Both the position numbers and the translations under genes were made by a program. Below are positions 1 to 64,000 of a DNA stretch of 64,000 nt, in pieces. The stretch is from Halorubrum rubrum. GTDB lineage: Archaea > Halobacteriota > Halobacteria > Halobacteriales > Haloferacaceae. Under the pieces are notes generated by a model. The model was not told where the DNA came from and did not search any database. It saw only the letters and a list, made by a program, of their open reading frames with translations. Positions within the stretch are counted from its first letter, which is position 1; each line of letters begins with the position of its first letter. Location of the stretch: NCBI RefSeq assembly GCF_024494685.1, contig NZ_JANHDM010000003.1:62001-126000 (forward strand). Direction: 5' to 3'.

Positions 1-964
1 CGATATTCTTCAACTCGTCTTTGTCAACGACTTCTTTCAGCAGTTCGCTCGGGTAGATCCCGGCTTGGGCGATGTTCTCGCGACGGTTCTCGTTTTTACC
101 GTAGTTTTTCCCCTCGACCCCGAACCGTTCACGAGCCTCGATCAGAACGGACTGCTGGTCGAATACATCGAGCGTCTCCAGCATCGCCAGCAGATTCTCC
201 TCCGACATCTCATAGTACAACCAATCGCGTACGACCTCGATGTAGTCCTCCGGGATCCCGACGAGTTCCTTGGTATGCTCTCCGTTCACCTCATACACGA
301 GCGCCTGCTCCTGAAGCGACCAGAGTCCCTTTTCGATCGTATCGAGTGCGTGCTCGGGACTATCCGACCGGGAGACCTTCGGGAACCGTCCGATCGACGA
401 GAGACGTCTGAAAAAGTCCAGCCAGGTGTAGTACTCGTGTTTGCTCTCCTGGGCCCGGTTGTGGAGTTCGAAGTAGCTGTACACCATGTGGAGCTCCGAG
501 TCGTCGACTTGGTTCTGATAGTCGACGGCCGCCTGGGAGAGATGGAGGAGATCGTCCGTGTCGTCAAACGACTCTTCGTCGTACTTCTCGATAAATGAGC
601 GCTGCCAGTCCTGGACTGCGTCGAGGAGATCTCCTTTCTCCATGTTGTAGTCGGGCTGTTGGATGAGCTGACGCAGAATCCCGTATCGAATGACGAGCGC
701 CTGGTATGGAGAATCGTTGATCGCAGTCACCCGCGGCGGAGTAAAGTCATTCAGTTCGGTCCGGAGGCGCTCCGGATCGGCGAGTGCCGGAACATACGTC
801 TTCAGGTACTTCTCCCGGTCATCAAACCCGTCATGTTTGAACGACTCCGGGTCAAAGTCGTCCGTTTGAGCCTTCGTGTCGTCTTTCACGAAGCGCTTCC
901 GTTCGTAACTGTTCCAATCTCTATCGATGAGATCGATTAGCTCCATGGGATAAGCTGTCATCAT
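1..964 (-). CDS. Hypothetical protein, partial (C-terminus beyond left edge)
   Basis: An open minus-strand frame runs from ATG at 964 (or 961; both are tandem ATGs, and 946 is also in frame) to the window edge without a stop, giving about 321 residues. The protein is acidic and soluble. It begins MMTAYPMEL and is rich in Trp, Tyr and charged residues, with long predicted helices and no membrane segment or recognisable P-loop or zinc motif. I do not recognise the family. Its base composition is visibly more AT-rich than the genes to its right, which suggests a separate acquisition or cargo gene. It follows the zinc-finger gene at 1045-1275 in the same direction. Confidence 0.7.
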   Translation of the reverse strand, partial: MMTAYPMELIDLIDRDWNSYERKRFVKDDTKAQTDDFDPESFKHDGFDDREKYLKTYVPALADPERLRTELNDFTPPRVTAINDSPYQALVIRYGILRQLIQQPDYNMEKGDLLDAVQDWQRSFIEKYDEESFDDTDDLLHLSQAAVDYQNQVDDSELHMVYSYFELHNRAQESKHEYYTWLDFFRRLSSIGRFPKVSRSDSPEHALDTIEKGLWSLQEQALVYEVNGEHTKELVGIPEDYIEVVRDWLYYEMSEENLLAMLETLDVFDQQSVLIEARERFGVEGKNYGKNENRRENIAQAGIYPSELLKEVVDKDELKNI

Positions 965-1044
965 TACCGTTACACTTCAATCTGAGTGATCGTTAGGATT
1001 CGTGAGATCTGCCTGTTGGAATGATCCGCAGTCGAAAGTGGGAG

Positions 1045-1275
1045 TTACACGAAGTCGCCAAGTGCACCCTGCCCGTCTTCCCGTGTCGTCTCTTGTCCCC
1101 GTTGGACCTCCTGACACTCCGAGCAGAGGAAGTCACCCGCGATCGTTGTCGCCTCGGTCTCGGTCCCGCAGCGTTCGCAGTGACCGTCCGCGCAACTCGT
1201 ACAGAGCGTCTCGCCGTCGACATCGACGAGGACCGCGCCGTTCGAGGCGACGCCGCAGTCGGTACACTCACTCAT
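1045..1275 (-). CDS. Small zinc-finger protein (76 aa)
   Basis: This short acidic protein carries four Cys pairs (CTDC near residue 4, CTSC near 26, CERC near 34 and CSEC near 52), which is enough to bind two zinc ions in a treble-clef or rubredoxin-like arrangement. Its ATG lies two bases after the stop of the P-loop ATPase gene, so the two are almost certainly co-transcribed and possibly translationally coupled. Proteins of this size and pattern are common in haloarchaeal plasmids and proviruses, but their role is not established. Binding to nucleic acid or to the upstream ATPase is only a guess. Confidence 0.8.
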   Translation of the reverse strand: MSECTDCGVASNGAVLVDVDGETLCTSCADGHCERCGTETEATTIAGDFLCSECQEVQRGQETTREDGQGALGDFV

Positions 1276-1277
1276 GA

Positions 1278-3068
1278 TCAGTTCGACGCCAGCTCTGCCA
1301 GCACCTGCTCGTACGTCTCTTCGATCGTCGCGTCGTCGACATCGTAGTTCCCGAGCTCGGCCTCGACCTTCTCACGGATGTTCGGCGCGATGGAGCCGTT
1401 CTTGTTCTTCCGGACGAAACCGTGGTCGATCACTGTGCTCATGTCCTCGTAGTGCGAGCTGCTCGGGTTGCTTTGTAGGCCGAACGTCCGCTGAGCCCAC
1501 TCTTTCTGGCTGCTGACCGTCTTGCCGTGCGCCTCGATGTACTTCAGAAGGCGACGCTGGCGCTCGTTCAGGTTCTCGATTGTCGAGACGATCCGGTCGA
1601 CGGCGTCCTGCTGGAACTCCGCCATGATCGAGCTCTCAACCGTCGACGACGTCGGGGATTCGGGGGCGGCGTCATCGGTCGTGGTCTCGGGCTCGGCCGG
1701 CGGTGCTAGGTCGACATCAACCTCGAACGTCTCGACGAGCGCGGCGACGTCCTCACGCGCGCCCTCGAACGCCGACCGGAACTCTTGGACGTCCGCTTCG
1801 AGGTCGGCCACCGCCTCCTGTAGAGCCTCGTTCTGCTCGGCGAACTCGTCGCGCTCGTCCTGGACGTCATCGAGTTGGTCCTGGATCCGGTCGCGCTCCT
1901 GCTTCAGCTCGTCGACGCGGCCTTGGAGCTCCTGGACGCCCTCGCCGACCTCCGCCGCAGCGCCGGCGCCAGCGCCGCCGTTCCCCGAGCCGACGAGGCG
2001 CTCCATCGCATCCGAGAGCTTGTCGACGTTCGCGAGCTCCTCCTCCAGCTCTGCCTTCTCCTCGCGAAGCCGCTCGTTCTCCTCACGGAGCCGCTCGAGT
2101 TCGTCCTCGCGCTCGGCACGGCGCTCGCGTTCGGCCTCGACGTCGTCCTGGATCTCCTCGAGGACGTTGCTCAGTTCGTCGGGGGTCTCGGGGAGCTCGA
2201 AGGACTCCTCACGAGGGTCCGGCGACCGGCGCTTCCGGACCTTCGTCGGGCCCACGAGGTCGCCGTCCGTGATGGACTCACCGCGCGCGAGGATCTCTCC
2301 GGTACCGAGGTTCGCCAGCTCGTCCTCCGAGCAGCGAAGCGCGTCCGCCGTCCGGTCGACGTCCTCGTCCCCCGGCTTGTGGGCGATGTAGTCGTCACAC
2401 AACTGGATCACTCCGTTGTGGAGGAACGCCCGACGCTGGTAGCCGGACACGACGGAGATCCCCTTGTTCCCGCCCTCGGTCGCGACCTTGATGAGCTGGC
2501 CGCGGCACCGCTTGACGTGCTCGTCGAGCTCGGGCTCGGGCGCGGAGTTCTTCGGCGCGAGGTAGTGAACCTCGTCGACGACCAGGAGGCTCTTCGTCCG
2601 GTCCCCGCTCCGGTATTTCTCGTGGGCCCGGTCGTTCAGGCTCCGGACTGCGCGGGCTGCGGCCTCGTGGACGCGAGAGCCGTCCTGCTCGTAGTCGGCG
2701 TACGTCGAGACGTCGAGGAGGATCTTCATCCCGCGGTCGAGGATCCAGCTGCCGATCTGGTCGAGGTCCTCGAGGCCGACCGCCAGGTCGACGCCCTCCT
2801 CTTCGCGAGCGCCGACGACGACGATGTCCTCGTCCTCGAGGCGGACGGGGCTGAGCGCGCCCAGCCGCTCGATGATCAGCGTCGGGATCGAGACGTCAGC
2901 GAGGTCCTCGAGGATGACGGCGAGCGTGTTGGACTTGCCCGTCCCAGAGGTCCCCTCGACACTGAGTCTGAAGTCTTGTGTCGCGACCGGATCGAAGCCG
3001 ACGTCGCCCAGCGTGACCGTGGAGTCGGCGGTCTCGCCCCCGTCCGCGAGTTCAGTCTGGGCGCTCAT
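1278..3068 (-). CDS. HerA/VirD4-like P-loop ATPase with coiled coil and C-terminal winged helix
   Basis: The N-terminal third is a RecA/FtsK-fold ATPase. The Walker A motif GTSGTGKSNT lies at about residues 39-48 and the Walker B/DEVH segment LLVVDEVHYL at about 161-170. A GNKGIS/SGYQRR segment follows, as in DUF87/HerA-type enzymes. Residues of about 290-440 form a long Glu/Arg-rich coiled coil, and roughly 490-575 look like a winged helix. The family translocates DNA or remodels DNA ends, and in mobile elements it serves conjugation, packaging or partition. Which of these applies cannot be told here, because no relaxase or portal gene is visible. It overlaps the upstream 80-residue gene by 17 bases. 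Membrane segments are absent, which argues against a classical VirD4 coupling protein. Confidence 0.85.
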   Translation of the reverse strand: MSAQTELADGGETADSTVTLGDVGFDPVATQDFRLSVEGTSGTGKSNTLAVILEDLADVSIPTLIIERLGALSPVRLEDEDIVVVGAREEEGVDLAVGLEDLDQIGSWILDRGMKILLDVSTYADYEQDGSRVHEAAARAVRSLNDRAHEKYRSGDRTKSLLVVDEVHYLAPKNSAPEPELDEHVKRCRGQLIKVATEGGNKGISVVSGYQRRAFLHNGVIQLCDDYIAHKPGDEDVDRTADALRCSEDELANLGTGEILARGESITDGDLVGPTKVRKRRSPDPREESFELPETPDELSNVLEEIQDDVEAERERRAEREDELERLREENERLREEKAELEEELANVDKLSDAMERLVGSGNGGAGAGAAAEVGEGVQELQGRVDELKQERDRIQDQLDDVQDERDEFAEQNEALQEAVADLEADVQEFRSAFEGAREDVAALVETFEVDVDLAPPAEPETTTDDAAPESPTSSTVESSIMAEFQQDAVDRIVSTIENLNERQRRLLKYIEAHGKTVSSQKEWAQRTFGLQSNPSSSHYEDMSTVIDHGFVRKNKNGSIAPNIREKVEAELGNYDVDDATIEETYEQVLAELASN

Positions 3069-3294
3069 CGCACACCTCGTCGACGACCATCTCGTACGCT
3101 TCGGGGAAGTACTCCTCGAGGAACTCGACGTCGTCTCCGAATCGTTTCCGGATTCGGTTCCGGACGATGCTCTTCACTTTGTACTCGTAGTTGTCCGACA
3201 CATCGGCGTCGCCGCTGATGATCTCCCGCTCCCGATCGGTCACCAGGGCGCGACCCTCCTCTGACATCAACTCCTCTCTTTCTGGCGTGGCCAT
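3052..3294 (-). CDS. Conserved haloarchaeal small protein (80 aa)
   Basis: This is a charged, helical protein. Its central LTDRER-type and SVRNRIRKRF-type segments are reminiscent of small proteins that recur in haloarchaeal plasmids and proviruses near ATPase or regulator genes. It contains no Cys and no membrane segment. It is the first gene of the leftward operon (this gene, the ATPase, the zinc finger), and its start lies about 50 bases from the cluster of operator-like repeats at 3342-3417. A role in regulation or DNA binding is plausible from the basic arginine-rich stretch but is not shown. Confidence 0.75.
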   Translation of the reverse strand: MATPEREELMSEEGRALVTDREREIISGDADVSDNYEYKVKSIVRNRIRKRFGDDVEFLEEYFPEAYEMVVDEVCDERPD

Positions 3295-3341
3295 ATATTA
3301 CCTCATGTCGTAATCATACGCCATACCGTAAATAGATTACC

Positions 3342-3417
3342 CTAAAGAGTATGTACTCTAAAGAGTGTATACGCTATGGAGTAAGATATAAGTGGGTGGC
3401 CGATAGACTATGGAGTA
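3342..3417. promoter_or_regulatory. Divergent promoter with overlapping palindromes and repeated half-sites
   Basis: The spacer between the divergent genes at 3294 and 3495 holds a perfect inverted repeat AGAGTA-TG-TACTCT (3346-3359). This overlaps a second palindrome, ACTCT-AA-AGAGT (3355-3366). Two exact copies of CTATGGAGTA follow at 3374-3383 and 3408-3417, flanking a TATA-like GATATAAG (3385-3392) that could serve the rightward operon. The spacing places the repeats over and beside both promoters. This is what one expects for operators of a dimeric regulator controlling two element operons. The regulator is not identified. Confidence 0.6.
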
Positions 3418-3494
3418 GGAAGCACCGGAACGCGGTCAGAATATGGCCGCCGGCGCTGGAACGCCGACGACCGGTGCTGTCCACTAACGACAGC

Positions 3495-3863
3495 ATGTCA
3501 ACAACCGAAACCCGACCCCAAAACGGTACTGGTAGCACAGAGCAGATCACCGACCTGCGCGACCTTCGCGTCGGCGACCGCGTCCGGCTAGAGGGACGCC
3601 CCAAGCCCGTCGAGGTCGTCGAGCTCGGCGTTCGCGAGAAGCACGACGCCCGCATCCCGAAGACGATCGAGACGCCGCTCGTCCGCGTCCGTGGTGACTG
3701 GGCGAACGCCGTCGACGTCGTCCTCGCGCACAAGCTCAACCGCTGGGACGACGGTGCCGTCCTCGAGGAGCTCGACGCCATCGTCGCCTGTGAGGACGAG
3801 ACGCTCGAGCGTGGCGCGACCGTGACCGTCGAGCGCGTGGCCCGCGCCGAGGAGGTGGCCTGA
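3495..3863 (+). CDS. Hypothetical element protein (122 aa)
   Basis: This is the first gene of a rightward operon of eight overlapping genes. The reading frame is open from 3351, but I chose ATG at 3495 because the preceding 48 codons cover the operator region and TATA box. The product is an acidic protein with a beta-rich central part (LRDLRVGDRV, followed by a segment ending RVRGDW). This looks like a small SH3- or Hsp33-like barrel, but no family was recognised. The stop overlaps the next ATG (TGATG). Confidence 0.7.
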   Translation: MSTTETRPQNGTGSTEQITDLRDLRVGDRVRLEGRPKPVEVVELGVREKHDARIPKTIETPLVRVRGDWANAVDVVLAHKLNRWDDGAVLEELDAIVACEDETLERGATVTVERVARAEEVA

Positions 3864-4330
3864 TGCGCGACATCATTCCCGCCGCGGAGAAGCGGATGAA
3901 CGATATCGAGTCGGACGCGGCCGACGGGTTCGAGGCGACGATCTTGGAGAATCGGATGTACGAGGCGATCGGGCAGTCCGACGAAGTCCGCCAGCTCGTC
4001 GACGTCGCCGAGCGAGCATACGCCGTCGAAGAGGACAAGCGGTACGTGCGGCGCGCTCGTCGGGCGGCGTTCGGCGCCGCCGAAGAGCTCAACGAGCAGA
4101 TAGACCTCGTCGTCGACGCCGCGATCGCCGCCGAGTGCGAGGCAGTGATCGAGGACGCCCGCGACGGCTGGTTCGATGACCATGCCGACGACGAGACGAT
4201 CGAGGCTGCGTTCCAGGAGGCGTGTTCGTGGCTCGTCGAGCACGAACGTGCGGCTCGAGACGCCGGCATCGACGTCGATGGTGTCGTCTGGGATGAGGAC
4301 GCCGACGAGGAGGTGTCGGCCGATGTCTGA
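3863..4330 (+). CDS. Hypothetical helical element protein (155 aa)
   Basis: This is an acidic, mostly helical protein without Cys, membrane segments or an identifiable motif. It begins MRDIIPAAEKR and includes a run RRARRAAFGAAEEL of mixed charge. It starts on the A of the preceding TGATG overlap, and its last 8 bases overlap the next gene, which indicates coupled translation in the small-gene operon. No function can be assigned. Confidence 0.7.
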   Translation: MRDIIPAAEKRMNDIESDAADGFEATILENRMYEAIGQSDEVRQLVDVAERAYAVEEDKRYVRRARRAAFGAAEELNEQIDLVVDAAIAAECEAVIEDARDGWFDDHADDETIEAAFQEACSWLVEHERAARDAGIDVDGVVWDEDADEEVSADV

Positions 4331-4718
4331 GCAGGGTGCGATCGACCAGGACTTCGACGATGCCGAGCTCCCGTACGAGGAGCGCGTCGCGGCTGCCCTC
4401 GAGGACGTCCGTACGGAACCGATGCCGGGTGGCGTCGCGATCGACGTCGTCACGCGGCAGGCCGTGTTCGTCCGCCAGGAGAAGTACGAGAGCCTCGAGG
4501 CGCACTACGAGGCCGAAGGGTACGACCTGGCCACGTACAAGATGCATCCGTACCTGCCGGGGATCGGCGTCGACAACTCGGTGTACGAGTGCGTCTACCT
4601 CGACGGCAACCCGCAGAACGCCCACAAGCCGGGGAAGACGTACGACTTCCCGAGCGCGCGGCTGATGCACTTCCCCGCGGAGCAGGCGTGGGATGACTCG
4701 GAGGTCGGCGATGTCTAA
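4323..4718 (+). CDS. Hypothetical conserved element protein (131 aa)
   Basis: The start at 4323 (MSEQGAIDQDF) was chosen because it overlaps the upstream stop by 8 bases and leaves a compact globular protein. Upstream codons in frame lie inside the preceding gene and look like shadow sequence. The middle of the protein is rich in Tyr and Phe (FVRQEKYESLEAHYEAEGY, then a YECVYLDGNP segment). This suggests a small alpha/beta fold of the kind seen repeatedly in haloarchaeal plasmids. No catalytic motif was recognised. Confidence 0.7.
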   Translation: MSEQGAIDQDFDDAELPYEERVAAALEDVRTEPMPGGVAIDVVTRQAVFVRQEKYESLEAHYEAEGYDLATYKMHPYLPGIGVDNSVYECVYLDGNPQNAHKPGKTYDFPSARLMHFPAEQAWDDSEVGDV

Positions 4719-5082
4719 GGCTGCCGAGTCCGCGTCGTCGACCGAGTCGTTCGAGGACCGTGCGGCACGCGCGCTGACCGAGCCGATGACTGTCATCGAC
4801 GACCGGCTCGACCAGAGCCTCCGCGACGAGGAGTTCCTGGTCGTCACCGGCAGCGGGACGTACGTCGTCGACATGGTCGCCGAGGCGTGCGACTGTCCGG
4901 ACGCGCTTCACCGCGCACCCGACGGCGGCTGTAAGCACATCCAGCGCGTGGCCTTGGCACGGGGCGAGCGGACGATCCCTGGCTGGGTCGACCGGTCGGC
5001 GATCGATCCGGAGCTGGGGCAGCACCTCACGGCGAGCCCACGCATCGCGACGCCCGACGGCCGGACGGAGGTGCTCGACTGA
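4711..5082 (+). CDS. SWIM-type zinc finger protein (123 aa)
   Basis: The pattern CDCPDALHR...CKH (CxC, about 12 residues, CxH) matches the SWIM zinc finger consensus. It is preceded by VVTGSGTYVVDM, a typical SWIM lead-in beta strand. SWIM modules bind DNA or protein partners and occur in transposases, Swi2/Snf2 ATPases and recombination mediators. Small stand-alone versions are common on haloarchaeal plasmids. ATG 4711 overlaps the end of the upstream gene by 8 bases and the stop overlaps the next ATG, so it is part of the coupled operon. A DNA-recombination or replication accessory role is inference. Confidence 0.8.
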   Translation: MSKAAESASSTESFEDRAARALTEPMTVIDDRLDQSLRDEEFLVVTGSGTYVVDMVAEACDCPDALHRAPDGGCKHIQRVALARGERTIPGWVDRSAIDPELGQHLTASPRIATPDGRTEVLD

Positions 5083-5594
5083 TGACTGACAACGAGCACG
5101 CGAACTCGGCCAACGAGCAGGTTCGCCAGGCCCGTGAGAACAGCACGATCCCCGACTCGCGTGAGAACTACAGTTCGATCCGGCTCGTCGTCGACGGCGA
5201 GAAGCTCAACGCGAACAACCCGATCGACTTCCTGGTGCTCAAGCTGCTCCGTGGAAAGCGCTACGACGGCGCGTACGACGGCGACGAAGAGGCAGTCGCG
5301 AAGTGGGCGATCGCGTCGTGGTGTCAGGAGATCGGCTGGGCTCCCGACCTCACCGACTACGACGTCGGCGAGCAGGTCGATCTCGGCGACGAAGTGCCGT
5401 ACCTCAACGCGGCGTTCTACGAGCACGAGCACGTCGACGACGATGACCTCAGCCGGGAGGTCGTGGAGTCTACCCTCGACATCGTCGAGGAGACGATCGT
5501 CGACGAGGACATGACCGGCGCGTCTCGGGAGCAGGTTGCTCGTGGGACGATCCAGCGTATCCGTCGGAAGCTCAACGAGGACGACGATGAGTGA
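5082..5594 (+). CDS. Hypothetical acidic element protein (170 aa)
   Basis: This is a strongly acidic protein with an N-terminal Asn-rich stretch, a central IDFLVLKLLRGKRY segment and a helical C-terminus containing EQVARGTIQRIRRKL. There are no Cys clusters or membrane segments. The start uses the ATG of a TGATG overlap, and the end overlaps the next gene by 8 bases. The family is not recognised. Confidence 0.7.
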   Translation: MTDNEHANSANEQVRQARENSTIPDSRENYSSIRLVVDGEKLNANNPIDFLVLKLLRGKRYDGAYDGDEEAVAKWAIASWCQEIGWAPDLTDYDVGEQVDLGDEVPYLNAAFYEHEHVDDDDLSREVVESTLDIVEETIVDEDMTGASREQVARGTIQRIRRKLNEDDDE

Positions 5595-5871
5595 TCCAGA
5601 GCGCACGCCCGAGTCCGTTACAAGTACTTGTAATCGGTCGTCGTCTGGCGATCTCCCGACGCTCGAGTACGTCGGCGTCGACGGCGTCCGTCGCGTGCTC
5701 GACTTCCAACGCTGTCCGCACGCACCCTGGAACGCGCTCCTCGTCGAGCGTGAGCAGCGCCCCGGCGACGAGGGGATGCGTCACGTCGGCACCGAGCAGC
5801 TGCGCGAGCTCCGCGTCGACGGCGAGCCCGTGACCGCGATCTCGCTGGTCGACGTGCTGGAGGGTCCGTGA
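5587..5871 (+). CDS. Hypothetical element protein (94 aa) with a palindrome near its start
   Basis: ATG 5587 (MSDPERTPES) overlaps the previous gene by 8 bases, and the stop overlaps the next ATG. The body has a beta-rich pattern (LEYVGVDGVRRVLDFQRC), one CPH motif and a C-terminal IRES-like hydrophobic strand, with no known family. Codons 11-16 read through a perfect 16-base palindrome (5618-5633) and use AT-rich codons unlike the rest of the gene. The DNA sequence itself may therefore be under selection there. Confidence 0.7.
   Translation: MSDPERTPESVTSTCNRSSSGDLPTLEYVGVDGVRRVLDFQRCPHAPWNALLVEREQRPGDEGMRHVGTEQLRELRVDGEPVTAISLVDVLEGP
5618..5633. promoter_or_regulatory. Perfect 16-bp palindrome TTACAAGTACTTGTAA
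   Basis: The sequence is exactly self-complementary over 16 bases and AT-rich in a GC-rich operon. The 9-mer GTACTTGTA recurs at 9393-9401, upstream of the PhiH1-like repressor gene, and TTACAA/TTGTAA half-sites occur at 9428-9433 and 9449-9454. This supports an operator of the element's own repressor, but no binding data exist. Confidence 0.5.
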
Positions 5872-6044
5872 TGCGCCTCCGCAACGTCATCGCGGACGTC
5901 CTCGAAGAGGCGGCCCGCGGTCGTCGTGCGAGCTCGAGTGCGTCCGCCGCGGTCGGTCGGATCCTCAAGCACCTCGGCGTCGCGAAGGCGTTCGAGGCGA
6001 CCGCTCGGTGGATTCGGGTGGACGTCGAGGAGGAGTCGGCATGA
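5871..6044 (+). CDS. Small hypothetical protein (57 aa)
   Basis: The frame from ATG 5871 to TGA 6044 gives a 57-residue, Arg/Ala-rich helical protein beginning MRLRNVIADVLEEAARGRR. It is held in place by overlaps on both sides: the upstream stop overlaps its start, and its stop shares bases with the next ATG at 6041. This and strong GC3 bias make it likely coding. The basic helical character suggests nucleic acid or protein binding, but no family was recognised. Confidence 0.65.
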   Translation: MRLRNVIADVLEEAARGRRASSSASAAVGRILKHLGVAKAFEATARWIRVDVEEESA

Positions 6045-6286
6045 CCCTACGCTCATTCGCCGACTCCGAGACCGAGTTCCGGATCGTGGCCTCAGGGAGC
6101 CCGCCGTCGGTGGATGGCCTGTCGATTACAGAGCCGAAGTGGCTCGAATGCGTCTCCTGTGGTGCTCGCGTCCGGATCGACGCTGGTGACGAGACGCAGA
6201 CGACGATCGACAATCTGCCGCACGACCGCGACTGCCCGCAGCGTGACGTGACCTCGCGCTACTACGTCGATCGGTTCGTTCGGTAG
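6041..6286 (+). CDS. Small zinc-finger-like protein (81 aa)
   Basis: The central segment contains WLECVSCGARV and a later HDRDCPQRDV, giving two Cys close together and a distal His/Cys. I recall this layout from many short haloarchaeal proteins with an LPHxxDCPQ signature. It is the last gene of the 3495-6286 operon and starts within an ATGA overlap. Zinc binding is likely; the function is unknown. Confidence 0.7.
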   Translation: MTLRSFADSETEFRIVASGSPPSVDGLSITEPKWLECVSCGARVRIDAGDETQTTIDNLPHDRDCPQRDVTSRYYVDRFVR

Positions 6287-6424
6287 GCGATCTACCCTCT
6301 CCTTTCCAGAGCCGGCGTCGGATCCGCGTTAGATCTTCTGTTCCGATACGAGGTGATCGGAGAAGACGGGTTCTTCTACCAAAAGAACAGTATCCCGGAC
6401 GCCCGGTACAGATTACTGCAGTCG

Positions 6425-7418
6425 ATGACAGTGAGCTTCACTGAGTGGGTCTCCGAAAGCCTCTCACACCTCCAAACCGAGAACAGATCGCTCCCAAGCC
6501 GGATCGCACGTCCGCTCTACTACGCCTACGTCGGGGCGTTGTTGAGCGTGACCAAGCGGTATCGCTGGGGGACGAACGTCTTCGACCGCGACTGGGATCT
6601 CCTCGTCGTCCTCGACGCCTGTCGAGTTGACGCGCTTCGCGAGGTTGCCGACGAGTACGGATTCGTTGGAGATGTCGAGTCGATGACCTCCGTTGGTAGC
6701 ACCTCCTTCGAGTGGATGAACCACACTTTCGACAGCAAACACCGAGGAAACGATCTCGCGGACAGCATACATCACTGGCAACACCTATACCCAGCGCGTT
6801 CTGGCGCAAAACGGGGATACGGGACATGCCGCGATGCCGTTTGGTCCCGGTGGGTATGATATCGTCCCTCCTGACGGGTTAGAGTATCTTGAGGAGTTAT
6901 GGAAAGCAAAGTTGTCGGACGACTCGGACTGGGTCGTCGGCAGCGGCGACGAGACACGCCGATCGCCGCGCCATACCACCGACCGGGCGATCGAGGCCGG
7001 CCGGACGGTCGACGCCGATCGGCTCATGGTCCATTACATGTATCCCCACGACCCGTTCCCGCTCGCCGAATCAGAATTGTTCGAACCGTTCGACCCGTTG
7101 CGGGCCGGCGATGTCTCCCGGGAGATTGTGTGGGAGCGGTACCTGGATAATCTCCGATTCGTCCTCGATGAAGTCGAGGTGTTACTCGAGAACATCGACG
7201 CGGACGACGTGGCCATCACCGCCGACCACGGAGAGGCGTTCGGCGAGTTCGGCTTCTACCGGCACGTGATCGGCTGTCCACTACCCTGTATGCGTCGCGT
7301 TCCGTGGGTGAAGACGAAGGCCTCCGATACCGGCACGTACGAGCCCGAAGCACCGGACCCGACGATGGGCGAGACCGCTTCCACGAGGGATCGGCTTAAG
7401 CAGCTCGGGTACCTGTAA
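6425..7418 (+). pseudogene. Frameshifted alkaline-phosphatase/sulfatase-superfamily protein
   Basis: The first frame from ATG 6425 encodes FDRDWDLLVVLDACRVDAL, the metal-binding Asp strand typical of haloarchaeal sulfatase-like proteins, and runs well to about 6765. The homologous continuation (AYITGNTYTQRVL, then GHAAMPFGPGG) is in the next frame and reads on through ITADHGEAFGEFG (second metal site, Asp-His) to TAA at 7418. A single shift near 6760-6770, apparently a 2-base deletion or a 1-base insertion, separates them. Intact relatives are about 330 residues and usually sit in surface-glycan islands. The gene is probably cargo and inactive unless recoded. A sequencing error is the alternative. 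Confidence 0.8.
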
Positions 7419-7489
7419 CGTCTGACACAAACCACCCTCCGAACTCCACCCCTTCTTTATAACCTCGTCTCGCGTCATCCGTCGATGAG

Positions 7490-8557
7490 ATGATAACTCA
7501 GTCGGAGGTCTTTCGCGAGGGTCGCCTCCCGCGGACGCTGGTCCACCGCGAGCCGGAGATGGACCAGGTCTCTCGTGCGCTCCAGCCCGCACTCCGTGGC
7601 GATCGCGCCGAGGACCTGCTCATCTCGGGCCCTTCTGGTGTGGGAAAGACTACGCTCGCCCGCCTCTTTCTCGACAACTCGCGGGCGCCGACGAACGTCG
7701 ACGCGACGATCGTACGCTCGCTCGGGGAGACGACCGGGTCGATCCTCCGCGATGCCATCAACGAGCACCCGAGCGACGCGAGCGTCCACCGCGGCGTCGC
7801 GACCGACCAGCTGGCGGGCGTCCTTCGCGATGCCGTCGACGCGCCGTTCATCCTGGTCCTCGACGAGGCGGACGACCTTCCCGAGACGGATGTCCTCGAG
7901 GAACTCTCGAGCGTTCCGGGCGTGGCTGTCATCGCGATCGCACACGACGCCGACGACTGGCTCGCACGGATCGACCAGCGCCACCGCCCGCAGTTCGCCG
8001 GCGAGCATCACGTTCACCTCGACCGCTACTCGCCTGGAGAGCTCGCGGACATCCTCCAGCCCCGGGCCGACCAGGGTCTCGAGGCGGGCGCGGTCTCACG
8101 CGAGCAGCTCGAGCAGATCGCCGACGACGTCGCCGGGCGCGCTCGCAACGCCATCCAGACGCTCAAGTGGGCGGCGCGGCTCGCCGGTCGGCGCGGTCAC
8201 GACTCGATCACGACGGCCGACATCGTCGACGCTCGCGAGGAGGCGCAACGAGAGATCCGTGCGGCCGCCCTCGAATCGCTGCCGTACCATCATCATGTGA
8301 TGTTCGAACTCGTCCGTCGCGACGCCCCGATCGAGAGCCACGACCTCCACGAAGGGTACGAGGCGATCGCCGCCGAGGCGTACGCGGACCACGTCGGGAC
8401 GCCGATCGGGAAACGCTCGCGAACGCTGAAGCTGCGGAAGCTCGCGGAGTACGGCCTCGTCGAGTGGACGGACCACGACGACAACTCGCGGACCTATCGC
8501 GTGACCGATCCCGGTATCGAGTCGCAGTTCGATATCCCGACCCCCCTCCGAAATTAA
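7490..8557 (+). CDS. cdc6: Orc1/Cdc6-family replication initiator of the element
   Basis: This 355-residue AAA+ protein has Walker A GPSGVGKTT (about residues 47-55), Walker B ILVLDEADD (about 121-129), a sensor-1-like region AIAHDADD, and a C-terminal winged-helix domain (about 270-350). This is the Orc1/Cdc6 layout. Proteins of this family bind origin repeats and load the MCM helicase. Here it probably initiates replication of the excised element. A TATA-like TTTATAA (about 7455-7461) lies about 30 bases before ATG 7490, so it is leaderless and transcribed on its own. I could not identify origin recognition boxes in the adjacent spacers. Confidence 0.88.
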   Translation: MITQSEVFREGRLPRTLVHREPEMDQVSRALQPALRGDRAEDLLISGPSGVGKTTLARLFLDNSRAPTNVDATIVRSLGETTGSILRDAINEHPSDASVHRGVATDQLAGVLRDAVDAPFILVLDEADDLPETDVLEELSSVPGVAVIAIAHDADDWLARIDQRHRPQFAGEHHVHLDRYSPGELADILQPRADQGLEAGAVSREQLEQIADDVAGRARNAIQTLKWAARLAGRRGHDSITTADIVDAREEAQREIRAAALESLPYHHHVMFELVRRDAPIESHDLHEGYEAIAAEAYADHVGTPIGKRSRTLKLRKLAEYGLVEWTDHDDNSRTYRVTDPGIESQFDIPTPLRN

Positions 8558-8594
8558 CCCTCTCTATATACTGTCAACCATCGAATCGCTGGGT

Positions 8595-8852
8595 ATGCCT
8601 TCCACGGCAACCCGCAAAACGATCGACGTTCGCGAGCTCGGGTTCGAACCAAACGGCTCCTTCGGGACCGATGTCGACGTCCAGGTCGACGACGCCGGCG
8701 ACGAGACGGTCGTCGAGGTCGCCTACGAGGGCTGGGTGTGGACATTGGAGTTCGACAAGTACGGCCAGCTGACGGACGCGCCGACGGACTCGTCGCCGGC
8801 GTGGCTGGGCCCGGTGATCAAGAAGGCAGACCCAGCGCTCAAGGTGTGTTGA
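8595..8852 (+). CDS. Hypothetical protein (85 aa)
   Basis: This short acidic protein of mostly beta character (VQVDDAGDETVVEV, AYEGWVWTLEF) ends in a single Cys. A TATA-like TCTATATAC (about 8561-8569) lies about 28 bases before the ATG, indicating its own leaderless promoter just after the initiator gene. One base separates it from the next gene. No family was recognised. Confidence 0.65.
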   Translation: MPSTATRKTIDVRELGFEPNGSFGTDVDVQVDDAGDETVVEVAYEGWVWTLEFDKYGQLTDAPTDSSPAWLGPVIKKADPALKVC

Positions 8853-8853
8853 G

Positions 8854-9066
8854 ATGGGCGACGTGATCGTCATCGACGAGTCAGAGCCCGGTGGGCAGTG
8901 GCGCTACGGCTGCCCGAACGGACACACCGATTGGATCAAGCGCGACGGCATGATCCAGTGCCGGAGTTGTCCGCATCCGAAGATACCCGGGCGCGTCAGC
9001 TACGACGTCGTCCTCGATCTGAAAACGGGACAGCAGATCGCCGTCGACGAGGTGCGCGTACGATGA
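8854..9066 (+). CDS. Small zinc-ribbon protein (70 aa)
   Basis: The segments RYGCPNGHTDW and MIQCRSCPHPK supply Cys, His and a CxxC knuckle, consistent with a single zinc ribbon. It follows the 85-residue gene by one base and ends six bases before the convergent repressor gene. The product may bind DNA or a protein partner. Its function is unknown. Confidence 0.7.
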   Translation: MGDVIVIDESEPGGQWRYGCPNGHTDWIKRDGMIQCRSCPHPKIPGRVSYDVVLDLKTGQQIAVDEVRVR

Positions 9067-9071
9067 CTGGG

Positions 9072-9359
9072 CTACTCCCGCGCCTCGAGCTCGGCGGCGT
9101 CGAGCTCCTCGTCGAGGTAGGCGCGGCCTTCATCGGTGATTCCATAGAGGCCGCGGTGGACCTGGTCGAGGAGGCCGTAGTTAGCCAGTTCTTTACACCG
9201 GGTACTGGCGTACTGCCGGACCGGTCCGCCCTTCGCCTCGATCGCGATCGGCGTCAGATTCCCGTACTCCCGGATCAGTTCGAGAATCCGGTCATCAGAC
9301 GGGGTCATCCAGTCGGCCGACTCGCGCATGACGTCCGTTGCTCGCGTTGCGGTGCTCAT
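9072..9359 (-). CDS. PhiH1-type winged-helix repressor
   Basis: This 95-residue protein contains RILELIREYGNLTP followed by VRQYASTRCKELANYGLL and HRGLYGITDEGRAYLDEEL, the characteristic winged helix of PhiH1-repressor-like proteins of haloarchaea. These are dimeric transcription regulators. In the phage PhiH the prototype controls lysogeny. It is transcribed leftward, away from the operon starting at 9572, and the spacer between them contains TTGTA/TACAA repeats that are candidate operators. An alternative start at the internal Met of MRESADW is possible. It is very likely the master regulator of the element. Confidence 0.85.
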   Translation of the reverse strand: MSTATRATDVMRESADWMTPSDDRILELIREYGNLTPIAIEAKGGPVRQYASTRCKELANYGLLDQVHRGLYGITDEGRAYLDEELDAAELEARE

Positions 9360-9390
9360 AGACTCACCGATACATGGCGTTTTGATACGG

Positions 9391-9456
9391 TTGTACTTGT
9401 AGCTATGGTTAATCGTCTCTTAACACTTTACAACCGTCAGTAACTTATTTGTAATA
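9391..9456. promoter_or_regulatory. Candidate operator/promoter region of the repressor and the rightward operon
   Basis: The AT-rich spacer contains GTACTTGTA (9393-9401, shared with the palindrome at 5618-5633) and an inverted pair TTACAA (9428-9433) / TTGTAA (9449-9454). A TATA-like TTATTTGTAATA (9445-9456) would start rightward transcription at about 9471-9478. A PhiH1-type repressor binding here would block the rightward promoter and possibly its own. This is inferred from sequence only. Confidence 0.5.
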
Positions 9457-9475
9457 GGCAGAATAATGGCTAGTT

Positions 9476-9556
9476 GACCTGGCCTTCGCGGGACAAAACC
9501 CCGCCGGTGTGACAGCACCGACGGGCCGGGTCCCAGAGCGCCCCTCTGACGAGGGG
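9476..9556 (+). ncRNA. Candidate structured leader or small RNA with a three-way junction
   Basis: Four helices can be drawn. P1 pairs 9476-9484 with 9524-9532 (9 bp with one G-U). P2 pairs 9488-9492 with 9500-9504. P3 pairs 9505-9509 with 9516-9520 and stacks directly on P2. P4 pairs 9541-9546 with 9551-9556 around a TGAC tetraloop. P1-P3 form a compact three-way junction. The predicted transcription start lies right at its 5' edge and the next ATG is at 9572, so the RNA would be the leader of the operon or a separate small RNA. I do not recognise it as a known family. High GC makes chance helices possible, but the nested arrangement is unusual. Confidence 0.45.
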
Positions 9557-9571
9557 ATTTGACAGAGACCC

Positions 9572-9802
9572 ATGAGAAGATCAGACAACAGGGACCTTAA
9601 GAATAGTCCCAATACGGCACGAGACGGCGCAGAGATTCTCGAGAGCGCATCGATCCTCGACGACGGGCACGTCCCGGCACCAGCTGGGCACGCGCCACGG
9701 ATCGACGTCGAGCAGACCGACCCGGATAGTGAGACGCTCCGCGTGAGCGAGCGCGGTCGCGATGGCGCGTGGATCGAGTACGAACGCGTGGGGGTGCGCT
9801 GA
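9572..9802 (+). CDS. Hypothetical protein (76 aa), first gene of rightward operon
   Basis: This short hydrophilic protein begins MRRSDNRDLKNSPNTARDG and ends in a GAWIEYERVGV strand. There are no Cys or membrane segments and no known family. It follows the structured leader by 15 bases and its stop overlaps the next ATG (TGATG). This makes it the first gene of an operon of nine overlapping genes up to 13101. Confidence 0.65.
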   Translation: MRRSDNRDLKNSPNTARDGAEILESASILDDGHVPAPAGHAPRIDVEQTDPDSETLRVSERGRDGAWIEYERVGVR

Positions 9803-10539
9803 TGCGCGCGACCATCATCGCCCTCGCCCGCGACGACATCGCGGACCCGCACATCGAGAGCCGCGTCGAGAACGCCACGTACCCCGCGATCGACGCGACG
9901 GCGTACGAGCGGCTCGACGGGACCACGATCTACGCCGGCGACGCGGCGGCGAAGATCGACACGGAGCGCGAGGAGATCTACGTCTCCGACGACGCGATCA
10001 TCACCGAGACCACGAAGGGTAAAGAGGACGCGTACTGCGAGTGGATCGCCGACCTCACCGCCGGCTGGGTCGGCGTCAATCGGTCGGACGGCGACTGGCT
10101 CTTCGACTCGCTCGGCGCGACGAACGGGACACTGATCCGGCGGGCCGTGATAGACGTCGACGGCTTCGCGAGCTACCTCTCGGACTACCCGAACGCCGAC
10201 GCGTGGAACACCACGCAGACGCGCAGCCTCGATGCGGATGACGACGCCGAGGAGTCGACCATCAAGTACCACGACGCGGCACACCTCTCGGAGACGGGCG
10301 GCAGTCGTGAGACGACGATGCTCGGCTTCGAGTACTACTGGAACGACAACTACACCCGCGGCGTCGTCGCCGAGAGCGGCTACGTCGCGCTCTTCGACGG
10401 CGGTGACCGGGCCGGCGAGTACGCGGCCTTCATCAACTCGGAGATCCTGCCGTTCGCGAGCCTGCCCGAGGAGTTCCAGGGCGCGCTCAGCGACGCCCGC
10501 GGGACCGACGACCAGGGGGTGGAGGCCGATGGCGAGTGA
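9802..10539 (+). CDS. Hypothetical protein (245 aa)
   Basis: ATG 9802 (MRATIIALARDD) is chosen because it overlaps the preceding TGA. The protein is acidic and Tyr/Trp-rich, with alternating strands and helices (WIADLTAGWVGVNRSDGDWLF, FEYYWNDNYTRGV) and no Cys. It may be a single-domain alpha/beta protein. I recognise no family. It overlaps the next gene by 11 bases. Confidence 0.7.
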   Translation: MRATIIALARDDIADPHIESRVENATYPAIDATAYERLDGTTIYAGDAAAKIDTEREEIYVSDDAIITETTKGKEDAYCEWIADLTAGWVGVNRSDGDWLFDSLGATNGTLIRRAVIDVDGFASYLSDYPNADAWNTTQTRSLDADDDAEESTIKYHDAAHLSETGGSRETTMLGFEYYWNDNYTRGVVAESGYVALFDGGDRAGEYAAFINSEILPFASLPEEFQGALSDARGTDDQGVEADGE

Positions 10540-10741
10540 GGATCGCGTGCTCCCGAACGGAGGAGAGATCCACTTCACCGACGAGCGAGATCCACACAGC
10601 GCCGATCGAGTCGAGTTCCTGCCCGGCGGCATGGTGAAGGCGATCTACAAGAGCCAGTATCAGCTCGAAGTGTACCCGCCGCACGTCATCGAGGGCGTGT
10701 ACACGTTCACGAAACACCTCGAGGACGAGGAGTGGTGGTAA
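10529..10741 (+). CDS. Conserved small provirus/plasmid protein (70 aa)
   Basis: The protein begins MASEDRVLPNGGEIHFTDE and has a compact beta pattern (VEFLPGGMVKAIYKSQYQLEVYPP) ending in EEWW. Proteins of this kind recur in haloarchaeal temperate elements, usually between a regulator and an integrase. The start lies inside the preceding gene (11-base overlap). Its role is unknown. Confidence 0.7.
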   Translation: MASEDRVLPNGGEIHFTDERDPHSADRVEFLPGGMVKAIYKSQYQLEVYPPHVIEGVYTFTKHLEDEEWW

Positions 10742-10743
10742 CG

Positions 10744-11652
10744 ATGTCTGAGCTAAGCGCGACTGACCACGTCCACGACCTCGCCGATCGGAACGCGATC
10801 TCGACGGCGATCGCCGACCGGCTTGACGACAACGGCTTCGAGACAGTCGCCGACCTCCTGATCGCTGATGTGAGCGACCTCGAGGACGTGCCGTACATCG
10901 GTGGGAAGCGGGCGGCGGCGATCCTCGAGGCAGTCGACGCTGTCGAGAAGCCCGCGCCGGAGCCGCGCGATGTCGACCTCGAGGCGACCGAGAGCGTGGT
11001 GAGCGAGGCCGCGATCCCGCTGTCGGTCCGGCGAGGCGAGAAGGTGCTCACGAGCCGCACGACTTCCGACAGCTATCACACGACCGCCTGTCGAAACGTT
11101 CGGAAGGACTCGAACCTCGCAGAGCGCTCGTGGAAGTACGCCGACACCCACGATCTTGAGGAGTGCGAGTACTGCTCGGGCGAGTGGAGCCCAGGCATCC
11201 GAGGCGACACCAGCGTCTCCGCCGTCACCGAGCCCCTCGAGTTCGATCCGGTTGCGGACGTTCTCGACGTCGGGCTCGGCGAGAAAGTCGCGATCGTCAC
11301 CGAAGATGGAGAGTCCTGGGCGTCACCGTGGTGTGTTGTCGACGTCGACGAGACCGTGTCGTGGACGGCGCCGCTCGGTGAGGACTTCGAGACGCGGACA
11401 GTGACCGTCCGGACGAGTCCGCAGTCGGGTCGACAGTACGACCTCCTTGTCACGGGCGACGAGGTATGGATGGCCGGCCAGTACAAGGGCCAGCCGTATC
11501 AGCGACTCTGGCGCGTCGAACAGGTGAATCCGGTCGGCCGCATTGCGCAGTCGAGTTACTACCAGCTCGTCGGCCAGCAGCAAGAACAGGAGGATGCGAA
11601 GCCAGAAGGCGATGACACCTGGCGGCAGTACCAGTCGCTGGGTGAAGCATGA
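10744..11652 (+). CDS. Helix-hairpin-helix protein with a Cys/His cluster (302 aa)
   Basis: Residues of about 15-60 form a helix-hairpin-helix pair (FETVADLLIADVSDLEDVPYIGGKRAAAIL), a DNA-binding fold of the Rad51/Ercc1 type. Residues of about 105-145 hold HTTACRN and CEYCSG, a Cys/His cluster similar to small metal-binding modules. The rest (about 150-300) is beta-rich without known relatives. It is transcribed in the integrase-proximal operon and may act in element replication or recombination. The start at 10744, two bases after the previous stop, is preferred to a GTG 12 bases upstream. Confidence 0.7.
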   Translation: MSELSATDHVHDLADRNAISTAIADRLDDNGFETVADLLIADVSDLEDVPYIGGKRAAAILEAVDAVEKPAPEPRDVDLEATESVVSEAAIPLSVRRGEKVLTSRTTSDSYHTTACRNVRKDSNLAERSWKYADTHDLEECEYCSGEWSPGIRGDTSVSAVTEPLEFDPVADVLDVGLGEKVAIVTEDGESWASPWCVVDVDETVSWTAPLGEDFETRTVTVRTSPQSGRQYDLLVTGDEVWMAGQYKGQPYQRLWRVEQVNPVGRIAQSSYYQLVGQQQEQEDAKPEGDDTWRQYQSLGEA

Positions 11653-11783
11653 GCACGCAGTACCGCGTCGTCGACCGCGTCGAGCGTGAGACGGCCGAGA
11701 TGCTCGAGCAGACTAACGCCGTCCTCGCGCACGATGACGACTCGACGTACGTCCTCGAGGAGGTGGATGACGATGGCGAGTGA
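11649..11783 (+). CDS. Small acidic protein (44 aa)
   Basis: The frame from ATG 11649 (MSTQYRVVDRVERETAEML) to TGA 11783 is locked in by a 4-base ATGA overlap with the preceding gene and an 11-base overlap with the following one. It has the strong GC3 bias of the operon. It is a single amphipathic helix flanked by acidic residues. The function is unknown. Confidence 0.55.
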   Translation: MSTQYRVVDRVERETAEMLEQTNAVLAHDDDSTYVLEEVDDDGE

Positions 11784-12483
11784 CGCTGGAATCACACCCC
11801 GTGACATCCTCGATGAGCGCGACGGGTGCGGCCCGACCAACCCTTCTATCGAAGAGACGCGAGCCGACTCATCTAGTGAGGAGGCACGGGCCGTCTGTAC
11901 GCGCTTCGTCGCAGAGTTCGTCGACGACACCCGGATCGCGTCCTCTTCGCAGATCCACGCGGCGGTGGACGCCCCCGATGAGATGCGTGTTCAAGCGATC
12001 GGCCGAGCACTCGGCTGTCGGATGGCCGGGGTAACGCCCGAGGGGTTCCTCGCCGACGTCGAGATCTCGAAGTGGCGCGACTCTAATCCCACGAAGTGGC
12101 AGTTCGAACGCGTCTCGGGTGCCGCCGATCCGTCGATACCGGCACGCCCGCAGCGGAAGATCGACCTCGTCCGTGCGATCGAGACGGTCACCGATATCGA
12201 CGGCCCGACAACGGTCGACGAGGAGACAGGCGGATCCCCACGCATCCGGATCTGCGTCGGATGGATGCGCGATGCGCTCGTGGCCGTGATCGACGCAGTC
12301 GACGCCGATGTCGACGACGACCTGGAGATCGAGGAGCTGACGAAACTCGAGTGCTCCGGCGTCCTCGAGCGCGTCGTGAGTGACGAGGTGAGCGGCTTTC
12401 CAGGTGATTGGAGCAAGCCGACGATCGCGGGGCTGTACGACATCCTCGTCGCCGGCCGCGATCCCGCGGAGGTGGAACTGTGA
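11773..12483 (+). CDS. Hypothetical protein (236 aa)
   Basis: ATG 11773 (MASDAGITPRDIL) is chosen because it overlaps the end of the 44-residue gene. Codons further upstream in frame are shadow sequence. The protein is acidic and helical, with three isolated Cys and segments AIGRALGCRMAGV and IRICVGWMRDALVAVIDAV. The C-terminal part could be a small helical DNA-binding domain. No family was recognised. Confidence 0.65.
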   Translation: MASDAGITPRDILDERDGCGPTNPSIEETRADSSSEEARAVCTRFVAEFVDDTRIASSSQIHAAVDAPDEMRVQAIGRALGCRMAGVTPEGFLADVEISKWRDSNPTKWQFERVSGAADPSIPARPQRKIDLVRAIETVTDIDGPTTVDEETGGSPRIRICVGWMRDALVAVIDAVDADVDDDLEIEELTKLECSGVLERVVSDEVSGFPGDWSKPTIAGLYDILVAGRDPAEVEL

Positions 12484-12575
12484 GGTCCTCCGTGTCGTTC
12501 GCGACGCGGTGGGTGCTGGTCGGTTCAGTCGTCGTGCTCGCGTGGATGCTCCTGGAGAGCGGTGGTGCGCTGTGA
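12480..12575 (+). CDS. Single-span membrane microprotein (31 aa)
   Basis: A GTG start at 12480 overlaps the previous stop (GTGA), and the TGA at 12573-12575 overlaps the GTG start of the next gene in the same way. The 31 residues comprise a short basic N-terminus, one hydrophobic helix (WVLVGSVVVLAWMLLE) and a tiny tail. Double GTGA overlaps and the clean transmembrane profile support translation. It resembles phage-encoded small membrane peptides in size only, and no function is known. Confidence 0.5.
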   Translation: MRSSVSFATRWVLVGSVVVLAWMLLESGGAL

Positions 12576-12913
12576 GCACGCGCTATCCGGTTCGGCGTCC
12601 GTCGGACCACCTTGACGAGCGGTTTCGCGTCCGCGCGAGTAGCGAGGCGGTGTCGGTCGCGACTGCGTGGGAGCGCGGGCTCCGCCTGGAGGTGCCGGCA
12701 GAGGCGCCGATCCCTCGTCACGATGAAGCGCGGTACGACGCCCGCGGCGACGTCGTCATCTTCCGGCGTGAGCAGACGCTCACGACGTGCTACGGCCTCC
12801 GGCCGGAGTACCTCACGGACATCCACGGCGTCGCGACGGCAGCCACCGTCGACGAACAGTTCGGAACGGCGTACTGTGCGGCGATCAACCCGCGGAATCT
12901 GGAGACGCTATAG
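12572..12913 (+). CDS. Hypothetical protein (113 aa)
   Basis: GTG 12572 (MSTRYPVRRPSDHLDERF) overlaps the stop of the microprotein. An ATG-initiated version would remove much of the conserved-looking N-terminus. The product is a mixed-charge alpha/beta protein containing VSVATAWERGLRLEVP and TTCYGLRPEYL. I recognise no family. Confidence 0.6.
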   Translation: MSTRYPVRRPSDHLDERFRVRASSEAVSVATAWERGLRLEVPAEAPIPRHDEARYDARGDVVIFRREQTLTTCYGLRPEYLTDIHGVATAATVDEQFGTAYCAAINPRNLETL

Positions 12914-12915
12914 CG

Positions 12916-13101
12916 ATGAGCACTATATCAAAAGGTACGAGCGCTGACGAGCCCGATCCGGGAACGGATGACTGGGTTGAAGCGAACGAAGGATGGCTCG
13001 AGGAGGTCGCCGAGAGCGACCGGCAGGATGCGTGGGTCGCCAAGCGCGTACTCGAGAACTACCGGTCGTCGGATGAGGACGAGGAAGGTGGAGCAACATG
13101 A
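12916..13101 (+). CDS. Small acidic protein (61 aa)
   Basis: The frame from ATG 12916 (MSTISKGTSADEPD) encodes a soluble protein with a helical centre (VEANEGWLEEVAESDRQDAWV). It ends 43 bases inside the convergent integrase gene, so the two 3' ends overlap antisense. It is the last gene of the operon from 9572. Its function is unknown. Confidence 0.6.
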   Translation: MSTISKGTSADEPDPGTDDWVEANEGWLEEVAESDRQDAWVAKRVLENYRSSDEDEEGGAT

Positions 13102-14336
13102 TCGCCACGAGAGTCAACGTGGCTGTGGAGCTCCCGCGTCTTCAGGCGCTCGAGCCGGTCCTCGAGCTCGGCGATCGTGTCGAGCGTGGTGTCGCGAGCG
13201 GCATCCTGGACTTCACGGGCGTCTCGAGAGACGGCGTCGCCGCACTGCGGACAGTAGTCGTGGTGCGGGGCGACGGTCTCGGTACAGTTCCCACACCGAC
13301 GTCGCGTCCGGTCGAGGGTGTCCTCGTCGGGCTCGAGGATGCCGGCCTTCTCGAAGATGGACTGGTTGTGCTCCTCGGCGGCGATGTGCTCGTAAGTCTC
13401 CCACATGTCCGTGTCGATGCTCCAGTGGACGCGGTGCTCGACTTCGGCCCGGTCGTACCCCTCGCGGCGCATCCGCGTCACGGCGCTGTGTCGGAAGTTG
13501 TGCGGGTTAGTCGGCTTGTCGACGCCGGCGTCGGCAGCGATCGAGTTGAGCAGCGAGCGGATGGTGTTCGGTGCGACCGTCCCGTCGCGCTCTTCGAGCT
13601 CGAAGCCGTTGCCCGGCAGCCGGTGGATGAAGGCTGCGTCCGGGTCGTTCGGCCGCGGGTGCGCGTTCCGGAGGTACGACCGGAGCGTCGCCCGGCTGTC
13701 GATGAGGGGGTACTCGTGGATGGGTGCGCCCTTCAGGCCGGCGGCGTCCTCGTTCGGCGTGTACGTCGCGACCTCGCCCTCGAGGTCGACGTCCTTGACG
13801 CGGAGGGTCGCCATCATGGAGAGTCGCGCCGCCGTATCGGAGAGGAACTCGATGATGGCGGTGTCACGGAGGCGCTTCGTCGCGTCGCAGAGCGCGCGGA
13901 TGTCCTCCTCTTTGAGCATGTCCTCCGGCCGCACGTTGTTGTCGGGCTGGGGTGTCAGCTCGTAGTCGTCGGCCCACTCGGAGAGTTCGAGGTCGGTGTG
14001 GAGCTTCCGGATGACGAACTCGACGTTGCGGATCGTCCCGTCGGAGAGTCCGGGGTCGCTCCCACGGCCGTACTCAGGGTTGTGTCGGAGGTCGTAGACG
14101 TGCTCGTCCATGAGCGCCTCGGAGAGCTCGACGATCGGCGTGTCAAGGCGCTCGGCCGTCTTCCGGAGGTTTCGGAGGTAGGTCTGGATCGTCCCTTCGG
14201 TGACGCTGCCGTCGATCTTGGTGACCCAGCGCTTGACGGCACGGGCGTCAGCCTCGCAGTAGGGCCCGTCATCGAGAGCATCGAGCTCGCGCTGGAGGTA
14301 CTCGCCGTAGCGCTGGTAGTCGTTGATCCGACTCAT
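13059..14336 (-). CDS. Tyrosine recombinase (integrase) with C-terminal zinc ribbon
   Basis: The 425-residue protein has an N-terminal SAM-like core-binding domain and a catalytic domain. The visible residues are Arg171 (in AARLSMM), His279 and Arg282 (HNFRH) and Tyr315 (MWETYEH). A C-terminal zinc ribbon (C348, C351, C362, C365) and a short coiled coil follow, as in many haloarchaeal SNJ2-type or XerCD-like integrases. ATG 14336 is preceded by TTTTATT at the right distance for a leaderless promoter. The longer frame to 14462 would run over that promoter. The gene points into the element from its right edge. It presumably catalyses integration at an attachment site between 14337 and 14440. 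Confidence 0.9.
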   Translation of the reverse strand: MSRINDYQRYGEYLQRELDALDDGPYCEADARAVKRWVTKIDGSVTEGTIQTYLRNLRKTAERLDTPIVELSEALMDEHVYDLRHNPEYGRGSDPGLSDGTIRNVEFVIRKLHTDLELSEWADDYELTPQPDNNVRPEDMLKEEDIRALCDATKRLRDTAIIEFLSDTAARLSMMATLRVKDVDLEGEVATYTPNEDAAGLKGAPIHEYPLIDSRATLRSYLRNAHPRPNDPDAAFIHRLPGNGFELEERDGTVAPNTIRSLLNSIAADAGVDKPTNPHNFRHSAVTRMRREGYDRAEVEHRVHWSIDTDMWETYEHIAAEEHNQSIFEKAGILEPDEDTLDRTRRRCGNCTETVAPHHDYCPQCGDAVSRDAREVQDAARDTTLDTIAELEDRLERLKTRELHSHVDSRGDHVAPPSSSSSDDR

Positions 14337-14470
14337 ACACAGTGCGATGAGATGGCTTTCAATAAAACCCGGTTTAGAGAAAATAGTCTTTTTGCCTTCG
14401 GGGGGTGTCACGACCGGGTCGGGACGACGTCGATCGCCCGGTATATACGCGTTCGAGACCACGCGTCCGT

Positions 14471-14953
14471 ATGGTCGACGTAGGCGACGACGCGCCCGAC
14501 TTCTCCGCTTCGCTCGCGACCGACGACATCGAACCGTTCCGCCTCGCCGACCGGATCGGCGACGGGCCGATCGTGCTCGCCTTCTTCCCGGCGGCGTTCT
14601 CGAGCACCTGTTCCGACGAGATGCGAACGATCCGCGACGAGTTCGACCGATTCCCCGAGGCGTGTACCGTCCTCGGCGTCAGCACGGACCTCCCGCACGC
14701 GCTCGCGGCCTACCGCGAGGAGTACGACCTCCCGTTCGGCCTCGTCGCGGACCCGGACCACGACGCGATCGAGGCGTACGACGCGGTCGCGGACTTCGAG
14801 GGCTACGGCGTCGACGTGGTCGCCCGCCGGTCGGTGTTCGTGATCGACGCGGAAGGAACGGTCACGTATCGCTGGCTGGCGGACGAGCACGGCCAGGAGC
14901 CGGACTACGACGCGGTCGTCGACGCCGCGGCCGGCGCCATCGCCCCGAACTGA
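14471..14953 (+). CDS. bcp: Peroxiredoxin (Bcp/AhpE-like thiol peroxidase)
   Basis: This 160-residue thioredoxin-fold protein has the peroxidatic cysteine in the segment FPAAFSSTCSDEM (T-x-x-C variant) and the typical VLGVSTD and FGLVADPD blocks. It reduces hydrogen peroxide and organic hydroperoxides in the cytoplasm using thiol donors. A second, resolving Cys is not evident in the usual bacterioferritin-comigratory position, so it may be a 1-Cys enzyme. ATG 14471 follows a TATA-like GTATATAC (14441-14448) at leaderless distance. It is the first chromosomal gene right of the integrated element. Confidence 0.85.
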   Translation: MVDVGDDAPDFSASLATDDIEPFRLADRIGDGPIVLAFFPAAFSSTCSDEMRTIRDEFDRFPEACTVLGVSTDLPHALAAYREEYDLPFGLVADPDHDAIEAYDAVADFEGYGVDVVARRSVFVIDAEGTVTYRWLADEHGQEPDYDAVVDAAAGAIAPN

Positions 14954-14981
14954 ACGGGTCGAGCGACTCGATCTCCGACGC

Positions 14982-16994
14982 TCACTCCGGATCTCGAAGC
15001 CCCTCGAGCGCCTCGGGGTTCTCCATCGACGAGAGGTCGCCGGGGTCGTCGCCGCGGTGGACGGCGGAGATGGCCCGACGGATGACCTTCCCCGACTGCG
15101 TCTTCGGGAACGCGTCGACGAAGAGCACCTCGCGCGGCCGGAACGGCTTGCCGTGTTCCGCGCCGACGAGATCCCGCAGCTCCTCGCGGAGCGTCTCCGT
15201 CGGCTCGACGCCGGGCTCCAAGACGACGTAGGCGACGACCGCGGTCCCCGTCGTCCCGTCGGGGACGCCGACCGCGGCCGCCTGATTGACCGCGTCGTGG
15301 TCGATCAACACCCCCTCGATCTCGGCCGGGCCGACCTTTCGTCCGGCGACGTTGAGCGCGTCGTCGGCGCGGCCGTGGAGGAACCAGAAGCCGTCCGCGT
15401 CCTTCTGGGCGAAGTCGCCGTGGTCCCAGAGGTCGGGCCACGTCGACCAGTACTCCTCGAGGTAGCGCTCGTCGCCCGACCAGAGACTCCTCGTCATCGA
15501 GGGACACGAGTCGCGTGCGACGAGGTATCCCCGTTCGTGGTTCTCCATCACCGACTCGCCCGCCTCGTCGACGATATCGACGGCCATCCCGAGTCCGGGT
15601 CCGCCGAGGGTGCACGGCTTCAGCGGCTGGTTCGGCATGGGCATCAGAAAGCAGCCGCAGATCTCCGTGCCGCCCGAGATGTTGACGATCGGGCACTCGC
15701 CGCCCCCGACTTCCTCGTAGAACCACGTCCACGACTCGGGGTCCCACGGTTCGCCGGTGGAACCCAAGATCCGGAGACTCGAGAGGTCGTGGCCCTCGAC
15801 CCACCCGTCCCCGTGCTTTCGCAGCGCCCGGATCGCGGTCGGCGAGACGCCGAACTGGGTGATGCCGTGGCGGTCGATCAGCTCCCAGTATCGATCCGGC
15901 TCGGGGTGGTCGGGCGCGCCCTCGTACATGAACACCGTGCCGCCGAAGGCGTGGTTGCCGATCAGCGTCCAGGGACCCATCATCCAGCCGATGTCGGCGA
16001 CCCAGAAGAACCGGTCCGCCGGCTTCCGATCGAAGCCGAAGTGGATCTCCTTGGCGCACTGAACGAGGACGCCGGCGTGGGTGTGGACGATCCCCTTCGG
16101 CGTCCCGGTCGTCCCGGACGAGTAGAGGAGCATCGACTCCGCGTTCGAGGGGAGCCGTTTCGTCTCGTAGTCGGACGAACACGGACCGATCGCGTCCGAC
16201 CACGTCGCGTCCCGTCCGTCGGTCCACGGGGCCGACTCGTCCGCGTCCCCGTCGGGAGTCGCACCGAGCCGGTCGTAGACGACCACGTTCTCGACGTGGC
16301 CCGCGTCGGCGATCGCGGCGTCCGCGGTCGCCTTCAGCCGAACCTCGCTCCCGCGGCGGCGGAAGCCGTCGCCGGTGAAGAGCACCGTCGGCTCGGCGTC
16401 GTCGATCCGGGTCGCGGTCGCCTCCCGCCCGAACCCCGAGAAGATCGGGACGGCGATCGCGCCGACCTTCAGACAGCCGTAGAGGATCGAGACGACCTCC
16501 GGAACCATCGGCATGTACAGCCCGACCGTGTCGCCGGTCCCCACCCCGACGGACTGGAGGTAGTTGGCGACGCGGTTGCTCTCTCGACGGAGCTCGTGAA
16601 AGGTGACCTCCCGCACGTCGCCGGGCTCGCCCTCCCAGATCAGCGCGACGCGGTTCCGGTTCGGCGAGTCGACGGCGGCGTGGCGGTCGACGACGTCGTG
16701 TGCGACGTTGATCTCCCCGCCGGGGTACCACTCCGTGAACTGCGGGCCGTTCTCGTCGTTTCGGACCGCGTCGTAGTCGGTGTAGAAATCGATCCCGAGG
16801 TAGTCGACGACCTCGTCCCAGAACCAGTCGACGCCCGACTCGGGCTCCCCGTCGACGGACGAGGTGGTACGCGCGATCAGCTCCTCGTAGTCGTCGATCC
16901 CGTACTCCCGCATGAACGCGGCGACGTTCGTCGACTCCGCGAACGCGGGATCGGGCTCGTGGACCACCTCGAATGTCGCCTCGTGCTCGTCCAT
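14982..16994 (-). CDS. AMP-forming acyl-CoA synthetase (Acs family)
   Basis: This 670-residue ANL-superfamily enzyme carries the P-loop-like LLYSSGTTGTPKG (near residue 290), the A5-like SGGTEI, the hinge GRADDALNVAGRKVGP and the acylation motif KTQSGKVIRR with the catalytic Lys near the C-terminus. It activates a carboxylate to acyl-AMP and then acyl-CoA. The order of motifs is that of acetyl/propionyl-CoA synthetases, but WVADIGWMMGPW replaces the Acs WITGHSY-type segment. The substrate may therefore differ from acetate. It is a monocistronic gene convergent with the peroxiredoxin. Confidence 0.85.
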   Translation of the reverse strand: MDEHEATFEVVHEPDPAFAESTNVAAFMREYGIDDYEELIARTTSSVDGEPESGVDWFWDEVVDYLGIDFYTDYDAVRNDENGPQFTEWYPGGEINVAHDVVDRHAAVDSPNRNRVALIWEGEPGDVREVTFHELRRESNRVANYLQSVGVGTGDTVGLYMPMVPEVVSILYGCLKVGAIAVPIFSGFGREATATRIDDAEPTVLFTGDGFRRRGSEVRLKATADAAIADAGHVENVVVYDRLGATPDGDADESAPWTDGRDATWSDAIGPCSSDYETKRLPSNAESMLLYSSGTTGTPKGIVHTHAGVLVQCAKEIHFGFDRKPADRFFWVADIGWMMGPWTLIGNHAFGGTVFMYEGAPDHPEPDRYWELIDRHGITQFGVSPTAIRALRKHGDGWVEGHDLSSLRILGSTGEPWDPESWTWFYEEVGGGECPIVNISGGTEICGCFLMPMPNQPLKPCTLGGPGLGMAVDIVDEAGESVMENHERGYLVARDSCPSMTRSLWSGDERYLEEYWSTWPDLWDHGDFAQKDADGFWFLHGRADDALNVAGRKVGPAEIEGVLIDHDAVNQAAAVGVPDGTTGTAVVAYVVLEPGVEPTETLREELRDLVGAEHGKPFRPREVLFVDAFPKTQSGKVIRRAISAVHRGDDPGDLSSMENPEALEGLRDPE

Positions 16995-17108
16995 CTCGAC
17001 CGACCGTTCCCGCGGGGACAGTAAGTAACTTTCCTGAAGGTTCGTCGTCGGCGAGGGAGGTCCGCCCCGGCTCGCGGCGGCCGATCCGGCGGGATGGAGG
17101 CGACGCGG

Positions 17109-17489
17109 CTACCGGAGGTCGAGGCACTCGCCGGCGACCTCGACGGTCCCGTCGTCGACGACGACCGTCCCGTCGAAGGCGGCACAGACCCCGGCGTCCC
17201 ACGCGAGTCGCCCCTCCCAGTCGTCGCCCGTGGCGGCGACCTCGTGGCGGCCCGCCGCCGCGACCGTCGCCTCGAACGCGCGGGCGACGCCGGAGCCGAT
17301 CCGGTCGGACTCCTCCGCGTAGGTCGTCCCGTCGTCGCCGCGTACGACCACCGCCACGTCGACCGGCTCCTCGCCGCCGTTACGAACCGTGAGATCGAGG
17401 CGACCCGGCTCGTCCCCGCCCGAGCCGAGACAGCCGGCGAACGCGCCCGCCCCCGCCGCGGCGAGGAGTCGACGGCGGTCGATAAGCAT
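17109..17489 (-). CDS. Tat-secreted lipoprotein (126 aa)
   Basis: The N-terminus MLIDRRRLLAAAGAGAFAGC contains a twin-arginine-like RRR, a short hydrophobic stretch and a lipobox AGC. It is therefore predicted to be exported folded by Tat and lipid-anchored outside the cell. The remainder is a small beta-sandwich (LDLTVRNGGEEPVDVAVVV) with two Cys, resembling FxLYD/CARDB-like extracellular domains. The start at 17489 is chosen because it gives the canonical signal. It ends upstream of the acyl-CoA synthetase and begins 26 bases from the gyrA stop, so co-transcription with gyrA is possible. The binding target is unknown. Confidence 0.75.
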   Translation of the reverse strand: MLIDRRRLLAAAGAGAFAGCLGSGGDEPGRLDLTVRNGGEEPVDVAVVVRGDDGTTYAEESDRIGSGVARAFEATVAAAGRHEVAATGDDWEGRLAWDAGVCAAFDGTVVVDDGTVEVAGECLDLR

Positions 17490-17514
17490 CGCGGCTCGAC
17501 TCGTCGGCACGGGA

Positions 17515-23687
<6,173 letters not shown>

Positions 23688-23697
23688 TTAACGACGG

Positions 23698-24912
23698 TCA
23701 CTCGCCCCGCGGCGGAAGCAACGACTCGAGACGGTCCGCGAGGTCCGTCCTGTGAACCGTCTCGGTCGCGACGTCGGTCTCGCCGGTCCCCAACTCCTTG
23801 AAGCCCGTTCCGGTCGGGACGAGAACGATCGACTCCGCTGCGGAGATCTCACCGCGATCCGCGAGGCGCGAGACGCCCGCCAGCGTCGTCGCGGACGCCG
23901 GTTCGACGCAGAATCCCCCCTCGACGGCGAACCTACGCTGTGCGGCGCGTATCTCGTCGTCGGTGACCGAGACGACTGCCCCGTCCGTGTCGCGGACCGC
24001 GGAGAGCGCACGAGCGCCGCTCGGCGGGTCCGGGTTGCCGATCGAGCGGGCGATCGTCTCGCCGGTCTCGTCGGATGACATGGGCGTCGGATCCGTCGAG
24101 CCGTCCTCGAACGCCCGCGTTATCGGGTCGGAGGCGGCGGTCTGGACGAGACACAGGCGCGGCGGCTCGTCTATCAGCCCCGCGCGCTCGAGCTCCCGAA
24201 TTCCGAGCCAGACGCCCGAGGCGAAGCCGCCGGAGCTCGCCGGCAGCGCGATCACGTCGGGCGTCTCGGGGGCGAACGACTCGCAGATCTCGAACAGTGC
24301 GGTCTTGTACCCGCTGATGCGGGCCGGATCGTCGCTCACGAGGGCGGTGATCGGGAGCCGGTCGGACAGTTCGAGCGCGTCCTCGTACAGCGCGCCGTAC
24401 TCGCCGCCGACCCGTACGACGGTCGGCTCGTACTGGGCGATGAGTTCCAGTCGCACCGGCGAGATGTCCTCGGGAACGAACACGATACACTCCCGGTCGA
24501 GGCTCGTCGCGTGGGCGGCGGTGCTGATCGCCATGTTCCCGTACGAGACCGTTCCGACGACGTCGTCGCCGGCCGCGATCGTCCGAGGAACCGCCACGGC
24601 GCTCCCGCGGTCCTTGTACGATCCGGTCGGATTTTCGCCCTCGTCCTTGATGAACACCCGACCGCCGGCGACGTCGTCGAGTCCGGGGCTTCTGACGAGC
24701 GGCGTGCCCCCCGCGGCCCGTGCGACGCCGTCCGGTCGATCGATCGGTAACGCCGCCTCGTACCGCCACATTCCGGATCGGTTCCCGCAGTCGTCCCACG
24801 CGAACGAGGTCGTCTCCGCGTCGATCCAGAGCGGTTCCCCGCAGTCACACCGGACGCGGGTGTCGTCGTCGTATCGGGTTTCACAGCGGTGACAGCTCAA
24901 GGAGACGGACAT
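23698..24912 (-). CDS. thrC: Threonine synthase-like PLP enzyme
   Basis: This 404-residue fold-type II PLP enzyme has an N-terminal zinc-ribbon-like segment (CHRCETRY, CDCGE), the PLP-Lys motif ENPTGSYKDRG (Lys forms the Schiff base) and the Gly-rich phosphate loop ASSGGFASG. It converts O-phosphohomoserine to threonine. Haloarchaea often have several paralogues, so a related activity (threonine dehydratase- or 2,3-diaminopropionate-type) cannot be excluded. Start 24912 leaves the zinc ribbon at the N-terminus; the longer frame is Arg-rich shadow. The 283 bases upstream to the nuoCD stop hold no gene that I can support. It lies 76 bases ahead of gyrB in the same direction. Confidence 0.8.
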   Translation of the reverse strand: MSVSLSCHRCETRYDDDTRVRCDCGEPLWIDAETTSFAWDDCGNRSGMWRYEAALPIDRPDGVARAAGGTPLVRSPGLDDVAGGRVFIKDEGENPTGSYKDRGSAVAVPRTIAAGDDVVGTVSYGNMAISTAAHATSLDRECIVFVPEDISPVRLELIAQYEPTVVRVGGEYGALYEDALELSDRLPITALVSDDPARISGYKTALFEICESFAPETPDVIALPASSGGFASGVWLGIRELERAGLIDEPPRLCLVQTAASDPITRAFEDGSTDPTPMSSDETGETIARSIGNPDPPSGARALSAVRDTDGAVVSVTDDEIRAAQRRFAVEGGFCVEPASATTLAGVSRLADRGEISAAESIVLVPTGTGFKELGTGETDVATETVHRTDLADRLESLLPPRGE

Positions 24913-25195
24913 GGCGGCTCTGGGACCGCCGGTTAGGTATGCGTTTTCGTTCCGCCGTCGACGCGTCGGGCCCGAACCCGCTCGCTCCGCCGTTCGAAAC
25001 GCGCGGTGGAGACGCCGCCGGCGCGAACGAGGGTTTATGCGTGACCGCGGACGAGATCCACGTGACCGGCCGCCGGTGCGTGACACCGCTGGTCGTCTCG
25101 CGTTCGCGCGAGGCGGTCACCTTTCAACGTCCGCACCGTAGCGGCGGTCGCCCTACAGTCGCCAGCCGACGGCTCGTCGAGGGCGGCCCGTCTCC

Positions 25196-26851
25196 TCACC
25201 GATCGACTTCCCCCATGATCGTGTCCAGGCTTCCCAGCGAGGCGATCAGGTCCGGGATCGCCTCGCCGTTGGCCATCTCGGGGAGCGCCTGGAGGTTCGA
25301 GAAGGAGGGACCGCGGATCTTGAAGCGGGCGGGTTTGTCGGTGCCGTCCGCGCGCATGTAGATGCCGAGTTCGCCCTTGGCGGCCTCGACCGCGCGGTAG
25401 ATCTCGGCGTCGTCGTCGGGACGCAGCGTGCGCGGGACGTTGGCCTGGACGTCGCGTTCGTCCTCGGGCCACTCTTCGAGCAGGTCGACGCACTGCTCGA
25501 TGATCTTCGCGGACTCCTCCACTTCCCGCATCCGGACGAGCAGTCGCGAGTAGTTGTCACAGCCGTCCTCGGTCACCACGTCCCAGTCGAGCTCGTCGTA
25601 GTACCCATATGGATCGTCGCGACGCAGGTCGTAGTCGACGCCCGACCCGCGGAGCACGGGGCCGGTACAGCCGTACTCCTTCGCGACCTCGGGCGGGAGG
25701 ATCCCCGTGTCGATCGTCCGCAGCTGGAGGATCTCGTTGCGGGTGAGGAGGTCGTGGTACTCCTCCAGTCGACGCGGGAGGCCGTCGAGGTACTCGCGGA
25801 CCGTCGAGAGGAACTCCCCGCGGGGCTCGGGCAGGTCCCAGACGACCCCGCCGAGCCGGAAGTAGTTGAACATCAGCCGCTGGCCCGTCAGGTCCTCGAG
25901 GATCTCCTGGACGCGCTCGCGCTCCTGAATGGCGTACATGAACGTCGCGGTGAAGTCGCCGATCACGTCGAGCGCGTACGCGCCCATCGCCAGCATGTGC
26001 GAGAGGATCCGGCTGAACTCCGCGCTCATCGTCCGGACCACCTGTGCGTACTCGGGAACCGCGATGTCCGCGAGGTCCTCGGCCGCCCGCGCGTACGCCC
26101 ACTCGTTGAGCAGGCCGCCGCCGCCCCAGTCCCAGCGGTCGGGGTACGGCATGATCTGGTGGCGGTAGGTGCCCGACTGGGCCATCTGCTCTTCACACCG
26201 GTGGATGTAGCCGACGTCCGGCTCCACGTCGACCACGTCCTCCCCGTCGAGGGTGACCTGGAGGTGGAGGACGCCGTGGGTCGCCGGGTGGTGCGGCCCG
26301 ACGTTGAGGAACATCGTGTCGCTCCCGGTCGCCGTCGACGATCCCGGTTCGACGGGCTCGGTTTCCGAGAGCGAGACGATCTGCGGGCGGTCCTCGTCGT
26401 AGTCCAGAGACAGGGGATGACCCTGCCACGTCTCGGGCAACAGGATCCGCCGGAGGTCGGGGTGGTCGTCGTACTCGATCCCGATCAGGTCGTACGCCTC
26501 CCGCTCGTGCCAGTCCGCCGTCCGGAAGACCGCCTCGCCCGACTCCGAGACCGGCTCGTCCTTGTCCGCGGGCACGACCACGCTGACCTCCCGGGTCGGA
26601 TCGTCGAACGAACGGAGGTGGTAGATCGTCTCGTACCGGTTCTCGTACTCCTGGGCCGTGACGAGCGACAGGTGGTCGTAGCCCGCCTCCGACTTGAGCG
26701 TCGAGAGCGTCTCTTGGACCGAATCCGGTCGTATTCGGACGGCGGGCGCGTTCAGATGCGTCTCGCGTTCGACGATCAGCCCCTCGAGCGTCGAGAACGG
26801 GTCGGGCTCCGCGTCGACTTCGACCGCCTCGCTCGTCGCGTCGATCGACAT
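25196..26851 (-). CDS. nuoCD: NADH-quinone oxidoreductase-type subunit CD (fused)
   Basis: The first about 170 residues are a 30-kDa subunit domain (NuoC: WHEREAYDLIGIEYDDHPDLRRILLPETW). The rest is the 49-kDa subunit (NuoD: NVGPHHPATHGVLHL, EPDVGYIHRCEEQM, AMGAYALDVIGD) without Ni-binding cysteines, giving 551 residues in total. In complex I the pair forms the quinone-binding connecting module. Haloarchaea normally encode nuoCD inside a nuoA-N cluster, but here neither neighbour is a nuo gene, so this looks like an isolated second copy. ATG 26851 is divergent from the HTH regulator at 26936. Confidence 0.88.
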   Translation of the reverse strand: MSIDATSEAVEVDAEPDPFSTLEGLIVERETHLNAPAVRIRPDSVQETLSTLKSEAGYDHLSLVTAQEYENRYETIYHLRSFDDPTREVSVVVPADKDEPVSESGEAVFRTADWHEREAYDLIGIEYDDHPDLRRILLPETWQGHPLSLDYDEDRPQIVSLSETEPVEPGSSTATGSDTMFLNVGPHHPATHGVLHLQVTLDGEDVVDVEPDVGYIHRCEEQMAQSGTYRHQIMPYPDRWDWGGGGLLNEWAYARAAEDLADIAVPEYAQVVRTMSAEFSRILSHMLAMGAYALDVIGDFTATFMYAIQERERVQEILEDLTGQRLMFNYFRLGGVVWDLPEPRGEFLSTVREYLDGLPRRLEEYHDLLTRNEILQLRTIDTGILPPEVAKEYGCTGPVLRGSGVDYDLRRDDPYGYYDELDWDVVTEDGCDNYSRLLVRMREVEESAKIIEQCVDLLEEWPEDERDVQANVPRTLRPDDDAEIYRAVEAAKGELGIYMRADGTDKPARFKIRGPSFSNLQALPEMANGEAIPDLIASLGSLDTIMGEVDR

Positions 26852-26935
26852 GTGTGGACCGACGTGTCCGGAGCACCCGGAGCTTCTGCCGGATGAGTAC
26901 GGGAATTTATAAACCGCCGGTCGACACTGCCCGGC

Positions 26936-27604
26936 GTGAAGTACCTCCGGGTCGAACTCCGGTACCCGCCGGATCTCACGCATCCGATGCACCGGCTCGT
27001 GGACGAGTCCGAGGCGGTCGAGCGCGATGTCCTCGTCCACGGGACGGTGTTCGGCGAGCCGAACGACACCTTCCTGTTCTACGTCGAGGGGGACATCGAC
27101 GTGTACACAGAGGCGCTCCGGGCGGTCGACCGGATCCGGGAGTTCGAGGTCACCCGGATCGACGAGACGGGACACTACGTCCTTCTCACGCAGCGACGCG
27201 ACCCGGTCGACGACGCGACCTTCGACCCGCTCCAGCGGACCGGCGTCGTGGTCGTCCCGCCGATCGACTTCCGCCCGGACGGGGTCGCCCGCCTGACGAT
27301 GGTCGGCAACGCCGGTCCGCTCCGGGAGGCGCTGGGGGAGCTTCCGGATCCGATCGAGACGACGGTGCTCCGGGTCGGCGAGTACGACTGGCGACAGGCG
27401 GTCTTCGATCCGGCGCTGACCGACCGGCAGTTCGACGCGCTCGCGGCCGCCGTGGATATCGGATACTACGACTCGCCTCGGGAGGCGACCGTGGAGGACG
27501 TGGCCGAACGGATCGACGCCGCGCCGAGCACCGCCTCCGAACACCTGCGGAAGGCCGAGTCGGCCGTGATGGCCGCCTTCATGGAGTTACGCGAGGTGTC
27601 GTGA
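26936..27604 (+). CDS. HTH-10 (Bat-type) transcription regulator
   Basis: The 222-residue protein starts with GTG (26936). Its first about 155 residues form an alpha/beta sensor-like domain of the bacterioopsin-activator type. The C-terminal about 55 residues are the haloarchaeal HTH-10 domain (LTDRQFDALAAAVDIGYYDSP, DVAERIDAAPSTASEHLRKAE). Regulators of this class bind DNA near promoters of metabolic genes. It is divergent from nuoCD across an 84-base spacer containing TATA-like sequences, so control of nuoCD or of itself is possible. The ligand is unknown. Confidence 0.82.
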   Translation: MKYLRVELRYPPDLTHPMHRLVDESEAVERDVLVHGTVFGEPNDTFLFYVEGDIDVYTEALRAVDRIREFEVTRIDETGHYVLLTQRRDPVDDATFDPLQRTGVVVVPPIDFRPDGVARLTMVGNAGPLREALGELPDPIETTVLRVGEYDWRQAVFDPALTDRQFDALAAAVDIGYYDSPREATVEDVAERIDAAPSTASEHLRKAESAVMAAFMELREVS

Positions 27605-27659
27605 GACGGCCGTCTGCGGCCGAACCGACGAGCGGGAGAGGGCGGGTCGCGCTCCCCGA

Positions 27660-28403
27660 TCAGTGGATCGTGCGGTCGTCGCTCGTGTCGATCTCCTCGA
27701 TCGGGTCGGCGTTCCCGAACTCGGGCGTCGGCCCGTCGCCCGGGGCCGCCCACTCGACCGCGTTCCGGAGCACCTGCCGGACGTCCTCGTCGTAGTAGAT
27801 CGGGTACGTCTCGTGGCCCGGTCGGAAGTAGAACACCCGGCCGTTCCCGCGCCGGTAACAGCAGCCGGAGCGGAACACCTCGCCGCCCGCGAACCAGGAG
27901 GTGAACACGAGCGAGTCGGGTCGGGGCACGTCGAACCGCTCGCCGTACATCTCCGTCTCCTCGAGTTCGATGAACTCGTCTATTCCCTCCGCGATCGGAT
28001 GGCCGGGCTCGACCGTCCACAGCCGCTCCGTCTCGGCGGCCTCGCGCCACTTGAGCGAACAGCTCGTACCCATCAGCCGCTTGAATATCTTCGAGTAGTG
28101 CGCGGAGTGGAGCACGAGGAGGCCCATCCCGTCGAGCACGCGCTCGTGGACGCGGTCGACGACCTCGTCGCGCACCTCGTCGTGGGCGGCGTGACCCCAC
28201 CACGTGAGCACGTCCGTGTCCGCGAGGACGTCCTCCGTGAGCCCGTGGTCCGGTCCCGCATCGAGGGTGGCGGTTCGAACGTCGTAGCCGCCCCCCTCGA
28301 ACACGTCTGCGAGTACTTCGTGGATCCCGTCGGGATAGACGTCGGCGACGTCGTCGCTCTCGCGCTCGTGACGGAACTCGTTCCAGACCGTGACGCGTAC
28401 CAT
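27660..28403 (-). CDS. ThuA-like domain protein
   Basis: The 247-residue protein starts [13 protein letters not shown] and contains [30 protein letters not shown] and [32 protein letters not shown]. These are typical blocks of the ThuA (trehalose-utilization) branch of the class I glutamine-amidotransferase-like fold. Members are linked to disaccharide 3-keto oxidation or sugar catabolism in bacteria. The substrate here is unknown. The ATG at 28403 avoids a long Ser/Arg-rich shadow extension. It is convergent with the HTH-10 gene. Confidence 0.8.
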
Positions 28404-28485
28404 ACGGATTTTCCCGTCCGAACGGACTTGTAGGCTGGTATCTCGGGAGGCCCGTACCGTTCCGTCAGCTGGGAGGGTCCTCGGG

Positions 28486-29391
28486 TCATGAAACGATCCC
28501 CTGGACGTAGACGTGCGCGTACGCGCTCGCCCACACGACGGAGAGCAGTTCACCCACGCTCGAGGAGATCACGCCCAACACGGGATGTACCACGGCCAGC
28601 CCCGTCCCTAGTTCCGGGAGAACTGCCGACAGGTAAAAGCCGATCGCGTTTCCGGCAGCGATCACGGCGACGAGCAGGAACTTCCCGCGGTAGTTCGTGG
28701 TGATACGCCAGCTCACTCGCAGTGACTCGAGAGGGCCGTACCGCCCGATGACGCACGCCTCGGGCGCGAACCAGAACTTGAACAAGAGGAAGAAAAACGG
28801 CACGGCGAACACGGTCCCACCGACCGCCGCAACGACGGGAAAACCGACCGTCTCTACCGGCGTGGCCGGCATAGCACCGACGAGAAGAACGAGCGGAACG
28901 GCCACCACGGACGGAACCGTCATCACCGAGAGGACGACGAGAAGAAGGACGCCGACTAACGCCGGCGTTCGAGCGACGCTTCGACGTAGCCCCTCGCGCA
29001 TCGCGACGGAGTCGCCGGTCAGCTCCCCGGCGACGATCGTTGCCACGTAGGCGCGAATCGAGACGACGAACGCAAACGCCGTCACGGCCTCGACTGCCCC
29101 GACCGCGGGCGTCGGGAGCGCGGCGAGTGCCCCCGTTTCGAGAAGCCGCTCGGTGACGACGATCACGCCCGCGAACGCGACGATCGACGGGTAGGACCGA
29201 AACAGGCGAGCGGACCAGACGAGCGCGTCGAGGACGGTCCGATCGATGGTCGTCGTCTCGACGTTTCGGCACTCGAGACACCCGCATCCGTCGACGTCGT
29301 CCCGTGCCTTGATCGTCGGTGCCACGTCACACACGCTCGCGTCTCGAACGCGAGAAGTGCTTCGGCCCGATGCGTCGGTGGAATCGCTCAT
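28486..29391 (-). CDS. Multi-pass membrane protein of unknown function (301 aa)
   Basis: After a soluble N-terminus with a CGCLEC cluster there are about six hydrophobic segments (for example [40 protein letters not shown] and [19 protein letters not shown]). This is a haloarchaeal DUF-type integral membrane protein with no transporter signature that I can name. It overlaps the upstream ArsR-like regulator by four bases, so both form one operon, and it is related in layout to the membrane protein at 29931. A sensing or stress role for the regulator-membrane pair is only inferred. Confidence 0.75.
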
Positions 29392-29840
29392 TCGGGCGTG
29401 ACGAACCGCGAGATCGCTTCGCCGGCCGCGAGCAGGATCGACGGGGGACCGAGCAGCGACGCGAACGACTTGAACGCGCGCTTGAGTCCCGGCCGGTCGT
29501 CCTCGGTGCCCAAAAAGAGCAGCGTCGGGTCCTCCGAAACGACGAACACGCTCATCTCACGGCCCTTCTCCGAATAACACGTGTCCGTGACTTCGATCAC
29601 GCCGGCCGCTTCGAGGTTCTCCAAGTGGTAGTGGACGTTCTGAATGCTCTGATCGAGTCGGTCAGCGATCCGTGACGGCGTCGCCGGCGTCTCGTTGAGT
29701 AGCCGGAAGATCTCGTAGGCGGTCTCGGAGGACAACGCCTCGATCACGTCCCTCGTCGCTTCGTCGTCGAGACTCAGTACGGCGGGCGTATCGCTTCGTT
29801 CGACGGTCGCGTCCGTCTGTGTGGGGAGGAGTCGTGCCAT
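29388..29840 (-). CDS. ArsR-like winged-helix regulator (150 aa)
   Basis: The segment ETAYEIFRLLNETPATPSRIADRLDQSIQNVHYHLENLEAAGVIEV is a canonical winged helix of the ArsR/GntR-like HTH_20 type. The C-terminus (LLGPPSILLAAGEAISRFVT) is hydrophobic and may form a membrane-associated or dimerising helix. The gene overlaps the downstream membrane-protein gene (ATGA), suggesting that it regulates or is regulated by that protein. Its start at 29840 lies 90 bases from the next gene upstream. Confidence 0.8.
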   Translation of the reverse strand: MARLLPTQTDATVERSDTPAVLSLDDEATRDVIEALSSETAYEIFRLLNETPATPSRIADRLDQSIQNVHYHLENLEAAGVIEVTDTCYSEKGREMSVFVVSEDPTLLFLGTEDDRPGLKRAFKSFASLLGPPSILLAAGEAISRFVTPE

Positions 29841-29906
29841 GGGTCTCTCAGGTTCTCCGTGGGCTCCTTGCGGGGATCTGATCCGATCGGTTGCCGTTCG
29901 GAGTCA

Positions 29907-29938
29907 CGACATGTAGTTGTTGGTGAAACCTCATGTCG
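29907..29938. terminator. Inverted repeat downstream of the 29931-30734 gene
   Basis: CGACATG (29907-29913) pairs with CATGTCG (29932-29938) across an 18-base loop. It spans the 3' end of the membrane-protein gene and lies upstream of the regulator, so it could be a weak terminator or an operator for the regulator promoter. Evidence is limited to the inverted repeat. Confidence 0.3.
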
Positions 29939-30734
29939 ATTCCGGAGTGGTAGACGAGATGGCGATCAGTCGCAGGTAGTAGGCCGTGTACACCGCATAG
30001 AGGTACGCGAAGCCGACCGCGGACAGGGCGACACCGACCGGAAGCAGAACACGCGTCGGAATCTCGATCGGTACCACGTCAGCGGGCCCTGCGTCCGTCA
30101 ACGTGGCTTGGAGCAGGTACTCGGGCAGCAAGACGGCGTTGAATGAAACGAGCCAGACGAGCGAGAACCCGACGACGCTCCCGAGATTCGAGCGGACGAG
30201 TTCGACGCTTCTCTGGAAGGACTCGACGACGCTTCGGTGTTCGATGACGATCGCGGCCTCGTAAAACTGGACGAACGTGACGACGCCGAGAACGCCAGCC
30301 AGCCAGACGAGCAGCGACACGGCACCCATCGCTAGGGCGGCCGTCTCGTGAACGGCCACGAGTGCGGCCGACGCGACGCCGAGGACGAACCCGACGAGTG
30401 CGAATCCGACGGCCGTGCCGAAGACGAGCAGTACGAACACCACGGTCCCGAGTAGAAGCCGGACGTAATGCGTTCGTGCCGTGCCGAAGAAGTGAGCGAG
30501 CGACGGGTCCCCTCCGTCGATCGCGGCTCGGGCGGTTCCGATGAAGCCACCGAGAACGAACGGAAAGGCGATCAGCCAGGCGAGCGACACGACCGCCGAG
30601 AGAAGCGAAGATTCGATCAGCTGATCCGCGTATTGGAGCTGGCTTCCGATCCCGACGACGAGACCGGTGACGAACAGGACCGGATTCGCTCGGAGGGCGG
30701 TGAATCCGTCTTCGAATGCGGAGACCGTGACCAT
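29931..30734 (-). CDS. Multi-pass membrane protein (267 aa), DUF7847-like
   Basis: The protein is almost entirely hydrophobic, with about six predicted helices (for example RLLLGTVVFVLLVFGTAVGF and VLLPVGVALSAVGFAYLYAVY). It has the GGFIGTARAAIDGGDPSLAHFFG loop that I recall from a family of haloarchaeal glycerophosphodiester-phosphodiesterase-like membrane proteins. No catalytic residues are recognised. The start MVTVSAFEDGF at 30734 is preceded by AT-rich sequence suitable for a promoter. It is encoded just upstream of the ArsR-like regulator on the same strand. Confidence 0.75.
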   Translation of the reverse strand: MVTVSAFEDGFTALRANPVLFVTGLVVGIGSQLQYADQLIESSLLSAVVSLAWLIAFPFVLGGFIGTARAAIDGGDPSLAHFFGTARTHYVRLLLGTVVFVLLVFGTAVGFALVGFVLGVASAALVAVHETAALAMGAVSLLVWLAGVLGVVTFVQFYEAAIVIEHRSVVESFQRSVELVRSNLGSVVGFSLVWLVSFNAVLLPEYLLQATLTDAGPADVVPIEIPTRVLLPVGVALSAVGFAYLYAVYTAYYLRLIAISSTTPEST

Positions 30735-30939
30735 CGTACCTCCGGATAACGGCCATCACGTATTAGCTCGGACGTAGCATCAAACTCGGATTTGATCGTC
30801 TCGAACGGCCGTGCGATCCCCTTTCGATCGACGCGGTGCCCGACGAGCGACCCGTCGACGACCCGCGCGTCGGACTGCCAGCCGAGTTCGTTCGCCGCCT
30901 CGATATCGACGCTGAGCGTGGCGTTCGCGTCGACCCTGA

Positions 30940-31077
30940 TCATCCTTTCACGCGAGTGTCGGTGTCGGGGATCGACGTGACCGTTCGTTCGTCGACGATC
31001 TCGGCAACGTAATCGATCTCGACACAGTACTCGTCGTCGAGATCGAAGGTGAGGAGCGAGGTGGTGTCTTTGCTCAT
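30940..31077 (-). pseudogene. Truncated cheW-like fragment
   Basis: The frame from ATG 31077 encodes 45 residues ([21 protein letters not shown], then IPDTDTRVKG) that match the first two strands of CheW, and stops at 30940. Intact CheW proteins are about 130-170 residues, so the scaffold is incomplete. From 30943 another minus-strand frame with strong GC3 bias continues for about 60 codons (IRVDANATLSVDIEAANELG) but does not resemble the rest of CheW. I take the locus as a deletion or rearrangement product. It overlaps the transducer stop by four bases, as cheW genes paired with transducers do. Confidence 0.6.
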
Positions 31078-32030
31078 TGGCGCTCCTCGGTTCGGCCGTC
31101 CGCTTCACGCTCCTTGCCAAGAGATTCAATGACGTTTACGACCTCACTGATTTCGGCGGTCTGTTCTTCGTTTGCAGCGGCCAACTCGTCTATTTCTCCC
31201 TGCATTTCCCTCGCGCGATCGTTGACCTGCTCCGTCACTGCCGCCACCTCTTCGGTGCTCGCCGCCTGCTGGTCGGTCGCGTCCGCGACTTCCTCGATTC
31301 CCTCGTTAACCTCTCGTACGGCATCGCCGATCTCATTCAGACTCTCAAGCGCCGTGTCGACTTTGCCGGTTCCGTCGTTGATCCGTTCCTGCGCTTCGCC
31401 GATGCTCTCGGCGGTCTGATCGGTGTTCGATTTGATTCGCGAAGCCATCTCTTCGATGTCGACGGTCTGTTCCTGCGTTTGCTCGGCGAGAGCTTTGATC
31501 TCTTCAGCGACGACGGCGAATCCGTCACCAGCCTCACCAGCGCGTGCCCCCTCGATCGAGGCGTTGAGCGCGAGCAGATTCGTCTGATCGGCGATGTTTT
31601 GAATGACGGACACCACGTTGTCGATGTCATCGACATGATCACGAAGCGTGGAGACGTCCGCTGCGATCTCGGCGGCAGTCTCGCCGACGATGTCCATCGC
31701 GTCGATCGCCTCATTGGCGGCTTGCTGGCTCTCAACGGTGAGTTCCCGTGCCTTTCGGCTTTTTGCGCTCACCTCGTCCGCACTGGAAGCGATCTCTTCG
31801 ACCGTGGCACTGAGTTCTGAGATCTCCTCAGTGACTTCCGCCATGTTGTCGGCCTGCTCGGCAGCGACGCCATTAATCTCATCAGTGCTTTCTGCTATCT
31901 GTTCGGCGGTGGAAACCAGCTCCTGCGTGGACGTGTGTATTCTTTCTAACTCAGTCTGTTGGATTACAACCCCGTGAGAATCGGAGCGCTCTCGTCCGAC
32001 GGTGCCATCTTGTCGAGTCTTTGACGGCAT
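31074..32030 (-). CDS. Soluble methyl-accepting chemotaxis transducer (signalling domain only)
   Basis: The 318-residue protein consists of a coiled coil and the conserved MCP hairpin ([14 protein letters not shown], preceded by [20 protein letters not shown]). There are Gln/Glu-rich methylation helices, and no transmembrane segment, HAMP or PAS domain. Cytoplasmic halobacterial transducers are normally longer, with a sensor domain. Here only about 50 residues precede the helices, so it is either a minimal transducer that docks to another sensor or the product of an N-terminal deletion. It is paired with the truncated cheW, and degenerate mobile DNA begins about 180 bases upstream. Confidence 0.82.
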
Positions 32031-32207
32031 AGTTCATTCGATGTGTGTGTTAGTGTTAAGCGCATAGGTCTGGCTATCAGTCCGTATAATTTTATCGCCC
32101 AATTTTCGTACATTCTTCCATCAGATCCGTTGTATTTCTTGAAAAGCTAACGTTTTGTCGGTAGTGTAATCGAATACAGACCCTCCCAAAGACACGATCG
32201 CTCCGGT

Positions 32208-32388
32208 TTTGTCGAGGGAGCATCTCAGTTAGCGCACCGTGCCGTGGCTCGATACTACTCGAAATTCTCGAAACCAGGCTACACGCTCCATCGGTACATC
32301 GTTCTCCTGTGTCTCGAGGTCCGAAAGGACACGACGTATCGAAACTTCTCGACGAACGCATTGAGATGCCCCGTTCTTCGACAGAATA
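32208..32388 (+). pseudogene. N-terminal fragment of an IS5-type (ISH) transposase
   Basis: The plus frame from about 32208 reads FVEGASQLAHRAVARYYSKFS, continues into TLHRYIVLLCLEVRKDTTYR, then shifts by one base to LLDERIEMPRSS before a stop. These blocks match the N-terminus of haloarchaeal IS5-family transposases, which continue with an endonuclease DDE domain. That domain is absent here. The fragment is about 60 codons and contains one frameshift, so it is inactive. Confidence 0.65.
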
Positions 32389-32411
32389 ACAGCTACTTTC
32401 GCTGATTCAGT

Positions 32412-32876
32412 ATGACAGACTGCCTCCGCAAAGAGACGGAGCGTGTCGTCAATATCGACGACCAAGCTGCGGAGGTGTTAGACGACTACATTGAGGCTCC
32501 GCGCCAGAACGTGACTGACGACTACGGGCGCGAGCCTCTGATCACTACAAGTTACGGCCGGATCACCCTCAACCCTCCGAAAGAACTTCTACGCGATTAC
32601 CCGTCCATGTAAAGTCATCGGCAACTGCCTGCATGATCGAGACATTGAGGAGTGTGATGCGGCCATACGCAAGAAGGACGCATCCAAGTGTCCGTCCAGC
32701 CGCGGCCCTCACCCGGTTCGACGGGCGGCTATCACGTACCATCTGAACCGTGACTGGCCGGGAGAGAAGATCAGCGAACGAGCCAACGTGAGTGTGGACG
32801 TACTGGAGAACGTTACGACAGTCGAAGTGAGGGAGAGCGAGCAAAAACGAGGAAACAGTATTTAGATAACCTATAA
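32412..32876 (+). pseudogene. Decayed tyrosine integrase (C-terminal half, two frameshifts)
   Basis: The first frame from 32412 gives VVNIDDQAAEVLDDYIEAPR and YGREPLITTSYGRI, the middle of a haloarchaeal XerCD-like integrase. A shift near 32575 leads to FYAITRPCKVIGNCLHDRD and CPSSRGPHPVRRAAITYHL (HxxR-type catalytic block). A second shift near 32812 leads to RYDSRSEGERAKTRKQYL, where the catalytic Tyr would lie, ending at 32876. The N-terminus is missing. It sits near the 3' end of tRNA-Trp, a common integration target, so it is probably the relic of an element inserted there. Confidence 0.75.
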
Positions 32877-32877
32877 T

Positions 32878-33422
32878 GGCTCTGTTGAAATCCACAGATG
32901 CTGATAGGAACTGGCTGCTGAATACAGAGCGCGTATCTCGTACAGGTGTTCTGTGAAAGCCAACTGGTCGGATCGGCCAATACTTCGATCAATACAGTCC
33001 CTACCCTTAGACCTCTATAATACTTGATCTAATGGTTTCGACGGTCTCGTCGTCCAGTTCGAGTTCGGGGTGTGAACTGTTCGCGTGCTCTTCGGCTTGA
33101 GCCATGACCTCTTGTTCAGTCTCAGCTTCAATGGTCGCGCTACATCCGTCTACGGGGCACTCAAGTCTCTGCATAGTCCAACGGTAAGGTATGTGTTACC
33201 GCGTTATTGGTATTCACCCTCTAATGGAATATACGCACGTGCTACCGGGCCGACTCCACAACCCCAACGACAATTGGCGTACTCGCGACAGGTCGGTACG
33301 TTCAACGAATGGGTGGTTCATCCGATTTGGCGGGAAGTAAGCGAAGTCGTCGTGCTGACTTCAGCCTCTGTATTCAGCAAGTCTCCAAGAATATATCACC
33401 GATTGAGGATTTCAACAGAACC
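32878..33422. mobile_element. 545-bp element with terminal inverted repeats carrying a DUF1059 gene
   Basis: The left end GGCTCTGTTGAAATCC (32878-32893) is matched by the reverse complement of GGATTTCAACAGAACC (33407-33422) with one mismatch. About 25 bases further in, GCTGAATACAGAG (32917-32929) is matched by CTCTGTATTCAGC (33366-33378). Such ends are typical of haloarchaeal IS5-family elements, but no transposase is inside. Instead the element holds the intact 55-residue DUF1059 gene. It is best read as a non-autonomous (MITE-like) derivative. No clear target duplication is visible. Confidence 0.65.
33007..33174 (-). CDS. DUF1059 small metal-binding-like protein (55 aa)
   Basis: The minus-strand frame from ATG 33174 to TAA 33007 encodes MQRLECPVDGCSATIEAETE followed by EEHANSSHPELELDDETV. 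The CPxxGC and HxxxxH pattern is that of DUF1059 proteins, small predicted zinc binders widespread in haloarchaea. It is intact and lies within the inverted-repeat element. Immediately upstream, an inverted repeat CGGTAA (33182-33187) / TTACCG (33196-33201) may be an operator. It was probably captured by the element. Confidence 0.8.
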   Translation of the reverse strand: MQRLECPVDGCSATIEAETEQEVMAQAEEHANSSHPELELDDETVETIRSSIIEV

Positions 33423-33654
33423 TAACATTTGTACTTTTGTCCCTGTGTTGTTTAGCTCTCGGCGCATTTAGAATGACAAGATTCAACGCATTGAAGGGGA
33501 TTACCTCGGACCACTTTTACTGGACATCATCTCTTCAAATCGTAATAGGGCGCGTGTCATCATCCCCTGATCGAATGAAATCTCACTACAAGTAAGATTG
33601 GGAACATAAACAACAGTGCCTTTACTGCCAATTACCGAGCGTTTCGAAGGAAGA
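33423..33654. other. AT-rich intergenic region without recognisable genes
   Basis: Between the inverted-repeat element and the 3' end of tRNA-Trp, 232 bases of AT-rich sequence contain no frame with coding character on either strand. It is a likely site of decayed attachment sequence, but I found no repeat of the tRNA 3' end here. Confidence 0.4.
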
Positions 33655-33828
33655 TGGGGCCGGAGGGATTTGAACCCCCGATCGACTGATATCTCCGGTA
33701 CGCCTCGGAACTCCAGAGGGTCGTCAACGCGGGCGATGATCAGTCGCCCGCTCGGTATATCAGTCTGGAGCGTCGTCCCGGGCGTGGCCTCTGGAGTCAG
33801 TCGCCATGCCTGGCTTGGCCACAGCCCC
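33655..33828 (-). tRNA. trnW: tRNA-Trp (CCA) with a 100-nt intron
   Basis: The mature tRNA has 38 + 36 bases. The acceptor GGGGCTG (33828-33822) pairs with CGGCCCC followed by discriminator A (33655). The anticodon arm is ACTGA/TCAGT with loop CTCCAGA and anticodon CCA. The T arm is GGGGGTTCAAATCCCTC. Exon 1 is 33828-33791 and exon 2 is 33690-33655; the intron sits between positions 37 and 38. CCA is not encoded. A TATA-like CTTTATCC lies about 35 bases upstream. It decodes UGG, and the nearby integrase relic suggests it has been an integration target. Confidence 0.93.
33691..33790 (-). other. tRNA-Trp intron with box C/D-like motifs
   Basis: The 100-nt insertion lies at the canonical 37/38 position and can base pair around the splice sites as a bulge-helix-bulge. 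In its minus-strand sequence two CTGA D-like boxes and a GTTGACGA C-like box are seen. In Haloferax volcanii the homologous intron is known to act as a box C/D guide RNA for 2'-O-methylation of its own tRNA. Conservation of these motifs here suggests the same function. Confidence 0.75.
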
Positions 33829-33909
33829 GCCGTCTGCGATCGAACGTTGCCGAAACACGGATAAAGGGGTTTCGATCCGACGCGATCGGTAGACGCGACG
33901 CCCCTCGTC

Positions 33910-34134
33910 TCACTCCCGGTCGTCGTCTGACCAGTCGCACTCCTGGCACTTGTATCCCGTCACGAACTCGGTGACGCTCGGCATGTACCCGACGCTGATG
34001 ACGTCGCCGCCGCAGTCGGGACACTCCCGGTCGGCGTCGGCGATGTCCTCGGCCTCGAGGACCGACTCGCCCTCCACCAGTTCCGCGAGCGTCTCCGGCG
34101 TCACCATCCGCCCCTGCACCACGCGATTTGACAT
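33910..34134 (-). CDS. DUF5795 zinc-ribbon protein (74 aa)
   Basis: Two CxxC knuckles (CPDCGG and CQECDW, 29 residues apart) form a zinc ribbon. They are preceded by the helical MVTPETLAELVEGESVLEAED typical of the haloarchaeal DUF5795 family. A TTTTAGG box about 27 bases before the ATG indicates a leaderless promoter. It is encoded just downstream of the DUF5794 membrane protein, and the two commonly occur together in haloarchaea. The function is unknown. Confidence 0.82.
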   Translation of the reverse strand: MSNRVVQGRMVTPETLAELVEGESVLEAEDIADADRECPDCGGDVISVGYMPSVTEFVTGYKCQECDWSDDDRE

Positions 34135-34211
34135 ACCCGACGTACGCGACGGAGCTACCTAAAACCCGTCAAGCCGGTCGACGACACGGCCCACGTGGAG
34201 GCCCGGATGGG

Positions 34212-35207
34212 CTACAGCCACGGCGCGCGGGAGTCGTCCTCGGTGAACGGGTTCGAGGGGTCCTCGCCGTCCCCGTCGTCGCCGGTCGCGGTCACCGCCA
34301 CGTCGTCGACGGGACCGTTCGGCGCGTCCGCCGGACCCGGCGACGTCGGACCGGCGGACTCCGCTTCGGAATCGCCGTCGGCGTCGTCGCGTCCGTCAGT
34401 CGTCCCGTCGGCTGGCTCGTCCGATGAATCCTCGTTGGGGGCGTTACCAGTGCCGACGGCTCCGAGTCCCTCGGCGTCCGGGTCGTACGCGAACAGCGCG
34501 GTGACGCCGAGCACCGCCAGCGCGATGGGGGCCTCCGTCTGCATCAGCCCGAACGGCCGCAACAGGATGGGAAGCGCGAGCACGCCGAGCGCGACGGCCG
34601 ACCCGAACCGGAACCGGTCGATGTCGACGCGGCCGCGCAGGTGCGGGGACATCAGCGCGACCGAGAGCGCGAAGCCGACGCCGATGGCGGCGGCCGCGGT
34701 GCCGTTCACGACGTACTCCGTCGACGTCTCGACGGCGAACCCGCTCGGATCGAAGCTCGCGACGAGACCCAACCCGATGATGACGGCGGGGCTCGGGAGG
34801 TACTCGCCGAACTCGGCGCTTGCGGTCTTCGCGGCGATGGACAGGATCACGAGTCCGGCGAACCGCTCGAAGATGGCGAGTTCCAGGAACCCGCGGAGCG
34901 TGGGGGCGAAGGCGGCTTCGATCGCGGCGACCGGTACGATGACCGCGCCGATGAGCAGCACCGAGGTCACCATCTCCCTGCGGCTGCCGTCCATCTCCGC
35001 GAGGATCACGGCGATCGTCGCGGAACCGCCGAAGATGAGGATTCCCGTCTCGACGACGCCCGCCGCCGATCCCATCACGCCGGCAACCACGAGCGCCGGG
35101 AAGATCCCGTCGACGAGCGGCAGCGCCATCACGGTCGCGAGCAGCTTCGTCGCGCCGCCCACCTGTCGCTCCAGGCGGAGCGCGACGGGGTGACGTGAGA
35201 CGCTCAT
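34212..35207 (-). CDS. DUF5794 membrane protein (331 aa)
   Basis: About seven hydrophobic helices (for example LLATVMALPLVDGIFPALVVAG, VIIGLGLVASFDPSGFAV and GSAVALGVLALPILLRPFGL) occupy residues of about 20-245. An acidic Gly/Asp/Pro tail of about 85 residues follows, predicted to be cytoplasmic and disordered. This is the layout of the haloarchaeal DUF5794 family. No transport or enzymatic motif is evident. It starts one base after an upstream small reading frame and precedes DUF5795. Confidence 0.8.
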   Translation of the reverse strand: MSVSRHPVALRLERQVGGATKLLATVMALPLVDGIFPALVVAGVMGSAAGVVETGILIFGGSATIAVILAEMDGSRREMVTSVLLIGAVIVPVAAIEAAFAPTLRGFLELAIFERFAGLVILSIAAKTASAEFGEYLPSPAVIIGLGLVASFDPSGFAVETSTEYVVNGTAAAAIGVGFALSVALMSPHLRGRVDIDRFRFGSAVALGVLALPILLRPFGLMQTEAPIALAVLGVTALFAYDPDAEGLGAVGTGNAPNEDSSDEPADGTTDGRDDADGDSEAESAGPTSPGPADAPNGPVDDVAVTATGDDGDGEDPSNPFTEDDSRAPWL

Positions 35208-35411
35208 TCAGGGATGATGCCCGTGACCGTGGGACAGGCGGCGGGAAGCGGACGACCTCCGATAACCGGTCCGGTCATCGGAATCGGAGCCGACCTGAGT
35301 CCGACCAGTCCGTGTAAAGACGGGGTGCGTGTTGCCGGCTGTAAAGGGCGCGCCGAGTTCGAGCGTCGGCTGACCGGCGATACGCACGTTCACGGGACTG
35401 TCGGAGTCCAT
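35208..35411 (-). CDS. Possible small protein upstream of DUF5794 (67 aa)
   Basis: The frame from ATG 35411 (MDSDSPVNVRIAGQPTLELG) ends with a TGA directly abutting the DUF5794 ATG. It has a TATA-like GTTTAACC about 28 bases upstream, which suggests a leaderless transcript. The C-terminus is His/Arg-rich (SHGHGHHP). No family is recognised and the reading could be incidental. Confidence 0.35.
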   Translation of the reverse strand: MDSDSPVNVRIAGQPTLELGAPFTAGNTHPVFTRTGRTQVGSDSDDRTGYRRSSASRRLSHGHGHHP

Positions 35412-35488
35412 ACCCGTAATATGTGTTGCGTTTGGGTTAAACGTTGTGTGAGGATTGATCGCACTACACTACAGTTTCCAAACCATCA

Positions 35489-35497
35489 TTTATATAC
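35489..35497 (+). promoter_or_regulatory. Strong TATA-like box in the DUF5794-guaB spacer
   Basis: TTTATATAC fits the haloarchaeal TATA consensus closely and would start rightward transcription near 35515-35520. The next ATG is 35560 and guaB begins at 35754. The transcript could be a guaB leader of over 200 bases or carry the small frame at 35560. Confidence 0.45.
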
Positions 35498-35559
35498 AGT
35501 GGTAGCGATGTTCAGATAATAGTCAGAATAATTCGAATCATTTTCGGTAAACGGATATC

Positions 35560-35715
35560 ATGAGAGACGATCCAGATCCCGTCTATCACCGGATCGGCCA
35601 CGACGACGATCCCCGCGGGCACGGGACGGATCGACCGGGATCGCCGAGCGGATCAATCCACGATCCTGATCAACCGGGCATGCTTGGGTGTGAATTACCT
35701 CCACATCCGTGCTGA
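35560..35715 (+). CDS. Possible small Asp/Pro-rich protein (51 aa)
   Basis: The frame from ATG 35560 (MRDDPDPVYHRIGHDDDPRG) ends at 35715, 38 bases before guaB. The acidic composition is typical of haloarchaeal proteins, and a TATA-like box lies about 65 bases upstream. No domain or family was recognised. It may be a real small protein or part of a guaB leader. Confidence 0.35.
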   Translation: MRDDPDPVYHRIGHDDDPRGHGTDRPGSPSGSIHDPDQPGMLGCELPPHPC

Positions 35716-35753
35716 CTCGCAACGTTTTTCATTCCGCTCTCACGACGGTTTAC

Positions 35754-37241
35754 ATGGCGACAGATTCCGATCGATTCTCGGCGAAACTCGACGTTCCGGA
35801 AGCGCTGACGTTCGACGACGTGCTGCTCCGTCCGATGGAGAGCCACGTCGAGCCCGACGACGCCGACCTCTCCTCGCGCGTCTCGCGGAACGTCGAGATC
35901 AACGTTCCCGTCCTCTCGGCGGCGATGGACACGGTCACCGAGAGCGATCTCGCGATCGCGATGGCCCGCGAGGGCGGCCTCGGGGTCCTCCACCGCAACA
36001 TGACCGTCGATGAAACCGCCGCGGAGGTCGAACGCGTCAAACGCGCCCACGAGCTCGTCATCCGCCGCGAGAACGTCGTCACGGTCTCACCGGACGACAC
36101 GGTGCGGGAGGCCGACGGGTTGATGGAGCGCGAGGGCGTCTCCGGCGCGCCGGTCGTCGACGACGACGACGTCGTCCTCGGCATCATCTCCGGGACGGAC
36201 ATCCGCCCGTACCTCGAGGTCGGCGAGGAGGACGCGGTCCGGGAGGCGATGACCGACGAAGTGATCACCGCCCCCGAGTCGGTCGACGCCCGCGAGGCAC
36301 TCGAGCTGATGTACGACCACAAGATCGAGCGCGTCCCCGTCGTCGACGACGGCGACCACCTGGTCGGGCTCGTCACGATGCAGGGCGTCCTCCAGCGGCG
36401 CGAACACGAACAGGCCGCCCGCGACGAGGACGGCCGCCTGCTCGTCGGCGTGGCCGTGGGGCCCTTCGAGGAGGAGCGCGCGGTCGCCGCCGACGAGGCC
36501 GACGCCGACGTGCTCTTCATCGACTGCGCGCACGCGCACAACCTCAACGTCCTTGAGTCCGCGGAGGCGATAAAGGAGACCGTCGAGGCGGACGTCGTCG
36601 TCGGCAACGTCGGCACGCGGGAGGCCGCCTCGGCGGCCGTCGACTTCGCCGACGGGCTCAAAGTCGGGATCGGACCGGGATCGATCTGTACCACGCGCGT
36701 CGTCAGCGGCGCGGGGATGCCGCAGATCACCGCCGTCTCGGAGGTCGCGGACGTGGCGAGCGAACGCGACGTGCCGGTCATCGCCGACGGCGGGATCCGC
36801 TACTCCGGCGACGCGATCAAGGCGATCGCCGCCGGGGCGGACGCGGTCATGCTCGGCTCGTACTTCGCCGGCACCGAGGAGGCCCCCGGACGCGTCATCA
36901 CGATGCAGGGGAAAAAATACAAACAGTACCGCGGAATGGGCTCGGTCGGCGCGATGAAGTCCGGCGGCGGCGACCGCTACCTCAAGGACGACGACGGCGA
37001 CGAGGAGTTCGTCCCCGAGGGGGTCGAGGCCGCGACCCCGTACAAGGGAACCCTCGCCTCGGAGCTCCACCAACTCACCGGCGGCATGCGCTCGGGGATG
37101 GGGTACGTCGGGGCGGACACGATCCCGGACGTCCACGAGACCGCCCGGTTCGTCCGCGTCTCCAGCGCGGGCCAGACCGAGGGACACCCCCACGACGTGA
37201 TGATCACGGACGAGGCACCGAACTACAGCCCGCAAGAGTGA
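35754..37241 (+). CDS. guaB: Inosine-5'-monophosphate dehydrogenase
   Basis: The 495-residue protein has the TIM-barrel IMPDH layout. The N-terminal barrel half ([19 protein letters not shown]) is followed by two CBS domains (residues of about 95-220), then the catalytic loop with [13 protein letters not shown] (active-site Cys), the phosphate loop [11 protein letters not shown] and the flap [11 protein letters not shown]. It oxidises IMP to XMP with NAD, the first committed step to GMP. ATG 35754 was chosen over an upstream in-frame start because it gives the normal N-terminus. A perfect inverted repeat follows the stop. Confidence 0.95.
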
Positions 37242-37243
37242 GT

Positions 37244-37260
37244 CGACCGTCCGACGGTCG
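37244..37260. terminator. Inverted repeat after guaB
   Basis: CGACCGTC and GACGGTCG are perfect 8-base arms separated by one base and begin two bases after the guaB stop. The structure could act as a processing or termination element. No T-tract follows, so its role is uncertain. Confidence 0.35.
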
Positions 37261-37314
37261 CCGGACCGTCCGCCACGCGTTGGACTTAATGCCCGCGTGC
37301 CTGTGTACGAAGAC

Positions 37315-38415
37315 ATGGACGCATCCGAGCTGTGCCGGGTGTTGCGCGACGCCGGCCTCTCGAAGTACCAGTCGCAGGCGTACACCGCGCTCCTTCGGCT
37401 CGGTACGGCGAGCGCGACCGAACTCGCGGACACCAGCAACGTCCCCGCCGCGCGGATCTACGACGTCCTCCGTGATCTCGAAGAGAAGGGCTACGTCGAG
37501 ACGTACGACGGCGACACGCTGAGGGCCCGGACGACTGAACCGGACACCGTCCTCGCGGATCTGCGACGACGCTCGGAGTCCTTCTCCGAGGCCGCAGACG
37601 AGATCGAGACGCGCTGGGAGGCTCCCGCCCTGGAGCATCACCGCGTCGACATCGTCACCCGGTTCGACACGGTGTTCGAGCACGCACGCGAGGCCATCGC
37701 CGGAGCCGAAACGGAGGTACAGGTGGCCGTGACGCCGGCGAACTTCGACGAGCTCCGGGAGTCGCTGGCGGCCGCCCACGACAACGGCGCGATCGTGAAG
37801 GCGTCGATCCACACCCCGGACGGGGAGGAGGGGCTCCCGACGGAGTACGAGGGCGTCGCGACGGAGGTCCGCCATCGGACGCTCCCGACGCCGTTCGTGG
37901 TCATCGTGGACCGGACCACCACGTGTTTCGCCCCGCACCGACGGTCCGTCAACGAGTACGGCGTGCTCGTTCGCGACTTCTCTCTGACGTACGTCTTCCG
38001 CTGGTACTTCGACACCAGCCTCTGGGAGGTGTGGGACGTCGTCTACGACGGGCGACCGGAGGACCCGCCGCTCGTGTACGCCAACCTCCGCCGGTTCGTC
38101 CGCGACATCGAGCCCCTCTTCGCGGAGGGGGCCGACGTCCACGTCACCGTCGAGGGATCGGAGATCGGGTCGGGCGACGCCGTCACCGTCTCCGGGACGG
38201 TCACCGACGTGGTGTACGCCGGCGAGCCGCGGAACGACGGCGAGATACCGATCGGACAGCTCGCCGGACAGGTGACCGTCGAGGTCTCAACCGAGGACCG
38301 GCGGTGGACCGTCGGCGGCTGGGGCGCGGTCGTCGAGGACATCGAGGCGAGACGCATCACCGTAACGGGGTACGACGGACCGGAGGAGGCGATCCCCGGA
38401 GGCGTCGACGCGTGA
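37315..38415 (+). CDS. TrmB-family transcription regulator (366 aa)
   Basis: Residues of about 1-75 form the TrmB winged helix (LSKYQSQAYTALLRLGTASATELA, VPAARIYDVLRDLEEKGYVE). This is followed by a coiled linker and an effector domain with PLD-like and C-terminal beta-barrel parts (about 100-360), the arrangement of haloarchaeal TrmB-like sugar-responsive regulators. These typically control glycolytic or gluconeogenic genes. ATG 37315 is preferred over GTG 37297, because the TATA-like CTTAAT near 37285-37290 predicts transcription starting at about 37313. The effector is unknown. Confidence 0.82.
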   Translation: MDASELCRVLRDAGLSKYQSQAYTALLRLGTASATELADTSNVPAARIYDVLRDLEEKGYVETYDGDTLRARTTEPDTVLADLRRRSESFSEAADEIETRWEAPALEHHRVDIVTRFDTVFEHAREAIAGAETEVQVAVTPANFDELRESLAAAHDNGAIVKASIHTPDGEEGLPTEYEGVATEVRHRTLPTPFVVIVDRTTTCFAPHRRSVNEYGVLVRDFSLTYVFRWYFDTSLWEVWDVVYDGRPEDPPLVYANLRRFVRDIEPLFAEGADVHVTVEGSEIGSGDAVTVSGTVTDVVYAGEPRNDGEIPIGQLAGQVTVEVSTEDRRWTVGGWGAVVEDIEARRITVTGYDGPEEAIPGGVDA

Positions 38416-38534
38416 CCGGGAGGAAGACTTCGGCGGCCCGCGGGCGGGCCGCGGCTCCCGTTCCCCGCGGCGCTCTCGTCTCTCGGTCGGGATCGAAGAG
38501 GTATTTTAATATAGTCCGCGGCGAGACGAAACGT

Positions 38535-38573
38535 GTGAGCGAACTCGTCGTCGCTCGGGTGACACATGAGTGA
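38535..38573 (+). CDS. Possible 12-codon upstream open reading frame
   Basis: A GTG at 38535 opens a frame of 12 codons (VSELVVARVTHE) that ends in a TGA overlapping the ATG of the HalX gene (38566). A TATA-like TTTTAATATAG (38505-38515) would place the transcript start close to this GTG, so it could be translated leaderlessly and couple to the downstream gene. Coding evidence beyond position is absent. Confidence 0.3.
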   Translation: MSELVVARVTHE

Positions 38574-39150
38574 ACGACCGCCGCTCGTCCTCGTCGTGGA
38601 GGACGAACCCGACCTAGCAGACTTGTACGCCGCCTGGCTCGGCGACGAGTACCGGGTCCGGACGGCGTACGGCGGCCACGAGGCACTCGAAACCATCGAC
38701 GACCTCGACGACGACGTCGACGCGATCCTCCTCGACCGGCGGATGCCCGGCCTCTCCGGCGACGAGGTCCTCGCCGCCGTCAGAGAGCGAGGGATCGACT
38801 GCCGGGTCGCGATGGTGACCGCCGTCGAGCCCGACTTCGACATCCTCGAGATGGGGTTCGACGACTACCTCGTCAAGCCGGTCTCGAGCGACACCCTCAG
38901 AGAGACCGTCCAGGGGCTTCTCCGGCGCGGAAAGTACGACGCCGGCGTCCAGGACCTGTTCGCGTTGACCTCGAAGAAGGCCATGCTCGAGGCCGAAAAG
39001 AGTGCCAGCGAACTCGCAGACAACGAGGAGTACCAGGAGCTGACCGCCCGGATCGAGACGCTCCGCGAGGAGGTCGACCGCTCGCTCGAGGCGGTCACCG
39101 ACAGGGACGACTTCGAGGGACTCTTTCGGGAGTTCGACGTCGAGGAGTGA
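38566..39150 (+). CDS. HalX-domain response regulator (194 aa)
   Basis: The N-terminal about 120 residues are a receiver domain with the acidic pair VVEDEPD, the phosphoacceptor region AILLDRRMPGLSGDE (Asp) and the conserved Lys in YLVKPVSS. The C-terminal about 70 residues form the HalX helical domain (SKKAMLEAEKSASELADNEEY), found only in haloarchaeal regulators. No DNA-binding domain is present, so the output is probably protein-protein. The cognate histidine kinase is not encoded nearby. Confidence 0.88.
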   Translation: MSERPPLVLVVEDEPDLADLYAAWLGDEYRVRTAYGGHEALETIDDLDDDVDAILLDRRMPGLSGDEVLAAVRERGIDCRVAMVTAVEPDFDILEMGFDDYLVKPVSSDTLRETVQGLLRRGKYDAGVQDLFALTSKKAMLEAEKSASELADNEEYQELTARIETLREEVDRSLEAVTDRDDFEGLFREFDVEE

Positions 39151-39225
39151 GCCGGTTGGGACGGTCCCCCCACCCACCGATCTCCGGGCACTTTTTAAAT
39201 ACGGTCGCGGCGAACTCACGACCGG

Positions 39226-41199
39226 ATGCGCGTCCGTTCACTGCCGCTTCCCGAGCGGTTCGTCGATCACTTCGCGGACCGGGGGATCCGCGAGCTGTAC
39301 CCGCCGCAGGTCGCCGCCGTCGAAGCCGGCGTCTGTGACGGCGCGAACGTCGTCGCGGCGGTCCCGACCGCGTCGGGGAAGACTTTCATCGCCCAGTCGG
39401 CGCTTTTGACCGCCGACGGTCCGGGGCTGTACGTCTGTCCGCTCCGCGCGCTCGCCCGCGAGAAGTACGAGTCGTTCGCGGCGTTACCCGGCGTCGACGT
39501 GGCCATCTCGACGGGCGACTTCGAGGCGAGCGGCGAGGAGTTGGCGGGTCACGACGTGGTGGTGGCCACGAGCGAGAAGGTCGACTCCGCGATCCGGAAC
39601 GGCGCGGAGTGGGTCGACGACCTCGCGTGCGTCGTGGTCGACGAGGTCCACCTGCTCGGCGCGGAGCGGCGCGGCCCGACTCTCGAGGTGACGTTGGCGA
39701 CCCTCCGTCGGCGGAGCCCGTCGATCCAGGTCGTCGCGCTCTCGGCGACCGTCGACAACCCCGCGGAGATCGCCGACTGGCTCGACGCGACGCTCGTGGA
39801 GTCGGAGTGGCGGCCCGTCGACCTCCGCACGGGCGTCTGCGTCGGCCGCGAGGTGACGTTCGACGACGGCAGGACGCGCCGCGTCTCGGTCGGCGACTCG
39901 GAGACCGGTTCCGGAACGACCTCCGAAGACGCCACCGAGGAGGGTCCCGACGCGACGGAGATCACGGCCGCGCTCGTCGTCGACGCGGTCGCGGAGGGAG
40001 GACAGTGTCTGGCGTTCGTCCGCTCGCGGGCGGAGGCCGCGGGCCTCGCCGAGCGGCTCGCCGAGGATCGCCTCGCCGAGCGGATGGGGATCGAACCGGC
40101 CGCGGCCGCCGTCGGCGACGAGGTGGCCGACATCGACGGGACGGTCACGGGTCAGGAGCTCGCGGACCGTCTCCGAGCGGGCGTCGCGTTCCACCACGCG
40201 GGGCTCCGCGCCGGTCACCGCGCCGCGGTCGAAACGGCGTTCCGCGAGCGCGAGATCGCGTGTATCTGTGCCACCCCGACGCTCGCTGCGGGCGTGAACG
40301 TTCCCGCGCGCCGCGTCGTGGTCCGCGATCAGAAGCGGTACACCGGTTCGTCGATGGAGTGGCTTCCGACGCTCGAGGTCCACCAGATGTGCGGGCGGGC
40401 CGGCCGGCCGGGGCTCGATCCGCACGGTGAGGCGGTCCTCGTCGGCGAGGACTCCACCCGCGAGGAGCTGGTGGAGCGGTACGTGGAGGGGAATCCCGAG
40501 GCCGTCGAGTCCAAGCTCGCGGACCCGGCCTCGCTCCGGACGCACGTGCTCTCGGCGGTCGCGACCGGTTTCGCGGAGACGGAGGCGGAGATCCTCGACG
40601 TCCTCGACGGCACGTTCTACGCCCGCGAAACGGGGGCCGGCGGCCTCGCCGACGCGGTCGCTGTCGCCGTCGACGACCTCGTCGACGCGGGAATGGTCCG
40701 GCGACGAGGGGACGCGGAGAGCTACCGGATCGTCGCGACGGCGGTCGGGGAGACCACCTCGAAGCAGTACGTCCGCCCGGAGACCGGCTCGCGGATCGTC
40801 GACGGACTCCGGACCGCGGCCGGGATGGAACGCGCCACGACGCTCACCGTGTTCGAGGTGATCTGTGACACCCCGGACATGCAGGACACGTACCTCGGGA
40901 ACCGCGAGCGAGCCGAGATGTACAGATTCGCCCGGAAGAACGCCGCTCGACTGACGACCGGAATGGGCGAAGCCGACGACTTCGAGGGATGGCTGGAGTC
41001 GGTGAAGACGGCACGGATCTTAGCGGAGTGGATCGGCGGCGCGACCGTGGAGGAGTTGGTGGAGGCGTACCGGATCGGCCCCGGCGACCTCGACTCGCGC
41101 GTCGAGCGCGCGGAGTGGCTGTTGAGCGCGGCGGAGGCGCTCGCGGACACGATCGGCGTCTCGGTGCCGGCAGTGACGCGGGCGCGAAGCCGGATCTGA
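39226..41199 (+). CDS. Hel308-like Ski2-family DNA helicase
   Basis: The 657-residue protein carries the SF2 motifs: Walker A VPTASGKT (about residues 46-53), DEVH box VVDEVHLL, motif III ALSATVDN, and motif VI QMCGRAGRPG. C-terminal winged-helix and helical bundle regions follow (about 400-655). These are the features of Ski2-like Hel308 helicases, which unwind forked DNA for replication-fork repair. It is somewhat shorter than archaeal Hel308 (usually 700-800), so it may be a divergent paralogue. A TATA-like TTTTTAAAT lies about 30 bases before the ATG. Confidence 0.85.
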   Translation: MRVRSLPLPERFVDHFADRGIRELYPPQVAAVEAGVCDGANVVAAVPTASGKTFIAQSALLTADGPGLYVCPLRALAREKYESFAALPGVDVAISTGDFEASGEELAGHDVVVATSEKVDSAIRNGAEWVDDLACVVVDEVHLLGAERRGPTLEVTLATLRRRSPSIQVVALSATVDNPAEIADWLDATLVESEWRPVDLRTGVCVGREVTFDDGRTRRVSVGDSETGSGTTSEDATEEGPDATEITAALVVDAVAEGGQCLAFVRSRAEAAGLAERLAEDRLAERMGIEPAAAAVGDEVADIDGTVTGQELADRLRAGVAFHHAGLRAGHRAAVETAFREREIACICATPTLAAGVNVPARRVVVRDQKRYTGSSMEWLPTLEVHQMCGRAGRPGLDPHGEAVLVGEDSTREELVERYVEGNPEAVESKLADPASLRTHVLSAVATGFAETEAEILDVLDGTFYARETGAGGLADAVAVAVDDLVDAGMVRRRGDAESYRIVATAVGETTSKQYVRPETGSRIVDGLRTAAGMERATTLTVFEVICDTPDMQDTYLGNRERAEMYRFARKNAARLTTGMGEADDFEGWLESVKTARILAEWIGGATVEELVEAYRIGPGDLDSRVERAEWLLSAAEALADTIGVSVPAVTRARSRI

Positions 41200-41260
41200 T
41201 CGGTCCTCAGCGATCCGGTCGACCGTCGGTACGGTTCGGAAGGGGGTCGTGAGGAGGGTT

Positions 41261-42328
41261 TCAGTCCGCCGGTTCGACTGCCCGGTGGTACGGCGTGTTC
41301 GCGATCGTCTCCCTGAGGTCCGCGAGCGAGTCGCGTCCGGCCTCGCCGGCGACGGCCATCACCGCGAACACCTCCTGTCTGGAGACTTTGACCCCGCGCT
41401 CCGTCAGCGCGTCCTCGGGCCGCGATCGAAGCTCCCGGAGGGTTCCGACCGCGAGCAGGTACGGGACGGTCCACGCCTCCATCGTGTTCCCGTGTGAGAG
41501 CGGCATGGTCTCGAGATACGCCTGCGCGTCGTCGAGGAACGACCGCGCGTAGTCGGCGGTGCGGTCGACGACGCGGGCGGACGACTCGCGGTTCTCGGGG
41601 TCGATCACCGCGTCCTGGTCGACGCCCTCGTCCTCGAGCCACTGTGCGGGGAGGTAGACGTTGTTCTCCTCCGTGAAGTCGTCGTAGACGTCCTTCGAGA
41701 CGTTCACGAGCTGTAAGAGGAGTCCGAACTCCTCGGCGGTCTCCCGGAGCCGCCGTGCGCGCGCCTCGCCGACCTCGCCGCGCGTCAGGAGGTTCGTGAT
41801 GAGGTTGCCGACCGTGCCGGCGGCGTAGTAACAGTACTGTTCGAGTTCGTCGCGGTCGTCGATCCGGAGTCCGCCCTCCTCGGCGTGGCGGTCGACGAAC
41901 ATCGCCATCCCGTCGACCATCTCGAGGACGGGCGGGACGATCGCCTCGCGCGCCTCCGGCTCTAAGTCCTCGAAGGTCGCGACGATCGTCGGTGACTCGG
42001 CGACGACCTCCCAGTCCTCGTCGCGCTTCCCGGAGTCGGGCAGCCACTCGTCGACGGCCGCGCGGAAGTCCCCGATCTCGGCGTCTCCGTCGGGGTCGAT
42101 CGCCTCCCGATAGGTCTCGAGTACGGCGGTCTGCTCCGCCGGCGGGATGTGGCCGGCGTCCTCGACGGTGTCGGCGACGCGACAGAGGAGGTAGCCGAGA
42201 CAGATCTGTGAGGCCATCGGCTCCTCCAACACGTCCACGGTCAACGCGAAGGTGCGGGACACGCCTTGAACCGCCTCGTGACACCACTCGAGGTCGGGGT
42301 CGGCCGTGCCGTGTTCTCGTCCGCTCAT
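41261..42328 (-). CDS. Squalene/phytoene synthase family protein
   Basis: The 355-residue all-helical prenyltransferase shows both Asp-rich metal-binding motifs: ADTVEDAG in helix C and VSKDVYDDFTEENNVYLP. Head-to-head condensing enzymes use these to join two prenyl diphosphates. Family members make squalene from farnesyl-PP or phytoene from geranylgeranyl-PP. The second motif with NNVYLP favours a squalene-synthase-like role, giving squalene for halophile membranes, but this was not tested. It is convergent with the helicase gene. Confidence 0.8.
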   Translation of the reverse strand: MSGREHGTADPDLEWCHEAVQGVSRTFALTVDVLEEPMASQICLGYLLCRVADTVEDAGHIPPAEQTAVLETYREAIDPDGDAEIGDFRAAVDEWLPDSGKRDEDWEVVAESPTIVATFEDLEPEAREAIVPPVLEMVDGMAMFVDRHAEEGGLRIDDRDELEQYCYYAAGTVGNLITNLLTRGEVGEARARRLRETAEEFGLLLQLVNVSKDVYDDFTEENNVYLPAQWLEDEGVDQDAVIDPENRESSARVVDRTADYARSFLDDAQAYLETMPLSHGNTMEAWTVPYLLAVGTLRELRSRPEDALTERGVKVSRQEVFAVMAVAGEAGRDSLADLRETIANTPYHRAVEPAD

Positions 42329-42414
42329 TCAGTTACCCGTTCTTACGGCACGACCTATAAAAAAGCCTCGCGGACGGAGCGGACGGTCCCACCGTTCCGA
42401 TCCGGAACCGTCCC

Positions 42415-44253
42415 TCAGCGCGCGGGATCGTCGTCGACCCCGGTCTCGCCGGAGTCGTCCGGGTCGCCGTCGCCCTCTTTCGCGGCGTCACCGCCGTCCG
42501 CGTCGTCATGGCCGTCGCCGCCGTCGACCGCGTCGGTCGAACCCTCCTCGCCGTCGGGCCGGTTGGCCACGTCGGCGTCGGAGGGGAACCGGTCGACCGC
42601 GTACTCCCCGGTGTCGACGCGCTCGGCGGGCTCCGAGTAGTCGCGGTTCGACGCCGAGAAGTCGGGCCGGACGGCCTCCTCGTCGGGGACCTCCCGGCCT
42701 GCGTCGCCGTCGAGGCTCCCCGCGGCGTCCCCGGCGTCCTCGACGTCGTCTTCGGCGCCCTCGGCACCGGTCTCGCGGCCGCCTTCGAGCCACTCGAACG
42801 ACCCTCCGCTTCGACGGTCTCGAAGCGCCTCCTGAAGCCGGTCGCCGAGCGTCGACTGGAGCTCTTCGACCTCCTCGACGTCGAAGTCGACGGCCGCGGC
42901 GTCGCTTCCGGTGAGCGAACTCGTTCCGGCGGTGTCGGCGACGACCGTCGCCACGTCCCACCGCCGCTGGAAGACGGACCGGCTGTCGATCACGGTCTGG
43001 ATCCGGTAGTACGGCACCACCCGCACGCTACGGCTCCAGAACCCGTTTCGAGTCACGAGGTGGTCCTCGCCGAGCCAGTAGCCGCGGTGTTTCCACTTCA
43101 GGTGTGCGGCCGGTGGAACCGCGAGAAGCAACGCGGCCGACGCGTACCACGGGATCCCGGCCGCGAGGTACCAGTCGACTGCGAAGGCGACGCCGACGAG
43201 GACGGCGAGAAGCAGGGCGTACCGGAACGCGTACCGCCAGCGGATCCGCCGCGGAGGGCGGCGGAACGACGGTTCGCCGAACGACTCGACCTCGCGGGCG
43301 AGGTCGTACACGCGACCGACCCTCGCGATGGGGACCGCCGCCTCGCTCCCGTACTCGCCGCCCTGGCCGGGCGCGTACCCCGCGGTCTCGATCGAGAGCG
43401 TCGCGTATCCGAGCGCGCGCTTCGCGGGGTTGTCGGAGACCGTCAGCGTCTGGACCTTTTCCGTGGGAATCGAGCCGCTGTACCGCCGGAACAGCCCGCG
43501 CTCGTACCGGAGCTCGTCGCCGGCGCGGGAGAGCCGGAAGCCGTAGTAGTTCGAGAACGACACCGCCGCGCCGATCGCCCACGAGACGAGGAACAGCGCG
43601 CCGGCGGCGGCGACCGCGACCGCGCTGAGCGCCAGCGCGGAGACGTCCGGCAGGTATCCCGACACCACCGGGATCGACCCCGATCCCGCGAACGCGAGCA
43701 GTCCGATGAGCCGGCCGTCGAACGACAGCGCGCCGACGAGCGCGAGCTCGCGCGGCGAGATGGCGAACAGGTCCTCCTCGACCGGACCCGTCGACTCCCC
43801 GGACGCGTCGCTGCCCCCTGCCGCCGAATCCGCGGACTTTCGCCGCTGGACCTCGCGCTGGAGCCGCGTGGCCTCCGCCGGGGTCACGAAGCGGATCGAC
43901 CCCTCGGTGCTCGACCCGCCCGCGGTCTCGAGGTCGACGGCGGCGACCCCGATCGCGCGCTGGATCACGCTCCGGCTCACGTCGACGTTCTGGATCCGCC
44001 GGTAGGGGATCTCCCGCTCGCGTCGCGAGATCACGCCCGAGCGAATGTCGAGCGTGTTCTCGGTGAGTTCGTACTCGAACCGCCGATAGTACGCGACCTC
44101 GTACGCGCCGGCGACGAGCAGCGCGGCGAGTCCCGCGCCGGCGGCCACGGGGAACCCCCACCCGCCGTCGTTCACGACGAAGAAGAGGACGACGGCGACC
44201 CCGGCGGCCTTCTGGAGCGCGCGGTACGGGATCGACTGGGGTGCGAGCTTCAC
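42415..44253 (-). CDS. Bacterial PH-domain (YdbT-like) membrane protein
   Basis: The 612-residue protein begins with a GTG (44253) that overlaps the upstream stop (GTGA). It contains three or so repeated bPH2 domains, recognisable by EYELTENTLDIRSGVISRR and RRIQNVDVSRSVIQR and their later echoes (KVQTLTVSDNP, RIQTVIDSRSV), each after transmembrane pairs. The C-terminal about 120 residues are acidic and disordered. Members occur in pairs with a small YdbS-like protein and are thought to act at the membrane. The exact function is unknown. Confidence 0.85.
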   Translation of the reverse strand: MKLAPQSIPYRALQKAAGVAVVLFFVVNDGGWGFPVAAGAGLAALLVAGAYEVAYYRRFEYELTENTLDIRSGVISRREREIPYRRIQNVDVSRSVIQRAIGVAAVDLETAGGSSTEGSIRFVTPAEATRLQREVQRRKSADSAAGGSDASGESTGPVEEDLFAISPRELALVGALSFDGRLIGLLAFAGSGSIPVVSGYLPDVSALALSAVAVAAAGALFLVSWAIGAAVSFSNYYGFRLSRAGDELRYERGLFRRYSGSIPTEKVQTLTVSDNPAKRALGYATLSIETAGYAPGQGGEYGSEAAVPIARVGRVYDLAREVESFGEPSFRRPPRRIRWRYAFRYALLLAVLVGVAFAVDWYLAAGIPWYASAALLLAVPPAAHLKWKHRGYWLGEDHLVTRNGFWSRSVRVVPYYRIQTVIDSRSVFQRRWDVATVVADTAGTSSLTGSDAAAVDFDVEEVEELQSTLGDRLQEALRDRRSGGSFEWLEGGRETGAEGAEDDVEDAGDAAGSLDGDAGREVPDEEAVRPDFSASNRDYSEPAERVDTGEYAVDRFPSDADVANRPDGEEGSTDAVDGGDGHDDADGGDAAKEGDGDPDDSGETGVDDDPAR

Positions 44254-44753
44254 ACCGCGTCCTCCCCGTCCGCGCGGATCGCCAACCGTTTCAGCTCCTC
44301 GCGGAGGTCGCTCGCGCCGTCCGGCGTCAGACCGGGAATGCGGACGTCGGCCCCGCGGGAGCCGGCGGTGTACACCACACACGACGCCAGCCCGACGCCC
44401 CGCTCGACGGGGCCGCGCCGCGAGTCGACGTGCTGGATGCGCACGAGCGGGACCGTCGTCCGGACCTGCGTGATCACGCCGCGGTCGAGGTAGAGGGCGT
44501 CCTCGCGGATCTCGTAGCTCCACCGTCGGTATCGGAGGAGCGCGTGGACGACGCCGAGAGCGAGCAGGACCGCGCCGGCGACGACCGGTGCCCACCGGGG
44601 CGCGTACCCGAGGTAGTGCGCGCCGGCGACGGGGGCGGCGAGTATCGCGGCCGCGAGGACGGCGCGGAGGACCCAGACGACCCGGACGCGGGGGTGGAGT
44701 CGCTGGGCCGTCATCGGGCGTCCTCCGTCACGTGTCGAGGGGTCATGGGCCAC
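44250..44753 (-). CDS. Bacterial PH-domain (YdbS-like) membrane protein
   Basis: The 167-residue partner of the YdbT-like protein has two transmembrane helices (VLRAVLAAAILAAPVAGAHY, WAPVVAGAVLLALGVVHALL) followed by one bPH2 domain (YEIREDALYLDRGVITQV, RIQHVDSRRGPVERGVG). The frame starts at 44753, but Met at 44714 (MTAQRLHPRVR) is an alternative. The two genes form an operon with overlapping stop and start. The ydbS-ydbT pair is conserved in bacteria and haloarchaea without a firmly assigned function. Confidence 0.82.
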   Translation of the reverse strand: MAHDPSTRDGGRPMTAQRLHPRVRVVWVLRAVLAAAILAAPVAGAHYLGYAPRWAPVVAGAVLLALGVVHALLRYRRWSYEIREDALYLDRGVITQVRTTVPLVRIQHVDSRRGPVERGVGLASCVVYTAGSRGADVRIPGLTPDGASDLREELKRLAIRADGEDAV

Positions 44754-44845
44754 CGTTGTCGACGGGCACTTATAAGATCCGGCGGAACCTCCGATGCGTC
44801 GAGCGCCCGTCCGTCGTTCCTTCCGATCGAGGATCGGCTTCCGTG

Positions 44846-44878
44846 CGTGTTATTTACACGCTCTCGCAATATTTGCGA
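44846..44878. promoter_or_regulatory. Two adjacent inverted repeats upstream of gdhA
   Basis: CGTGT-TATTT-ACACG (44846-44860) and TCGCAA-TAT-TTGCGA (44864-44878) are perfect inverted repeats separated by three bases. They lie just upstream of a TATA-like GGAATATAAT (44881-44890), with the gdhA ATG 25 bases further at 44914. Their position next to the promoter suggests operators, possibly for nitrogen-responsive or Lrp-like regulators. Confidence 0.6.
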
Positions 44879-44913
44879 AAGGAATATAATCGATCATAAA
44901 GGACTCTCGGACG

Positions 44914-46206
44914 ATGGCCGACGACCCGTTCGAGAACATGCTCGCACAGATGGACCGCGCCAAGGCGTACGCGGACGTCGATCACGGCGTCTTCGAGCGG
45001 CTCAAACACCCCGAGCGGACCCTGAAGGTCACGCTGCCCGTCAAGTTGGAGTCGGGCGAGGTGGAGGTCTTCGAGGGGTTCCGCTGTCAGTTCGACGGCG
45101 CGCGCGGGCCGTTCAAGGGCGGCGTTCGCTACCACCCGACGGTCTCCCAGCGCGAGGTCGAGGCGCTCGCGGGGTGGATGACCTGGAAAGCGGCGCTCGT
45201 CGACCTCCCGTACGGCGGCGCGAAGGGCGGCGTCATCTGTGAACCGAAGGACCTCACCGAGCGCGACCTCGAACGGCTCACCCGGCGCTACACCGAGGGA
45301 ATCCGCCGAATGATCGGTCCCGACATCGACGTGCCCGCGCCGGACATGAACACCAACCCGCAGACCATGGCGTGGATGATGGACACCTACTCGATGTACG
45401 AGGGGTACACGGTCCCCAAGGTCGTCACCGGCAAGCCGCTCGAGATCGGCGGGACGCCCGGTCGCGTCGAGGCGACCGGCCGCGGCGTCTCGCTCATCAC
45501 CCAGAAGCTCTTCGAGTACCTGGAGCGGGACCTCACCGACGCGAGCATCGCGATCCAGGGCTTCGGGAACGTCGGATCGAACGCGGCCCGCCTGCTCGAC
45601 GACGCGGGAGCGCGGGTCGTCGCGACCTCCGACGTGACCGGGGCCGCCTACGACCCCGACGGACTCGACGTGGCCGCGCTGGGCGCGCACGTCGAGGCGG
45701 GCGGCATGATCGAGGAGTACACCGAGGGCGAGGTCCGCGGAACGGGGGCCGGCGGCTCCTCCGGGGACGACGCGGCCCTCATTTCGAACGAGGAGCTGCT
45801 GGCGCTCGACGTCGACGTCCTCATCCCCGCGGCCGTCGAGGGCGTGATCACCGCAGACAACGTCGACGACCTCCGCGCGAGCGCGATCGTCGAGGCGGCG
45901 AACGGCCCGACGACGGTGGCGGCGGACGAGGTGCTCACCGACCGCGACGTCCCCGTGGTTCCCGACATCCTCGCGAACGCCGGCGGGATCATCGTCTCGT
46001 ATCTCGAGTGGGTCCAGAACTCCCAGGAGTTCTCCTGGCCGCTGGAGACGGTCAACGTCGAGTTGGAGCGCCGGATCGGCTCCGCCTTCGACGAGACCAT
46101 CGAGCGTTACGACGAGGGCGCGGTCCCGGACCTCCGGACCGCCGCGTACACCCTCGCGCTCGAGCGGACCGCGAGCGCCCACGAGTACCGCGGCCTGTTC
46201 CCGTAG
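44914..46206 (+). CDS. gdhA: Glutamate dehydrogenase
   Basis: The 430-residue enzyme has the catalytic Lys in LVDLPYGGAKGGV, the substrate region (FRCQFDGARGPFKGGVRYHP) and the Rossmann dinucleotide-binding motif IQGFGNVGSNAA. It interconverts glutamate and 2-oxoglutarate plus ammonium with NAD(P). A short Gly/Ser insert (EVRGTGAGGSSGDDAA) in the cofactor domain is unusual, and I cannot decide coenzyme preference. A TATA-like box about 25 bases before the ATG makes it leaderless. Two inverted repeats upstream suggest regulation by nitrogen supply. Confidence 0.95.
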   Translation: MADDPFENMLAQMDRAKAYADVDHGVFERLKHPERTLKVTLPVKLESGEVEVFEGFRCQFDGARGPFKGGVRYHPTVSQREVEALAGWMTWKAALVDLPYGGAKGGVICEPKDLTERDLERLTRRYTEGIRRMIGPDIDVPAPDMNTNPQTMAWMMDTYSMYEGYTVPKVVTGKPLEIGGTPGRVEATGRGVSLITQKLFEYLERDLTDASIAIQGFGNVGSNAARLLDDAGARVVATSDVTGAAYDPDGLDVAALGAHVEAGGMIEEYTEGEVRGTGAGGSSGDDAALISNEELLALDVDVLIPAAVEGVITADNVDDLRASAIVEAANGPTTVAADEVLTDRDVPVVPDILANAGGIIVSYLEWVQNSQEFSWPLETVNVELERRIGSAFDETIERYDEGAVPDLRTAAYTLALERTASAHEYRGLFP

Positions 46207-46262
46207 ACGGGCGCCGGTATCCGTTCCCGTCTCGCCGTCAGCCGTCCCCGTCCCCGCCGTCC

Positions 46263-47204
46263 TCACTCGCCCCCGCCGTCTCCCGTCCCGTTCGCTCCCG
46301 CGTCGTCCGCGTCCTTCCACTCGCCGACGCCGGAGGGGTCGAGGTGGACGTGGACGTCGCCGACGTCCTCCAGTCCGCGGAGCCGCGTGACGAGTTCCGT
46401 CTCGATCTCGTGCGCGTGCCGGAGCGTCATCTCGCCGTCGACCTCGACGTGGACCTCCACCTCCAGGTCGGTCCCGTCGTAGAAGACGCGCAGGTCGTGG
46501 ACGCCGACGACCTCGGAATGCTCGCGGAGCGACTCGGTGATGCGGTCGCGATCGCCCGCCGGCGGCGCGGCTCCGACGAGGTACGTGACGTTCTCGCGAC
46601 CGATCTCGACGCCCTGATACACGACGAGCAGGCTCACGACCGCGCCCGCGAGCGGGTCGAGGATCGGGAGGTCGAAGAAGACGCCGAGCACGCCGACGAC
46701 CGCCGCAACCGTGGTGTAGATGTCGTTGAGGCAGTCGACCGCGAGCGCCGACAGCGCGGTCGATCCGAGCTCCGCGTTCACCCGCATCGTGTACCAGTAG
46801 AGGACGTACATGTCGACCAGCGCGAACGCCAGGGCGGCGAGCAGCAGCCGGCTGAACCGCACGTCGGTGCCGAACCGGATCCCCTCGATCGAGCTCCACA
46901 GGAGGTTGAGCCCGAGGAGGGCGACCACCGCGCCGACGAACAGCGCGGTCAGGGGCTCGATCCGCTGGTGGCCGTGTGGGTGTTCGGCGTCGGCGTCGTC
47001 GTAGCGGGCCCCGCCCCAGACGAACACCACGCCGCTGGCGACGAGGTCGGCGACGGAGTGGGCCGCGTCGGCCAGGAGCGCCACGCTCCCGAAGGCGAGT
47101 CCCGCGGCCCCCTCGACGGCGATCTTCGCGGCGTTGCCGAGGACGTTCACCCCGGCCGCCCGCCTGAACCGTCGCTTCTCGTTCCGTCGCGGGCGAGCCG
47201 TCAT
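46263..47204 (-). CDS. Cation diffusion facilitator (CDF) family transporter
   Basis: The 313-residue protein has six predicted helices with metal-site residues in ADAAHSVADL (His/Asp of TM2) and AVDCLNDIYTT (TM5). It has a His-rich HPHGHQ loop and a cytoplasmic ferredoxin-like C-terminal domain with ELEVEVHVEVDGEM. CDF proteins export Zn, Co, Fe or Mn in exchange for protons. The TM5 D-x-x-x-D variant instead of H-x-x-x-D suggests Mn or Fe rather than Zn, but this is inference. The acidic tail is haloarchaeal. Confidence 0.88.
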   Translation of the reverse strand: MTARPRRNEKRRFRRAAGVNVLGNAAKIAVEGAAGLAFGSVALLADAAHSVADLVASGVVFVWGGARYDDADAEHPHGHQRIEPLTALFVGAVVALLGLNLLWSSIEGIRFGTDVRFSRLLLAALAFALVDMYVLYWYTMRVNAELGSTALSALAVDCLNDIYTTVAAVVGVLGVFFDLPILDPLAGAVVSLLVVYQGVEIGRENVTYLVGAAPPAGDRDRITESLREHSEVVGVHDLRVFYDGTDLEVEVHVEVDGEMTLRHAHEIETELVTRLRGLEDVGDVHVHLDPSGVGEWKDADDAGANGTGDGGGE

Positions 47205-47345
47205 GTCTCAACGTCGCTCGCCGTCGGTGTTAAGTCGTGCGTCCCGTCGCGGGAAGGGTCGGCGGACGGAGCGACCGCCCGGTTCGCTATCAGACGCGAT
47301 AGCCGGCGGGCGGTGTTTAACCGTTCCGGGCACCGAGGTCGGGAC

Positions 47346-48758
47346 ATGTACCCCGAAGCGCGCGCCCAGAGCGAGGTGATCGGGACCGTGCTGCTCTTGG
47401 GGATCACGATCGCCGCCGTGACGGCCACGGTGGCGACGGGGAGCGTGGCGCTCGCGACCGTCACCGACGAGGCGCAGGCGACGGGCGTCGAGAACGGGAT
47501 GTCCCAGTTCACCTCACGGGCCAGCCTCGTCGCACTCGGCGGGGCGGACGCCAAGCGGTTCGACCTGGGATCCGTCGACGGCGGCGACCTCCGGCTCGAG
47601 GAGGACGCCGGGCACGTCGAGGTCCGGATCGAGCGACCCGACGGGAACGTGACGAACGAATCGTACTCGCTCGGGACGCTCGTGTACGCCGGCGAGGGCC
47701 GGGAGGTCGCGGTCCAGGGCGGCGGCGTCTGGTCGAGCGACGGCACCAGGGGCCGGATGGTGTCGCCGCCGGAGTACCACTACCGCGGGGAGACGCTCAC
47801 GTTCCCGATCGTTCGGCTCACCGGCGAGGGCGAGCGGCGCACCTCCGATCGCGGAACAGGCGTGGTTCGACAGCGGACTGCCGAGGAGGAGGTCTTCCCG
47901 AACGTCTCGAACCCGCTCGAGAACGGGACGGTCGTCGTGGAGGTCCGGAGCGACTACTACGAGGGCTGGTACGACTTCTTCAGCCAGCGTGCGGAGGGTG
48001 ACGTGACGAAGGACGACGCGAACCGGACGGCGACCGCCCGGCTCGTCGTTCCCGGCGAGGTCGAGCTGGACAAGCCGCTCTCGCTCGGGAGCGAGGACAC
48101 CCACACGGACATCCCGCTCGACGAGGACGACTACGAGCTCGGGGTCTCCCACCCGTCGCCGTCCGCGGTCATCGACGAGCGGATCGAGAACGCCTCGACG
48201 AGCGGCCAAGCGGTCGACGACTGTTTCGACGGCGGAACGTGTACCGCGGGAGTCTACCACGCCGACGGCGACGTCACGTTGAGCGACGACGTCGAGTTCG
48301 ACACCGCCGGCGGCAACGTGACCGTGGCGATCGACGGGGACTTCGACATCGGCGGAAACGACCTTCAGATCACCGACGGAAGCGACAACGCGGTCACGTA
48401 CTACGTCAACGGCAGCGTCGATATCAACAACCCGACGATAGGGACCACGGCGTCGTCGATCGACGCGGAGCGAACCCAGTTCTACGTGAACGGCGGGATC
48501 GCGGAGAACACGAACGGGATCGGAAACGCCGATATCGACGCGGTCATCTACGCGCCGAACGCGGACGTGGAGGCGAACGGGAACCCGACGCTCAGGGGCG
48601 CGTTCGTGTTCGAGCGGCTCGATCTCGGCGGCGCGTCCTCGATGGCGTACGACGCCGATCTGCGCGACCTCGAGTTGACGATCTCCGGCGGTCCCGGACA
48701 GAACCCGATCACGTATCTCCACGTGAGCCGGAACGAGGTCGCGGTCCGGTTCGACTGA
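47346..48758 (+). CDS. Large pilin-like surface protein (DUF7289-type)
   Basis: The 470-residue protein starts MYPEARAQSEVIGTVLLLG. The short positive leader before SEVIG and the hydrophobic helix are a class III (PibD-processed) signal typical of archaeal type IV pilin-like proteins. The rest is beta-rich and secreted, with many Asn-X-Ser/Thr sites, and includes a region of beta repeats (about 285-400, rich in DVTLSDDVEFDTAGGNVTV). It is divergent from the CDF gene and upstream of, but on the opposite strand to, the pilin operon. It may be a surface-exposed pilus component or adhesin. Confidence 0.75.
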   Translation: MYPEARAQSEVIGTVLLLGITIAAVTATVATGSVALATVTDEAQATGVENGMSQFTSRASLVALGGADAKRFDLGSVDGGDLRLEEDAGHVEVRIERPDGNVTNESYSLGTLVYAGEGREVAVQGGGVWSSDGTRGRMVSPPEYHYRGETLTFPIVRLTGEGERRTSDRGTGVVRQRTAEEEVFPNVSNPLENGTVVVEVRSDYYEGWYDFFSQRAEGDVTKDDANRTATARLVVPGEVELDKPLSLGSEDTHTDIPLDEDDYELGVSHPSPSAVIDERIENASTSGQAVDDCFDGGTCTAGVYHADGDVTLSDDVEFDTAGGNVTVAIDGDFDIGGNDLQITDGSDNAVTYYVNGSVDINNPTIGTTASSIDAERTQFYVNGGIAENTNGIGNADIDAVIYAPNADVEANGNPTLRGAFVFERLDLGGASSMAYDADLRDLELTISGGPGQNPITYLHVSRNEVAVRFD

Positions 48759-48797
48759 CCGCGCGGCTTCGGCGGCCCGCGGCCGAGCCTCGTCGGC

Positions 48798-49619
48798 TCA
48801 CCGCCGGTAGGAGACATCCACCACGATCACGCGCACGTACACCGCCGAGTCGCGGTCGACCTCCGCGACGACGACGTCGCCGGACGTTTCCCCTGGGTCG
48901 ATCGTGAACCCGTCCGTTTCGGCGAGGTACTGCTTCCACGCGTCGGCCCGCGGCGATTCGATCCGAACCCGGATCGCGTGGGGATCGAGACCCGACTCCG
49001 GAAAGGCCATCCAATTCACTCCGCCGACCTCGGCGGCTATCTGTACCGTCCCCCCACCGTTGATCGCGGATGGGCCGTTCTCCGAGTGCGTAGTCCGGAC
49101 GATCGGAATGACCGTGCGGTTCGCCGTTGGGGAGGAAGCGAACCGGGGCGTCGAGCGAAACAGCGTCGTCTCTCCGTCGGTTCGGAACTGCGCGCCGGCG
49201 TCGTATCCGATCGTCGTCTCACCGCGAGTGTACGTCACGGCGTCGACCTCCGCGGTGGAATTGTTGCCGATCCGCGTCCCGCTCGAATCGACCTGTTCGA
49301 CGGTGATGGTCGTCGTCGACGACAACGAGAGCTCGCCGCCGCTGAGCCGGATCTCGGTCGCCCGGCTGGGATCGCCGTACCGTTGGATGTCGCGAAGATT
49401 GTCGTCGAGGACGTCGAACGCGCGCTCGACGTTCTCGACGCGCTCGGCGTTCCGTCTGTCCTCCAGCCCCGCCATACCGACGGCGAACACCGACGCGATC
49501 GTCGCCGTGACGAGCGCGAACACCAACACGTAGCCGACGACGTCGCTCACGCCACGGTCGTCGGAAAGAGAGGGGCGTCCGCGGATCCCCTCCGACCCGG
49601 AGTGACGGTCGGGGCTCAC
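48798..49619 (-). CDS. Pilin-like secreted protein (DUF7289-type, 273 aa)
   Basis: A basic N-terminus precedes DRGVSDVVGYVLVFALVTATIA, a class III signal and hydrophobic helix. The remainder is a beta-rich extracellular domain (SLSSTTTITVEQVDSSGTR and others). It is the last gene of the pilus operon and overlaps the upstream gene by four bases. It likely makes a minor pilin of the PilB/PilC machine. Confidence 0.78.
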   Translation of the reverse strand: MSPDRHSGSEGIRGRPSLSDDRGVSDVVGYVLVFALVTATIASVFAVGMAGLEDRRNAERVENVERAFDVLDDNLRDIQRYGDPSRATEIRLSGGELSLSSTTTITVEQVDSSGTRIGNNSTAEVDAVTYTRGETTIGYDAGAQFRTDGETTLFRSTPRFASSPTANRTVIPIVRTTHSENGPSAINGGGTVQIAAEVGGVNWMAFPESGLDPHAIRVRIESPRADAWKQYLAETDGFTIDPGETSGDVVVAEVDRDSAVYVRVIVVDVSYRR

Positions 49620-50176
49620 CGTTCCGTCACCTCTAGCGTACCGGCGCTCGGGTCGTCCCCGTCGGCGACGTACGCGATCCGGACTGGCCCACCCCGAACC
49701 GTCGTCCCCTCGACGGTCGTGTTCGACCGGTACGGAACCCGGAGGCTCGCGTCCGGCCGCGTCGTCCGGAGGATCACGGCGGAGTCGGCGTCGGGATCCG
49801 GACCGTCCACGATCTCGACGGTGTACGGGACACCCGCCACCCGCGTCGGGAGGTCGACGTCGACGGTCGCGACCGCGGTCCCGTCGGCAGGGTCGACGTC
49901 CGGGTCGGTCCGGCCCGCCTCCGCGAGTCGGGCGAGCCGGTCCGCGGCTTCGAGGTTCGCGGCGAGCGACTGTCCCGTGACCTCGAGGTCGCCGTGGACC
50001 GCCCGTTCGGTCTGTGCGTCGATCACGCCGCCGACGCCGATCACGACGCCCGAGAGCAGCACCGCCCCGATCGCGAGCGTCAACACGTAGCCGACGGTCG
50101 TGCTCACGCCCCGGTCGTCGCGGGAGATCGAGTCGCCCGAGCCGAGCGGCCCTCCCGAGGGGATCCGGTCACGCAC
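49616..50176 (-). CDS. Pilin-like secreted protein (DUF7266-type, 186 aa)
   Basis: GTG 50176 overlaps the upstream gene by 8 bases and gives MRDRIPSGG... then DDRGVSTTVGYVLTLAIGAVLLSG, a class III-type signal. The longer frame would start inside another gene. The globular part (VAGVPYTVEIVDGPDPDADS) is beta-rich. It is one of five small pilin-like proteins encoded behind pilB and pilC. Confidence 0.75.
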   Translation of the reverse strand: MRDRIPSGGPLGSGDSISRDDRGVSTTVGYVLTLAIGAVLLSGVVIGVGGVIDAQTERAVHGDLEVTGQSLAANLEAADRLARLAEAGRTDPDVDPADGTAVATVDVDLPTRVAGVPYTVEIVDGPDPDADSAVILRTTRPDASLRVPYRSNTTVEGTTVRGGPVRIAYVADGDDPSAGTLEVTER

Positions 50177-51155
50177 GCGGCTCACCCGGCGCGACCCGAA
50201 CGGTGGTCTCGAACCGGAGGTCGGCCGTCCGGTAGCGGAGGTCGACCGTGGCGTCGTAGACGGCGGGCGAGGTCCCGTCGTGGTCGGCACCGGGATCCGA
50301 CCCCGCCGGCCGCGGTCGAACGGTCGCGGTCGCGGTGCCGTCGGCCGCGTCGGCGTTCCCGAACCGGATCGCGTACGCGTCGGACGGAGCGAACAGTTCC
50401 GCCGGCCAGACGCCCGGACAGGCGGTCTCTCCGAGCCGCTCGGCGGTGAGATCGAGGGTCGCGTTCTCGTCCGACGCGGCCGCGATCGAGCACCGGACCG
50501 TCGGGTCGCCGCCGCCGGTCCCGTTCGCGACGACCACGTCGTCGGTCGCGTTCCGATAGACGTACACCTCCCGACTCTCCGAGAGCGCGGGTCCGTCGAA
50601 GACGACGTGGAACGCCTCGCCGGTCGCGTCGCTCGGGGTCGTCGTCGCGAGGTCGTCGGCGGAGAGCGACAGCGAGAACCCCCGCGTGCGGTCGATCCCG
50701 TCGACGAACGCGTACGCCGTCGCGTCCGTGTCGTTCGCGAGCGACGTGGCGTTGCCCGCGGTCGAGAGGTACTCCCCCCTGGTTACCCGTGATTCGTTGG
50801 TCTCGAGATGGACCACGCCCCCACGCTCCGCGTAGCTCCGCGCCATCCGCGCGTCCAGGGCGGCGACCCCGTCGGTCACGTTCGTCACCTCGTGTGACGC
50901 CCGTTCCTGCCGGTTCGTCGCGTCGACGAGTTCGCCGACCCCCCCGACCGCGGTCGCTCTGACCTCCGTCGCCTCGCCGTCGGCCGCCTCGATCCCGCGA
51001 GTCGCGAGGTTCTCGGTGAATATCGTCGCGTTCAACAGGACGACGAGTGCCACGAGCGAGACCGCCATCACGAGTCCGGCGACCACCAGCAGCTGGCCGC
51101 GGTCGGCCTCGCGAAGTCGCCTCCCGTCGGGAGGGCCGAGGCTCACATCCGCCAT
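50169..51155 (-). CDS. Pilin-like secreted protein (DUF7261-type, 328 aa)
   Basis: The N-terminal hydrophobic segment (DRGQLLVVAGLVMAVSLVALVVLLNATIF) resembles a pilin or TadE-like anchor. The rest is an acidic extracellular domain with four Cys and several sequons for N-glycosylation. It is in the pilus operon with overlaps on both sides (13 bases with the gene before, 8 with the next), indicating coupling. Confidence 0.75.
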   Translation of the reverse strand: MADVSLGPPDGRRLREADRGQLLVVAGLVMAVSLVALVVLLNATIFTENLATRGIEAADGEATEVRATAVGGVGELVDATNRQERASHEVTNVTDGVAALDARMARSYAERGGVVHLETNESRVTRGEYLSTAGNATSLANDTDATAYAFVDGIDRTRGFSLSLSADDLATTTPSDATGEAFHVVFDGPALSESREVYVYRNATDDVVVANGTGGGDPTVRCSIAAASDENATLDLTAERLGETACPGVWPAELFAPSDAYAIRFGNADAADGTATATVRPRPAGSDPGADHDGTSPAVYDATVDLRYRTADLRFETTVRVAPGEPRA

Positions 51156-51808
51156 ACGACGATTCGCACCTCCAGGTGGTTGTATATCGGGCCGTCGTCG
51201 ACCGGTGGCGCGTAGAACCGCTCGTTCGGGTCGGCGTCCACCGCTTCGAGAGTTCGCTCCTCGAACCCGTCGGCGGTCAGCGTGGCGTCGTTCGACACCG
51301 TGATCGACCGGCTCGCCGTCACCGCGTTGTCGCTCGGTGACCCCATGTCCACCATGACCTGTCGTTTCACCGGCTTGTCGCCGCCCTTCGCCGAACTGTC
51401 GTGATACTGAACGTACACGTTGAACGCGATCCGCCGGTCGAGAAAGGTCCGGTCGAGGGCGTCACCGAAGGCGTTCGGCGGGCCGCCCCCCGTGTAGTAT
51501 GCGCGCTCCTCGGTGCTCGCGTCGAACCCTCGCTCGACCGTCGCGTTGCCGGGATGCCAGTCGAGGACCGCATCCCGCAGATCCCCGTTCGCGGCGCTCG
51601 TCTCGAGGAGGCCGGTCGCGGCCGCGCGCTGCTGGTTCTCGATGTGCTGGTTCGACGTGCTCGCCGACAGGGGCGTCACCGCCGTCGCCTGGAGCGCGAA
51701 CGTGAGCCCGGCCACGAGCAGGATCGCCGCCACGAACGCCTCCAAGGTGTGCGCCTGGCCGCGGTCGTCGGGGGCGGTCGGAGGGCGGGCGAGAGGCGAG
51801 CGGGACAT
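51143..51808 (-). CDS. Pilin-like secreted protein (DUF7288-type, 221 aa)
   Basis: The start MSRSPLARPPTAPDDRGQAH is followed by TLEAFVAAILLVAGLTFALQ, a signal/anchor helix of type IV pilus pseudopilins. The domain after residue 45 is acidic and globular. ATG 51808 lies two bases after the stop of the preceding gene. It is a probable minor pilin encoded in the pilB-pilC operon. Confidence 0.75.
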   Translation of the reverse strand: MSRSPLARPPTAPDDRGQAHTLEAFVAAILLVAGLTFALQATAVTPLSASTSNQHIENQQRAAATGLLETSAANGDLRDAVLDWHPGNATVERGFDASTEERAYYTGGGPPNAFGDALDRTFLDRRIAFNVYVQYHDSSAKGGDKPVKRQVMVDMGSPSDNAVTASRSITVSNDATLTADGFEERTLEAVDADPNERFYAPPVDDGPIYNHLEVRIVVWRM

Positions 51809-51810
51809 CG

Positions 51811-52419
51811 TCACCACACCCGCACCGTCAGGCGGTACTGGTCCCCCCGGAGCGAGACGACGCGGCCGGAGACGGTGACGTCGTCGGCCGTCGCGGTCGG
51901 GTCCGCGGTCGATCGGTTCAACGTCGTCCCGACCGTCCCGTGTCGGGTCTCGAACTCGACGGTCGCCGGGTTCCCGGCGCTCTCGTCGAGTTCGTGGATC
52001 ACCACCTGGACGTCGTCGTCGACGCCGAACGGCGCCGCTGGACCGGTCTCGGCGTCGAACGGGCAGCCGGCGTCGTCGGCGAGCGTTGCGTTCCCTTCCG
52101 CCTCGAAGAACGCGACCGTACACGCCGGCGAGAGGACGCCCGGCTCGGTCGGCGCGTGGACGGCGGCGGGGTCTCCCGAGGCGTTCGCGGAGACGCCGAG
52201 TGAGTCGACCGTCCCGGCGGCGATCCGGTCGGCGACGAGCGGCGAGGCGGTCTCGCCGGCCGCGAAGGGCTCGAAGAGCGTCGGAACGAACGCGACCACG
52301 AACGCGAGCGCGATCAGGAACACGCCCGCGCCGACGGCGAAGTCGATCTGGGTCTGCCCGCGGTCTCCCCGACGGATCTCGCCCGCAGCGGCGTCCCTGC
52401 GGGATCGGTCACCCGACAT
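51811..52419 (-). CDS. Pilin-like secreted protein (DUF7287-type, 202 aa)
   Basis: The N-terminus MSGDRSRRDAAAGEIRRGDR is basic and precedes GQTQIDFAVGAGVFLIALAFVVAF, a class III-like signal with Gln at the cleavage region. Two Cys near residues 100 and 118 could form a disulfide outside. It overlaps the pilC stop by 11 bases. It is the first of the minor-pilin genes in the operon. Confidence 0.75.
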   Translation of the reverse strand: MSGDRSRRDAAAGEIRRGDRGQTQIDFAVGAGVFLIALAFVVAFVPTLFEPFAAGETASPLVADRIAAGTVDSLGVSANASGDPAAVHAPTEPGVLSPACTVAFFEAEGNATLADDAGCPFDAETGPAAPFGVDDDVQVVIHELDESAGNPATVEFETRHGTVGTTLNRSTADPTATADDVTVSGRVVSLRGDQYRLTVRVW

Positions 52420-54451
52420 AGATCCACACCCCCAGCGCGAGCGTCATCAGGACGACGGCGAACTTCAGCCCGGAGAGGAGCCGAGCGTCACGGATGTAGC
52501 CGGCGATGAATCCCGAGAGAACGGCCTGGATCGTCACCGCGTGAAAGAACAGCATCGAGAGGACCTCGGGGTCGACGCCGCCGCCACCGCCGCCGAACCC
52601 GCCGCCGGCGACGCCGCCGGAGGTCCCCGACGCGCCCTGTGCGAGCCCGCCCATCACGTCGATGAACTGCGTCTGGAGGATCGCCATCACGCCGAGGAGG
52701 GTCACGTACGTCATGACGATGATCGCCACCTGCATCCGGGTCCGCGACCGGCGCTCGCGCTCGATGTCGTCCTGGTTCTCGGAGGCCTGCGCCGCGGTGG
52801 TCAACACGTCCGTGATCTGCGAGGACGCCTCCTGGGCCTCCGAGATCAGTTTCACCGTCCGTGCGAGCCGCGGGACCGCGTACGTGTTGTTGAACTCGAC
52901 CATGGCGTCGCGCAGGCTCATCCCGTAGTTCACCTTCGCGTGGATCACCTCGAACTCCTCGGCGAGCGTCCCCGAGGAGGTGTCCGCGACCGTCCGGATC
53001 GACTCCAAGAGCGTCTGGCCCGTGTCGTTGGCGGAGGAGAGCTTCCGGAGGTTCTCCGAGAGCTTCCCCGTGACCGACCGCTTGGCGCGCTGGTCCCACT
53101 CGTAGAACGCCGTGAGCGGCACGAGCGTCAGATACGCCGGGACGTACACCCAGATGAACGCCGACCAGACGGGGCTGTCGATCCAGCCGTCGACGGTCGT
53201 CGGCGCGGACCCCGACGTGACCGCCACGACGACGAGCGCCAGCGCGGCGGGGACCGTCATCGCGAGGGTGTACAGCGGGTTGTCCCGCAGGAAGTGGTGC
53301 GGGGCGGCGAGGATCCGCTTCGTCTTGTAGGTCCCCTCGCGGTCGCGGATCCGGTCGAAGACGCTCGCGCGACCGACGAACGCCTCGATCAGCCCGAAGT
53401 GGAGCAGTCCCTCGCGGCTCGTCTGCCGGAGCCGGTCGCTGCCGCCGTCGGGCCGGAGGTAGCCGTCGCCCGGCTCGTCCTGTTTGACGGTCGAGACCAA
53501 CACGAGGAAGCCGATTCCGGTAAGCGGGATGAGGAGGTACACCGTCGCGTACAGCAGGAAGTCGTCGGCCTCGCCCATCATCCCCATAATGACGAGGATG
53601 ATGATGAGAAGCAACGGAAAAAGCGAGAGCGTCATGTACATCTCCCCGAACAGCTCCAGCGTCTCGAGGGTCATCTCGCGCTCCTGTTTGGACGTCCGGA
53701 GGTGTTTCTCCTTTTTGTCCTTCAGGAACGGCTCCATCTCCCCGCCGGAGTTGACGATGGAGAGCATGTCCGCGAGGAACTGTGAGAGCTCCTCGGAGGG
53801 CGTCTCCATCGACTGCGTCCGGATCGCGTTCCGGTAGTCGGTCCCGAAGTACTCCGTCTCGTTGATGATGTTCTGGAACTCCCGCGACACCTCCCCGTAG
53901 GTGTCCTCGGCAGTCGCCATCGCCCGGAGGATCTCCAGTTGATTGAGCCCGCCGACCGAGAGGGCGTACATGAAGGAGACGGAGTCGGCGAGAAGCAGGT
54001 TGATCTCTCGCTCCCGGCTCGCCGACCGCGAGTACGGGACCGCGAGGAGTCCACCGAACCCCGTCGCGAACCCGATCGACCCGAAGACGACCCCGCTCGT
54101 CAGGACCGCGACCGGCACCACGAGCGACCGTAGCAGCTGCCGGGTCCCCTGGTTCGGAACGGGGATCCCGAGCGAGAGCGACTCGGCCGAGATCACCCCG
54201 AGCGCGAACACGCCGTATCCCAGGAGCGTTCCGACGACGGCGAACGCGAACCCGACCAGCACGCCGACCCCGAGCGCCCTGGAGACGTACATCTCGACGG
54301 GGTCGGTCATTCGCGCCTCCGCGAGCTTGCGCTCGACGTCGCCGACGAGGTCGCCGTCGGGGTCGAAGAGCAGTCCGAAGGCGGGGTAGAACAGCTGCCC
54401 GAGGAGGTCCCCGTCGACCGAGTCGCCTCCGACGCCCGCGTCGAGACTCAT
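52409..54451 (-). CDS. pilC: Type IV pilus assembly membrane protein PilC/TadC-like
   Basis: The 680-residue protein has two T2SSF-type domains (around residues 170-300 and 500-620, with NLLLADSVSFMYALSVGGLN and FEVIHAKVNYGMSLRDAMVEF) and about eight or nine transmembrane helices. These are the expected features of the platform protein of archaeal type IV pili. It cooperates with the ATPase encoded just upstream to polymerise pilins. A Gly-rich hinge (GGGFGGGGGGV) precedes the last membrane segments. Confidence 0.88.
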   Translation of the reverse strand: MSLDAGVGGDSVDGDLLGQLFYPAFGLLFDPDGDLVGDVERKLAEARMTDPVEMYVSRALGVGVLVGFAFAVVGTLLGYGVFALGVISAESLSLGIPVPNQGTRQLLRSLVVPVAVLTSGVVFGSIGFATGFGGLLAVPYSRSASREREINLLLADSVSFMYALSVGGLNQLEILRAMATAEDTYGEVSREFQNIINETEYFGTDYRNAIRTQSMETPSEELSQFLADMLSIVNSGGEMEPFLKDKKEKHLRTSKQEREMTLETLELFGEMYMTLSLFPLLLIIILVIMGMMGEADDFLLYATVYLLIPLTGIGFLVLVSTVKQDEPGDGYLRPDGGSDRLRQTSREGLLHFGLIEAFVGRASVFDRIRDREGTYKTKRILAAPHHFLRDNPLYTLAMTVPAALALVVVAVTSGSAPTTVDGWIDSPVWSAFIWVYVPAYLTLVPLTAFYEWDQRAKRSVTGKLSENLRKLSSANDTGQTLLESIRTVADTSSGTLAEEFEVIHAKVNYGMSLRDAMVEFNNTYAVPRLARTVKLISEAQEASSQITDVLTTAAQASENQDDIERERRSRTRMQVAIIVMTYVTLLGVMAILQTQFIDVMGGLAQGASGTSGGVAGGGFGGGGGGVDPEVLSMLFFHAVTIQAVLSGFIAGYIRDARLLSGLKFAVVLMTLALGVWIYVG

Positions 54452-54478
54452 CGACGCCTCCGATGGGAACTCACGGCG

Positions 54479-57400
54479 TCACCCCTCCTCCTCGGTGGGC
54501 TCGACGGACTCGAACCCCCACCCGTCGTCGGCGGGGCCGGCGTCGTCCGCGTCCTCGTCTGCGCGTTCGGTCCAGTCCTCCTCACCTTCGGTCCAGTCCT
54601 CCTCACCTTCGGTCCAGTCCTCCTCACCTTCGGTCCAGTCCTCCTCACCTTCGGTCCAGTCCTCCTCACCTTCGGTCCAGTCCTCCTCACCTTCGGTCCA
54701 GTCCTCCTCACCTTCGGTCCAGTCCTCCTCACCTTCGGTCCAGTCCTCCTCACCTTCGGTCCAGTCCTCCTCACCTTCGGTCTCGCTCTCGTCCGAGTCC
54801 ACGTCTCCCTCGTCGGTCGCGTCGTCCCACCCGCGATCGATCGAGTCCGCCGGCGTTCCCTCGATCGACGCGCCGCCTCCGACGAGGTCGTCCGCCCCGG
54901 CGTCGGCCTCGGGAACCGGTCCGACCACGTCGATCCCGTCGCCGAACGGGCGGCCGAAGTCGATGTCGCCGTCGGCGGAGCCGTCGTCGGAGGGAACGTC
55001 GCTGCCGCCGGTCGGCCCGCTCGCCTCGGACGGGGCGCCCGCTCTCGCCTCGGACGCCTCGTTTGCCTCCGCCTCGATCGCGGCGGCGTCGGCCGCGATC
55101 GCCTCCAGGGCCTCCCGCTCGTCGTCGGGGCGGGCCTCGACGCCGCGGGCGGGATCGACCGCGAGCAGCGCGTCGGCGACCGAGTCGGGGACCGACCCGC
55201 GGTAGGTCTCGAACACGTCCTCGGCGTCCGCGAGGATCGCCGCCGCCTCCTCCCGTCCGTCCTCGTCGGGATCGGGTCGGGGGACCATCTCCTCTTTGTC
55301 CCGGTCGACGTCGATCAGGACCGACTCCATCTCCCGGAGGTCCTCCAGCGAGCGCTCCAGCTCGTCGTTGGCCATCAGCGCGAGGACGGTCTCGGGATCG
55401 TTGATGAACGCCTGGAACGTCGCGGCCACCTGCGCATAGCTGTTGAGTCCGCGGTCGATGAGGTACGCCAAGACGATCCGGCGCTTGCGAAGCTCCTCGT
55501 CGAGGGTGGCCCGGCTCCACCCCCGGTCGAACATGATCTCCTCGAGGACGTTCGAGTCGCCCATCCGGAGGAACTCGTCGGTCTCGGCCTGCCACTGGAA
55601 GACGTCCTGGACGTTGATCTCGTCGTTCTCGGCGTCGTAGTGGTTGATCTCGGTGAGCGACTTGTTCCGACGGACCTTCCGTCCCTTGACCCGCGTCGAC
55701 GTCTGGATCGACACCAGATCGAGCGCCGTGAACATCGTCTTCGAGACGTTGATCGGGTCGGTGGTGAACCGCTTGAGCACCTCGCCGACGGAGTCGGCGT
55801 GGAACGTCGTGTAGGTGGTGTGGCCCGTCGACATCACCTGGAAGGCGGTCCGGCCCTCCTCGCCGCGGATCTCGCCCATCACGATGTAGTCGGGGCGCTG
55901 CCGGAGCGCGGCCTCGAGCAGGTCGAACTCGTCGACGTCGCCCTTGTCGTCGTCGGAGAAGGACGGGCGCGTGACGGAGGCGATCCAGTTGCGCTGGGGG
56001 AGTTCGACCTCGCGGGTGTCCTCGATCGAGACGATCTTCGCGTTCGAGGGGATGAAAAGCGAGACCGCGTTCAGGCTCGTCGTCTTCCCGGAGGCGGTCC
56101 CGCCCGCGAAGATCAGGTTCTTGTTGTTCTCGATACACAGCCAGAGGAACGTCATCTGTTCGAGGGAGAACGTCCGCCAGTTGATGAGGTCGATCGGCGT
56201 GAAGGGCACGTCGTTGAACTGCCGGATCGTGTAGTTGGTTCCGTGATCGGAGACCTCCCTGCCGAGCGTGAGCTGCGCCCGCGAGCCGTCAGGAAGGGTC
56301 GCGTCCACCTGCGGTCGGCGCTTCGAGATCCCCTTGCCCGAGCGCTGAGCGAGCTTCACCACGAAGTCGTCGAGCTCGTCGGTCCCGTGGTAGACGTTGG
56401 TGATGATCTGCTCGTAGTCGGCGTGGTAGACGAAGACCGGCGAGTCGTACCCGTCACAGGAGATGTCCTCGACGTTGATGTCGTGTTTGATCGGGTCGAT
56501 CCGCTCGTACCCGATGAAGTCGCGTTTGAGGTAGTACAACAGCTTCTCGACCTGGTACGCCGAGAGGGTCCGTGCGTCCTCCTCGAGCACCGCCGGCTCC
56601 GGACGCGCGCTGATGGTCACGGGGGCGCCCTCACCCGCGGCGTTCCCGTCCTCCGGCGGACGGTAGCCGACCGCCCCGGCGAGCCGTCCCGGAAGCCCCT
56701 CGGTCGGGTCGATCCCGAACCGGTCGAGGTCGATCCGGCCGAGGAGGTCGCTCACGAACTCGTTCGTCCCGGACGTCTCCTCGTAGAGGCCGTACCGGTC
56801 GAGCAGGGTTCGGGTCTCCTCGGCGATGACGCCCTCGCGGAACGCCTCGTCGCCGCCCGCGATCGACTCGTCGGCGTACTTGATCGACGTCCGGAGCTTC
56901 CCCGTGAGGAACTCGATCAGGTCCGTCTCGATCCGCGTCAGGTACGGCTGGACCGCGTAGTACTTCCGCTCGTTCTCCTTCGTCGAGCGGAAGACGATCA
57001 CGAACGCGTACGGCTCGTTCACCCAGTAGCGCTCCTCCTCGCGGAAGTGCGTCTTCTTCGGCATCGGGACCGCCTTCTCGAGGTCGTACCGGTTCACGAA
57101 GGTGGTCGCCCCGTCGGCCGTGGAGAAGAACGCGTCCTCGTCGACGTCGGGGTTCACGTCGACGGTTCGCTCGTCGACCAGCGCTGCGAGGTCGCTCGCG
57201 GCGTCCCCGCCGGCAGCGAGCGCCTCGCCGATCCGGTCCGGATCGAACCCCAACGCGTCGACCTTGTCCTCGTGGGTGAACGCCAGCGGCTCGCCCTCCT
57301 CGTCGGTCGGGGGGGTCCCCTCCTCGTCGTGGAAGTACTCGTCGGCGTAGTCGTCCCACGTGTAGTACCCCTTGAGGACCGGCATCTCGTAGAGGTCGTA

Positions 57401-58168
57401 CCGGGCGTGACACCGGTCCCACAACACCTCGCCGACCGCGGCGGCCGACCGGACCCGACCCGCGGCCTCCGTCGGGTGGAATCCGAGGAGTTCGGCGGGA
57501 TCGAACGCGACGCGGTCCCAGTCGAGATCCGTCGGCGGGCCGGCCGGAACCGGCTCGACGTCCGTGCCGGAGACGACGACCGACTCAGACGCGCCGTCCG
57601 TTTCGGCCGGCTCGTCGTCGGGGTCGGGATCCCCGTCGTCGGGGTCGGGATCCGACCCGCGGGCGTCCCCGTCCCCGGAGCGGTCGTCGAAAGCAGTGCC
57701 TTCCTCGAAGGCGGCGCGGTCCTCGAAGACGGCACGACCGTCGACGACGACATCGCGGTCGCCGACGACGAGCGTCCCCTTCTCGGGCGTTCCGTGGCCG
57801 TCGACAGCGGTCTTGCCGTCCGCCAGGAAGGGCTCCACGACGCCGACCGCCCGGAGGGTCCCCGTACGGTTCGCGTCGTCGAACCGCCCCTTGACCGCGC
57901 TCGCCGGCACCGAGGGAACGTTCGGGACCCACTCGTACAGCGTTTCGGCGATCCCGTCGTCGCCGCGCCCCTCGAGGAACTCCTGCCAGGTGTACCGGCC
58001 GACCCTGACGGGGTCGCCGGAGGTCGGCACCGTGCTCGTCCTCCGTGTCGTACTCGTCGTGTTCGTCGCACTCGTACCGTCGTCTGACGCGGGCGTCGCT
58101 TCCGCCCTCTCCCCCCCGTCACCGTCCCCGTCGGTGACGGGGTCGTTCCCCGCGTCCCCTCCGTCCAT
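54479..58168 (-). CDS. pilB: Type IV pilus assembly ATPase PilB with repeat-bearing tail
   Basis: The 1229-residue protein has a haloarchaeal acidic N-terminal region, an N-domain, and a VirB11/T2SSE ATPase core at about 640-900. The core carries Walker A FAGGTASGKTTSLN, Asp box SIEDTREVELPQRN, Walker B DYIVMGEIRGEEG and His box TGHTTYTTFHAD. An acidic, low-complexity tail follows that contains ten perfect copies of the heptad TEGEEDW. It powers pilus assembly with PilC. The ATG at 58168 is chosen because sequence beyond it is shadow and a divergent promoter occupies the spacer. The long tail is unusual for PilB. Confidence 0.88.
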   Translation of the reverse strand: MDGGDAGNDPVTDGDGDGGERAEATPASDDGTSATNTTSTTRRTSTVPTSGDPVRVGRYTWQEFLEGRGDDGIAETLYEWVPNVPSVPASAVKGRFDDANRTGTLRAVGVVEPFLADGKTAVDGHGTPEKGTLVVGDRDVVVDGRAVFEDRAAFEEGTAFDDRSGDGDARGSDPDPDDGDPDPDDEPAETDGASESVVVSGTDVEPVPAGPPTDLDWDRVAFDPAELLGFHPTEAAGRVRSAAAVGEVLWDRCHARYDLYEMPVLKGYYTWDDYADEYFHDEEGTPPTDEEGEPLAFTHEDKVDALGFDPDRIGEALAAGGDAASDLAALVDERTVDVNPDVDEDAFFSTADGATTFVNRYDLEKAVPMPKKTHFREEERYWVNEPYAFVIVFRSTKENERKYYAVQPYLTRIETDLIEFLTGKLRTSIKYADESIAGGDEAFREGVIAEETRTLLDRYGLYEETSGTNEFVSDLLGRIDLDRFGIDPTEGLPGRLAGAVGYRPPEDGNAAGEGAPVTISARPEPAVLEEDARTLSAYQVEKLLYYLKRDFIGYERIDPIKHDINVEDISCDGYDSPVFVYHADYEQIITNVYHGTDELDDFVVKLAQRSGKGISKRRPQVDATLPDGSRAQLTLGREVSDHGTNYTIRQFNDVPFTPIDLINWRTFSLEQMTFLWLCIENNKNLIFAGGTASGKTTSLNAVSLFIPSNAKIVSIEDTREVELPQRNWIASVTRPSFSDDDKGDVDEFDLLEAALRQRPDYIVMGEIRGEEGRTAFQVMSTGHTTYTTFHADSVGEVLKRFTTDPINVSKTMFTALDLVSIQTSTRVKGRKVRRNKSLTEINHYDAENDEINVQDVFQWQAETDEFLRMGDSNVLEEIMFDRGWSRATLDEELRKRRIVLAYLIDRGLNSYAQVAATFQAFINDPETVLALMANDELERSLEDLREMESVLIDVDRDKEEMVPRPDPDEDGREEAAAILADAEDVFETYRGSVPDSVADALLAVDPARGVEARPDDEREALEAIAADAAAIEAEANEASEARAGAPSEASGPTGGSDVPSDDGSADGDIDFGRPFGDGIDVVGPVPEADAGADDLVGGGASIEGTPADSIDRGWDDATDEGDVDSDESETEGEEDWTEGEEDWTEGEEDWTEGEEDWTEGEEDWTEGEEDWTEGEEDWTEGEEDWTEGEEDWTEGEEDWTERADEDADDAGPADDGWGFESVEPTEEEG
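54569..54778 (-). repeat. Ten perfect copies of a 21-bp tandem repeat in pilB
   Basis: Ten identical 21-base units (ggtccagtcctcctcacctt plus c on the plus strand) begin at 54569 and repeat every 21 bases to 54778. They encode the heptad TEGEEDW in frame. The absence of any mismatch among copies indicates recent expansion or ongoing homogenisation. Copy number would be expected to vary between strains. Confidence 0.97.
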
Positions 58169-58279
58169 AGAGCGAACCACTCGTCTCCCGTTGAAAAAGG
58201 TGTCTCGCAAATATCCGGGTTTGATAACCTCGGTGTCGGGAGCGTGAACTTTTAGCCGTTCCTCCGCGCACTCGGGGAC

Positions 58280-58957
58280 GTGACTCGTCTCCGTCGGCTG
58301 CGCGATCGGGCGGTTCGCCGACGGGTGCGCGACGCGATCGCGGAGGAGCTGCTCGGGGATCCCCGCAGCCTCGCCGTCGTGTTCGCGCTGACGGCGTTCA
58401 TGTTCCTCATCGGCGTCGACTACTACGCCGGCACCCTCGGAGAGGTCCCGACGGTCCTGTGGCCGCTGTACGCCGACTCCGCGGTGGCGGTCGCGCTCGG
58501 CGCGCTCTCGCTCGCGACGCTGCTTCCGACCGTCGGCTCCGGCGAGCCGGTGACCGAGACGCCGACGAACCGTCCCCTCGCGTACCTCCACACGCTCTCG
58601 TTCGTCTGGCTCGTCCAGTTCGGGCTGTGGCCGCTGGTCTCCCTGAACCTGGCGTTCGAGTCGTACGTGACCGCCCCCGACGCGTGGATCTACTACTGGG
58701 GCGTGTTGGGGACGCACCTGTGTTTCGTCGGCCTCGCGCTGCTGTTCCCCGCGTTCGGCCGGACGACTCGCGGTGCGCTGGCTGTCGCCGGCGCGCTCGG
58801 CGTCGCGAACGTCGTCGTCGACTACTGGGCCGGCTACTACCCACCGCTTTTGTACGAGCCGGGCGTCGGCCTGGCACTCGCCACCCTCGGGATCGCCGGG
58901 CTCTGCGTGTGGCTCGCGAGCCGGTCGTTCCGGCGGCTGGACGCCGAGTCGGCGTGA
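58280..58957 (+). CDS. DUF1405 membrane protein
   Basis: The 225-residue protein has six or so hydrophobic helices, with LAVVFALTAFMFLIGVDYYAG, TLSFVWLVQFGLWPLVSLNL and YYWGVLGTHLCFVGLALLFP. This is the layout of the DUF1405 family of unknown function found in Bacilli and haloarchaea. Translation starts with GTG 58280, about 28 bases after a TATA-like GAACTTTTAG, so it is leaderless. It is divergent from pilB across 111 bases. Confidence 0.82.
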   Translation: MTRLRRLRDRAVRRRVRDAIAEELLGDPRSLAVVFALTAFMFLIGVDYYAGTLGEVPTVLWPLYADSAVAVALGALSLATLLPTVGSGEPVTETPTNRPLAYLHTLSFVWLVQFGLWPLVSLNLAFESYVTAPDAWIYYWGVLGTHLCFVGLALLFPAFGRTTRGALAVAGALGVANVVVDYWAGYYPPLLYEPGVGLALATLGIAGLCVWLASRSFRRLDAESA

Positions 58958-59071
58958 GACGCGAGCGGCGCGGTGAGACTCGCTTACACTAGCGGTCGAT
59001 GCGTTCAACGAGGACGACCATCGACGCGAGATTCGCGCCTTGAAGAAAGATAATTATACGGCGTACGTCAT

Positions 59072-59323
59072 ATGACAGGAGACAGCAGTTCTAACCGGGT
59101 CCCCAGTCAACCGGTTGTCGTCCAAGAGGATACTCATCAGAACGAGATCCCAGAGAACAGTGACTCAGCGCTGTATTCAGTGGACGGCCCGGCCAACTCG
59201 TTCCACGAATTCAAAATCGAGCCCGACGATGCGCTCGTTGAAACACTTCGTGTTGACATCCTCCCGCGCCCGAAGACGCGGGAGTCCCACGGCACCGCTG
59301 AGATGGGATATTACCCACGGTAA
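59072..59323 (+). CDS. Hypothetical protein, possibly partly derived from an insertion sequence
   Basis: The frame from ATG 59072 (MTGDSSSNRVPSQPVVVQED) has a TATA-like AATTATACG about 15-25 bases upstream and moderate coding character for its first 65 codons. Its last about 25 codons run through an IS605-type hairpin, so the true C-terminus was probably altered by an insertion. No family is recognised and its reality is uncertain. Confidence 0.35.
   Translation: MTGDSSSNRVPSQPVVVQEDTHQNEIPENSDSALYSVDGPANSFHEFKIEPDDALVETLRVDILPRPKTRESHGTAEMGYYPR
59252..59284. mobile_element. Right-end hairpin relic of an IS200/IS605-type element
   Basis: The sequence GTTGACATCCTCCCGCG followed by CCCGAAGA and CGCGGGAG forms a perfect 8-bp stem (59261-59268 with 59277-59284) with an 8-base loop. 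TTGACATCC just before a GC stem is characteristic of haloarchaeal IS200/IS605 right ends recognised by the TnpA single-strand transposase. No tnpA or tnpB gene remains in the window, so this is a relic. Confidence 0.5.
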
Positions 59324-59528
59324 GTGACCTCCCTTGCCGAGAGTTCACTCACCCGCCCCCAATTCGACCGACCACTTGCGGCAGACATTCTTCCTCCGGT
59401 TGAACGTACGAGTAGTGGTCCGCAACCAGATCGGTGACGTCGACATCCGCGTGCCCGGCCGGCGCGGTCGCCGACGCTGCGAGACTCCCATGACCGATTG
59501 CGCGAGTCCGATCCGAAGCGCGATACCC

Positions 59529-59942
59529 TCACTCCACGACTTCGACGATCCCGCGCATTCCCTGCGTCTGGTGCGGCGTACAGACGTACTCGACGGTCCC
59601 GGTCTCCTCGAACGTGTACTCGAAGGTGTGGCCGGCCTCGTCGGTCAGTTCGGACTCGAACGCGTCGTCGACGTCGACGACGTTGTGCCCGCCGCCCTCG
59701 CCGGTCCACTCCCAGATCACGGTCGTCCCGACGTCGACCCGGACGTTCGCGGGAGCGAACGAGAGCCCGTTTTCGGCCCCGACGGCGACCTCGACCGTCT
59801 CCCGGCCGGTCCGGTCGACCGGGTCCGCGTCGGTCCCGTCACCACCGCCCGATCCGCCGGTCAGTCCGGCACAGCCGGCGAGAAGGGCGATCGAGGCGGC
59901 ACCGCAGGATCCGACGAGCGCGCGACGGCTTCGTTCGACCAT
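59529..59942 (-). CDS. Halocyanin-like blue copper protein
   Basis: The 137-residue protein has a basic N-terminus with a hydrophobic stretch and lipobox (ALLAGCAGL), followed by a plastocyanin-fold domain. The type 1 copper ligands are visible as His in GGGHNVV and Cys-His-Met in VEYVCTPHQTQGMRG. Such proteins are lipid-anchored electron carriers on the outside of the haloarchaeal membrane, probably feeding terminal oxidases. Its ATG is divergent from the DUF5799 gene. Confidence 0.9.
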   Translation of the reverse strand: MVERSRRALVGSCGAASIALLAGCAGLTGGSGGGDGTDADPVDRTGRETVEVAVGAENGLSFAPANVRVDVGTTVIWEWTGEGGGHNVVDVDDAFESELTDEAGHTFEYTFEETGTVEYVCTPHQTQGMRGIVEVVE

Positions 59943-60034
59943 GTCGCGGGGGAGGGCGGCGATCGAGTAAAACGTCTCGACCGCTCCCCGGCGATGGGAA
60001 CGGGTTTTTCACCGACAGCGCCGAAGGAGCCGGT

Positions 60035-60505
60035 ATGAGCGAATGGACCGACGCGATCGTCGGCGAGCGGATGACCGTCGACACCGAGTTCAACGACCGC
60101 GTGATGGCCTCCCGGTTCTCCAGCCAGGAGTGGGGACTGATCATGACCGCGGCAGAGTTCGAGATCGAGAACTCCGAGGACCCCGAGGCGGCGCGGATCG
60201 TCGCCGACACCTCGAACCTCCCGGCGATCATGCCCGAACTGGAGAACGTCCGGTCGCAGGTCGCCGCGATAGGCGGCGGGGGCGGTCCCGACGGCGCGAG
60301 CCGCGGCTCCGGCGGCACGGGAGACGGGATCCTCGACTCGATCAAGGGCGCGCTCGGCCTCGGCGGGAGCGGCGGGAGCGGCGGCACGACCGACGAGGAG
60401 CTGGAGGCGGCCGAACGGCTCCTCGAGGAGTACGCCGAGGAGCTTCAAGCGCACCTCGAGCAGGTCGGCAAGTGGGATCAGGTACGGGTCGCCTACCAGG
60501 AGTGA
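60035..60505 (+). CDS. DUF5799 protein (156 aa)
   Basis: The start MSEWTDAIVGERMTVDTEF and the conserved-looking SRFSSQEWGLIMTAAEFEIE are features of a haloarchaeal family of unknown function that I recall as DUF5799. The middle is a Gly-rich hinge and the C-terminus a helix (AAERLLEEYAEELQAHLE). It is soluble and small. ATG 60035 is preferred over the long upstream frame, which is shadow of the halocyanin gene. A TTTTTC-rich box about 25 bases upstream may serve as its promoter. Confidence 0.75.
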   Translation: MSEWTDAIVGERMTVDTEFNDRVMASRFSSQEWGLIMTAAEFEIENSEDPEAARIVADTSNLPAIMPELENVRSQVAAIGGGGGPDGASRGSGGTGDGILDSIKGALGLGGSGGSGGTTDEELEAAERLLEEYAEELQAHLEQVGKWDQVRVAYQE

Positions 60506-60569
60506 CCGACGTCTGCGGCCCGCTGCCGCGGCCGACGGATACAACCGCCGAGCCGGCGAACGGCTCCCC

Positions 60570-61223
60570 ATGACCGATATCCCGCTCGAACACGTTCACG
60601 TCGCTCCCGATGACGACGCCGCTCCCGCTCCGGCGGTCTTCGTGCTCCACGGTCGCGGTGCCGACGAGGAGGACCTCCTTCCCGTCGCGGAGTCGCTCCC
60701 CGACGACCTCCACGTGATCAGCCTCCGCGCGCCCGACCCGCTCCAGGGCGGCTACACGTGGTACGAGCTCGACCTCTCCGGCGGCGGGCTCCACGAGAGT
60801 CAGCCGCACGCCGCGGACTTCCGGCGGAGTCTCGATCTGGTCGACGAGAGCGTCGCGGCCGCGATCGACGCCTACGGCCTCGACGCCGACCGGATCGGCT
60901 TGCTCGGGTTCAGCCAGGGTGCGATCACGAGCCTCTCGCTCCTCCTCGAGGGCCCCGACTCCTACGACTGGGTCGTCGGGCTCCACGGCTACCTCCCCGA
61001 CTCACACGCGGAGCTGGCACCCGACGGGATCGAGGGGAAGCCCGTCTTCGTCGGTGCCGGCACGGGCGATCGGGTGATCCCCGAATCGAGAGCCGAGGCG
61101 GCCGTCGACCGGCTGACCGAACTCGGCGTGGACGTGACCTACGAGACGTACGCGACCGGTCACGGGATCGGCCGGGAAGAACTCGCCGACGTGGTCGCGT
61201 TCGTCGGCGCGCGGGTCGCGTGA
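60570..61223 (+). CDS. Phospholipase/carboxylesterase-family hydrolase
   Basis: The 217-residue alpha/beta hydrolase has the oxyanion region FVLHGRGADEEDL, the nucleophile elbow LGFSQGAI (Ser), an Asp in AGTGDRVIP and a His in ATGHGIGRE. This completes the catalytic triad of the YpfH/phospholipase-carboxylesterase family. It hydrolyses short acyl esters in the cytoplasm. The natural substrate is unknown. It follows the DUF5799 gene by 64 bases. Confidence 0.88.
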   Translation: MTDIPLEHVHVAPDDDAAPAPAVFVLHGRGADEEDLLPVAESLPDDLHVISLRAPDPLQGGYTWYELDLSGGGLHESQPHAADFRRSLDLVDESVAAAIDAYGLDADRIGLLGFSQGAITSLSLLLEGPDSYDWVVGLHGYLPDSHAELAPDGIEGKPVFVGAGTGDRVIPESRAEAAVDRLTELGVDVTYETYATGHGIGREELADVVAFVGARVA

Positions 61224-61287
61224 GGACGCACCGATGCCAGGCGGGAGGACGACGACGCGCGGGAGGGTGAGGGACGGCGGATCCGGG

Positions 61288-61893
61288 TCACTCCGCCGGC
61301 CCGTCGGGAGCGTCGAGCGGCTCGGTACACCAGTGACAGAAGTCGAGATCCGCGTCCGTTTTGCGCCCGCAGTTGGGACACTTGATCGTCGACGGGACCG
61401 CCCCCGGCGGCTTCCCCTCGGCGTCGGTGCCGGTTCGCCTCGCCCTTCTCTCGCCTTCTGGACCGGCGGACCCGGCGTCGGACTCGTCGGTCACGGTGCC
61501 GTCCGCCCCGGCCCGCTCGACCGTCCCGGTTCCCGTCTCCCCGGCTCCCGTCCTCCCAGCTCCCGTCTTCCCTCCCGTCTCCACGGTGCGCTCGCCGCCG
61601 GCTCCCCGTTGTCGGTCGTAACGCCGGTTGTTCCGGACCGCGAGGACGTACGCATCGACGACGCTGGCGAGCACCGCGAGCAGGCCGGGCGCGATATCGG
61701 CGAGCGGCGGTGCCTCGCGGGCCAGCAGCCGATCGACGGCCGCGTCCGGCACGAGGAGGACGAGCGTCGCCGTGATCACCACGTACCACCCGAACGCGCG
61801 GGCCCACCGTCGGAGGTACGCGTGGCCGAGTCCGGATATCAACAGCGCCAACAACACGGCGAGCCACGGTCGCCGTCGACGGATCTCGCTCAT
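61288..61893 (-). CDS. Membrane protein with C-terminal zinc ribbon
   Basis: The 201-residue protein has two or three helices at its N-terminus (PWLAVLLALLISGLGHAYLRR, FGWYVVITATLVLLV), a long acidic Gly/Thr-rich linker, and a C-terminal zinc ribbon (CPNCGRKTD and CHWCTEP). The layout resembles DUF7575-type haloarchaeal proteins. The function is unknown. The ATG at 61893 is divergent from the small membrane protein at 61974. Confidence 0.8.
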   Translation of the reverse strand: MSEIRRRRPWLAVLLALLISGLGHAYLRRWARAFGWYVVITATLVLLVPDAAVDRLLAREAPPLADIAPGLLAVLASVVDAYVLAVRNNRRYDRQRGAGGERTVETGGKTGAGRTGAGETGTGTVERAGADGTVTDESDAGSAGPEGERRARRTGTDAEGKPPGAVPSTIKCPNCGRKTDADLDFCHWCTEPLDAPDGPAE

Positions 61894-61973
61894 GCGTCGC
61901 CGGTACGGACTCCGGGGCCGTGTAGTTGTCCCTCCCTCGGAGCGTTTATGCCTCCGAGACGCCGAGTCGACGT

Positions 61974-62129
61974 ATGGTCGGGATCCCGACGACGGAGCTC
62001 CTCACGGGGTTGCGGATGGCTCTCCTCGCCGTCGCCTACTGGGGCGGCGGGTTCGTGGTGGCGTACCTCCTGTACAGGCGGTGGCGCGGCGACGGACCGC
62101 GCGACACCGACGGCGAGGCGGACGACTAG
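61974..62129 (+). CDS. Small single-span membrane protein (51 aa)
   Basis: The start MVGIPTTELLTGLRMALLAV is followed by one hydrophobic helix (AYWGGGFVVAYLLYRRW) and an acidic tail. A GTTTATG box about 30 bases upstream of ATG 61974 fits a leaderless promoter. The in-frame extension to 61926 would overlap that promoter. The family is unknown. Confidence 0.65.
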   Translation: MVGIPTTELLTGLRMALLAVAYWGGGFVVAYLLYRRWRGDGPRDTDGEADD

Positions 62130-62212
62130 CCTCGACGCGGCCCGCGGACCGCGGAGACGATCCCCGATTCCGCATCGGCCACGCTTTTGTCGACGCCCGC
62201 CGGAGGGGCGGT

Positions 62213-63205
62213 ATGACCGACACGGCGCTCGTCATCGGCGGCACGCGGTTCATCGGCCGACACGCGGTCGCGGACCTCACCGAGAACGGCTACCGGGTCA
62301 CGACGCTGACCCGCGGGAACCGAGAGGACCCGTTCGCGGACGACGACCGGGTCTCTCACGTCGAGGGCGACCGCACGAACGACCGCGACCTGGAGGCCGC
62401 GAGGCGCTCCGCGGAGCCCGACGTCGTGATCGACTGCGTGGCGTACCACCCCGCCGACGTGGAGGCGGCGACCGATATCTTCGCCGACGTCGACGCCTAC
62501 GTGTACGTCTCCTCGGGAGCCGCCTACGCGGCCGAGCACGTCCCGAAACGCGAGGGCGAGACGCCGCTCGAGGGGTGTACGCCCGAACAGGCGACCGACG
62601 ACGGCGACGCCACCTACGGCAACCGGAAGGCCGCCGGAGACCGGGCGGTCTTTTCGGCCGCCGAGGACGGCGTCAACGCCATGGCCGTCAGGCCGTGTAT
62701 CGTGTACGGTCCCCACGACTACACCGAGCGGCTCGACTACTGGATCGACCGCGTCCTCACCTACGACCGCGCGGTCGTCCCCGGCGACGGACAGAACCTC
62801 TGGCATCGGGCGTACGTCGAGGACGTGGCGAGCGCGCTCCGGATCGTCGCGGAGCGCGGCGAGGCGGGGACCGCCTACAACGTCGGCGACCGCCGGGCGC
62901 TCACCCTCGAGGAGACGTTGGAGACGATCGCCGCGGTCGCCGACACGACGTGTACGGTCGTGCCCGCGAGCGCGGACGCGCTCGCCGCCGGCGGCCTCGA
63001 GCCGACGGACTTCACGCTCTACCGGGAGTACCCGCACCTGCTCGACACCTGCGCGCTCGCCGACCTCGGCTGGGAGTCGACGCCCGTCGAGGAGGCGATG
63101 GCGCGGAGCGTCGCCGACCACCGCGACTCGGACCGCGACGGGAGCGAGTGGGACCCAGGACGCGACGCCGAGGAGCGAGTACTCGGCGTGAAAGACACGT
63201 TGTAG
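62213..63205 (+). CDS. NAD-dependent epimerase/dehydratase-type SDR protein
   Basis: The 330-residue extended short-chain dehydrogenase has the Rossmann motif LVIGGTRFIGRH at its N-terminus and VYVSSGAAYAAEH with a catalytic-type Ser and Tyr. It then shows TYGNRKAAGDRAV (YxxxK-like) and the VRPCIVYGPHDY region. These are typical of NAD-binding sugar-nucleotide epimerase/reductase-like proteins. The substrate is not evident. The gene is followed by a hairpin array. Confidence 0.82.
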   Translation: MTDTALVIGGTRFIGRHAVADLTENGYRVTTLTRGNREDPFADDDRVSHVEGDRTNDRDLEAARRSAEPDVVIDCVAYHPADVEAATDIFADVDAYVYVSSGAAYAAEHVPKREGETPLEGCTPEQATDDGDATYGNRKAAGDRAVFSAAEDGVNAMAVRPCIVYGPHDYTERLDYWIDRVLTYDRAVVPGDGQNLWHRAYVEDVASALRIVAERGEAGTAYNVGDRRALTLEETLETIAAVADTTCTVVPASADALAAGGLEPTDFTLYREYPHLLDTCALADLGWESTPVEEAMARSVADHRDSDRDGSEWDPGRDAEERVLGVKDTL

Positions 63206-63222
63206 CTCTGCGGTCGGCGTCG

Positions 63223-63309
63223 CCGGACGTAGTCCGGCTTCCAGAGGCGCGTAGCGCCTCGCTGTCGCCGGCGGCTCTACCGCCGGATTTACGCGAGAGC
63301 GAAGCTCTC
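63223..63309. repeat. Array of four perfect short hairpins
   Basis: Consecutive perfect inverted repeats lie at 63223-63237 (CCGGAC/GTCCGG, loop GTA), 63244-63260 (GAGGCGC/GCGCCTC, loop GTA), 63268-63286 (CCGGCGG/CCGCCGG, loop CTCTA) and 63295-63309 (GAGAGC/GCTCTC, loop GAA). They follow the epimerase stop and occupy a spacer without genes. The array resembles a repetitive intergenic or terminator-like element. Confidence 0.65.
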
Positions 63310-63501
63310 TCCCTGCGCCTGCGAGCGCCCGGTAGGGCACGAGCAACGAGGCCGGGGAGGCGTGAGGTGCGGGGCCGTGCGGTCGGGTGGGGCTTTGGTG
63401 GAGTCGACCGCGCCGGCAACCGCGTACAGCCGAGCGGCCGGGGCCCTCCAAACCGCCATCGAGCGGGCAACCACGGAGGAGATCGGAGCGGCGTCGACTC
63501 G
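63310..63501. other. Intergenic stretch with purine-rich Halorubrum-like repeat text
   Basis: About 190 bases between the hairpins and the acetyltransferase contain a GC-rich phrase (gcctgcgagcgcccggtagg and the following gcacgagcaacgaggccg) that I recall as a widespread Halorubrum intergenic element. I found no gene on either strand. The identification is from memory and was not checked. Confidence 0.35.
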
Positions 63502-64000
63502 TCAGTACGCCGCGTCCCACCGCGCCGCCTTCCGTCGGTTCTCGCAGTCGAGACACTCGACGGCGTCCATCGTGTCGATCGCGACGTTCGTCCCCTCGCA
63601 GTTCCCGCAGAAGTAGCCGTAGCGAGTCTCGTGGTCGGCGTCGGCGTACGCGACGTAGAAGGGCGCTTTCGAGCCGCGCTCGCTCTCGTCGAAGGCGACG
63701 TACACCGTCTCGCCGTCGGCCGTCTCGTAGATCCCCTCTCGAAGTCCCCCCTCGCGGCCGATCCGCTTGCGGTAGAGTCGTTCGCGGAACTCCTCGTCGC
63801 CGATGTCGACGACGCGCTCGCCCGAGAGGTCGTACCCCTCGCGCTCGTAGAAGGCGGTCCCGGCCTCGTTGTCGACGAGGACCTTCCCCTCGATGCTGTC
63901 GACGTCGCGGTCGCGCAGCTCGTCCTCGACGCGTTCGAGCAGTGCCGAGCCGATCCCCGACTCGCGGTGGTCCGGATGGACGTGGAGCCAGTCGATCTCG
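63502..64000 (-). CDS. GNAT acetyltransferase with C-terminal zinc finger, partial
   Basis: The minus frame is open from the right edge to the stop at 63502, giving at least 165 residues. The visible part begins IDWLHVHPDHRESGIGSALL (GNAT motif A with acetyl-CoA-binding GIGSAL), followed by FYEREGYDLSGE (motif B). A C-terminal module has FCGNCEGTN and CLDCEN, a zinc finger. The N-terminus lies beyond the window. GNATs transfer acetyl groups to amines; the substrate is unknown. Confidence 0.85.
   Translation of the reverse strand, partial: EIDWLHVHPDHRESGIGSALLERVEDELRDRDVDSIEGKVLVDNEAGTAFYEREGYDLSGERVVDIGDEEFRERLYRKRIGREGGLREGIYETADGETVYVAFDESERGSKAPFYVAYADADHETRYGYFCGNCEGTNVAIDTMDAVECLDCENRRKAARWDAAY

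Follow-up and report, generated by a model that had tools for sequence, protein, structure and literature searches.

The window, the whole stretch of 64,000 nucleotides of Halorubrum rubrum DNA that was analysed, carries a rightward operon whose first gene (9572-9802, plus strand) encodes a protein of 76 amino acids with no match in Pfam or PHROG. Upstream lies a divergent winged-helix regulator (9072-9359, minus strand; PHROG 2440 transcriptional regulator, E 1.5e-33). The initial annotation had proposed that a structured leader RNA lies downstream of a promoter and ahead of the operon's first gene, and the present analysis supports such a leader, which adjoins the divergent regulator. A TATA-like promoter element, TTATTTGTAA (9445-9454, plus strand), stands at a fixed distance from P1, the closing stem of the leader, and the spacing from this box to AGTTGACC is ungapped in nearly all the close relatives. 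Across 88 leaders the A+T content is maximal 29-31 nt upstream of P1; since an archaeal TATA box lies about 30 nt upstream, the 5' end is expected a few bases before P1. The functional unit exceeds the 81 bases first reported (9476-9556) and runs on the plus strand from the predicted 5' end at about 9473, as deduced from the TATA position, to 9571, the last base ahead of the AUG at 9572, with conservation spanning AGTTGACC to ATG. Shine-Dalgarno-like motifs precede only 7 of the 88 starts.

A second copy of the RNA is present in the same element at 3421-3478 (plus strand), with P1 formed by AGCACCGG and CCGGUGCU, P2 by GCGGUC and GGCCGC and P3 by CGGCG and CGCCG. It differs from the copy at 9476 in its P1, P2 and start-side sequences and has the same architecture. 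An alternative hairpin, GCUGUC/GACAGC (3476-3494, plus strand), ends at the start codon of the gene that directly follows (3495-3863, plus strand; 122 amino acids). Other features of the neighbourhood, as judged by eye, include a 596-residue HerA-type ATPase-like protein (1278-3068, minus strand), beside a small divergent gene located upstream of copy 2, and, between the two leaders, ORFs resembling a frameshifted sulfatase gene (6353-7418); the leaders in L295, L300 and the Halopiger plasmid pHALXA03 (L317) have sulfatase genes as neighbours too.

Fold of the leader and its conservation as RNA

The 81 bases at 9476-9556 fold at -46.5 kcal/mol as compared to -33.0 +/- 4.0 for shuffled sequences (z = -3.4), none of 200 shuffles reaching the native energy, and the opposite strand folds less strongly (z = -2.3). 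The fold is thus beyond chance, and the three-way junction with four helices that had been proposed here is borne out. P1 pairs GACCUGGCCU (9476-9485) with GGGCCGGGUC (9523-9532), both on the plus strand; the closing stem described earlier is present, with ten pairs including a U-G pair rather than nine, and every P1 pair covaries in the family. The P2 hairpin (9488-9504; stem 9488-9492/9500-9504), identified by folding and covariation, has an A-rich loop. The P3 hairpin CGGUGU-GACA-GCACCG (9505-9520; stem 9505-9510/9515-9520) stacks on P2 without a spacer, as first described, 9504 directly abutting 9505 and J2/3 having no bases; it is the best-conserved part of the leader, with 99.8% of its cells paired. 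The fourth helix, P4, is the 6-bp hairpin with a UGAC loop noted initially, CCCCUC-UGAC-GAGGGG (9541-9556; stem 9541-9546/9551-9556). P2, P3 and P4 are likewise on the plus strand. P4 is confined to the type-1 leaders, where relatives keep it in a shifted register, and it sits inside the loop of the alternative helix described below.

A repeat of TGACAG at 9510 and 9560, to which attention had been drawn, exists in the sequence and is missing from the relatives, and is therefore probably due to chance. A hammerhead-like motif, CUGACGAG, within P4 was dismissed as unconserved (CUCACGAG in L125). A covarying C/G pair linking the P2 loop to J3/1 in type-1 leaders was set aside, since the two changes occur together in one set of four sequences. 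Early in the first ORF, the hairpin GGGAC-CUUAAGAAUA-GUCCC (9593-9613) recurs with other stems in the type-1 relatives; such a hairpin (P5), about 20 nt past the AUG, is persuasive by eye in type-1 members, but it scores no higher than elsewhere in the same genes and does not rise above the coding background across the family.

The covariation test over homologues suggested in the initial annotation was carried out, and compensatory changes were found. Among the closest relatives alone just 1 of 22 pairs has changed on both sides, because the sequence is so conserved, and covariation becomes plentiful once distant members are added. In 94 distinct sequences, 96.7% of the modelled pair cells hold standard pairs, double changes occur at 15 of the 18 pairs, and covariation scores 0.566 as against 0.143 for shuffled and at most 0.10 for slid partners, in alignments that, whether adjusted manually or by the model, favour the structure. 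G-U pairs outnumber A-C mismatches by 75 to 3 (91 of the 94 sequences), a ratio somewhat biased by the reward that the model gives to G-U. The pairing, the double changes and the excess of G-U over A-C together argue that the molecule is an RNA of the plus strand, transcribed with the downstream gene. A structured core is kept by covariation across species, as is looked for in a riboswitch, and the conserved residues lie in the P2 loop (GAAA/CAGAA-like) and the P3 loop (often UGNA), not in long junctions.

Relatives and spread of the family

In blastn searches the region is present in the Halorubrum viruses BJ1 and Humcor1. In both, the leader directly precedes the gene that opens the rightward operon, and BJ1 also has a divergent winged-helix gene beside it. 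The region further occurs in genomes of Halobellus, Haloparvum and several species of Halorubrum, and the closest relatives share a conserved block from AGTTGACC to ATG. The initial label of a PhiH1-like element is not supported: the closest relatives are BJ1 and Humcor1, with HJTV-4 as a weak one, and the family model found no match in the half of PhiCh1, a relative of PhiH1, that was searched (30000-58400).

Two covariance models, both with a short calibration, were employed in scans that scored the top few candidates in each genome. The first (R1), built from ten close relatives, was run on 391 Halobacteria genomes. The second (R2) is a core model of 13 sequences in which gaps were hand-placed as N and a few P2 loops shortened, so that it serves as a search tool and not as a clean dataset. 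R2 matches were obtained in 97 of the 391 haloarchaeal genomes at a per-genome E-value of 0.05 or lower, where about 20 are expected by chance; more than 30 have an E-value below 1e-4, while the matches L363, L366 and L373 are likely to be chance and L374, L343 and L369 are doubtful. In a phylum-wide draw, matches at E-values of 0.01 or lower were confined to the Halobacteriales. Annotated cases include Haladaptatus plasmids and pHALXA03; the mobile-element context was taken from annotation in some cases and assumed in others. The isolated virus HJTV-4 carries, by sequence and fold, a type-2 leader before ORF48 (model E just 0.056), adjoined by a divergent MarR-like ORF47. Exact patterns were poor baits: the matches to the short pattern GGTGTGACAGCACC were due to chance in GC-rich genes, as were most exact-pattern matches in genome contigs, and a strict type-2 pattern found no match in IMG/VR.

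Two copies per element are found in the element of the window, in Humcor1 and in a provirus in L203. Copy 2 of the window is recovered by R1 (E 0.0014 per genome) and by R2 (E 1.4e-10, though it belongs to the R2 seed), and in the Humcor1 provirus and Halorubrum aidingense R1 places second copies some 6 to 7 kb upstream of copy 1. In the IMG/VR contig L140 a weaker second member (2208-2268, E 0.002) precedes the first by about 3.6 kb. BJ1 (L263) retains the 5' part of a second leader (GTAGGAAGCACGGGAC...) at about 3500-3540, upstream of ORF7 and without the three-way junction, which is apparently a decayed second copy.

The first genes behind 88 leaders are diverse, forming dozens of mutually unrelated clusters, the largest with 15 members, and several encode SWIM-like zinc-finger motifs, as judged by eye. 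Because different leaders precede unrelated genes, it is improbable that the first product generally regulates its own synthesis; nor do these genes fit an autogenous leader of the ribosomal-protein type, in which the downstream gene encodes an RNA-binding regulator.

The helix ahead of the start codon

A feature outside all the models is the complementarity of the P1 3' strand to the bases directly ahead of the start codon. At the locus under study, GGGUC (9528-9532), the part of P1 that doubles as the strand of the alternative helix, can pair with GACCC (9567-9571, plus strand), which ends at the AUG. The commonest leader type has GAAGC on the start side facing GCUUC, and other leaders carry GAGAGC, GACAGC, GAACCC, CCAGCA, AAGACC, CGAAAGC or AAGGCA, each with its own complement. 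Both sides change together in close relatives, as in GGGUUC/GAACCC (L130) and GGUC/GACC (L140). The mean helix score over the 88 leaders is 11.2, as compared to 6.4 +/- 0.3 when the start-side segments are swapped among them (none of 500 permutations as high); with the GAAGC type excluded it is 9.1 as against 5.5 +/- 0.4, the maximum of 1000 permutations being 6.6. Comparison of the leaders thus shows one strand, the P1 3' strand, to have two mutually exclusive predicted uses, one of them abutting the start codon. A separate observation concerns L249 (G358:C42), which on its minus strand has two leaders about 700 bases apart (1501-1580 and 2203-2280) followed by ORFs with nearly identical N-termini (MRHERPRGNENIPTD...), the start-side complements being GCUCGG/CCGAGC and GCUUGG/CCAAGC, a natural compensatory pair.

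The two folds are predicted to be close in energy. With ViennaRNA defaults at 37 C, conditions that are not those of the haloarchaeal cytoplasm, the P1 fold of the present leader has -49.1 kcal/mol and the fold with the alternative helix forced -48.7 kcal/mol, a slightly shorter segment giving -45.9 for the alternative against -49.1 kcal/mol. Over 74 leaders the median difference is -1.3 kcal/mol, and 47 of the 74 lie within 3 kcal/mol. The inner part of P1 and the P2-P3 core need not be lost when the alternative helix forms.

Probable mode of action and relation to known systems

On the basis of these comparisons it is reasonably probable that the RNA is a cis-acting, riboswitch-like leader of a new family, which controls the translation of the first operon gene in haloarchaeal viruses, proviruses, plasmids and islands. 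The P1-P2-P3 junction starts only a few bases from the predicted 5' end of the transcript. A complete P1 would leave the start region open (the ON state), whereas capture of the P1 3' strand by the start-side copy would form a hairpin abutting the AUG and block initiation (the OFF state). ON is the probable default of the nascent RNA, because P1 is transcribed first, and some factor, be it a host or element protein, a small molecule or shortening of the RNA at its 5' end, would shift the balance. Since the same leader precedes first genes that are unrelated to one another, the signal probably reflects a condition common to many elements and not the product of the gene itself. The putative ON/OFF assignment agrees with a result from Haloferax volcanii, in which stabilising a 5'-UTR stem-loop abolished translation and destabilising it raised translation (PMC2636863).

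Three observations count against this explanation. The tight junction offers little room for an obvious ligand pocket; similar energies are partly to be expected of a P1 3' strand with two near-identical partners; and persistence of the inner P1 and the P2-P3 core in the alternative fold obscures how binding to the core would drive a switch. It is in its strongest form unlikely, namely that the junction itself directly binds a small molecule or ion and that branch migration of P1 switches the translation of virus and plasmid early genes according to the state of the host, which would constitute a new archaeal class of sensor RNA; if true, this would be a riboswitch by which mobile elements read the cell.

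Since the junction is tight and the hairpin loops are conserved, a small ligand is no more plausible than a protein partner. Recognition of the P2 and P3 loops by a host or element protein that represses or activates translation, with the start-side helix as the effector arm, is a sub-case of the switching leader, not fully exclusive of it, and is a substantial possibility, though short of an even chance. It fits the position of the conserved residues in these loops and the divergent regulator gene upstream, here and in the annotated plasmid cases, but no candidate RNA-binding partner was found, and the unrelated first genes argue against autoregulation by the first product. That the folded 5' end is a passive device, protecting the mRNA or positioning the start codon for Shine-Dalgarno-independent initiation without any switching, is rather improbable: the scarcity of Shine-Dalgarno sites, the structure right at the predicted 5' end and the diversity of the downstream genes would suit it, but the co-ordinated complementarity of the P1 3' strand to two partners is left unexplained.

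It appears still less probable that the nascent RNA acts on RNA polymerase to allow read-through of a long early operon, in the manner of the put RNA of phage HK022, which suppresses pausing and termination in early transcription (PMC9378689). The leaders do sit at predicted operon starts, with the structure beginning at the RNA 5' end, and two copies precede two rightward operons; but a start-codon-abutting helix conserved with covariation is needless for an antiterminator, and the literature searched holds no archaeal put-like RNA. A DNA-level operator or cruciform with no RNA role, suggested by the location between divergent promoters and the adjoining regulator gene, is very improbable in view of the 75:3 ratio of G-U to A-C, the nested helices with compensatory changes and the coupling to the start codon.

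That the RNA matches no known riboswitch or leader, as remarked initially, agrees with the search of Rfam release 15 (4227 models), which gave no relevant match for the leader or copy 2 at E-values up to 10, nor any at the gathering score on six relatives. The family is likewise not described in the literature searched, most subscription literature lying outside the search. It is accordingly classed as an apparently new RNA family, although its general kind, that of switching mRNA leaders, is a familiar one. With translational riboswitches it shares a 5' leader, a conserved core and a strand common to the closing stem and the start-codon helix, but it has a very tight junction, no Shine-Dalgarno masking, no known ligand and no Rfam match, and it was found only in haloarchaea, before unrelated mobile-element genes; no association with metabolic genes suggests a ligand. 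Like HK022 put it is a structured nascent RNA opening early phage transcripts (PMC9378689), but put has two stem-loops in place of a three-way junction, and the start-codon coupling here points to translation. The hp 5'-UTR of Haloferax volcanii (HVO_0721) similarly has a leader stem-loop that lowers the translation of a Shine-Dalgarno-less mRNA (PMC2636863), but is a lone stem-loop without a known alternative partner, not a three-way junction family. The nearest printed hint of the family is a remark on Hardycor1 (Graaviviridae), in which repeats, some overlapping the start codon, lie upstream of six ORFs (PMC7911831); these are also repeated sequences upstream of several ORFs, but form a simpler hairpin, and the family model found no member there. 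Another conserved leader, GTGTAGTCGGGGCGACCCGGCACGAACGACC-ATG, distinct from the one described here, recurs ahead of ORFs 045, 095, 160, 230, 235 and 245 of Hardycor1 (L386) and likewise reaches as far as the start codon; it may be a further leader RNA of this virus family.

Very few cis-regulatory RNAs have been described from archaea; among natural archaeal riboswitches, only the one for fluoride had been demonstrated experimentally according to a 2021 paper (PMC8241225). The family described here is large and sharply defined, comes with a concrete two-state model and stands before virus and plasmid operons in a group that includes genetically tractable members (Haloferax, Halorubrum and Natrinema). 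It opens to test both post-transcriptional control in haloarchaeal elements and the start of translation on long haloarchaeal leaders without Shine-Dalgarno sites.
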